Source: Sulfurospirillum sp. (GTDB taxonomy: Bacteria; Campylobacterota; Campylobacteria; Campylobacterales; Sulfurospirillaceae). From it: 34,833 bases of DNA. A program made the position numbers and the translations under genes. The notes below the pieces were generated by a model, which worked only from the letters and a program-made list of their open reading frames with translations, did no database searches and was not told the DNA's origin. Within the stretch, counting starts at the first letter, position 1. Each line of letters opens with the position of its first letter. This document shows positions 1 through 34,833 of the stretch, in pieces. Location of the stretch: contig JAGOZL010000011.1 of the NCBI GenBank assembly GCA_018058685.1, positions 1-34,833 on the forward strand, given 5' to 3'.

Positions 1-507
1 GCGAGTGGATGGGCGAAGCTTTTGAAAAGTTTAGCGTTTATTGCCTTGTTGTATGGTATGACGCTTTGTGTTGGTTTTATTTCAGGAGCGACAGATCCGC
101 TTAAGCCTTTGGAACGATTGAGCTTTAAAGAATCGAATAGCCAAGTATCTTCATCAACACTTTTTACTAAAATCAACTCTTTGAATATGTTAGAAACAGC
201 ACTTAAATCTTCTGATAAAGTGGTGATGCTTGATTTTTATGCAGATTGGTGTGTGAATTGTATTGAGTATGAAAAATTTACTTTTAGCGATACTCGGGTT
301 AAAGCGAAGATGCAAAATATGACTCTCTTAAAAGCAGATGTGACAAAAAACAGTGATGAAGACAAAGCGATGCAAAAGGCATTTACCATTTATGGACCTC
401 CAGCTCTTTTGTTTTTTAAAAATGGAAAAGAGTTAAGTGAGTTTCGTTTGGTGGGTTTTAAAAACGCCGATGAATTTTTGGCACATTTAGAAAAATTAGG
501 ATTGTAG
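1..507 (+). CDS. dsbD: Thiol:disulfide interchange protein DsbD, C-terminal part (5' end outside window)
   Basis: The reading frame is open from base 1, so this is the tail of a longer gene, not a gene starting at the in-frame TTG at 22. The visible part ends the membrane section (a hydrophobic stretch is encoded at about 22-85) and continues into a periplasmic thioredoxin-like domain. Its redox motif WCVNC, with cysteine codons at 250-252 and 259-261, sits in the FYADWCVNC context typical of the DsbD gamma domain. DsbD carries electrons from cytoplasmic thioredoxin across the inner membrane to periplasmic disulfide isomerases and cytochrome c maturation factors. The next gene starts 3 bases after the stop, so the two are probably cotranscribed. 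The family is clear; total length and the transmembrane domain cannot be judged here. Confidence 0.88.
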   Translation, partial: ASGWAKLLKSLAFIALLYGMTLCVGFISGATDPLKPLERLSFKESNSQVSSSTLFTKINSLNMLETALKSSDKVVMLDFYADWCVNCIEYEKFTFSDTRVKAKMQNMTLLKADVTKNSDEDKAMQKAFTIYGPPALLFFKNGKELSEFRLVGFKNADEFLAHLEKLGL

Positions 508-510
508 CAG

Positions 511-801
511 ATGCATGTTGTATTGATTGTGGATGTTGAAGGATTGCGTGATCAAGTGATTTTTGAGAAGCATTTAAAAAAAGAGGGTTTTACGCCCATT
601 GCTGGTGAAAGTTTCGCCTATGAGGGCAATACAACGACTCATATGTTTAGTACACGTGCTTTTATCTTAGAAGTGATGGAAAAAGGACTGAAAAAATCAG
701 GTTTTGCGTCATGCAAGATTATGTTTCAAGTGGGTGAAAATCCTATGGAAGCGTATCTTTTTAGTCAAGAAAATGATACTTTTGAACAAGTAGCTATCTA
801 A
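511..801 (+). CDS. Conserved small protein of unknown function downstream of dsbD
   Basis: This encodes 96 residues with no signal peptide or membrane segment, so it is probably cytoplasmic. It begins with a beta-strand-like stretch (MHVVLIVDVEG) and has an alternating strand/helix character with a central helix around residues 45-65. It has one cysteine (about residue 68) and no motif I can tie to a function. It starts 3 bases after the dsbD stop, in the same direction, and is followed directly by a strong terminator, so it is the last gene of the dsbD transcript. The start codon has only a distant purine-rich stretch (AGGA about 14 bases upstream), which suggests coupling to dsbD translation. 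Coding is supported by the clean frame and tight packing; function is unknown. Confidence 0.7.
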   Translation: MHVVLIVDVEGLRDQVIFEKHLKKEGFTPIAGESFAYEGNTTTHMFSTRAFILEVMEKGLKKSGFASCKIMFQVGENPMEAYLFSQENDTFEQVAI

Positions 802-828
802 GAGAGCTTTAAAAAGCTCTCTTTTTTG
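802..828 (+). terminator. Rho-independent terminator after dsbD and the 96-aa gene
   Basis: A perfect 9-bp stem (GAGAGCTTT, 802-810, with AAAGCTCTC, 813-821) is followed by a T run at 821-827. It starts at the stop codon of the upstream gene and ends just before the kdsB stop on the other strand. The T run lies only on the plus-strand side, so it mainly ends the plus-strand transcript. Confidence 0.85.
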
Positions 829-831
829 GGT

Positions 832-1536
832 TTATTTAAAATAAGAGAGAGCTCGTTCTAAATCTTCTTTTGTGTCAATCCCAAAACTTTGGCTTTCCAC
901 TTCAACCATGGCGATTTTATATCCATGGTAGAGTGCACGTAATTGCTCTAACTTTTCAATATGCTCGATAGGTGCGTAGGGAAGTGTACAAAAGGTTTCA
1001 AGTGCACTTTTACGAAACGCATAAATGCCTAAATGCCCAAAATAGCCATCAAAGCCACCTTCTCGATCATAAGGAATAGCACTTCTGGAAAAATAGATAG
1101 CATTACCATTGGCATCTAAAATAACTTTTACAAGATTAGAATCTTTGACATGGTGAAGTTCAATCTTCTTACAAGCACTTGTAATCATCGCTTCAGTACT
1201 TTTAGCTTTTTCAATCACACTTTTAACGACTGCTTCTTCTATAAATGGCTCATCGGCTTGGACATTAACGATAATTTCATCTTCTCTGAGGGCTAGTTTT
1301 GAAGCGGCTTCATTGATACGATCAGTGCCACTTTGATGTTCTTTGGATGTAAGAATAGCTTTAAATCCATAATCACGAGCTAATGCAACCACCTCTTGCG
1401 TATCCGCAGCGATAGCCACATCATCAAGATTTTGCACACGCTTTGCTGTGGCTATCACCATAGGAAACCCGTGAATGTCTGTTAAAATTTTATTAGGGAA
1501 GCGTGTTGATGCCAGACGTGCTGGGATGATAATCAT
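832..1536 (-). CDS. kdsB: 3-deoxy-manno-octulosonate cytidylyltransferase (CMP-KDO synthetase)
   Basis: The enzyme activates KDO with CTP to give CMP-KDO, the donor for the inner core of lipopolysaccharide or lipooligosaccharide. The 234-residue product has the family's N-terminal nucleotide-binding signature (IIPARLASTRFPNK, residues 2-16) and the VNVQADEPF motif with the metal-binding Asp near residue 95. Length is close to the usual 240-250. It is the last gene of the minus-strand operon and overlaps the thrC stop by one base (TAATG), which implies translational coupling. The thrC-kdsB adjacency is the arrangement known in C. jejuni. Confidence 0.95.
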   Translation of the reverse strand: MIIIPARLASTRFPNKILTDIHGFPMVIATAKRVQNLDDVAIAADTQEVVALARDYGFKAILTSKEHQSGTDRINEAASKLALREDEIIVNVQADEPFIEEAVVKSVIEKAKSTEAMITSACKKIELHHVKDSNLVKVILDANGNAIYFSRSAIPYDREGGFDGYFGHLGIYAFRKSALETFCTLPYAPIEHIEKLEQLRALYHGYKIAMVEVESQSFGIDTKEDLERALSYFK

Positions 1537-3017
1537 TAATGTGCCTTGCTTAAAAAGTCAAAAATTTCTGCTTCAATGTTCTCTTTTTCAACCACTTTAT
1601 CGTGGATGACTGCTTCGTTAAACAATGAATTAATACACTCAGGAATCTTTACATGTAAAAAGTTACTGATGCCTTCCAATGCTTCTTTATCGCTGTATTT
1701 GATATGGTCTTCCTTGATAGCATTAAACATGGTTGGTGCAAATTTTGTCCACTCTGCGGTTGAGCATAAAACGCATGGAAGAGGTTTGGCTTTGAGTGTT
1801 TGGTAGGCTTTAAGACACGTTGCCGTATGCGGGTCCATAATATAGCCTTTGTTGGCATAGTGTTTGATTTGCTCTTTACCAAAGGCATCATCGCAATAAA
1901 CCGCTTCAAAATCGTCTTGTAAACGGGTTAATTCTTCTTGCGTAAGTGTATAAAGCTTATTCTCTTTAAGTGCTTCCATAAGCTCTTTGGTACGCTCTGC
2001 ACCGAATTTATCGAATAAAACGCGCTCAACGTTTGATGAGATAAGAATATCCATTGCAGGAGAAGTCGTTTGCAGTAGACTTCGATGACGTAAGTCGTAC
2101 ACACCGGTGGTGATAAGGTCTGTCAAAATATTGTTAATGTTAGAAGCAATGAGAATTTTTTCAATAGGAAGTCCCATCTTTTTTGCATAATATGCTCCTA
2201 ACGCATTACCAAAGTTACCGCTTGGAATAATGGTGTAAAAAGGCTTTCCTAGCTCAACTTTACCTTGTTTAAGAAGGGCAACATAGGCATAAATGTGGTA
2301 GATGATTTGAAAAATGATACGTCCAAAATTCACGGAATTTGCAGCGCTAAGCTTGATTTGTTTAGCACTCAGCGCTTCTTTGAAACTTGGAGAGGCAAGT
2401 AGAGTTTTAAGTGCATTTTGCGCATCATCAAAATTACCATGAATACCGATAATTTTAAGATTTGGACTCTTTTGTGTGGTCATTTGCAGACGTTGTACAT
2501 CGCTGGTTCCACCATCGGGATAAAGGCAGACGACTTTGATGTTGGGCTTGTTGGCGAAGGTATCAAGTGTTGCAGGTCCCGTATCGCCACTGGTGGCAGC
2601 AAGAATAAGATACTGTTCATCTAACTTTTGCGCAAGGTGAGAGAGAATATAACCAAAAGGTTGCAATGCCATATCTTTAAAAGCGCGTGTTGGTCCATGA
2701 TAGAGTTCATTGACAAAGAGGTCGTTTTCGATTTGTACGAGAGGTGTTGGCTCACTTGGATCATCAAATGTGTCATACAAAGAGACCGCTTTTTGCATGA
2801 TTTCTTCTTCAATATCAATGTTGAAAAGTTTTAAAATATCAAGGGTTATCTCTTTATAGCTCTTTTTTGAAGCTTTTTCTAAAAATGCCGTATCTATTTT
2901 TGGTAAATTTTCTGGCACATAAAGACCTCCAAAACTTGCACTTGGATTTAAAATCGCAAATGAAAAAGGGGCACGTTCTGGTTTTAAACCATCATTTCCA
3001 CGAGTTTCAATAAACAT
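1536..3017 (-). CDS. thrC: Threonine synthase
   Basis: This PLP enzyme converts O-phosphohomoserine to threonine and phosphate. The 493-residue product has the expected layout: an N-terminal domain, the HGPTRAFKD motif with the PLP-binding Lys at residue 114, and the SGDTG and SGNFGN phosphate-binding motifs. Length fits the long bacterial/fungal type of threonine synthase. It lies 14 bases downstream of argB and overlaps kdsB by one base, so it is an internal gene of the operon. A TTACATGTAA palindrome lies within it at 1649-1658, read as Leu-His-Val near the C terminus. Confidence 0.95.
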   Translation of the reverse strand: MFIETRGNDGLKPERAPFSFAILNPSASFGGLYVPENLPKIDTAFLEKASKKSYKEITLDILKLFNIDIEEEIMQKAVSLYDTFDDPSEPTPLVQIENDLFVNELYHGPTRAFKDMALQPFGYILSHLAQKLDEQYLILAATSGDTGPATLDTFANKPNIKVVCLYPDGGTSDVQRLQMTTQKSPNLKIIGIHGNFDDAQNALKTLLASPSFKEALSAKQIKLSAANSVNFGRIIFQIIYHIYAYVALLKQGKVELGKPFYTIIPSGNFGNALGAYYAKKMGLPIEKILIASNINNILTDLITTGVYDLRHRSLLQTTSPAMDILISSNVERVLFDKFGAERTKELMEALKENKLYTLTQEELTRLQDDFEAVYCDDAFGKEQIKHYANKGYIMDPHTATCLKAYQTLKAKPLPCVLCSTAEWTKFAPTMFNAIKEDHIKYSDKEALEGISNFLHVKIPECINSLFNEAVIHDKVVEKENIEAEIFDFLSKAH

Positions 3018-3031
3018 AATAAGTATTTCCT

Positions 3032-3883
3032 TTATTCTTGAATAATAGTTCCAATACCATCTTTGGTAAAGAGTTCTAAGAGGATAGAATGTTCAATTCT
3101 TCCATCGATAATGTGGGCACGCTCAACACCTGCATGAAGGGTCTCTAAACACGCATCCAGTTTTGGAATCATCCCCCCTGTGATAGTGCCATCTTTTTTG
3201 AGGGCTTTGATTTTTGCTTTATCCAGACTTGAGATAAGATTGCCCTCTTTATCAAGTACGCCTGGTGTGTCAGTTAAGAAGATAATTTTTTTTGCTTGTA
3301 GTGCGACAGCTATTTGACTCGCAGCTAAGTCTGCATTGATGTTATAACCTGGATGTTCGCTGTTATCGCCTGCAGCTATGGGTGCAATGACTGGGATAAA
3401 TTTTTCACGAATTAAATGTTTCAGTACTTTTTTATCAACCTTTGTGATTTCACCGACAAGACCATATTTACCATCATCCATAGGGCGAGCACGCATAAAA
3501 TTAGCATCTTTTCCTGTAATACCAATCGCTTTTGCGCCATGATGATTGAGCAGTGTAGTGATTTCTTTGTTAATGCTTCCGCTTAAGACCATCTCAACGA
3601 CTTCCATCACTTGTTCATTTGTGACACGTAAGCCATCGACAAAGTTACTTTTAACTTCGAGCTTATCAAGCAAAGAGTTAATCTTCTTGCCCCCACCATG
3701 AACAATAACAGGTTTGATACCTACAAGATAGAGTAGAACAATATCTTTTGCAAATTGTTCTTTAAGTTCAGGATTGATTTGTGCGGCACCGCCGTATTTG
3801 ATGACAATAGTTTTTTTGTTAAATTGTTTAATATACGGCAATGCGTCCATTAAAATTTGTGCTTGTTGAATTTTTTGTTGCAC
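3032..3883 (-). CDS. argB: Acetylglutamate kinase
   Basis: This catalyses the second step of arginine synthesis, phosphorylating N-acetyl-L-glutamate. The 283-residue product has the amino-acid kinase motifs KYGG (residues 29-32) and VHGGGKK (61-67), and the late ITGGMIPK motif whose Lys contacts ATP. Length is normal. It sits between lpxK (35-base gap) and thrC (14-base gap). As I recall the C. jejuni version of this operon, argB is not in it, so argB is a rearranged member here. No other arginine genes are in the window. Confidence 0.95.
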   Translation of the reverse strand: MQQKIQQAQILMDALPYIKQFNKKTIVIKYGGAAQINPELKEQFAKDIVLLYLVGIKPVIVHGGGKKINSLLDKLEVKSNFVDGLRVTNEQVMEVVEMVLSGSINKEITTLLNHHGAKAIGITGKDANFMRARPMDDGKYGLVGEITKVDKKVLKHLIREKFIPVIAPIAAGDNSEHPGYNINADLAASQIAVALQAKKIIFLTDTPGVLDKEGNLISSLDKAKIKALKKDGTITGGMIPKLDACLETLHAGVERAHIIDGRIEHSILLELFTKDGIGTIIQE

Positions 3884-3918
3884 GTGATGTCCTTATGCGG
3901 TAAATAAGAGTGCTTATT

Positions 3919-4854
3919 TTAGCGTTTAGGAGCTAAAAGAGCGTTTATGTTAGCTTTGGTGATAGCAGAGATTTCAACATCTAGTTTTAAAATAGATAAA
4001 GGGATATCAAATGTTGCCATTTTGACAGCATCTTTTTGTGTGGTTAAAATTGAACTTGCTTGGTATTCATTGAGGAGCATTTCAAGTTCTTTTTCATTGT
4101 ACATGTAATGGTCTTTAAAGGTGACTTTCCCAACCAAAGAAGAGGGCAAATAAGCATCAAGTCGGCTAGGTTTTGAAATGGCTGTGACCAGAAGCATACG
4201 TTTCGTTGGGTTTTGAATCTCAACGTGACGGGTGAAATTTTCACCTTCACATATCACTAAATCTGCTTCTTTATAGAGCTTTTTGGATTCTCGGTACGGG
4301 CCACTTGGGAGGCAAAAGCTATTGTGTGGTTCAGGATGAGGTTTGACTAAAATATCTACTTTTTGGATAAAACTTTTAGAAAAACCATCGTCTAAAAAGA
4401 CAATTTTAGCGCCTCTTCGTTTGGCAAGCACAATGGCTTCTAATCGGTCTTCGCTCACAATAACGGTTGCTTCAGGAAGCGATTTTGCGTAAAGCATTGC
4501 TTCATCACCTGATGCTAGCGCATCACACATGACTTGTCCACGATCAGATACCACGATCAGACCGTGTGATTTACGTCCATACCCTCTTAAAATAATGGCA
4601 ACATTTTCATACTCTTTTGCCAAAGCAATACAAAAAGGTGTTTTACCATTGCCTCCTACGGTTAAGTTTCCAATACTAACAATGGGAATTGAAAAGGAGA
4701 TTTTTTTCTTAAGTCCTTCTTTGCGCTTACGCCATACGATATAACAATAGATAGCTGTTAAAGGCAACAGACTATAAGAAAGAAGTTTTTGAAAAAAAGA
4801 GGGGTAGAAAAGATATTTTTCTACCCATAAAACAAATTTTGAGTTATTAAACAC
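3919..4854 (-). CDS. lpxK: Tetraacyldisaccharide 4'-kinase (lipid A)
   Basis: LpxK phosphorylates the 4' position of the lipid A disaccharide precursor at the cytoplasmic face of the inner membrane. From the chosen start the product has 311 residues, with an N-terminal hydrophobic/amphipathic anchor (about residues 20-42) and the P-loop GNLTVGGNGKTP (62-73). I chose the GTG at 4852-4854, which overlaps the stop of the preceding gene. The frame is open further upstream to an ATG at 4908, but that start would run 62 bases into the preceding gene, and the family usually begins with WVEKYLFYP-like sequence shortly after the start. No strong ribosome-binding site is visible at either start, so coupling to the upstream gene is likely. 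A TTG at 4866 is another option. Confidence 0.9.
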   Translation of the reverse strand: MFNNSKFVLWVEKYLFYPSFFQKLLSYSLLPLTAIYCYIVWRKRKEGLKKKISFSIPIVSIGNLTVGGNGKTPFCIALAKEYENVAIILRGYGRKSHGLIVVSDRGQVMCDALASGDEAMLYAKSLPEATVIVSEDRLEAIVLAKRRGAKIVFLDDGFSKSFIQKVDILVKPHPEPHNSFCLPSGPYRESKKLYKEADLVICEGENFTRHVEIQNPTKRMLLVTAISKPSRLDAYLPSSLVGKVTFKDHYMYNEKELEMLLNEYQASSILTTQKDAVKMATFDIPLSILKLDVEISAITKANINALLAPKR

Positions 4855-5980
4855 GATTTTTAGCAATTTCTTTGATTTGCTCACAGATATGAAGTACGTC
4901 TTTATCACTTAAGCTCGCATAAATAGGAAGTGATAAAATTTGTTGATAATTACTCAGCGCTTTTGGAAAATCATTAACGCGAAGCGAGTATTTTTGTTTA
5001 TAATAACTTAATAAATGCATAGGGATATAATGCAACGAAGTATAAATACCACGTTCTTTAAGTTCTTTAGCAAAATTATCTCTGTTTTTATCAATTTTAA
5101 TAATGTACTGAGAGTAGACATGGTCACGCTTTTTGACAGGTGTGCTAACGTGTGGGCATGATGCTAATTCTCTATTGTAAATATCTGCAATTTCCAATCT
5201 TCGATCAATAAAGTCTTCATTTTTTTCCAATTGTCCAATGGCAAAAGCGGCATTGAGCTCATTTAAGTCATATTTTAAGCCAATATCAACCACATCATAG
5301 ACATAGCCTAGATTGCCATACTTATCCCAACCTTCACCTACAAGGGCATGATTGCGTAAGAGTCTTGCACGTTTACTTAACTCCTCATCTTTAGTAGTCA
5401 TCATTCCCGCACTGGAAATGGAGTTATTGGACTGTGGATTAAAGCGAAAAATAGTGATATCAGCATCTAAAGAGCCGATTTTCTTTCCATCGTATGTTCC
5501 TCCCAGTGCCCCTGTCGCATCTTCAACGATTTTTATATCATACTCTTTAGCTAAAGCATAAATACGTTTTAAATCAGCAGGTTGACCTGCGACATGGGAA
5601 ATAAATGCGCCTTTGAGTTTTTTAGCTTTATTGTTTTTTAAAACATTTTCCAGTTGGTCAACATCAATATTAAAATCATCTTTATCGATATCTACAAAAA
5701 TAGGTTCAGCATCGAAGTGACGTACAACTTCTGCCACGGAGGGGAAGGCATTAACAGAGCAGATGATTTTGTCACCACGTTTTAAGTCCAAAGCACACAT
5801 AGCTAGGTGCATTGCCGCAGTCCCATTTACCGTAGAGATAGCATCACCACACCCAGTGTATTTTGCAAACTCTTTTTCTAGTATTTCAACTTTATTCGCT
5901 TTTTCCAAATCAAGCACTTCGTTAATCAGCGTTTTTTCTCTTTGGTCGATAGACGGTTTGTAAAATGGGATTTCTTTCAT
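4847..5980 (-). CDS. DegT/DnrJ/EryC1/StrS-family aminotransferase homologue lacking the PLP lysine
   Basis: This 377-residue fold-type I PLP protein resembles sugar aminotransferases. Visible family features are NGTAAMHLA (residues 52-60, cofactor phosphate loop) and VEDATGALGG (152-161, with Asp154 at the position that contacts the pyridine nitrogen). The C-terminal half is also typical. In the family the catalytic Lys follows a FSFHPxKN-type motif. Here the same stretch reads FRFNPQSNN, so Ser184 stands where Lys should be, with no gap needed in the alignment. The protein is full length with an intact frame, so it is not an obvious pseudogene. It lies between nadE (11-base gap) and lpxK (overlap), which suggests an envelope-related job. 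It may be a PMP-dependent or non-catalytic sugar-binding protein. Transaminase activity should not be assumed. Confidence 0.85.
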   Translation of the reverse strand: MKEIPFYKPSIDQREKTLINEVLDLEKANKVEILEKEFAKYTGCGDAISTVNGTAAMHLAMCALDLKRGDKIICSVNAFPSVAEVVRHFDAEPIFVDIDKDDFNIDVDQLENVLKNNKAKKLKGAFISHVAGQPADLKRIYALAKEYDIKIVEDATGALGGTYDGKKIGSLDADITIFRFNPQSNNSISSAGMMTTKDEELSKRARLLRNHALVGEGWDKYGNLGYVYDVVDIGLKYDLNELNAAFAIGQLEKNEDFIDRRLEIADIYNRELASCPHVSTPVKKRDHVYSQYIIKIDKNRDNFAKELKERGIYTSLHYIPMHLLSYYKQKYSLRVNDFPKALSNYQQILSLPIYASLSDKDVLHICEQIKEIAKNRV

Positions 5981-5991
5981 CTTTTTCCTTT

Positions 5992-6765
5992 TTAATTTAA
6001 CGCATTTAAGTTTGCAATTGTGGGAAGTTTACCTTTAAAGCGATTCTTTTCAATTCGCTCTAATACCATATCAATGAGTGTTTTCTCAAAGCCTGATGCT
6101 ATTAATGCTTCCTTGTCTAAATGCTCTTCAATATGGGCATATAAGAGCTTATCAATTTGTGCATAACTAAAACCAAACTCTTCTTCATCACTTTGCCCTT
6201 CCCATAAATCTGCACTCGGTGCTTTAGTCAGGATAGAATTAGGTACGCCTAAATAATCAGCAAATTCAAAAATTTCACTTTTATATAATTCTCCAATAGG
6301 ATTAATCGCACATGCTAAATCACCAAAGATAGTACCATAACCCAAGAGAATTTCACTTTTATTTCCCGTTCCTAGTACAAGAGCATTTTCGCGCGCTGAA
6401 ATATCGTAGAGTACGGACATTCGCATTCGTGCGGCAAAATTGCCAATACGAAGTTTTGAAGCATCTTTTTTATCATGAAAATAGGCATCAACTAATGAAC
6501 CTATAAAAATTTTTTCAACAGTAATGTTAAATTTTTCACACAAAGCGGATGCGTCTGCGAAACTAGCAGCGCTTGAAGTAGAAGAGGGTAATATGAGTCC
6601 TAAAAAATTATCACCAAAGGCTTTTTTTGCAAGAACTGCTACCACGGCAGAGTCTACGCCACCACTAATGCCTAAAATAGCTTTTGAAAACCCAGCTTTA
6701 CGCACTTCATCTTGTAAAAAATGAATCAAAAATTTCTCTAATTTTTCATATTTATTCACAGGCAA
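5992..6765 (-). CDS. nadE: NH3-dependent NAD+ synthetase
   Basis: The enzyme amidates nicotinic acid adenine dinucleotide to NAD+ using ATP and ammonia. The 257-residue product has the PP-loop SGGVDS (residues 34-39) and the conserved LGTGNKSE motif. It has no N-terminal nitrilase/glutaminase domain, so free ammonia is the nitrogen source, as in the short bacterial form. It is the first gene of the minus-strand operon that continues through kdsB. The nadE-lpxK-thrC-kdsB order, with the divergent hydrolase gene upstream, matches C. jejuni. Confidence 0.94.
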   Translation of the reverse strand: MPVNKYEKLEKFLIHFLQDEVRKAGFSKAILGISGGVDSAVVAVLAKKAFGDNFLGLILPSSTSSAASFADASALCEKFNITVEKIFIGSLVDAYFHDKKDASKLRIGNFAARMRMSVLYDISARENALVLGTGNKSEILLGYGTIFGDLACAINPIGELYKSEIFEFADYLGVPNSILTKAPSADLWEGQSDEEEFGFSYAQIDKLLYAHIEEHLDKEALIASGFEKTLIDMVLERIEKNRFKGKLPTIANLNALN

Positions 6766-6788
6766 CCTTCATAGCGTGATGAGTAAGA

Positions 6789-6815
6789 ATTATACACAAC
6801 TTAAAATTAATGCAA
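6789..6815 (-). promoter_or_regulatory. Candidate promoter for the nadE-kdsB operon
   Basis: On the minus strand there is a TATAAT -10 box (plus strand 6789-6794) preceded by TG, with a weak -35-like TTGCAT 15 bases upstream. It lies 24 bases from the nadE start. Campylobacterota sigma-70 promoters often lack a clear -35, so the extended -10 is the main evidence. Confidence 0.45.
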
Positions 6816-6831
6816 TCTTTTAAGGTTGTTT

Positions 6832-6858
6832 TTGACAAAAGGATAATTTTGCTATGAT
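6832..6858 (+). promoter_or_regulatory. Candidate promoter for the metallo-hydrolase gene
   Basis: TTGACA at 6832-6837 is followed after 15 bases by TATGAT at 6853-6858. The spacer is short, and a TATAAA at 6861-6866 is an alternative -10. The region is divergent from the nadE promoter and shares a 116-base intergenic space with it. Confidence 0.35.
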
Positions 6859-6884
6859 TGTATAAAAGCATCTAAGGGGTTATG

Positions 6885-7478
6885 ATGAAGATTAAAAGTA
6901 GAGCGTGTGGTGATTATGGCACTAATTGTTATATTGTTGAAATAGATCAAAAAGAGCTTATTATCGATCCAGGAATGGATGCTGCTACTTGGGTTTTAGA
7001 AGAAGTGAAACATCCTGTTGCGATTTTAAATACACATGGACATTTTGACCATGTCTGGGATAATGCACAGCTTAAAGAAAAACTCACTATTCCTCTTTAT
7101 GCGCCTAGAGCAGATGTTTTTATGCTTGAGAATGACCCTTTTGACCAAGGCACACCTTCAAGCTATCCAGATATTATTGTCGAGGGGAATCAAACATTTG
7201 ATATTGCAGGTATTGAAGTAAAATTTTTTCATTTCCCTGGACATACACCAGGATGTAGTGTAATTTTGATAGAAGATAGACTCTTTAGTGGAGATTTTAT
7301 CTTTAATAATTCAATTGGAAGGTATGATTTTCCTTACAGTAGTGAAACGCAGATGCGTCAGAGTTTGGAGCGTTTTTTAATGATAGAAGAAGATTGGGAA
7401 GTCTATCCTGGACATGGTGCAAAAACGAGCGTTAAAAAAGAGCAGGGGAATATCCCGTATTGGTTACGCTATTTTTAA
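6885..7478 (+). CDS. Metallo-beta-lactamase-fold hydrolase (glyoxalase II-like)
   Basis: The product (197 residues from this start) is a small soluble MBL-fold hydrolase. It has the metal-binding HxHxDH motif in THGHFDH (about residues 50-56), a second metal His in FPGHTPGCS, the bridging Asp in LFSGDFIF and a late His in YPGHG. This set fits the hydroxyacylglutathione-hydrolase-like/YcbL-type group. The true substrate cannot be told from sequence. Two ATGs lie in tandem at 6882 and 6885. I prefer the second because AAGGGG (6874-6879) is then 5 bases away rather than 2. It is the counterpart of C. jejuni Cj0809c, which also neighbours nadE. It ends 6 bases from the convergent hotdog gene. Confidence 0.9.
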   Translation: MKIKSRACGDYGTNCYIVEIDQKELIIDPGMDAATWVLEEVKHPVAILNTHGHFDHVWDNAQLKEKLTIPLYAPRADVFMLENDPFDQGTPSSYPDIIVEGNQTFDIAGIEVKFFHFPGHTPGCSVILIEDRLFSGDFIFNNSIGRYDFPYSSETQMRQSLERFLMIEEDWEVYPGHGAKTSVKKEQGNIPYWLRYF

Positions 7479-7484
7479 AGAATC

Positions 7485-8042
7485 TTACATAAAATCTTTT
7501 GCATTGAAATTAGCTTGAAGTTCGTCAAGTTTTGTTTTTAGAATGTGTTTTTCAAGCAAAACGGCTTGGAAAATACCTTCAAAAACTTTTATTTCGTTAA
7601 TTTTTCCTATCACTTTAATTTCACGTTTACGTGCATCTTCAAATCTACCTTTTGCCTCAAATTCTATAATATCACCAATTCGTGCAGGTGCAAAAAATTT
7701 TGAACGACATCCAATAACGACAACATTTTCTTGATTAATCGCTGCGACTGCTGCGTATTCTGCGGCACCAAAAATAAATCCACTGTGAACTAAGCCAAAT
7801 TCATCAACAACCATTTCATTGGTTGTTTGAAGAACGACTTTTGAGAGAGATTTTTTAAGCTCGGTGAGGGTTCCTACTAAAGAATTTTTGATTTTAGCAT
7901 GGGTCAGTAAATCTTCGTTTAAAAAGTTATTGGTTTCAAGTGCTAGCTCATCTGTGTTATCGATCTCATCATCAAATGCTTCACTGATACCACTAAGCCC
8001 ATCAATAGCTTCTTGTGCGAGAGTTGACTTACTTTTTGCCAT
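7485..8042 (-). CDS. Cj0977-like hotdog-fold protein
   Basis: The product has 185 residues. The N-terminal 60 are acidic and helical. Residues about 75-170 look like a hotdog thioesterase/FapR-like domain: VVDEFGLVHSGFIFGAAEYAA forms the central helix region, and VVIGCRSKFFAPARIGDIIEF the following strands. Its neighbours cmoB and a small lipoprotein gene are the same as those of C. jejuni Cj0977, a virulence-linked hotdog protein expressed with flagellar genes, so orthology is likely. A good ribosome-binding site (AAGGAAG, plus strand 8050-8056) precedes the ATG. A sigma-28-like promoter lies just upstream. The ligand is unknown, probably an acyl-CoA-like molecule. Confidence 0.82.
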   Translation of the reverse strand: MAKSKSTLAQEAIDGLSGISEAFDDEIDNTDELALETNNFLNEDLLTHAKIKNSLVGTLTELKKSLSKVVLQTTNEMVVDEFGLVHSGFIFGAAEYAAVAAINQENVVVIGCRSKFFAPARIGDIIEFEAKGRFEDARKREIKVIGKINEIKVFEGIFQAVLLEKHILKTKLDELQANFNAKDFM

Positions 8043-8075
8043 AGAGGAACTTCCTTAACTTTGAATTGTGTGTGC

Positions 8076-8103
8076 AAATCGACTGATTTAGCGTTTTGCT
8101 TTA
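8076..8103 (-). promoter_or_regulatory. Candidate sigma-28 (FliA) promoter for the hotdog gene
   Basis: On the minus strand TAAA (plus strand 8100-8103) is followed by a 16-base spacer and GTCGATTT (8076-8083). This closely fits the FliA-type pattern of TAAA and a CGATWT-like -10. It overlaps the end of cmoB and would start transcription near 8068, giving a leader of about 25 bases. C. jejuni Cj0977 is reported to be sigma-28 dependent, which agrees. Confidence 0.5.
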
Positions 8104-8981
8104 ATATAAACTCTCTTAGGAGCGGGAAATCCTTCAATGGTGAGTTCAGGATTTTGTGGGTCAAGGAAGTTTTCCAAACTTTCTCCATAAATCCATGAAG
8201 TCTTTCGTTGTTCATTGAGGTCTGTTTTTTTTACTTCAAGAAGCTCTATCTCTCTAAATTTAGCACGCTCTAACCAGTTATGAAGGGCTGGAATTGTGGG
8301 GACAAAATAGACATTAGGGATTTTAGAATAGGTTTTAGCCGGACACAGTGCTACGGGACTATCTCCATCAATCATAAAGGTGTCTAAGATGAGTTCACCC
8401 TCAGGGTTAAGCCCTTGGTAGAGTGATTTTAGGGTTTGAATGGGGTCACTTCGGTGGTATAACACGCCTAAACAAAATAAAGTATCAAACTTATGCTCAT
8501 AAAAAGGAAGGTGCTCAACCCCTAACATCTCATAAACAATATCGCTTTTTATAAAGTGGTTGATAAAATCAAATTGGGTTTTATACAGAGCTGATGGGTC
8601 AAATCCGACCAATTTTTTAGGGTTTTGTGAAAGCATCCGAAAAAGATAGTAGCCATTATTGCATCCGATATCCCCTACGATTTTTCCTTCAAGGTTAAAA
8701 TGTGGCTCTAAGAGATTGTATTTGATAAAGCTTTGCCATTCCGTATCGATGAACGTACCCAAAAGCTGAAAAGGACCTTTTCGCCAAGGTTTCATCGCTT
8801 TGGCACACGAGTCAATCTCTGCTTGATAATTTACATGTAAAGATTGGATGTTAATGGTATTGCCTAATGTATAGGTGATATCTTCAAAAGAGGGAAGTGC
8901 ATTTAAAGCCTCACGCATCGGCTTAATATCTTTCCATTCAAGCCAAGCAAGGCGCTCTTGCCTTAAAGCATCAAGATTCAT
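8088..8981 (-). CDS. cmoB: tRNA U34 carboxymethyltransferase CmoB
   Basis: CmoB transfers a carboxymethyl group from carboxy-S-adenosylmethionine to 5-hydroxyuridine at the wobble position, forming cmo5U in certain tRNAs. The 297-residue product has the N-terminal KPWRKGPF motif characteristic of CmoB and a class I methyltransferase loop, [11 protein letters not shown], in its middle. The frame extends one codon further to a TTG at 8982-8984, but the ATG at 8979-8981 is the natural start. No CmoA (carboxy-SAM synthase) gene is in the window. The gene lies 6 bases downstream of the lipoprotein gene. A TTACATGTAA palindrome at 8831-8840 is read as Leu-His-Val. Confidence 0.93.
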
Positions 8982-8987
8982 CAAGGT

Positions 8988-9218
8988 TTATTCAAAAAGA
9001 TTTTTTGTGGTTTGAACGCTGACATCGACACCTTTTTTAACACCATCGGTAACGGTTTTATAATCTACAAGATTCTCATCGCACTCTTTATGATAAATAC
9101 CCATAGCGTCATAATACTCTTTACAACCATTGTAGTAACGTCCTGAGACACCACGGTCATTAAAGTAGAAGCAACCTTGAAAAAGTAAAGCGGTGAGTAA
9201 AATTAATATTGTTTTCAT
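8988..9218 (-). CDS. Small lipoprotein of unknown function (Cj0978-like)
   Basis: The 76-residue product has a short positively charged start, a hydrophobic stretch and a lipobox-like LFQGC with Cys16 as the probable lipidated residue. The remaining 60 residues are Tyr-rich, contain two further cysteines (GCKEYYD and KECDEN) and end in a helical segment. No catalytic motif is visible. The placement upstream of cmoB and divergent from a peptidase gene matches the putative lipoprotein Cj0978c. It is probably membrane anchored; its role is unknown. Confidence 0.75.
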   Translation of the reverse strand: MKTILILLTALLFQGCFYFNDRGVSGRYYNGCKEYYDAMGIYHKECDENLVDYKTVTDGVKKGVDVSVQTTKNLFE

Positions 9219-9221
9219 GAG

Positions 9222-9232
9222 CGCTATAATAG
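9222..9232. promoter_or_regulatory. Overlapping divergent -10 region (lipoprotein gene / pepD)
   Basis: The near-symmetric sequence GCTATAATAGC contains TATAAT on the plus strand (9225-9230), positioned for pepD with a leader of about 27 bases. Read on the minus strand it gives TATTAT, which is too close to the lipoprotein start (9218) to act as its usual -10 unless the message is nearly leaderless. Plus-strand function is the better supported reading. Confidence 0.4.
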
Positions 9233-9263
9233 CATTTCGATTATTAAATTTTCAAGGGTCATA

Positions 9264-10562
9264 ATGGAGCACATTTTAGAGCATTTTAGAGCCATCACAG
9301 CCACACCTCGTTGTAGTTTTGATGCGCAGAAGATGAAAGATTATATTGTTGATTTTGCAAAGAAGTGTGGATTTGAAGTACAAACAGATGATGCAGGTAA
9401 TGTTTTGTGTTCAAAGGGCAAGCCAAAACTATGCCTCCAAGCCCATTATGATATGGTGTGTATTGGGGATGTTTTTCCCATAGAATTAGTGCAAGAAGGA
9501 ACAACTCTTAAAGCAAAAAACTCTACATTAGGGGCAGACAATGGCATGGGAATGGCGCTGATGTTTTATGCGATGCAAAACCATGAGCACCTTGAGTGCC
9601 TTTTTACAGCCGATGAAGAAGTAGGGCTCATCGGTGCGTCACAGTTTAGAATCCCTTTGCGTTCAGACTACCTTCTCAATCTTGACTCTGAGGAAGAGGG
9701 TGAAATCTGCATCGGTTGTGCAGGAGGTGTTGATGTTATCGCAAAACTCTCTTTACATGTAACACCATTGCAAGAGGGCATGAAGCTTTACGAAGTGTGT
9801 GCAGATGATTTTTTAGGAGGGCACTCGGGCGTTGATATCGATAAAAATATTCCCTCTGCCATTAAAGTCCTTGCGTATGAACTTTTACGCCATCCTTTAG
9901 AACTTGTTCATTTTGAGGGAGGCGATAGACGCAATGCAATTCCTAAAAGTGCAAGGGCAATTGTGGCGACACGTAAAGCGCTAAAACTTTTTGATAGCCG
10001 TTTACATGTAAAGCCTTTGGAGTCATCGACTTTGACGTACACGTTGAAGGAATCGTCTTTGATTTTAGCGATGCTCAATGCCTTTGCACAAGGGGTGAGA
10101 GCATGGGATAAAGCGTTGAATATTCCCTCTGTGAGTATTAATATGGGTTTGGTGCGTATGCATGAAGGAGCTCTTTTGATTGATTGTGCCACAAGGGCTA
10201 TGGATGATGAAAATTTAGCTATACTTGCGAATGAAACAGAAGCTTTTTTTAGAGTTTTAGGCTTTGAAGCACGTCAAGAGAGTTGGCATGGTGCATGGAA
10301 ACCTAATGCTGGTCTATTTGCTCAAAAAGTCCAGAGAATTATGCAAAAAGCATATCCAGATGTTGCGATGTATGCAATACACGCTGGACTTGAGTGTGGT
10401 GAGTTGATAGCCCATCAACCTAAAAAGATAGAAGCCCTTTCTATCGGTCCTACGATTCGTTTTCCGCATTCGTTACGTGAGGAGTGTGATTTAGATTCTG
10501 TTCGAAGAATGCATGACATTCTTGAAAATATTATTCATGAGGTACACTATGGCATTGATTAA
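9264..10562 (+). CDS. pepD: M20-family aminoacyl-histidine dipeptidase (PepD-like)
   Basis: This is a di-zinc dipeptidase of the M20C/PepD type, cytoplasmic and active on Xaa-His and related dipeptides. Visible ligands in the 432-residue product are AHYDM (His61, Asp63), GADNGMGM (bridging Asp92), DEEVGLIGA (Glu118 catalytic, Glu119 metal), LDSEEEGE (Asp141) and a late HAGLECGE His. All key residues are present. It is about 50 residues shorter than E. coli PepD, similar to the C. jejuni homologue Cj0980. The next gene overlaps its end by 14 bases. Two TTACATGTAA palindromes lie inside (9753-9762 and 10002-10011), both read as Leu-His-Val. Confidence 0.9.
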   Translation: MEHILEHFRAITATPRCSFDAQKMKDYIVDFAKKCGFEVQTDDAGNVLCSKGKPKLCLQAHYDMVCIGDVFPIELVQEGTTLKAKNSTLGADNGMGMALMFYAMQNHEHLECLFTADEEVGLIGASQFRIPLRSDYLLNLDSEEEGEICIGCAGGVDVIAKLSLHVTPLQEGMKLYEVCADDFLGGHSGVDIDKNIPSAIKVLAYELLRHPLELVHFEGGDRRNAIPKSARAIVATRKALKLFDSRLHVKPLESSTLTYTLKESSLILAMLNAFAQGVRAWDKALNIPSVSINMGLVRMHEGALLIDCATRAMDDENLAILANETEAFFRVLGFEARQESWHGAWKPNAGLFAQKVQRIMQKAYPDVAMYAIHAGLECGELIAHQPKKIEALSIGPTIRFPHSLREECDLDSVRRMHDILENIIHEVHYGID

Positions 10563-11112
10563 ATCTTCTTTTCTTGAACTTGGAGTTCCTTTAAAACATT
10601 TTACATTAGAAGACCCTTTTGGTAAGCGCTATGAGAGTCAAACACTTTTTGGCAAAGGAGGCTTTTTAATTGCCGTGATGTGTAATCACTGTCCCTATTC
10701 AAATGCTATTTGGAAACGCTTAATCACTGTTTCTGAATTTGCAAAAAAGCTCGATATCACAACCATTGCGATTAACCCTAATATCCACCCCAATTACCCA
10801 GAAGATTCACCCTCACATATGGTCGATAAAATAGAAGAGATGGGGATAGAGTTTCCTTATTTGATTGATGAAGATCAAGAAGTGGTTAAAAGCTTGGGTG
10901 CGGTGTGTACGCCTGATATCTTTTTATTTGATGCCGAACAAAAGCTCTATTATCATGGACGATTGGATGATAATTGGCAAGATGCACGCAGCGTCAAAGA
11001 AGAAGATTTAAGAGAAGCAGTAATGCAGCTCTTTAGCAAACAAGAAGCACCACTTCCTCAGCATCCTTCTCAAGGCTGTTCTATCAAATGGAAAGAGACT
11101 GTTTTAGGTTAG
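10549..11112 (+). CDS. Thioredoxin-family (peroxiredoxin-like) protein
   Basis: This 187-residue soluble protein of the AhpC/TSA-like thioredoxin fold belongs to the group with a CNHCPY motif (VMCNHCPYSNAIW, near residue 40). The CxxC suggests thiol oxidoreductase or peroxidase activity; the partner is unknown. I chose the ATG at 10549, which has AGG a few bases upstream and overlaps pepD by 14 bases. The open frame from 10513 adds 12 residues that look out of character for the family. A later cysteine occurs in GAVCTPDIF, followed by the cis-Pro position. The gene ends 4 bases into the convergent nth gene. Confidence 0.86.
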   Translation: MALIKSSFLELGVPLKHFTLEDPFGKRYESQTLFGKGGFLIAVMCNHCPYSNAIWKRLITVSEFAKKLDITTIAINPNIHPNYPEDSPSHMVDKIEEMGIEFPYLIDEDQEVVKSLGAVCTPDIFLFDAEQKLYYHGRLDDNWQDARSVKEEDLREAVMQLFSKQEAPLPQHPSQGCSIKWKETVLG

Positions 11113-11750
11113 ACTTTAAACCCCTCTTTGCTTTTGCAATAAGGGGTTAAAAAACAGTTCTCGCATAAAGGCTTGATAGCTTTGCACGTATATCTGCCAA
11201 AAAGCACCATGGCTTGATGCAAAGTGTCGAGTTCTGTTTTGAATATCTTGGTGAGTTCTTCTTCTGTTTTAATCGCCGTTTTTGCACCACTTAGCCCCAA
11301 ACGATGAGCGACTCTAAAAACATGCGTATCGACTGCCATTAAGTTGGCTTTGGTGTATTCTATCATCACCACATGCGCTGTTTTTTGCCCAACACCTGCA
11401 AGTCCCACAAGCGCTTTTTCATCCAAGGGAATTTCACCATTGTAGTTTTCTACGACCTTTTGTGCCATTTTCAGAAGATTAGTTGCTTTATTGTTAAAAA
11501 AAGAACAGGTATTAATAAAAGACTTTAATTCATCACTATCTGCAAGCGCAAGCGCTTCTACATTAGGATAGCGTTCAAACAAAGCAGGAGTGATGAGGTT
11601 GACACGTTTATCTGTGCACTGGGCTGAGAGCATGACGCATACAAGTAATTCGTAAAGATTGTTATAGTTTAGTTCTGTGACTGCTTGGTCAAAGTGTTCT
11701 AAAAAAAGAGCTTTAATCGCTTCTATCTCTTTCTTTGTTGCTTTTTTCAT
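11109..11750 (-). CDS. nth: Endonuclease III
   Basis: This DNA glycosylase/AP lyase removes oxidised pyrimidines in base excision repair. The 213-residue product has the helix-hairpin-helix LVGLAGVGQKTA with the catalytic Lys, the catalytic Asp in MAVDTHVFRVAHRLGL, and a C-terminal 4Fe-4S motif Cys-X6-Cys-X2-Cys-X5-Cys at residues 189, 196, 199 and 205. Length and layout are standard. It is divergent from peb4, as in C. jejuni (Cj0595c/Cj0596), and its stop overlaps that of the thioredoxin-like gene by 3 bases. Confidence 0.95.
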   Translation of the reverse strand: MKKATKKEIEAIKALFLEHFDQAVTELNYNNLYELLVCVMLSAQCTDKRVNLITPALFERYPNVEALALADSDELKSFINTCSFFNNKATNLLKMAQKVVENYNGEIPLDEKALVGLAGVGQKTAHVVMIEYTKANLMAVDTHVFRVAHRLGLSGAKTAIKTEEELTKIFKTELDTLHQAMVLFGRYTCKAIKPLCENCFLTPYCKSKEGFKV

Positions 11751-11775
11751 CGAATCTCTTTTGTGATTTTTAAAA

Positions 11776-11781
11776 ATTATA
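11776..11781 (-). promoter_or_regulatory. Candidate -10 box for nth
   Basis: TATAAT on the minus strand within GATATAAT lies about 26 bases upstream of the nth start. No convincing -35 is seen. Confidence 0.35.
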
Positions 11782-11825
11782 TCGAAATTAACACTTCGTT
11801 TAAGAAATCGTAATATGATTTGGGG

Positions 11826-11831
11826 TACAAT
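11826..11831 (+). promoter_or_regulatory. Candidate -10 box for peb4
   Basis: TACAAT lies 28 bases before the GTG start of peb4, in an A/T-rich stretch without a clear -35. A ribosome-binding site AAAGGA (11848-11853) follows. Confidence 0.35.
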
Positions 11832-11859
11832 ACGCGAAATTAATAAAAAAAGGATTTAA

Positions 11860-12672
11860 GTGAAAAAAGTTATTTTAAGTGGCATCGTGTGCGCGGTTTT
11901 AGGTATGAGTTTACAAGCAGCAAGTTATGCAACAGTTAATGGTGAAGATGTAACGGATCAAGATATCGCTGTGCTTATGCGTGCAATGCAAGGTGCAAAA
12001 TTTGAAGAACTTCCTGCAGATGCAAAACAAAAAATTGTAGAACAAGCGGTCGAGCGTAAATTATTGACAGCAGAAGCAAACAAAAGTGGCGTAGAAAAAG
12101 AAAAAGAGTACCAAGAAGCGTTAAAGCGTATCAAAGGTGATTTGGCGTTAGAAATGTGGATGAAAAAAATCTACGATGGCGTTAAAGTAGATGCAAAAGA
12201 CGTTAAAGATTATTATGACAAAAACGCTGACAAATTCATGCAACCAGCAACAGTAAAAGCAAGACATGTACTTGTGAAAAGTGAAGAAGAAGCGAAAGAG
12301 GTTATCAAAGCACTTGATGGTCTTTCTGGTCAAAAACTAGCGGATAAATTTGTTGAACTTGCAACGACAAAATCAACAGGACCAAGTGGTCAAGGTGGTG
12401 GTGATTTAGGTTGGTTTGCGGCAAATCAAATGGTAAAACCTTTTGCTGACGCTGCCTTTGCACTCAAAAAAGGTGAAATCACAAAAACACCAGTTCAAAC
12501 ACAATTTGGTTTCCATGTTATCTTAGTTGAAGATACAAAAGCATCAGAAAAAGCAACATTTGATACGGTAAAAGCACAAATCGAAAATGGTCTTAAAATG
12601 GAAAAATTCCGTGTACAAGTGGCAGAAAAAGCAAAAAATTTACGTAAAAATGCAAAAGTAACCATTAAGTAA
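11860..12672 (+). CDS. peb4: PEB4-like periplasmic peptidyl-prolyl isomerase / chaperone
   Basis: The 270-residue product begins with a Sec signal peptide ([19 protein letters not shown], cleavage near residue 21), followed by a SurA-like helical domain (about 22-125) with many Lys and Glu residues. A parvulin-type PPIC domain follows (about 130-225, [14 protein letters not shown] through [11 protein letters not shown]) and then a C-terminal helix. It is the equivalent of C. jejuni PEB4/Cbf2 (Cj0596), a folding factor for outer-membrane proteins. The start is a GTG. The order nth-peb4-fba is conserved. The next gene begins about 26 bases later, so cotranscription with fba is likely. Confidence 0.92.
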
Positions 12673-12698
12673 TTCCATATTAATCTAAAGGTATTGTG

Positions 12699-13775
12699 AT
12701 GGTAAATACGAAGATTTTTGATGTTGTAAAACCGGGCGTATTAAGTGGTGAAGATGTGCAAAAAGTATTTGCGATAGCCAAAGCAAATCACTTTGCACTT
12801 CCTGCGGTCAACGTGGTAGGAACCAATTCTCTCAATGCTGTTTTAGAAGCAGCAAAGGTGGCAAATTCTCCGATTATTGTTCAGTTTTCTAATGGAGGCG
12901 CTGAATTTTACGCGGGTAAAGGTGTCAGTGGACTTCAAGCAGGCGTCTTAGGGGCAATAAGTGGTGCTTTACATGTACACACGTTAGCCGAAGCATATGG
13001 TGTGGCGGTAATCTTGCATACAGACCATGCGGCACGTAAGCTTTTGCCGTGGATTGATGCACTTTTAGATGCGAGTGAGTCACATTTTGCAAAAGTGGGT
13101 AAACCACTGTATAGCTCACATATGCTTGATCTCTCAGAAGAGCCTTTAGAGCAAAATGTTCAAACGTGTGTTGAGTACTTAAAGCGAATGTCTAAAATGG
13201 GTATGACTTTAGAAATTGAGCTTGGCTGTACAGGTGGTGAGGAAGATGGTGTGGATAATACCCACATGGATAACTCAGCGCTTTACACACAACCAAGCGA
13301 TGTTGCGTACGCGTATGAAGAGTTGATGAAAGTAAGTCCTAACTTTACGATTGCGGCTTCTTTTGGAAATGTGCATGGTGTGTATAAACCGGGTAATGTG
13401 CATTTGACTCCGAAGATTTTGGACAATTCTCAAAAATACATTGAAGAAAAATTTAAAACAGCTCCAACGCCTGTTAATTTTGTCTTTCATGGCGGAAGTG
13501 GCAGTGAGTTAGCCGATATTCGTGAAGCAGTAGGTTATGGCGTTATTAAGATGAATATTGACACCGATACACAGTGGGCATTTTGGGAGGGAACAAAGGG
13601 ATATATTGAAAAATATGCCGCGTACCTCCAAGGGCAAATCGGAAATCCTGAAGGGGATGATAAGCCCAATAAAAAATACTATGACCCACGAAAATGGCTT
13701 CGTCCTGGTGAAGAAGCGGTCAAAAATCGCTTGTTACAAGCCTACGAAGACCTCAATTGTTTAAATCGCAATTAA
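12699..13775 (+). CDS. fbaA: Class II fructose-bisphosphate aldolase
   Basis: This zinc-dependent aldolase interconverts fructose-1,6-bisphosphate with glyceraldehyde-3-phosphate and dihydroxyacetone phosphate, and here probably serves gluconeogenesis. The 358-residue product has zinc ligands in ILHTDHAARK, the ELGCTGGEEDGVDN segment, FGNVHGVYKPGNV and the phosphate loop FHGGSGS. It is the long, E. coli FbaA/yeast-like type (class IIa). I chose the ATG at 12699 because AAAGG upstream is then well spaced; an adjacent GTG at 12696 is the alternative. A terminator follows the stop. Confidence 0.95.
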   Translation: MVNTKIFDVVKPGVLSGEDVQKVFAIAKANHFALPAVNVVGTNSLNAVLEAAKVANSPIIVQFSNGGAEFYAGKGVSGLQAGVLGAISGALHVHTLAEAYGVAVILHTDHAARKLLPWIDALLDASESHFAKVGKPLYSSHMLDLSEEPLEQNVQTCVEYLKRMSKMGMTLEIELGCTGGEEDGVDNTHMDNSALYTQPSDVAYAYEELMKVSPNFTIAASFGNVHGVYKPGNVHLTPKILDNSQKYIEEKFKTAPTPVNFVFHGGSGSELADIREAVGYGVIKMNIDTDTQWAFWEGTKGYIEKYAAYLQGQIGNPEGDDKPNKKYYDPRKWLRPGEEAVKNRLLQAYEDLNCLNRN

Positions 13776-13781
13776 GCCAAA

Positions 13782-13811
13782 AGAAGCCTCAGAGTGAGGC
13801 TTCTTTTTTTT
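13782..13811 (+). terminator. Rho-independent terminator after fbaA
   Basis: A 9-bp stem (AGAAGCCTC 13782-13790, GAGGCTTCT 13796-13804) with a 5-base loop is followed by an uninterrupted T run to 13811. The T run merges into the palindrome at 13810-13819 and the start of the next gene. Confidence 0.9.
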
Positions 13812-13819
13812 ACATGTAA
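13810..13819. repeat. TTACATGTAA palindrome copy, between terminator and start codon
   Basis: This perfect 10-bp palindrome shares its first bases with the terminator T run and its last A with the ATG of the downstream gene. It is one of 15 perfect copies in the window. Confidence 0.85.
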
Positions 13820-14694
13820 TGTCTTTTTCACCCTCGCCCTTTCAAAAACACTCTTTCAATGGACATACGTTTTATCTCAAACGAGATGATTTGCTTGACC
13901 CAAACTTTTCAGGTAACAAAGCACGCAAGTTTTATCACTTTTTGGTGCATGATTTTCCCTCCATCAAATGTCTCGTGAGTTATGGCTCAAACCAATCCAA
14001 TGCGATGTACTCACTCTCTGTGTTGTGTGCGATGAAGGGGTGGGAATTTATCTATTTTTGTGACCATGTTCCAACATTTTTGCGTGAACATCCCGTGGGA
14101 AATTTTCACTATGCCTTGCAAAATGGGATGAAACTTCGCACCTCATCTGCCAAAAAAGAAGAAGCTTTATGCTTGGTGGATAAACAAACACTTTTTGTAG
14201 AAGAAGGTGGTAGGCAAGAAGAGGCGGAGCTTGGGATAAAACATCTTGCGGATGAACTTGGGGTCGATATTAAGAACGCTCACATTAAAAATCCGTTTAT
14301 CTTTTTACCCTCAGGTACAGGAACAACAGCACTTTTTTTGCAAAAATATTTATCCTATCCTGTCTTTACATGTAATACCGTGGGCGATAGTCTGTATTTA
14401 CAAAAACAGTGGGAGATGCTTCCTCCTCAAGCGTGTTATCCCAAAATACTTGAAACCTCAAAAAAATACCATTACGGAAAGCTTTATCCTAAACTGTACA
14501 GCCTTTGGATGAGGCTTAAAGAGCAGATGGGCGTTGAGTTTGATTTGGTGTATGACCCTGTGGGATGGAGCGTTTTATTGGAGCATATCGAGCGTTTAGA
14601 GGGTACGCCCATTTATATTCATCAAGGTGGACTCTTAGGTAATATCTCTATGGAAGAGCGCTATAAGCGAAAAAAAACTATAATAAAAGCCTGA
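13819..14694 (+). CDS. ACC deaminase / D-cysteine desulfhydrase family PLP enzyme
   Basis: This 291-residue fold-type II PLP enzyme is related to 1-aminocyclopropane-1-carboxylate deaminase and D-cysteine desulfhydrase. The PLP Lys is Lys34 in FSGNKARKF, preceded by LKRDDLLDP, and a glycine-rich phosphate loop (PSGTGTTA) follows. The substrate is not determined by sequence. The start is odd: the ATG directly follows the fba terminator and palindrome, no ribosome-binding site is visible, and the in-frame sequence upstream reaches a stop at 13795 without another start. Expression may therefore be low, leaderless or read through. A second palindrome at 14366-14375 is read as Thr-Cys-Asn. Confidence 0.82.
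   Translation: MSFSPSPFQKHSFNGHTFYLKRDDLLDPNFSGNKARKFYHFLVHDFPSIKCLVSYGSNQSNAMYSLSVLCAMKGWEFIYFCDHVPTFLREHPVGNFHYALQNGMKLRTSSAKKEEALCLVDKQTLFVEEGGRQEEAELGIKHLADELGVDIKNAHIKNPFIFLPSGTGTTALFLQKYLSYPVFTCNTVGDSLYLQKQWEMLPPQACYPKILETSKKYHYGKLYPKLYSLWMRLKEQMGVEFDLVYDPVGWSVLLEHIERLEGTPIYIHQGGLLGNISMEERYKRKKTIIKA
14679..14684 (+). promoter_or_regulatory. Candidate -10 box for hisD-panE-mogA
   Basis: TATAAT within the last codons of the upstream gene lies 23 bases before the hisD ATG. A strong ribosome-binding site (AAGGAGAAAC, 14697-14706) follows. No clear -35 is seen. Confidence 0.4.
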
Positions 14695-14707
14695 ATAAGG
14701 AGAAACA

Positions 14708-16000
14708 ATGTTACTTTTAAAAACAGATGAAGAAAATTTTAAAACCCAATTTGATGAACTTTTGCGCCGTGGACATATGGATATGGAAAATGTTTCCAAA
14801 ATTGTCAGTGGAATTATCACCGAGATTAAGGGCGAGGGTAATGGCGCTTTAAAAAGACATATTGAAAAATTTGATAAATGGCATGTTGAAAGTGATGCAT
14901 CATTGGCAGTTTCCACAGATGTTATGAAAAAAGCGTACGATGCGCTTGAACCTAAACTTAAAGTTGCATTGGAACTGGCATATAAACGAATTTACGCTTA
15001 CCATGAAAAACTCATGCCTAAGTCATGGCTTGATTTTGAAGACAATGGTACGGTTTTAGGACAAAAAGTAACTCCAGTTGACAGAGCAGGGCTTTATATT
15101 CCTGGAGGTAAAGCGGCTTATCCAAGTTCACTTTTGATGAATGCTATTCCTGCATTGGTTGCAGGAGTCAAAGAAATAGTTGTTTGTACACCAGCACCAG
15201 AGGGTGAACTTAATCCTCTTTTACTTGCTGCGATGCATCTATGTGGTATCCAAAAAGCCTATAAAGTCGGAGGAGCGAGTGCGATTGCGGCAATGGCGTA
15301 TGGCACACAGAGTATTCCTAAAGTGGATGTCATCACGGGACCGGGTAATATTTTTGTCGCAACGGCTAAAAAACTGGTCTTTGGTGAAGTCAATATCGAC
15401 ATGATAGCGGGCCCTAGTGAGATTGGTATTTTAGCAGATGAGAGTGCTAATGCGCATCATTTAGCGATTGATTTGCTCTCTCAAGCAGAACACGATGAGA
15501 TGGCAAGTTCGATTTTAATTACACCGTGTCTTGAATTGGCAGAAAAAACGCGAGATGAAGTTTATGCGTGGCTAGAAAAGCTGGATAGAAAAGCGATTGC
15601 AGAAGTTTCGATTAAAGAACGAGGGGCGATTATCGTCACGCGCGATATGGACGAGGCGGTTGATTTGATGAACCAAATCGCACCTGAGCATTTAGAAGTG
15701 GTGACGTCCCATCCCTTTGATTTACTCCCACGTATTCGTCATGCAGGGGCTATTTTTATGGGGGCTTATACGCCTGAACCCATCGGTGATTATATCGCAG
15801 GGCCCAATCATACGCTTCCAACAGGTGGAACAGCGAAGTTTTACTCTCCATTAGGCGTTGAGAACTTCTTAAAACGCTCTTCCATCATCAGTATGAGTAA
15901 ACAAGGCATGGATGAAATCGGTGAAGCGTGTGCGCTTTTAGCCCACACAGAGGGTTTAAGCGCGCATGAAGCCAGTGTTCGAGTACGTTTAGAGAAGTAA
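14708..16000 (+). CDS. hisD: Histidinol dehydrogenase
   Basis: HisD performs the last two steps of histidine synthesis, oxidising histidinol to histidine with two NAD+. The 430-residue product shows the family motifs PGGKAAYPSS, ITGPGNIFVATAKK, DMIAGPSEIG, LLSQAEHDEMASS (metal/catalytic region) and the PEHLEV catalytic Glu-His pair. Length is normal. It is isolated from other his genes, as is common in Campylobacterota, and heads a three-gene operon with panE one base downstream. Confidence 0.95.
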   Translation: MLLLKTDEENFKTQFDELLRRGHMDMENVSKIVSGIITEIKGEGNGALKRHIEKFDKWHVESDASLAVSTDVMKKAYDALEPKLKVALELAYKRIYAYHEKLMPKSWLDFEDNGTVLGQKVTPVDRAGLYIPGGKAAYPSSLLMNAIPALVAGVKEIVVCTPAPEGELNPLLLAAMHLCGIQKAYKVGGASAIAAMAYGTQSIPKVDVITGPGNIFVATAKKLVFGEVNIDMIAGPSEIGILADESANAHHLAIDLLSQAEHDEMASSILITPCLELAEKTRDEVYAWLEKLDRKAIAEVSIKERGAIIVTRDMDEAVDLMNQIAPEHLEVVTSHPFDLLPRIRHAGAIFMGAYTPEPIGDYIAGPNHTLPTGGTAKFYSPLGVENFLKRSSIISMSKQGMDEIGEACALLAHTEGLSAHEASVRVRLEK

Positions 16001-16001
16001 G

Positions 16002-16943
16002 ATGAAACTAGCGATTATTGGCTCAGGTGGGGTTGGAGGTTACTTTGGTGCAAAGCTCTTACATGCAGGGCATGACGTTAGTTTCGTTGCACGAGGCGAA
16101 CACTTACGCGCTATGCAAGAAAAAGGTTTACATGTAAAGCATCCAAGCCTTGAGTTTGCTAAGAGGGTTGATGCTTTGGATATGCCTTCTTTGATGAAGC
16201 GATCTGCTTCGTCTTTTGATGCCCTTATTTTGCTGACTAAGTCAATGCAAACCCCTACGATTGCAAAGCAACTTTTAGAATGGTTTGCCTCTGCTTCATC
16301 ACTTCCTTACGTTGTCTCGTTGCAAAATGGCGTTGAAAATGAAGCTATTTTAGGTGATTTTTTGCCAAAAGAGTGTGTTATTGGTGGATTGACACGAAAA
16401 ATCGGCGCACATGTTGTAAATTCAGGTGTTGTCGAAGCAGTAGGTATAGCAGAGACCATTTTGGGTCTCATGGTTAAGGATGATAAAGCACATGCTTTTG
16501 TGGAAGAACTTTGTGATGTTTTTAATCAAGCAGGGATTCCCACGACGGTAACACCCGATATTAAAAAAGAGCTTTGGAAAAAACTTGTTATCAACAATGG
16601 CGTTAATGCGTTATGTGCGCTTTTGAAGGTAAAAACAGGCATTTTGATGCACCATCCCAAGCTCTCTTCTTTAGTCTTTGGACTGATGCAAGAGACCGCC
16701 AAAGCCGCGCGGGTCTTACATGTAAATATCAGTGAAGAAGATGTGGATGCGATGTTTGAGCTTATCAAAGGTTTTGATTCGATTAAACCCTCGATGCTGG
16801 TGGATTTGGAGCATGGACGTGCCTTGGAAATTGAAGAGATATGCGGTGTGGTGATACGCATTTTAAATGAAGTGGGGCAGGATGCTCCTTATACGAAGAC
16901 GATTGCTTTTTTACTTGAATTTACATTGGAGGAGAAACGATGA
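16002..16943 (+). CDS. panE: 2-dehydropantoate 2-reductase
   Basis: This is an NADPH-dependent ketopantoate reductase of the pantothenate/CoA pathway. The 313-residue product has an N-terminal Rossmann loop (IGSGGVGGYFGAKL, residues 5-18), the SLQNGVENE motif, and a C-terminal helical domain with KKLVINNGVNAL, where the catalytic Lys of the ApbA/PanE family is found. Other short-chain 2-oxoacid reductases share this fold, so substrate assignment is by family. Start and stop are tightly packed with hisD and mogA. Palindromes at 16128-16137 and 16716-16725 both read Leu-His-Val. Confidence 0.87.
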   Translation: MKLAIIGSGGVGGYFGAKLLHAGHDVSFVARGEHLRAMQEKGLHVKHPSLEFAKRVDALDMPSLMKRSASSFDALILLTKSMQTPTIAKQLLEWFASASSLPYVVSLQNGVENEAILGDFLPKECVIGGLTRKIGAHVVNSGVVEAVGIAETILGLMVKDDKAHAFVEELCDVFNQAGIPTTVTPDIKKELWKKLVINNGVNALCALLKVKTGILMHHPKLSSLVFGLMQETAKAARVLHVNISEEDVDAMFELIKGFDSIKPSMLVDLEHGRALEIEEICGVVIRILNEVGQDAPYTKTIAFLLEFTLEEKR

Positions 16944-17467
16944 AGCCAAAAATAGGAATTTTAACTGTATCGGATCGTGCGAGTGCGGGAGTGTATGAAG
17001 ACCTCTCTGGAAAAGCGATTCTTGAAGTTTTAGGTGAATATTTAAGTTGCGAGTGGGAGAGTGTGTATGAAGTGATTCCTGATGAGCAAACGCTCATTGA
17101 AGAGGCGTTAAAAGATATGGCAGATGAGCAAGGATGTTGCCTCATTGTGACCACAGGAGGTACAGGTCCAGCTCTTCGTGACGTGACTCCAGAAGCAACA
17201 GAAGCGGTGTGTGAGAAGATGATGCCTGGTTTTGGTGAATTGATGCGTCAGGTCAGCCTTAAATATGTTCCAACAGCCATTTTATCGAGACAAACAGCGG
17301 GTATTCGAGGAAAGTCTCTTATTATCAACCTCCCGGGTAAGCCAAAATCGATTCGTGAGTGTTTAGATGCGGTCTTTCCCGCAGTGCCTTATTGTATCGA
17401 CCTTATAGAAGGTCCTTATCTTACATGTAATGAAGCGGTCATAAAACCATTTCGACCTAAAGCGTGA
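16940..17467 (+). CDS. mogA: Molybdopterin adenylyltransferase
   Basis: MogA adenylates molybdopterin before molybdenum insertion, needed for enzymes such as formate dehydrogenase and nitrate reductase. The 175-residue product has GILTVSDRASAG near its start, VTTGGTGPALRDVTPEAT in the middle and INLPGKPKSI at the end, the typical MoCF-binding set. MoaB is a close alternative, but the AS and PGKP elements favour MogA. It overlaps panE by 4 bases (ATGA) and has a strong GGAGGAG ribosome-binding site. A palindrome at 17421-17430 reads Thr-Cys-Asn. Confidence 0.92.
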   Translation: MKPKIGILTVSDRASAGVYEDLSGKAILEVLGEYLSCEWESVYEVIPDEQTLIEEALKDMADEQGCCLIVTTGGTGPALRDVTPEATEAVCEKMMPGFGELMRQVSLKYVPTAILSRQTAGIRGKSLIINLPGKPKSIRECLDAVFPAVPYCIDLIEGPYLTCNEAVIKPFRPKA

Positions 17468-17472
17468 TAAAA

Positions 17473-17498
17473 AAGAAGCCTTACATATAAGGCTTCTT
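17473..17498 (-). terminator. Hairpin terminator between mogA and the riboswitch-linked dctP
   Basis: This is a perfect 11-bp stem (AAGAAGCCTTA 17473-17483, TAAGGCTTCTT 17488-17498) with a 4-base loop. A T run follows on the minus strand only, so it chiefly ends the dctP transcript, whose stop codon lies in the stem. The mogA transcript runs into the same stem without a T run. Confidence 0.8.
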
Positions 17499-18549
17499 AG
17501 TGACTCACTGTTTTGAGATAATCAAACTCTCCTATCATACTCCATGGTCTAATTTTTGCCATATACGCACGTTGTGATTCTAAAATTTCACGGTATTGAG
17601 CGTCTTTATTGGCTTGTTCTTCTTCAACTACGTGTGCTGAACGCTTGAGTGCATCCATAACATCGTTTGGAAAATGGTTGATTTTAATGTGAGGATACTC
17701 TTTTTGCATCTGTGCCCATGTCTTAGCATTGGCATCATTGGAAGCATCTAAAAGTTCTCTTGCGGTGATTTTAATGGCACTTTCTAAAATGGCTTTTAAA
17801 TCCTCAGGTAAAGTGTCTAGCTTTTTTTTGTTGATAAGATACTGTCCTTCACCACTGGGTTTACTCCACCCTGTGTAATAATACGGCGTAAGTTTATGAA
17901 AACCCATTGCCATATCAAACGCAGGACTTATCCACTCCACCGCATCTAATAACCCTGTCTCCATTGCCATATAAAGTTCTCCTGGTGGAGTACTGAGGGC
18001 ATTGACACCAAGTCGTGCCATGACATCACCCCCTTGCCCTGAGATGCGAATTTTGAGCCCTTTTAAATCATCAAGAGATTTAATCTCTTTTTTGAACCAT
18101 CCTCCCATCGACATGCCGACACTTCCCCCAGGATATGCGACTAAGCCATAAGGCATATACACTTTTTCAAACAGCTCTTTTCCACCACCGTGATAATACC
18201 AAGCGTACTGTTCTTGCGTGTTCATCCCAAAGGGTGTTGTCATAAAAAAGACCAATTTATAATCTTTGCCCTTGTAGTACACGGATGTGGTATAGCCGAT
18301 ATCATATAAGCCTTCTTTCACCATATCCATAATACCCAAGGGTGCTTTATGTTTTTGAGGAAAATCGACTTTGATTTTAAGCCTGCCATTAGACATTGCA
18401 TCAGCAAGTTTGGCTACTTTATGTGGAGCAGTACCTAGAAAAGGGATCTGTTCTCCCCATGAAGAGGCAAGTGTGAGGGTGTAGATTTTTGGTTCAGCAA
18501 AAACAAAACTTGAAGATAGAAACAAGATAAAGAGTACGAAACGCATCAT
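17497..18549 (-). CDS. TRAP transporter solute-binding protein (DctP family), TPP-riboswitch-linked copy
   Basis: The 350-residue periplasmic binding protein has a signal peptide (MMRFVLFILFLSSSFVFA). The DctP fold is evident from the FKKEIKSLDDLKGLKIRI motif, whose Arg binds the ligand carboxylate in the family, and from the STPPGELYMAMETGLLDAVEW motif. It resembles the oxo-acid-binding (TakP-like) branch. It is a close paralogue of the neighbouring protein at 18764-19828 across its whole length. No DctQ or DctM membrane subunit gene is in the window, so its partner lies elsewhere. A TPP riboswitch lies in its leader, which links it to thiamin status. A strong AAAGGAAAA ribosome-binding site precedes the start. 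Confidence 0.88.
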   Translation of the reverse strand: MMRFVLFILFLSSSFVFAEPKIYTLTLASSWGEQIPFLGTAPHKVAKLADAMSNGRLKIKVDFPQKHKAPLGIMDMVKEGLYDIGYTTSVYYKGKDYKLVFFMTTPFGMNTQEQYAWYYHGGGKELFEKVYMPYGLVAYPGGSVGMSMGGWFKKEIKSLDDLKGLKIRISGQGGDVMARLGVNALSTPPGELYMAMETGLLDAVEWISPAFDMAMGFHKLTPYYYTGWSKPSGEGQYLINKKKLDTLPEDLKAILESAIKITARELLDASNDANAKTWAQMQKEYPHIKINHFPNDVMDALKRSAHVVEEEQANKDAQYREILESQRAYMAKIRPWSMIGEFDYLKTVSH

Positions 18550-18558
18550 TTTTCCTTT

Positions 18559-18568
18559 TTACATGTAA
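18559..18568. repeat. TTACATGTAA palindrome copy in the riboswitch leader
   Basis: This copy is part of a perfect 12-bp TTTACATGTAAA and lies between the TPP aptamer and the ribosome-binding site of the dctP gene, touching the latter. Confidence 0.85.
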
Positions 18569-18601
18569 ATGTGCAGGATAAATGGAAGAATAGAAAAAGA
18601 A

Positions 18602-18700
18602 GAAGGCTTTCCTACGCTGGCATTATCCAGATCAGGTCAAGGATTCAAAGGTTTTACCTTCATCTCAGCTGATGGTATCAGCACTCCTAGCACTAAAGTT
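18602..18700 (-). promoter_or_regulatory. TPP (THI-element) riboswitch
   Basis: Read on the minus strand, the sequence has the two universally conserved THI cores in order: CAGCTGAGATGAAGG (pyrimidine-sensing arm) and, after a variable P3 arm, ACCTGATCTGG followed by ATAATGCCAGCGTAGGAAAG (pyrophosphate-sensing arm). Only GGAA replaces GGGAA at the end. It lies about 50 bases upstream of the dctP gene at 17497-18549 and downstream of the terminator of the other dctP gene, so it belongs to the former. No terminator with a T run follows the aptamer, so control of translation initiation is more likely than attenuation. This is an inference. Confidence 0.93.
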
Positions 18701-18722
18701 GAAAATTTTACAGAGATTTTCT

Positions 18723-18754
18723 AAAAAAAACAAGAGGAGGAAATTACCTCCTCT
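18723..18754 (-). terminator. Rho-independent terminator after the first dctP paralogue
   Basis: An 8-bp G/C-rich stem (AGAGGAGG 18733-18740, CCTCCTCT 18747-18754) is followed on the minus strand by a run of eight T (plus-strand A run 18723-18730). It separates the two dctP transcripts. Confidence 0.88.
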
Positions 18755-18763
18755 GAAAGTATA

Positions 18764-19828
18764 TTATTTTTCGAGTTGTTTTAAGTAGCCGTATTCACCC
18801 ATGAGTGTCCAAGGACGTACTTTTGCTAAGTATGCACGTTGTGACTCTAAAATCTCTTTAAAGACAGGGTCTTTTGCAGCTTGTTCATCTTCAATTTCAC
18901 GTGCCGCTTTTTTGAGTGCTGCCATAACATCGGATGGAAATTGTTGAACTTTGACATTAGGATATTCTTTAGAGATATTTGCCCATGCTTCAGCATTCGC
19001 GTGTGTGGCTTGTTCCATCAATTTACTACCAATCGTACTAACGGCTGCCTCTAAAATCGCTTTTAAATCAGCGGGTAGGGCATTAATTTTTTTATTGTTT
19101 GCAAGAAGTTGAATCTCACTTGCAGGCTCTTGCCAACCTGTATAGTAGTAATTGGCTAGTTTATGAAAGCCCATAGCAAAGTCAAATACAGGAGAAATCC
19201 ACTCAACCGCATCAATCGTGTTACGCTCTAGTGCGGTGTAAAGCTCACCTGGAGGTGTACTCATCGCATTAACACCGAGCTTTGCCATCACTTCACCACC
19301 TTGACCAGGAATACGGAATTTTAAGCCTTTAAGATCATCGAGTGATTTAATCTCTTTTTTAAACCAACCGCCCATTTGCATCCCCGTTGTTCCCATAGGA
19401 TACGATGTGAGTCCATGCTCGCCATACACTTTAGCGGCTAATTCTTTACCGCCACCAAAGTTATACCAAGCGTATTGCTCAGAGATAAGCATACCAAAAG
19501 GAACAGTGGTGAAGAACACAAGTTTATAATCTTTACCTTTATAATAATACGAAGCGGTGTACGCTAAGTCGTATTGACCAGCTTTGACCATATCCATCAC
19601 ACCAAAGGGTGATTTATGTTTGTTGGGTGAATCAACCTTGATTTTGAGGCGACCATTGGACATCGTGTCAACTAATTTTGCTAAATCTGTAGGCGCAGTT
19701 CCTAAAAAAGGTACTTGCTCTGCCCATGTGGTAGCAAGGGTTAAGGTATAGGTCTTGTTATCATTGGCTGCAAAAGCAGACGTGATAACACTGAACATAA
19801 AAGCACATAGCATTAAAACGAAACGCAT
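18764..19828 (-). CDS. TRAP transporter solute-binding protein (DctP family), constitutive-looking paralogue
   Basis: The 354-residue periplasmic protein has a signal peptide (MRFVLMLCAFMFSVITSAFA). It has the same domain motifs as its tandem paralogue (FKKEIKSLDDLKGLKFRI, STPPGELYTALERNTIDAVEW) and near-identical N-terminal, central and C-terminal blocks. Differences cluster around the presumed ligand pocket (GGSVGMSMGG versus MGTTGMQMGG) and in residues 260-300. There is no riboswitch in front of it. A promoter-like TATAAT overlaps the valS stop and a GAGGAG ribosome-binding site precedes the ATG. The ligand is probably a small carboxylate. No membrane TRAP subunits are nearby. Confidence 0.88.
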   Translation of the reverse strand: MRFVLMLCAFMFSVITSAFAANDNKTYTLTLATTWAEQVPFLGTAPTDLAKLVDTMSNGRLKIKVDSPNKHKSPFGVMDMVKAGQYDLAYTASYYYKGKDYKLVFFTTVPFGMLISEQYAWYNFGGGKELAAKVYGEHGLTSYPMGTTGMQMGGWFKKEIKSLDDLKGLKFRIPGQGGEVMAKLGVNAMSTPPGELYTALERNTIDAVEWISPVFDFAMGFHKLANYYYTGWQEPASEIQLLANNKKINALPADLKAILEAAVSTIGSKLMEQATHANAEAWANISKEYPNVKVQQFPSDVMAALKKAAREIEDEQAAKDPVFKEILESQRAYLAKVRPWTLMGEYGYLKQLEK

Positions 19829-19860
19829 TCTTTTCTCCTCTTTGAATTTTTTAATGTTTG

Positions 19861-19866
19861 ATTATA
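19861..19866 (-). promoter_or_regulatory. Candidate -10 box for the dctP gene at 18764-19828
   Basis: On the minus strand TATAAT preceded by TG overlaps the valS stop codon and lies 32 bases before the dctP start, so this gene may be expressed independently of valS. Confidence 0.4.
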
Positions 19867-22492
19867 CACTGAATGATTGTAATTCACTTTCGATTTTTGC
19901 CATTTTAGCTTTCGCATCATCCAATCCTTTTTGGTTTTCAGCGATAACTTCTTTGGGCGCGTTTGCCACAAAACGCTCATTGGAGAGCATACCCGAGAGC
20001 TTTGCTATCTCTTTTTCAAGTTTCACTTTTTGATTGTTCAAACGCTCAATAATCGGGCTTAAATCTACACCCACCAGAGGGATAAACACTTCAACATTAT
20101 CCCCAACATCGGTTGCGGCATTGGCTATTTTTATGTCAGTAAAGTCGATATTTTCAACTTTTGCTAATAAACTAATGTATTTAATAGCATCTTTAAGACT
20201 TTCAGAGTTTGATACTTTAATATAAGCATGTTCGATTTTTTTATTGCCAAGGTCAATATTGGCTTTAGCACGACGAATGCCCACAATGGCTTCAATGACC
20301 AATTCAAAGGTCTTTTCAATACCTTCATCACGCTTTAAATCATGTGGATAACGCTTGACCATAATAGACTCAGTCTCTTCCAATGTCGTATCGGAAAGCT
20401 CTTGGTAAAGAAACTCTGAGATAAATGGCATAAAAGGGTGAAGCAATTTCATCGCCTCTTTAAAGATAGCACCAAGCTCTAAAATAGCAGGCTTATCTGC
20501 TTTAGAAAGCTCTATACCCCAATCACAAAACTCACCCCATAAGAAACGGTACAAAGTGGTCGCCGCATCGTTAAAGCGGTAATCGCTAAAGTATCCACGT
20601 ACCTCTTCTGTGGCAACAGCTAAGCGGCTTTTCATATACGCACCAAGAGCAGTTTTAATCTCGATGGTCTCTAAATCTTCAAATGAGTTTGCATTCATGA
20701 GTAAAAAGCGTGAAGCATTATAAAGTTTGTTGGTAAAGTTACGAATTTGCTCTAGTTTTTCAGAACTTAGTTTTATATCACGACCTTGAACAGCCAAAAT
20801 GGCTAGCGTAAAACGTAAAGTGTCTGCACTGTACTCATCAATGCTATCAAGAGGGTCAATCACATTGCCTTTACTTTTACTCATCTTTTGACCGTGTTCA
20901 TCTTTCACTAAAGCATGCAAATAAATATCTTTAAAGGGAAGCTCTCCAAGGGTGTGTTCGCCTGAGAACATCATGCGGGCTACCCAGAAAAAGAGAATAT
21001 CAAAACCCGTAATGAGGAGAGTATTTGGATAAAAATCTTTGAGGTCATTCTCATTCCATTTTTCACCTTTAAAAACATCGCCATTTTCCCAACCCAGTGT
21101 TGAAAAAGGCCAAAGACCAGAGCTAAACCACGTATCAAGAACATCTGGGTCTTGATGGATTTTTGTACTTCTGCATTTTGGGCATTCATGCTCACTCTCT
21201 TTTTCACTTGCCCACTCGTGTCCACACGCATCACAATAAAAGACAGGAATTTGATGTCCCCACCAAAGTTGGCGTGAAATACACCAATCACGAAGCTCTT
21301 TCATCCATGCATTGTAAGAATTGATCCAATGGCTTGGGTAAAACTGTGCTAAGTGTTCATTGACTTTTGCAATCGCACCATCGGCGATCTCTTTTTTCAC
21401 AAACCATTGTTTTGAGATGTAAGGTTCTACCACATTTTTACAGCGGTAGCAATGTCCGACTTGGTTTTCATAGTCTTCAACTTTATCGACAAAGCCTTCA
21501 CTTTGAAGTTTTGCCATAATAGGCGCACGTGCTTCAAGGCGCTCAAGACCTTTAAATTGACCACAGTAGTCGTTTAAAATACCATTGCTATCAAAAATCG
21601 TGATAAACTCTAAATTATGGCGTTTCCCTACCTCGTAGTCATTGATATCATGTGCAGGTGTAACTTTAACACAGCCCGTACCAAAGCTCATATCAACGTG
21701 TTCATCGGCGATAATCTCAATCTCACGACCAATGAGAGGCAGAACCACTGTTTTACCTAAAAGATGTTTGTAGCGTTCATCTTCAGGATGCACCATAACG
21801 GCTGTGTCGCCAAAATAGGTCTCTGGACGTGTGGTGGCTACCACTAAAAACTCTTTTGAATCTTTGAGAAAATATTTTAAGTGGTAGAGTTTGCCTTTGT
21901 TTTGTTCAAATTCCACTTCAATATCACTGAGTGCTCCATCGTGGGTACACCAGTTGACCATATAATTACCACGAACGATCATACCTTCATTGTAGTATTT
22001 GACAAAGGCTTTTTTAACAGAGTTTTTAAGTCCCTCATCCATCGTAAAACGTTCTCTACTCCATGCAGGCGAAGTACCAAGTTTTCGCATTTGATTGAAA
22101 ATCTGTCCACCGCTATAGGCTTTCCATTCCCAGACTTTTTCCAAAAATTTTTCACGTCCAAGTTCTTCTTTTTTTATCCCTTGTGCTAAAAGTTGCTTTT
22201 CAACAACGTTTTGTGTGGCAATTCCCGCATGGTCCATACCTGGTTGCCAAAGGGTTTTAAAACCGTCCATCCGTTTATAACGGGTGATAATATCTTGAAG
22301 GGTGAAAGTGAGGGCGTGCCCAATGTGAAGGCTTCCTGTGACATTGGGTGGGGGCATCATGATACAGAAGTTTTTACCGCTCTCTTGAATCTTTTTATTT
22401 CCATCAATCTCAAAATAGCCTCTATCTTCCCAAATCTTGTAATAATTTTCTTCAACCTCTTTGGGATTGTAAACGGTACTTTTTTCGCTCAT
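19862..22492 (-). CDS. valS: Valyl-tRNA synthetase
   Basis: This class I aminoacyl-tRNA synthetase has 876 residues. HIGH is at residues 56-59 in PPPNVTGSLHIGHAL and KMSKS at 536-540. The editing (CP1) domain lies between, with the TTRPETYFGDT motif near 220-230. A Zn-knuckle-like CDACGHEW...CPKC occurs at residues 420-440 and a second Cys pair at 348/351. A C-terminal tRNA-binding coiled coil occupies the last 60 residues (LNNQKVKLEKEIAKL). Length and domain order are typical. It has its own candidate promoter and no close upstream gene. Confidence 0.97.
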   Translation of the reverse strand: MSEKSTVYNPKEVEENYYKIWEDRGYFEIDGNKKIQESGKNFCIMMPPPNVTGSLHIGHALTFTLQDIITRYKRMDGFKTLWQPGMDHAGIATQNVVEKQLLAQGIKKEELGREKFLEKVWEWKAYSGGQIFNQMRKLGTSPAWSRERFTMDEGLKNSVKKAFVKYYNEGMIVRGNYMVNWCTHDGALSDIEVEFEQNKGKLYHLKYFLKDSKEFLVVATTRPETYFGDTAVMVHPEDERYKHLLGKTVVLPLIGREIEIIADEHVDMSFGTGCVKVTPAHDINDYEVGKRHNLEFITIFDSNGILNDYCGQFKGLERLEARAPIMAKLQSEGFVDKVEDYENQVGHCYRCKNVVEPYISKQWFVKKEIADGAIAKVNEHLAQFYPSHWINSYNAWMKELRDWCISRQLWWGHQIPVFYCDACGHEWASEKESEHECPKCRSTKIHQDPDVLDTWFSSGLWPFSTLGWENGDVFKGEKWNENDLKDFYPNTLLITGFDILFFWVARMMFSGEHTLGELPFKDIYLHALVKDEHGQKMSKSKGNVIDPLDSIDEYSADTLRFTLAILAVQGRDIKLSSEKLEQIRNFTNKLYNASRFLLMNANSFEDLETIEIKTALGAYMKSRLAVATEEVRGYFSDYRFNDAATTLYRFLWGEFCDWGIELSKADKPAILELGAIFKEAMKLLHPFMPFISEFLYQELSDTTLEETESIMVKRYPHDLKRDEGIEKTFELVIEAIVGIRRAKANIDLGNKKIEHAYIKVSNSESLKDAIKYISLLAKVENIDFTDIKIANAATDVGDNVEVFIPLVGVDLSPIIERLNNQKVKLEKEIAKLSGMLSNERFVANAPKEVIAENQKGLDDAKAKMAKIESELQSFSV

Positions 22493-22524
22493 AGTGGTAT
22501 CTACCCTTGGTAAAATTTTTGTTA

Positions 22525-22530
22525 ATTATA
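22525..22530 (-). promoter_or_regulatory. Candidate -10 box for valS
   Basis: TATAAT preceded by TG on the minus strand lies 32 bases before the valS start, inside the 71-base gap to the diguanylate cyclase gene. No clear -35 is seen. Confidence 0.4.
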
Positions 22531-22563
22531 CAAAAAGAGGGGTAAAAGCTGGATTAATGGAAG

Positions 22564-23361
22564 TTAGGCAAGAAACGTTGCGGTGTTTTTCCCAGCTTCT
22601 TTAGAGATGTAGAGACCTTGGTCAGCGCGTTGAAGCATGGTTTTAAAGTCATCATTGGGCTTATAAGCGGTGTAGCCAATACTGAGATTGATTTGAAGGT
22701 CATGCGCATCATTATTTTTTGAAACAGGAATACTTTTGTGGTTAAATTCTTCCAAAATACGATTGACGATATATGATGCTGCTTCACCGTTTTGATCGAC
22801 AATTCCTAAAATGAATTCATCCCCTCCAAATCGCCCAATAGTATCAGAGGAACGTAGTAATGACTGTATTGTTCTTGCTGTGAGCTTGATAGCTTCATCG
22901 CCCACAAGATGACCATACGTATCGTTGATAGGTTTAAAATCATCAATATCTAAAATGACTAAAAAAAGGTGTGAGTGATTTCGTGCAACTTTTTGTATCT
23001 CTTTTTCAAAAATAGTCATAAACATGAGGCGATTGTAGAGGCCAGTCAAGCCATCAAAATGTGAAAAATTTTCGACTTCAACGTAGGATTTTTTGAGTAA
23101 ATAAGCTAATAAAGTAATAAAACATGCAATGATAAAAGAGAGAATCAGCGAAAAAAGAAGTGCTTGTGAAATCAGTTCATTTTGCTCAATCATCCATTTA
23201 TGGTTAGAAAATTCAGAAGGCGTAAAGAGCGTCGTATAGTGCTCAATATGTTTTTCATGCATAATGAGAACCGGCAAAAAACTGACCAAAATATTTAACG
23301 CAAACGCAATTAACCCTAAAAGTAAAGGCTTTTTAATAAGAGTGCTTGGTAGGCGTTTCAT
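22564..23361 (-). CDS. Membrane-bound diguanylate cyclase (GGDEF)
   Basis: The 265-residue product has two predicted transmembrane segments (about residues 12-34 and 67-90) framing a short periplasmic loop of about 30 residues. A C-terminal GGDEF domain follows. It has the DGLTGLYNR signature (103-111), the metal Asp in LDIDDFK, and an intact active-site GGDEF at 179-183. RxxD at 170-173 is the c-di-GMP inhibitory I-site. Cyclase activity with product inhibition is therefore expected. The periplasmic loop is too small for a known sensor domain, so the input is unknown. Upstream lies a hairpin-rich gap. Confidence 0.9.
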   Translation of the reverse strand: MKRLPSTLIKKPLLLGLIAFALNILVSFLPVLIMHEKHIEHYTTLFTPSEFSNHKWMIEQNELISQALLFSLILSFIIACFITLLAYLLKKSYVEVENFSHFDGLTGLYNRLMFMTIFEKEIQKVARNHSHLFLVILDIDDFKPINDTYGHLVGDEAIKLTARTIQSLLRSSDTIGRFGGDEFILGIVDQNGEAASYIVNRILEEFNHKSIPVSKNNDAHDLQINLSIGYTAYKPNDDFKTMLQRADQGLYISKEAGKNTATFLA

Positions 23362-23433
23362 AGTCTTTTAGTGCCTTTGTTGAGTTGGTAAATCTTAAGC
23401 AACAATGGTACCATATTTAATTATAAAGCTGCT

Positions 23434-23443
23434 TTACATGTAA
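23434..23443. repeat. TTACATGTAA palindrome copy, intergenic
   Basis: This copy lies 73 bases upstream of the diguanylate cyclase start, immediately beside the hairpin cluster. Confidence 0.85.
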
Positions 23444-23446
23444 TAG

Positions 23447-23584
23447 ACTTTTTGCAAAACTCATTTTGCAAAAAGTAAAAGCACCAAGGGTGCGTGGGGC
23501 ACTCTGCCTAAGAGAACTTAAGCGTTAGCGTAGTCTTTAAAGTTTTGCTTTAAAGATGTGTTTAGAGTTTTGTAAGAACTCTAA
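23447..23584. repeat. Intergenic cluster of hairpins between cysK and the diguanylate cyclase gene
   Basis: No gene is visible here. Inverted repeats follow one another: 13-bp arms at 23447-23459 and 23464-23476; 5-bp arms at 23481-23485 and 23489-23493; 9-bp arms at 23534-23542 and 23548-23556; 8-bp arms at 23562-23569 and 23577-23584. It could be a repeat element, a small RNA, decayed coding DNA or a structured leader. The sequence alone does not decide. Confidence 0.6.
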
Positions 23585-23589
23585 TAAAG

Positions 23590-23611
23590 AAGAGTCGTTT
23601 TCACGACTCTT
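23590..23611 (-). terminator. Hairpin at the end of cysK
   Basis: A perfect 9-bp stem (AAGAGTCGT 23590-23598, ACGACTCTT 23603-23611) with a 4-base loop overlaps the cysK stop codon. The following minus-strand sequence is only moderately T-rich, so it is a weaker terminator than others in the window. Confidence 0.6.
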
Positions 23612-24530
23612 GATATTCATACAATCCTGCGCTTAAATAACGCTCGCCTGTGTCACATAAAATAGTAACTATTGTTTTTCCTTTATTTTCAGGACGAGAA
23701 GCAATGGCTGTCGCAACATGAACATTGGCTCCCGCTGAGATACCGACTAAAAGACCTTCTTGTTTTGCAAGTCCACGTGATGAAGCGATAGCATCATCGT
23801 AACTTACTTTAACAATTTCATGATAAATCTGCGTATCAAGAACAGCAGGTACAAAACCAGCACCTATGCCTTGAATTTTATGTGGTCCTGGGTTCCCGCC
23901 TGAAAGAACTGGAGATGCATCTGGTTCTACGGCAATGATTTTAATATTTGGATTGAGTTCTTTAAGGCGTCTACCTGTTCCTGTGATGGTGCCACCTGTG
24001 CCAACGGCTGCGACTAAGATATCGATTTTCCCTTCAGTATCTCTCCAAATCTCTTCCGCTGTGGTTGCATAATGCACAGCAGGATTTGATTCATTGGCAA
24101 ATTGTTGTGGAACAAATGCATTAGGAATGGTACGACTAAGTTCGGTAGCTTTTTCAACAGCACCTCTCATACCAAGGGAAGGCTCAGTTAATACAAGTTC
24201 GGCGCCAAGAGCTGCTAAAAGCTTACGACGCTCAATACTCATGGAGCTTGGCATGGTTAAAATAAGCTTTAAGCTTAAACTAGCACATACTGTTGCAAGT
24301 CCAATACCTGTGTTTCCACTGGTTGGTTCGATAATCACCGATTCATGATTAATTTGACCATTTGCAAGCGCTGTTTTAATCATATTAAGACCAATACGAT
24401 CTTTAACAGAATGTGAAGGGTTTAAAAATTCACACTTTCCTAAGACTAAAGCGTTAGAAGCATTTGATGCTTGGTTAAGCTTCACCAGTGGTGTATTGCC
24501 TATGAGTTCAGTAACGTTGTGTGCATACAT
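23601..24530 (-). CDS. cysK: Cysteine synthase (O-acetylserine sulfhydrylase)
   Basis: This PLP enzyme makes cysteine from O-acetylserine and sulfide. The 309-residue product has the PLP Lys in NPSHSVKDRIG (near residue 42), the substrate loop EPTSGNTGIGLA, the phosphate loop GTGGTITGTGR and the late GISAGANVH segment. Length is normal and the CysK type is likely, with CysM as the near alternative. It is the last gene of the metY-rrf2-cysK operon, 31 bases after rrf2. In other bacteria CysK also binds regulators, which is relevant here given its neighbour. Confidence 0.94.
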   Translation of the reverse strand: MYAHNVTELIGNTPLVKLNQASNASNALVLGKCEFLNPSHSVKDRIGLNMIKTALANGQINHESVIIEPTSGNTGIGLATVCASLSLKLILTMPSSMSIERRKLLAALGAELVLTEPSLGMRGAVEKATELSRTIPNAFVPQQFANESNPAVHYATTAEEIWRDTEGKIDILVAAVGTGGTITGTGRRLKELNPNIKIIAVEPDASPVLSGGNPGPHKIQGIGAGFVPAVLDTQIYHEIVKVSYDDAIASSRGLAKQEGLLVGISAGANVHVATAIASRPENKGKTIVTILCDTGERYLSAGLYEYQES

Positions 24531-24561
24531 GATAGTTTCCTTTTATGTTTTTAATAATGGT

Positions 24562-24975
24562 TTAGATGCTATAGCTAAACTGACTGCTCAGTCGCTGTGC
24601 ATAAACTTCAAAATCGGACAATGGCAAATTAAAAATCTCTTGTATCTTAGCATTGCTTTCTTCATAAAATATACGAAGCACAGGATCTTTAATCTCTGTA
24701 TCTGTTACGACTAAATTACCCTCAAGTGCTATCAAAATATCTTTAATCAAAATATCATTGGCACTTTTAGCCAATAAATAGCCACCATATGCGCCTCTTA
24801 CACTGCTCACAAGACCTGCTTGGCGCAATAAAATTAAAAGCTGTTCCAAATAGTTCTGAGGAATGTCAGCTTTGGAAGAAATCTCTTTAATTTGCATGGG
24901 CTTGTCAGATTTTGTGATAAAAAGTTGGTACATGGCATGCAAACCATAAATACCTTTGGTTGAAAGTAGTGACAT
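24562..24975 (-). CDS. Rrf2-family transcriptional regulator without cysteines (CymR-like)
   Basis: The 137-residue Rrf2 protein has an N-terminal winged helix-turn-helix (about residues 1-85, with the wing motif SSVRGAYGGYLLAK) and a C-terminal dimerisation helix. It contains no cysteine at all, so it cannot hold the Fe-S cluster of IscR- or NsrR-type members. This puts it with cluster-free members such as CymR, the cysteine-metabolism repressor of Firmicutes that works in complex with CysK. Here the gene lies between metY and cysK in one operon, which supports a sulfur-metabolism role. Its likely operator is the dyad upstream of metY. Confidence 0.87.
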   Translation of the reverse strand: MSLLSTKGIYGLHAMYQLFITKSDKPMQIKEISSKADIPQNYLEQLLILLRQAGLVSSVRGAYGGYLLAKSANDILIKDILIALEGNLVVTDTEIKDPVLRIFYEESNAKIQEIFNLPLSDFEVYAQRLSSQFSYSI

Positions 24976-24984
24976 AATAACTCC

Positions 24985-26247
24985 TTAACCTAACGCAATT
25001 TTTAGATCTTCGATCAAATCATCCGCATTTTCAAGTCCGATGCTCAATCGAATCACGCCTTGTTTAATGCCTGCACGCTCTAGTTCTTCAAGAGAGAGTT
25101 GTTGGTGTGTTGTGCTTGCAGGATGAGTGATAATCGACTTTGAATCACCAATATTGACAACAACGGAAAAGAGCTTTGTGGTATTCAATATATGCTTAGC
25201 AAACTCTAAATTTTCCACTTCAAAGCTTAATAGCCCAGAGGTAAGAGAGTCTTTAAAGTACTGTTTTGCTCTATCATGCAATGGATCACTCTCAAGTCCT
25301 GGATAAGAGACTTTTTTGACTTTTGGGTGTGATTTTAAAAATGATGCCACTTTGTAAGCATTGCGAGAATGCTCTTTGATACGCAAAGAAAGCGTTTCAA
25401 GCCCTTGGATAAGCAACCAAGAATTGTAAGGAGAAATGGTCGCTCCAATATCACGAATGAGTGAAAGACGGATGCGTAAACTGAAAATTGGAAAAGGCAG
25501 CTGCGCATAGACTAATCCATGGTAACTTTCATCTGGCTCGTTAAAGTGAGCGTATCTTGGGTTGCCGATAAGTTTTTCATTAAGTCCTTTACGCTCGATA
25601 ATCAAGCCTCCAATAGCACTTCCTTGTCCATTGATATACTTGCTAGCACTGTGAACACTCACATCAATACCATGGCTTAATGGTTGAAATAAAATAGGTG
25701 TTGCTACGGTGTTATCAGCAATCGTCACAATGTTGTATTTTTGTGCGATAGCGACGATTTTTTCGATATTTGGAATCGCAATTTGTGGGTTTGAAAGTGT
25801 TTCAAAGAAAATAGCTTTTGTTTTATCATCAATCAAGCTTTCCAAATCATCTGCATTGTCGCTCTCAAAAACCTTTGCTTTGATACCAAAGCGTTTGATG
25901 GTGTGGGTTAAAAGGGTGGTCGCTCCACCATAAATTTTCTTTGCAACGATGATGTTATCGCCAGCTTCTGCAAGGTTAGCAATGGCAAAAAAGATAGCCG
26001 CTTGACCACTTGCGGTTGCAATAGCCGCTTCTCCATTTTCTAAAGCGGCAATACGTGCTTCTAAGACATCGGTTGTTGGATTATTTAAACGAGTGTAGAT
26101 AGGTCCAAGTTCTTTTAAAGCAAAACGGTTAGCGGCTGTTTCAGCACTACCAAAATCATAAGCCGTTGTTTGATAGACAGGAACTGACATAGTCCCAAAG
26201 TGTTGTTTATCGTATCCGTGATGAAGGGCGAGTGTTTCTTGAGTCAT
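24985..26247 (-). CDS. metY: O-acetylhomoserine aminocarboxypropyltransferase (sulfhydrylase)
   Basis: This PLP enzyme of the Cys/Met metabolism family makes homocysteine from O-acetylhomoserine and sulfide. From the chosen start it has 420 residues, with TASGQAAIFFA (phosphate loop), DNTVATP and SVHSASKYINGQG (PLP Lys). The length (about 420, rather than about 390 for MetB/MetC) and the two insertions favour MetY. I chose the ATG at 26247, which has an AAGGAAG ribosome-binding site. The longer frame to 26322 begins inside the promoter and gives 25 atypical residues. It is the first gene of the operon with rrf2 10 bases downstream. Confidence 0.92.
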   Translation of the reverse strand: MTQETLALHHGYDKQHFGTMSVPVYQTTAYDFGSAETAANRFALKELGPIYTRLNNPTTDVLEARIAALENGEAAIATASGQAAIFFAIANLAEAGDNIIVAKKIYGGATTLLTHTIKRFGIKAKVFESDNADDLESLIDDKTKAIFFETLSNPQIAIPNIEKIVAIAQKYNIVTIADNTVATPILFQPLSHGIDVSVHSASKYINGQGSAIGGLIIERKGLNEKLIGNPRYAHFNEPDESYHGLVYAQLPFPIFSLRIRLSLIRDIGATISPYNSWLLIQGLETLSLRIKEHSRNAYKVASFLKSHPKVKKVSYPGLESDPLHDRAKQYFKDSLTSGLLSFEVENLEFAKHILNTTKLFSVVVNIGDSKSIITHPASTTHQQLSLEELERAGIKQGVIRLSIGLENADDLIEDLKIALG

Positions 26248-26280
26248 GGGGTGCTTCCTTGTTTTTGAAATGTTGATGAA

Positions 26281-26309
26281 AGTATAAACTATTTTTTGAT
26301 TAATGTCAA
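26281..26309 (-). promoter_or_regulatory. Sigma-70 promoter of metY-rrf2-cysK
   Basis: On the minus strand a perfect -35 TTGACA (plus strand 26304-26309) and a -10 TATACT (26281-26286) are spaced by 17 bases. This is the best consensus promoter in the window. It would start near 26274 and give a leader of about 27 bases. Confidence 0.8.
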
Positions 26310-26326
26310 GTAAAATAATCAAAAAA
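26292..26326. promoter_or_regulatory. Candidate operator dyad over the metY -35 box
   Basis: Perfect 11-bp inverted arms (TTTTTTGATTA 26292-26302 and TAATCAAAAAA 26316-26326) flank a 13-bp centre that contains the -35. Symmetry, position and size fit a repressor dimer site. The Rrf2 protein of the same operon is the obvious candidate. A similar half-site-like GATTAAAAAAA follows at about 26332-26342. Confidence 0.6.
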
Positions 26327-26625
26327 GTAATGATTAAAAAAATAGGGATTAAATTTGTGTGATAGGGGAGGGTGGAAACACTTTTTTATTTCTTTACATG
26401 TAAAACAAAAAAGAGAAGAATAATATTTTTATATCCACAAAAAAATACGCACTAACATAATTTAAAGTAGTGATTATTATATGTATAATTATATGTAAAT
26501 ATCATATTTTAGGTAGTTTTAAAGCTGTAGAATAACGCTTCTATAAAGCTCAAGCTAACATCTTTGTTAGTAATAAATTGTATCGTAAGACAAGATACAG
26601 AAGCACTTTTTCAGAAGAGACAAGC
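26327..26625. other. Long A/T-rich intergenic region, no gene seen
   Basis: There is no credible open frame between the metY promoter and the DUF2018 promoter. The region holds a TTACATGTAA palindrome (26394-26403) and a very A/T-rich stretch (about 26470-26515) with overlapping palindromic ATATGTATAATTATATG. Near the downstream end are two small hairpins, CTAACA/TGTTAG and TGTATC/GATACA. Divergent transcription starts flank it. Confidence 0.5.
26394..26403. repeat. TTACATGTAA palindrome copy, intergenic
   Basis: This copy is part of a 12-bp TTTACATGTAAA in the divergent region between metY and the DUF2018 gene, outside both core promoters. Confidence 0.85.
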
Positions 26626-26655
26626 TATAATCTGAACTCTATGTAAGTAAAGGAG
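26626..26655 (+). promoter_or_regulatory. Candidate promoter -10 and ribosome-binding site for the cofactor operon
   Basis: A consensus TATAAT (26626-26631) preceded by GC is followed by a short leader and AAAGGAG (26649-26655), 6 bases before the ATG at 26662. The -35 region is T-rich without a clear match. Confidence 0.5.
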
Positions 26656-26661
26656 TCAAGG

Positions 26662-26937
26662 ATGTTGTATGAAGATGAAGACGATATTTTTATGGGAAGT
26701 CCCAAAAGTAAATTTTTCGACATTCTCTTTAATGCCAATAGAAATTTGGTAAAAGAAAAGCTCTTGGATATTGTTGAACGTTACAATGCGATGGAACTTC
26801 TCCTTGAAGAACATCTAGGCTCAAACGTTCATCAAGCAGTTCATTCACTGCTTTTGGAGCGAGCCGATGAGATACATGAGCGAAATAATGATTTTTTTAT
26901 TGCGACAGTGGGAGAAATATTAACACAAAATGAGTAA
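26662..26937 (+). CDS. DUF2018 family protein (HP0242-like)
   Basis: The 91-residue, all-helical acidic protein resembles H. pylori HP0242. The opening pattern DIFMGSPKSKFFDILFNAN follows HP0242's EIFEGNP...DIIFHAS, and the gene order downstream (exported protein, prenyl synthase, hemA, proS, hemC) matches the HP0242-HP0237 region. HP0242 forms an intertwined, knotted homodimer of unknown function. No signal peptide or catalytic motif is visible. The stop overlaps the next gene's start by 8 bases, so the two are translationally coupled. Confidence 0.8.
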   Translation: MLYEDEDDIFMGSPKSKFFDILFNANRNLVKEKLLDIVERYNAMELLLEEHLGSNVHQAVHSLLLERADEIHERNNDFFIATVGEILTQNE

Positions 26938-27394
26938 AATCCCATTTGGTATTGCATTTTTTTTGTTACTGTGGGGATGTGTTACACTAAATGCCGCTCC
27001 AGCGTATGAATACAATTATCGTTTTGCACTCAAAAAAGATGAATTAGGGTTTGTTTTTATTAACCGCAAAGAGGTGACTAAAAAAGCAACTGTGGAGAAT
27101 CCAAACAATGACTATCTTTTAAAGTTTCGTTGGACGCTTTTTGCCAATGATCAGCTTTTTTTATTGGTCAATTACCGAGGGCATCCGTATCAGTTTATTA
27201 TGAAAAAAACGTACCCTTTGGAGAGTGTTACTGTGCCTTTGTTACCTGATGGAGAAAACAAGATGGATTCGAGAGTTTTAGCGCGAATTTTCTTCAATGA
27301 CTTCGATCAAAGCAACCGTGAGGCAATTTTAGATATATTTATAGAAGACAATCAAGAACGAATTCAAGTTGAATTCAAGCCTAAGAAAAACTAA
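26930..27394 (+). CDS. Exported protein of unknown function (HP0241/Cj0540 position)
   Basis: The 154-residue product has an N-terminal signal peptide (IPFGIAFFLLLWGCVTLNA) followed by a beta-rich domain with many aromatic residues. The LWGC within the signal resembles a lipobox, but Trp at -2 is unusual, so cleavage by signal peptidase I after LNA is more likely. The mature part has no cysteine and no enzyme motif. It overlaps the upstream DUF2018 gene by 8 bases and ends 13 bases before the prenyl synthase start. The function is not known to me; the periplasm is its likely location. Confidence 0.72.
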   Translation: MSKIPFGIAFFLLLWGCVTLNAAPAYEYNYRFALKKDELGFVFINRKEVTKKATVENPNNDYLLKFRWTLFANDQLFLLVNYRGHPYQFIMKKTYPLESVTVPLLPDGENKMDSRVLARIFFNDFDQSNREAILDIFIEDNQERIQVEFKPKKN

Positions 27395-27407
27395 AGTAGG
27401 ACATGCA

Positions 27408-28304
27408 GTGCTAGCAAAAGTTGAAATGTTAATGTTAGAAATGGTTGCATCTTTAGGTGATGCAAGAAGTGTTGAGCTTTTTCATAAAGTTCCAAAAGGC
27501 AAGCGTTTACGTGCAAAACTTATCTTTAAAATTGCAGGGCAGAGTGAAGAAGCGCTTAAACTTGCAGCCATTGTTGAGCTCATTCACGCGGCAAGCTTGT
27601 TGCACGATGATGTGATCGACGATGCGTTTACACGCCGTGGAGAAGCTTCTATCAACGCAACCTATGGCAATAAAACCGCTATCATGCTTGGTGATATTCT
27701 TTATTCAAAAGGCTTTAGTGAACTGACGTTTATGCCAAAAGAGGTTGCGTACAGTATTTCTCATTCCGTTGCACTTCTCTCCGTTGGTGAGCTTTTAGAT
27801 GTAGAACTTGCCGCTTCATTTAATGAGAGCCATGAAAAATATTTTGATATGATTTACAAAAAAACGGCTTCATTGATTGAAGCTTCTGCAAAGTCTGCTG
27901 CGTTACTTGCGGGTAAAGCGAGTGAAAAGTATGCACTATATGGTAAAAACCTAGGACTTGCGTTTCAAATTGTTGATGATATCTTGGATATCACTCAATC
28001 CAGCGAAACATTAGGGAAACCTTCTTTAAATGACTTTAAAGAAGGCAAAACAACTTTACCGTATCTTTACATGTACGATAAATTAAGCGCCGAAGAAAAG
28101 AGCACGTTACTCTCTTTGTTTCAAAAAGAGCTAAGTGCGGATGAATCATTGTGGATTAAGCAAAAGATGGAAGAGACATCTGCGATTAAAGATGCCATAG
28201 CGTACGCCAAAAAGCTAGGATTTGAAGCGTTAGAAGCTATTAAAGGTGAAGATGATGTTGGACTTGCTCCTATCATCACGGAGATGATTGAGAGGAATTT
28301 TTAA
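27408..28304 (+). CDS. ispB: Long-chain polyprenyl (octaprenyl-type) diphosphate synthase
   Basis: This trans-prenyltransferase makes the isoprenoid tail of menaquinone. The first Asp-rich motif is in HDDVIDDAFTRRG and the second in FQIVDDILD. Small residues (Ala, Ser) at positions -5 and -4 before the first motif leave room for long chains, unlike the bulky aromatics of farnesyl or geranylgeranyl synthases. I chose the GTG at 27408, which has a TAGGA ribosome-binding site, giving 298 residues. The frame extends to a TTG at 27369 inside the previous gene. It overlaps hemA by one base (TAATG). Confidence 0.85.
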   Translation: MLAKVEMLMLEMVASLGDARSVELFHKVPKGKRLRAKLIFKIAGQSEEALKLAAIVELIHAASLLHDDVIDDAFTRRGEASINATYGNKTAIMLGDILYSKGFSELTFMPKEVAYSISHSVALLSVGELLDVELAASFNESHEKYFDMIYKKTASLIEASAKSAALLAGKASEKYALYGKNLGLAFQIVDDILDITQSSETLGKPSLNDFKEGKTTLPYLYMYDKLSAEEKSTLLSLFQKELSADESLWIKQKMEETSAIKDAIAYAKKLGFEALEAIKGEDDVGLAPIITEMIERNF

Positions 28305-29608
28305 TGCATTATTTAACCCTTAGTTTTACCCATAAAAACACTGATATCTGTGTTCGTGAAAAATTAGCCTTTAATTCAGAAGAAAAAAGTCGCCATTTTA
28401 TGTCGCAATTAAAAAACTGCGAAGCGATTAATGAAGTGATTTTACTTTCTACTTGTAATCGTGTCGAAATTATCACCAGTGTAAGCGAAGTACAAAGTGC
28501 GCTTAATTATGTTTTTGATTTGTTAAGTTATGTCTCTGATGTTCCACGAGAAGAGCTTGAGGGAAGGGCTGATACGTATGAAGACAATGGTGCCATTCAC
28601 CATCTTTTTACAGTCTGTTCATCGCTTGATAGCCTTGTGATTGGTGAGACACAAATCGCTGGACAGCTTAAAGAGGCGTTTAAATTTGCTTTTGAACACA
28701 ATTATTGTGGGCAAAAGTTAGGTCGCGCGATGCACCATGCGTTTCGCTGTGCTGCAGAAGTGCGTAGTCGAACCGATATCTCTAAAAGCCCTGTTTCTGT
28801 TTCTAGCGTTGCAGTGGCAAAAGCAAAGGATTTGTTGGGAGATATTGGTGGATTGACAGCGTTAGTCGTAGGTGCGGGTGAAATGAGTCAGCTTGCGGCA
28901 AAGCATTTAATCGCTAATGGGGTTAATCTTATTATCATCAACCGAAATTTAGAACGTGCGCAAGAGCTTGCCAATGAGTTAGGAGAGCTTGCTACAGTAG
29001 CACCGTATGCAAAATTGACAGAGTATATCAATCGTTATCGCTTGGTTTTTTCAGCAACGGGAGCCCCACACAGTGTTATCACTGATGATATGGTACAAGA
29101 AAGAGATTTTTCACGCTATTGGTTTGATATCGCGGTACCTCGTGATATCGAAGTAAAAGAACATCATAATTTACATGTATACGCGGTGGATGACCTAGAA
29201 GAGATTGTCACTAAAAATATGTCGCTTCGTGAAGAACAAGCTAAGATTGCTTACAGTATCGTAGGACGTTCAACCATGGATTTCTTTAAATGGTTGCAAA
29301 GCATGTGTGTAGAACCTATTATCAAAGAGATACGAGATCATGCGAAGTGCTGTTCGATGCAAGAGCTCGAAAAAGCTGTCAAAAAAGGGTACATTCCTGA
29401 AGAGTTACAAGAACATGTGGCAAAAGTGATGCATCATGCATTTAACTCCTTTTTACACACCGCCACCAAAAACCTCAAAGAGGCTGCTGATAAACCAGAA
29501 TCAGACACCATCGTTCAAGCGGTTCAATATATTTTTAACATCAACGAAGACCAAACAAAGCGCATGAACATGTACAAATGCGAATACCAAATGGGGGGAA
29601 TAAAATGA
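28304..29608 (+). CDS. hemA: Glutamyl-tRNA reductase
   Basis: This is the first committed step of C5-pathway haem synthesis, reducing glutamyl-tRNA(Glu) to glutamate-1-semialdehyde with NADPH. The 434-residue product has the catalytic Cys51 in LLSTCNRVE, the [13 protein letters not shown] motif, a Rossmann segment ([17 protein letters not shown]) and a C-terminal dimerisation helix. Length is normal. It is packed between the prenyl synthase (1-base overlap) and proS (ATGA overlap), which ties haem and quinone synthesis to one transcript. HemC follows three genes later. Confidence 0.96.
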
Positions 29609-31308
29609 GATTTTCAAAACTGTATGCACCAACGACCAAAGAAGCGCCCAAAGATGCGACGCTTCCAAGCCATCAATACTTGGTGCGTGGCGGTTTCATC
29701 TCTCAAGTAGGAAGTGGACTGTATAACTTTTTACCGATGGGAAAAATCGTTTTTGACAAAATAAAAGATGTTGTTAAAGCCCAGATGGACGAAACAGGGG
29801 CGCAAGAAATCCAAATGGATGTCGTAACGCCAGCTGATTTGTGGAAACAAAGCGGACGTTATGATGTTTTTGGTAAAGAGTTGTGTCGTTTTAAAGACAG
29901 AAAAGAAAATGAATTTGTTTTAGGGCCAACGCATGAAGAAGTGGTTGTTGATATCGTTCGTAACCGTATCAACAGCTATAAACAACTTCCATTACATTTG
30001 TATCAAATCACGACAAAGTTTCGTGATGAAGCACGTCCTCGCTTTGGACTTTTACGTGGACGAGAGTTTACCATGAAAGATGGCTACAGTTTCCATGCGG
30101 ATGAAGCGTGCATGAAGCAAGAGTTTGATGTGATGGAAAAGACTTATACCAAAATCTTCAAACGTTTAGGGCTTGATTTTAGAGCCGTTGAAGCGGACAG
30201 TGGCGCAATAGGTGGCAGTGGCAGTAAAGAGTTTATGGTCTTGGCACAAAATGGCGAAGATGATATTGTGGTGTGTGAAAAATGCTCCTATGCGGCTAAT
30301 ATCGAAGCTGCAAAGCGTGCGCCAAAAACAACTACCATTGAAGCGCCAATTGCCAACCTTGCAAAATTTAAAACACCTGATATGAAAACCATTGATGATG
30401 TGTGTGCTTTTTTCAAAGCGGATGCCTTTTACAGCATTAAAGCGGTAGTTAAAAAAGCTGTATATGTTGATAAAGAAGAGATAGTTGTTTTCTTTGTCCG
30501 AGGCAATGATGAACTTCAAGAAGTTAAAGCTTTGAATGCGTGTGGTGCTTTAGATTTGCTTGACGCGAGTTTAGAAGAGGTCGAGAAAGCAGGGCTTAAA
30601 GCTGGATTTATAGGACCTGTTGGCTTGGAATGTGTAAAATTTTACATAGATTTCGAACTAAAAGAAGCAAAAGATTTGATTTGTGGCGCAAATGAAGTAG
30701 ACTATCACATGGTAGGTGTCTCCATGTTTAACTTCAAAGAAGAGCGTTATGCAGACTTGGTAAGTGTTAAAGCAGGTGATAGATGTGCGTGTTGTGGTGA
30801 AGCACTGTATGTGACTAAAGGCATTGAAGTAGGGCATATCTTCCAACTGGGACAAAAATACGCTAAAGCTATGGGAGCCACCTTCTTAGATAAAAATGGC
30901 AAAGCGCAACCTTTTTATATGGGATGTTATGGCATTGGGGTGAGTCGCTTGGTTGCGGTGATGATAGAAGCAAGCCATGATGACAAAGGGTGTATCTGGA
31001 ACAAACAGAGCGCTCCTTATTTGCTTGATATCATTGTTTCTAACAGTAAAGATGAAGCGCAAAGTTCGTATGCTGAAGAAATTTACACTGCTTTGAAAAA
31101 AGAGCGTTTGAGTGTGCTTTTAGATGATAGAAATGAGCGTTTTGGTTTTAAAATGAAAGATTATGAACTCATTGGACTTCCGTATGCCCTTATCGTTGGG
31201 AAAGAGTTAGAAGAGGGGTTTGTTGAAATTGTTGAGCGTAAAACATTAGAAAAAACCGTTGTCAAAAAAGAAGATGCGTTGACAAAGCTATTGGAATTGC
31301 TCGCGTGA
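29605..31308 (+). CDS. proS: Prolyl-tRNA synthetase
   Basis: This class II synthetase has 567 residues, of the bacterial type with an insertion (editing) domain. Motifs include the start ([13 protein letters not shown]), [19 protein letters not shown] (motif 2), the editing region about residues 225-390, and [13 protein letters not shown] (motif 3). The start at 29605 overlaps the hemA stop (ATGA) and has a GGGGGAA ribosome-binding site. The frame extends nine codons further upstream but without support. It overlaps the next gene as GTGA. Confidence 0.96.
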
Positions 31309-31724
31309 AATATTTTTTAATCTATCTTTTTTTAGAGGTGATGGTGAGTGTAAACATCGCTTCTTCTATTGGCGCATTTGCAACCTTTGCCGAGATTGTT
31401 TTTTCAGCGATTGTGGGTTTTGTATTATTAGCCAATATGCGCGTAACATTAATGCAAAATCTCAATGCTTTGATGCAACGTCAAATTAGCGTTCATGCCT
31501 TTCAAAAACTCAATCTTTGGAGTATTGTTGGTGCATTTTTATTTATTTTGCCAGGCTTTTTAGGCGATATTGTCGCTTTATGTCTGCAATTTAGCTTTTT
31601 TACGACACTTTTTATAAGTAAGTTTTTACATGTAAATGAGGAAAAACCTTCTCATCATTTCAAACAAGGAAAAGAACATGACATCATTGATGTTGAAGTT
31701 ATTGACGATCATCGCCTTAAGTAG
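31305..31724 (+). CDS. fxsA: FxsA-family membrane protein
   Basis: The 139-residue inner-membrane protein has about four hydrophobic segments (residues 2-22, 25-45, 67-85 and 86-105) and a polar cytoplasmic tail. The layout, [13 protein letters not shown] motif and tail match the FxsA family and the integral membrane protein Cj0544 that lies at the same place in C. jejuni. FxsA of E. coli affects phage exclusion; the cellular role is not settled. The GTG start overlaps the proS stop. Its end overlaps the start of the next gene by 47 bases. A palindrome at 31626-31635 is read as Leu-His-Val. Confidence 0.82.
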
Positions 31725-32526
31725 TGTGTCGCTTTTTGCGAATAATGAAAATGATGCAAAAGTCGTTAGCTTTTTACAAAAAGCCATAGCAACCAATGAA
31801 AATTATACCTTTGATAAGGTTGTGATTTTGAAAAAAGAGGAGATGAAAGAGTCTCTTGGTTGGATGGTCTATTTTGTACGAATTGATTTAAATTTGACAA
31901 AGCAAGCAGGTAAAAAAGTCTCTGTCAATGATATTGTTTTTACCAATGGAAAGATTTTGAGTAAAGATTTTATTGATTTGAGTTCTGGTCGAAGCATTAA
32001 AAATAACTTTTCACTTGATATGGATGCATCTGCTTACAATAAAGAGCACCTTTTAGCAGGAAAACTCAATGCACCGCATAAACTGGTTATTTTTAGTGAC
32101 CCGTTATGCCCTTTTTGTATGGACTTTGTGCCTGAAGTGATTGCAGATGTTGAGAAAAATCCTTCGACATTTGCTCTTTTTTATTACCATTTTCCACTAA
32201 GCATTCATGTTGCGGCACCTACTTTGGTGAAAGCGATGATTTTGGCGGAAGAAAAAGGGGATAAAGAGATTGTCAAAAAAGTGTACCAAGAAGTTTTAGA
32301 TATCAAAGAGAGCGATGAAAAGGTCATTTTAGATATTTTCAACGCAACGTTTAAAACCAATTTTACTGTAGCTCAAATCAATCAACCGCATATTTTGAAA
32401 AAGTTAGCTGATGATGAAGCCTTAGCCCATAATCTGATGGTCAATGGAACACCTACCATTTATGTCGATGGTAAAAAAGATGATTCAAAAAAATCGTATA
32501 GAAAATTTATGAAAGAGTCTAAATGA
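31678..32526 (+). CDS. Periplasmic thiol:disulfide oxidoreductase (DsbA/DsbG-like, CPFC)
   Basis: The 282-residue product has a signal peptide (about residues 1-21), an N-terminal domain (about 22-125) and a thioredoxin-fold domain with Cys144-Pro-Phe-Cys147 in FSDPLCPFC and a cis-Pro in NGTPTIYV. The two-domain plan resembles DsbC/DsbG-type proteins, while the catalytic domain resembles DsbA/Com1. I chose the ATG at 31678, which has AAGGAAAAG upstream and a proper signal sequence. The longer frame to 31636 adds 14 residues that spoil it. As I recall C. jejuni, fxsA and hemC are adjacent there, so this gene is an insertion. It overlaps hemC by 4 bases. Confidence 0.85.
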
Positions 32527-33467
32527 AAAAACTGATTATTGCAACGCGTGGAAGTAAACTTGCTCTTTGGCAATCGGAACATGTCAAAGCTGAACTTGAA
32601 AAAGCCCATCCTGGACTTGAGGTTGAACTTTCCGTCATGATGACAAAAGGCGATAAAATCCTTGATGTTGCTCTCGCAAAAATTGGAGGAAAAGGGCTTT
32701 TTACCAAAGAGCTTGAAGAAGCGATGCTTCGAGGTGAAGCGCATATTGCAGTGCATAGCCTTAAAGATGTGCCTATGGAATTTCCGAAAGGATTAAAACT
32801 AGGTGTCATTAGTAAGCGTGAAGATGTCAGAGATGCTATGTTGTCGGAAAAATATGCCAGCTTAGAGGCTTTACCAGAAGGCGCTGTGGTTGGAACAACC
32901 AGTTTACGCCGTCGTATGCAGCTCCTTAAAATTCGCCCTGATTTTGTGATAAAAAACCTCCGAGGCAATGTTAATACTCGTATCCGAAAGCTTAAAGATG
33001 GCGAGTTTGATGCGATTATCTTAGCGAGTGCTGGTATTAAGCGATTAGGCTTAGAAAACGAAGTCAATTTCTTTACTCCTATTTCAAAAGAGGTGATGAT
33101 ACCTGCTTCTGGGCAGGCTGCGCTTGGGATTGAAATCATCGATGATATGGAAGTTGAGCGTTTGGTGAGTATCTTAAATGATGAAGAAGCGATCATCGAA
33201 ACCAGTGTTGAGCGAGAATTTATCGCGGTCTTAGAGGGTGGTTGTCAAGTGCCTATTGGCGTGAATGCCGAAGTGAGAGAAGATGCTTTACATGTAAAAG
33301 CGATTTTAGGACTTCCTGATGGTTCTGAGCTTATCATGGAAGAGATGACTGCACATAAAAATGATTATGTTGGTGTGGGAAAAGAGTTGGCAAACAGAGT
33401 CGTAGCAAAAGGGGCTAAAGCACTTTTAGAACGTGCTGAGAAGATAGCCTTGAGTGAGATATTTTAA
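32523..33467 (+). CDS. hemC: Hydroxymethylbilane synthase (porphobilinogen deaminase)
   Basis: HemC joins four porphobilinogen units into hydroxymethylbilane in haem synthesis. The 314-residue product has the catalytic Asp82 in HSLKDVP, the Arg-rich SLRRRMQLL and LRGNVNTR motifs, and the dipyrromethane cofactor Cys241 in EGGCQVP. Length is normal. It starts at ATGA overlapping the Dsb gene and is followed by ubiD after 12 bases. A palindrome at 33288-33297 reads Leu-His-Val. Confidence 0.96.
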
Positions 33468-33479
33468 AAGGAAAAGAGA

Positions 33480-34833
33480 ATGGATAGAGTCATTGCCTTA
33501 TTACGTGAACATGATTTATTGCGAGTGATTGACGAAGAACTAGATATTGACCTTGAAATTCCTCATTTAGCCTATATTGAGGTAAAAAAAGAGGACTCTC
33601 GTGCACTTTTATTTACAAAGCCTGTGAGTAAACGCTTACAAAAAAGCTTTGATATGCCTGTACTAATGAATGTTTTTGGCTCTAGGAAGGCAACAGAGCT
33701 TATTTTTGGTAAAAATCCAAATGTGGTTGCTAAACAAATAGAGTCTTTGATGCATATGAAGCCACCGACCTCTTTTATGGATAAAGTGGGCATGTTAGGA
33801 ACGCTTTTTAATCTTAAAAATGCGCTACCAAAACGCTTGAAGGGAAAAGGCATTTGTCAAAGCAAAGTCTCTATGGAGCCTAATCTGTATGATTTTCCTA
33901 TTCTTACCACGTGGAGCGAAGATGGAGGTCCTTTTATCACAATGGGGCAAGTGTATACGCAAAGCTTAGATGGTACCAAACAAAATTTAGGCATGTACCG
34001 TTTGCAAGTGTACGATAAAAACCGCTTAGGGATGCATTGGCAAATTCATAAAGACAGTGCGCATTTTTTCCATGAGTATAAAAAAGCAGGCAAAAAAATG
34101 CCTGTGAGTATTGGCATCGGTGGTGATCCGCTTTACATCTGGTGTGGACAAGCCCCAATGCCCATAGGGATGTTTGAGCTTCTACTTTATGGTTTTATAA
34201 AAGATAAAAATGCTCGTCTTGTTAAATCTTTAACCAATCCAATTTATGTGCCTGAGGATGTCGATATCGTCATTGAAGGGTGGGTTGACCCATCTTTGAG
34301 CGAAATCGAAGGGCCTTTTGGCGACCATACGGGTTATTATACGCTCAAAGAGCCATACCCTGTGATGGATGTGACGTGCATTACATGTAAAGAAAAGCCA
34401 GTCTATCAAGCCACCGTTGTGGGCAAACCACCGCTAGAAGATAAATACATGGGATGGGCGACAGAGCGTATTTTCTTACCGCTTTTAAAGACCACAGCAC
34501 CTGATTTGATTGATTATAATATGCCCGAAAATGGAGTTTTTCATAATCTCATTTTGGCAAAGATGAATGTGCTTTATCCTGGGCATGCGAAACAGTTTAT
34601 GCATGCGTTTTGGGGAGTGGGGCAAATGAGTTTTGTTAAACATGCATTTTTTGTCGGAGAAGATGCTCCTGATTTGGAAGAATACGATGCGATTGTCGAT
34701 TATATGCTTAATCGCATTAGCGCTAAAACACTTCTTATCAGTGAAGGGGTGTGTGACGCACTTGATCATGCTTCTCCAAATGCTTTGTTCGGTGGAAAAT
34801 TAGGAGTAGATTGTACGGGTGAAGTGATTGATG
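33480..34833 (+). CDS. ubiD: UbiD-family decarboxylase (3' end outside window)
   Basis: The gene starts at the ATG at 33480, with AAGGAAAAG upstream, and the frame stays open for 451 codons to the window edge. Visible UbiD motifs are NLGMYRLQ, MHWQIHKD, the GIGGDP segment and EGPFGDHTGYY, which carry prenylated-FMN-binding and catalytic Arg/Glu residues. UbiD enzymes remove carboxyl groups from aromatic rings. In Campylobacterota, which make menaquinone by the futalosine route, this protein likely acts on the prenylated naphthoate intermediate (MqnL role) rather than in ubiquinone synthesis. Its place after the prenyl synthase in the same operon supports that. A palindrome at 34381-34390 reads Thr-Cys-Lys. 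Confidence 0.92.
   Translation, partial: MDRVIALLREHDLLRVIDEELDIDLEIPHLAYIEVKKEDSRALLFTKPVSKRLQKSFDMPVLMNVFGSRKATELIFGKNPNVVAKQIESLMHMKPPTSFMDKVGMLGTLFNLKNALPKRLKGKGICQSKVSMEPNLYDFPILTTWSEDGGPFITMGQVYTQSLDGTKQNLGMYRLQVYDKNRLGMHWQIHKDSAHFFHEYKKAGKKMPVSIGIGGDPLYIWCGQAPMPIGMFELLLYGFIKDKNARLVKSLTNPIYVPEDVDIVIEGWVDPSLSEIEGPFGDHTGYYTLKEPYPVMDVTCITCKEKPVYQATVVGKPPLEDKYMGWATERIFLPLLKTTAPDLIDYNMPENGVFHNLILAKMNVLYPGHAKQFMHAFWGVGQMSFVKHAFFVGEDAPDLEEYDAIVDYMLNRISAKTLLISEGVCDALDHASPNALFGGKLGVDCTGEVID

Follow-up and report, generated by a model that had tools for sequence, protein, structure and literature searches.

A TPP riboswitch before a duplicated TRAP solute-binding protein gene in Sulfurospirillum, with a predicted role in the uptake of a carboxylated thiamin precursor

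Why should a TPP riboswitch precede a gene for a TRAP solute-binding protein, when we know of no TRAP system among the known TPP-controlled transporters of vitamin B1? The question is raised by a locus in a 34.8-kb stretch of Sulfurospirillum DNA (hereafter the window; its genome is designated G000), for which a sequence-only reading had proposed that a TPP aptamer (THI element) follows the terminator of an upstream gene, that it serves the dctP gene beyond it (here dctP1), and that the TRAP protein was recruited to the uptake of thiamin or a related compound. That reading had suggested a check against the Rfam TPP covariance model, and in a cmscan search of the whole window the single match above its gathering score was RF00059, the TPP family, at 18698–18592 on the minus strand, with 72.3 bits against a cut-off of 54.3, an E-value of 1.5e-12 and coverage of model positions 1–105, the full length. 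Across the three dctP1-linked sequences described below, each from a different species, the aptamer helices are paired in 100% of cells and three pairs have changed on both sides; for this small sample of three sequences, shuffled versions averaged 1.0 such pairs, with 13 of 500 reaching as many, and slid versions gave 0–1. Since the E-value, the three conserved copies and the covariation together exclude chance, the TPP riboswitch (18592–18698) is certainly real, its membership among TPP aptamers being given by both the covariance model and compensatory change.

The features of this locus all lie on the minus strand. Upstream, the gene dctP2 (18764–19828) is followed by a hairpin resembling an intrinsic terminator, with an 8-bp stem and a T8 tract (18733–18754), the aptamer begins ∼35 nt past this hairpin, and 42 nt containing no other ORF separate the 3′-end of the aptamer from the ATG of dctP1 (17497–18549), as the sequence-only reading had placed it; a further terminator-like hairpin follows dctP1 (17473–17498). 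The order of genes and aptamer is the same in two related genomes, G002 and G014, in which an 11-bp terminator-like hairpin stands immediately before the aptamer. These hairpins (L032:4939–4963 and L033:5143–5167) abut the aptamer and leave almost no room for a dctP1 promoter, and none was found between the upstream terminator and the aptamer. Because the aptamer lies ∼40 nt before dctP1 in all three genomes with nothing between them, it is close to certain that the riboswitch serves dctP1, and the alternative that it belonged to a lost thi gene with an unrelated dctP beside it is ruled out on the same ground. Elsewhere in the window, positions 13819–14694 of the plus strand encode a 291-aa protein that is kept beside hisD and an aldolase gene in related genomes; it has no Pfam match and weakly resembles the D-cysteine desulfhydrase family.

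How the aptamer could act on dctP1 is suggested by predicted folds of the leader, where no intrinsic terminator was found between aptamer and dctP1 to serve as an expression platform. In the aptamer-bound fold the Shine-Dalgarno sequence of dctP1, AAGGA (18553–18557), is predicted to be paired in a hairpin whose anti-Shine-Dalgarno arm includes UUAUCC (18576–18581), the exact complement of GGAUAA in the P5 region of the aptamer (18623–18628). In a predicted TPP-free hairpin, CUUUUUCUA (18591–18599) would instead pair with UAGGAAAG (18607–18614), an aptamer 3′ strand common to the aptamer helices and the alternative hairpin. Both UUAUCC and CUUUUUCUA are identical in the three species, within a tract of ∼30 nt downstream of the aptamer that is nearly invariant, and in all three leaders the aptamer's GGAUAA and UAGGAAAG can pair with the downstream UUAUCC and CUUUUUCUA, an alternative pairing that would free the Shine-Dalgarno sequence from the hairpin formed when the aptamer is folded. 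Folding energies decide neither switch state, as the predicted free folds still pair the Shine-Dalgarno sequence and the minimum-energy folding of the leader (z of 0.08) is uninformative as proof of a switch. From the predicted pairings we infer OFF switching at translation.

The gene under this control encodes a 350-aa protein with a typical N-terminal signal sequence, a Pfam DctP match (7.4e-45) and an AF2 model (pLDDT 87) whose closest folds are 5cm6, 4pet, 7ug8 and 2hzk at a TM of about 0.9; by its Pfam match, solute-binding protein fold and Arg168 it is a DctP-type TRAP solute-binding protein. What the sequence-only reading missed is that the gene upstream of the aptamer is a second dctP (dctP2, Pfam DctP 1.3e-53), 63% identical to dctP1 and with canonical cation-site residues, and it overlooked both the tandem paralogue that is the reason dctP1 exists and the question of a partner. 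Its proposal to look for the same pairing in related genomes was borne out in our survey of 24 Sulfurospirillum genomes, where aptamer and dctP1 occur together in G000, G002 and G014 only, with dctP1 proteins 82–84% identical. In 13 genomes of the genus dctP2 is an orphan; its neighbourhood, where read, is valS-dctP2-mogA, and in the three genomes dctP1 is inserted after dctP2. The dctP1 sequences are monophyletic (support 100/100), and the branch leading to them measures 0.72, compared with about 0.01–0.11 for dctP2 tips, whereas dN/dS among the dctP1 orthologues is only 0.05–0.07. The gene is thus a tandem duplicate of dctP2 that, on this pattern, diverged into a different function after duplication and has since been maintained by purifying selection. 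As the three host genomes do not group together in the ThiD and ValS trees, dctP1 was either often lost or else transferred.

Within the 24 genomes, TPP aptamers precede thiC, the thiD-cytX-thiM operon, the thiFGH operon (G002 only) and dctP1. Among the aptamers of the genus, those of dctP are closest to those of thiD (72–80% identical), with GTGCTAGGAGTGCTG common to both, and unlike those of thiC, such that the simplest origin of the dctP1 aptamer would be a copy of the thiD-cytX-thiM leader. No further close dctP1 was found in a scan of 84,980 species, and none of the 52 other homologue-bearing Campylobacterota genomes has a TPP aptamer adjoining the dctP1 homologue. At the newly fetched TPP loci, which belong to the best in the phylum, the genes downstream are thiC, thiD, thiM and cytX, a pair that is apparently of the ThiXYZ type, a gene that looks like thiN and one for a membrane protein without a name (several of these genes were named by eye from their N-termini), which places CytX and the apparent ThiXYZ-type pair under TPP control in related genomes. 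Apart from dctP1, no TRAP gene was found under a TPP aptamer among the genes examined in the genus and the sampled phylum, which are thi genes, other transporters or membrane proteins. A link between TPP and TRAP across the wider family is thus ruled out by the 52 homologue genomes and by the fetched loci, and a search of the open-access literature for papers that connect TPP riboswitches to TRAP genes found none, its one match being unrelated. One fetched aptamer stands before a 466-aa, apparently membrane protein (L165:1641–3041) that has no Pfam match at E 1e-8 and may be a B1-related transporter not yet recognised as such.

The binding pocket of TakP holds pyruvate through Arg177, Tyr100 and a cation on Gln156, Glu214, Glu240 and the Trp215 carbonyl (PMC1839085), and TRAP receptors select carboxylates through the conserved Arg, according to the accessible text of PMC4646407. 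Mapped by equal spacing and by alignments with 4pet, 5cm6, 7ug8 and 4yzz, the equivalents in dctP1 are Arg168 (Arg177), Tyr91 (Tyr100), Ser147 (Gln156), Glu205 (Glu214), Trp206 (Trp215) and Lys230 (Glu240). The carboxylate-binding Arg is present in all 93 sequences compared, and dctP1 also keeps Tyr91, Glu205 and Trp206. The TakP-type cation site (Gln156, Glu214, Trp215 O, Glu240) is broken by Ser147 and Lys230, which occur in all three dctP1, the Gln and Glu being found in 90 of 90 other homologues, dctP2 and dctP3 included. Two more near-universal residues are altered, a pocket-strand Tyr to Val90 and a Gln to Leu81; the AF2 model is least certain at residues 92–94, which adjoin Val90 and Tyr91. 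In our reading of these replacements, Lys230 would take the place of the cation and the ligand would still be a carboxylate, though a different one; a new specificity for dctP1 is likely. The proposed recruitment to B1-related uptake survives in part, being consistent with the duplication, with the altered pocket and with the association with thiazole gene loss described next, whereas thiamin itself is not supported, as it lacks a carboxylate for the retained Arg to bind.

All three dctP1 genomes are without the usual type of thiG, which is present in 20 of the 24 genus genomes and follows purN in those read. The loss is proven in two of them: both the complete chromosome of G002 and the G000 sequence have purN directly joined to a Pro-His-Arg-Arg-Leu tRNA array, and the usual thiG is gone. 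No ThiG or ThiH was found in the G014 assembly, from which purN is missing too, pointing to a possible assembly gap, and the loss of its native thiG was for that reason withdrawn as firm evidence. G000 has other thiazole genes, thiS-thiG-thiH (L138), unlike the thiF-thiG-thiH of G002; the ThiG of both is only 43–45% identical to the usual ThiG, and no ThiH above the family cut-off was found in the other genus genomes. The G002 thiF-thiG-thiH genes (L042:2952–5449), under their own TPP riboswitch (G002:C1:1525701–1525801), replace the purN-linked thiG. If the genomes were independent, the co-occurrence of dctP1 with loss of the usual thiG would have a P of about 0.002–0.004, a correlation weakened by the shared history of the three related genomes on which it rests. 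Since the usual thiG is lost or changed in them, the dctP1 genomes are those with a disturbed thiazole supply. The gene thiM, needed for thiazole salvage, is present in G014 and G002, while the G000 contig ends inside cytX; in one genus genome thiM is apparently broken into two frames (G005:C1:1138607–1139174).

The balance of likelihood favours a thiamin precursor as the ligand of dctP1, and cHET is our leading candidate and best single guess, and only a guess. cHET is 5-(2-hydroxyethyl)-4-methylthiazole-2-carboxylate; the thiazole synthase of bacteria yields cHET-P. We single it out by chemical reasoning, because the carboxylate that Arg168 requires adjoins the ring nitrogen where pyruvate has its keto oxygen. 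As far as the accessible text of PMC5899164 goes, sub-picomolar cHET can be used by E. coli lacking thiG, HET giving no notable growth up to 10^5 pM, and Ostreococcus needs ThiM to use cHET; in low-oxygen or oxygen-minimum sea water cHET is present at pM levels, up to tens of picomolar (PMC12236431). The case for cHET import is weakened by G000 and G002 themselves, which still have ThiG and ThiH and need not import thiazole. It is possible rather than probable that DctP1 works as a TRAP receptor independent of a cation, with cHET or a closely related compound as its ligand.

The search for dctQM that the sequence-only reading had advised found none adjoining dctP1 and a DctQM pair encoded elsewhere in the genus. 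The TRAP locus of the genus reads kinase-regulator-[dctP3]-dctQ-dctM-FAD-oxidase, and G000 has its DctQM pair beside dctP3 (G000:C13). In G006, G007, G009 and G018 (L046, L047, L048 and L049) no dctP lies between the response regulator and dctQ, and an orphan dctP2 is found elsewhere in the genome; dctP2, and by descent dctP1, therefore probably feeds the genus DctQM.

Taken together, the explanation we favour, to which we give an even chance, is that of a TPP-repressed TRAP receptor with a predicted new specificity for a carboxylated thiamin precursor. The gene dctP1 would have been born by tandem duplication of dctP2, a 2-oxo-acid-type TRAP receptor, and would have acquired control by an aptamer akin to the one before thiD-cytX-thiM. 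At low TPP the conserved alternative hairpin would occupy the anti-Shine-Dalgarno arm and dctP1 would be translated; at high TPP the aptamer would fold, the arm would close the ribosome site and synthesis of DctP1 would stop. The secreted DctP1 would capture the precursor via Arg168 and the new Lys230 in place of a cation and hand it to the DctQM membrane pair encoded elsewhere, and in the cell cHET could then be processed by ThiM and ThiE.

Other readings of the same evidence differ mainly in the ligand. DctP1 could bind another B1-related molecule, such as HMP carboxylate or another degradation product, a phosphate (HMP-P or TMP) held on Arg168 and Lys230, HET, or thiamin. TPP control and the second positive charge that Lys230 brings to the pocket speak for this reading, but thiamin, HMP and HET have no carboxylate, CytX already covers HMP uptake in G014 and G000, and the association with thiG favours thiazole over pyrimidine, so that we regard it as unlikely. 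We think it unlikely that DctP1 still imports a 2-oxo acid, with the switch coupling that import to thiamin synthesis, where pyruvate goes into deoxyxylulose phosphate, or to the enzymes that depend on TPP. Such a ligand would suit the closest solved relatives of dctP1, which are 2-oxo-acid receptors, the retention of Arg168, Glu205 and Trp206, and the FAD-linked oxidase of the D-2-hydroxyacid kind adjoining the DctQM locus. Against it, two of the side chains that hold the cation, invariant across the 90 other homologues, are substituted in every dctP1, the 2-oxo-acid site is retained by dctP2 and dctP3 in the same genomes, and pyruvate, a central metabolite, is a poor target for TPP repression.

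The riboswitch might even have hitch-hiked with a rearrangement and have no physiological link to the function of dctP1. Only three genomes carry the pair and the aptamer resembles a copy from another operon, as that account would have it; the helices kept by paired changes, the nearly identical ∼30-nt downstream tract, the purifying selection on dctP1 and the absence of any thi remnant between aptamer and dctP1 make it very improbable.

If DctP1 does prove to be a cation-independent receptor for cHET or a closely related compound, it would be the first TRAP transporter known to carry a precursor of a vitamin, as well as the first protein named for uptake of the carboxylated thiazole half of vitamin B1. 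Many microbes are fed by B1 vitamers, cHET among them, that circulate at picomolar levels, and the B1 transporters listed in the accessible parts of the literature serve thiamin or pyrimidines, with none named there for the thiazole half. DctP1 and its unchanged parent DctP2 also offer a direct comparison, both for testing the ligand and for asking how the cation site can be given up in a TRAP receptor.

Riboswitch and protein are each of a known kind, and it is their union, together with the altered pocket, that is new as far as the open-access literature and the examined genomes show. As in other RF00059 THI elements, the aptamer is full length, with standard helices and conserved cores, and lies ∼40 nt before a start codon; the difference is that the controlled gene encodes a TRAP solute-binding protein. 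With the TakP-type 2-oxo-acid receptors (2HZK/2HZL, 7UG8, 4PET, 5CM6) dctP1 shares the fold (TM 0.88–0.92), 29–46% identity, the Arg and the Glu214 and Trp215 equivalents, and it departs from them in the changes of Gln156 to Ser and Glu240 to Lys, which remove two cation ligands, and of the neighbouring Tyr to Val. With the TPP-controlled B1 transporters CytX, ThiXYZ, ThiBPQ, ThiT, PnuT, ThiV and omr1 (general knowledge and PMC10881298), it has in common a transport function under TPP control. Finally, the use of cHET at very low external concentration in salvage through ThiM implies efficient uptake, and since the accessible text of PMC5899164 names no cHET transporter, DctP1 is a candidate for that part.
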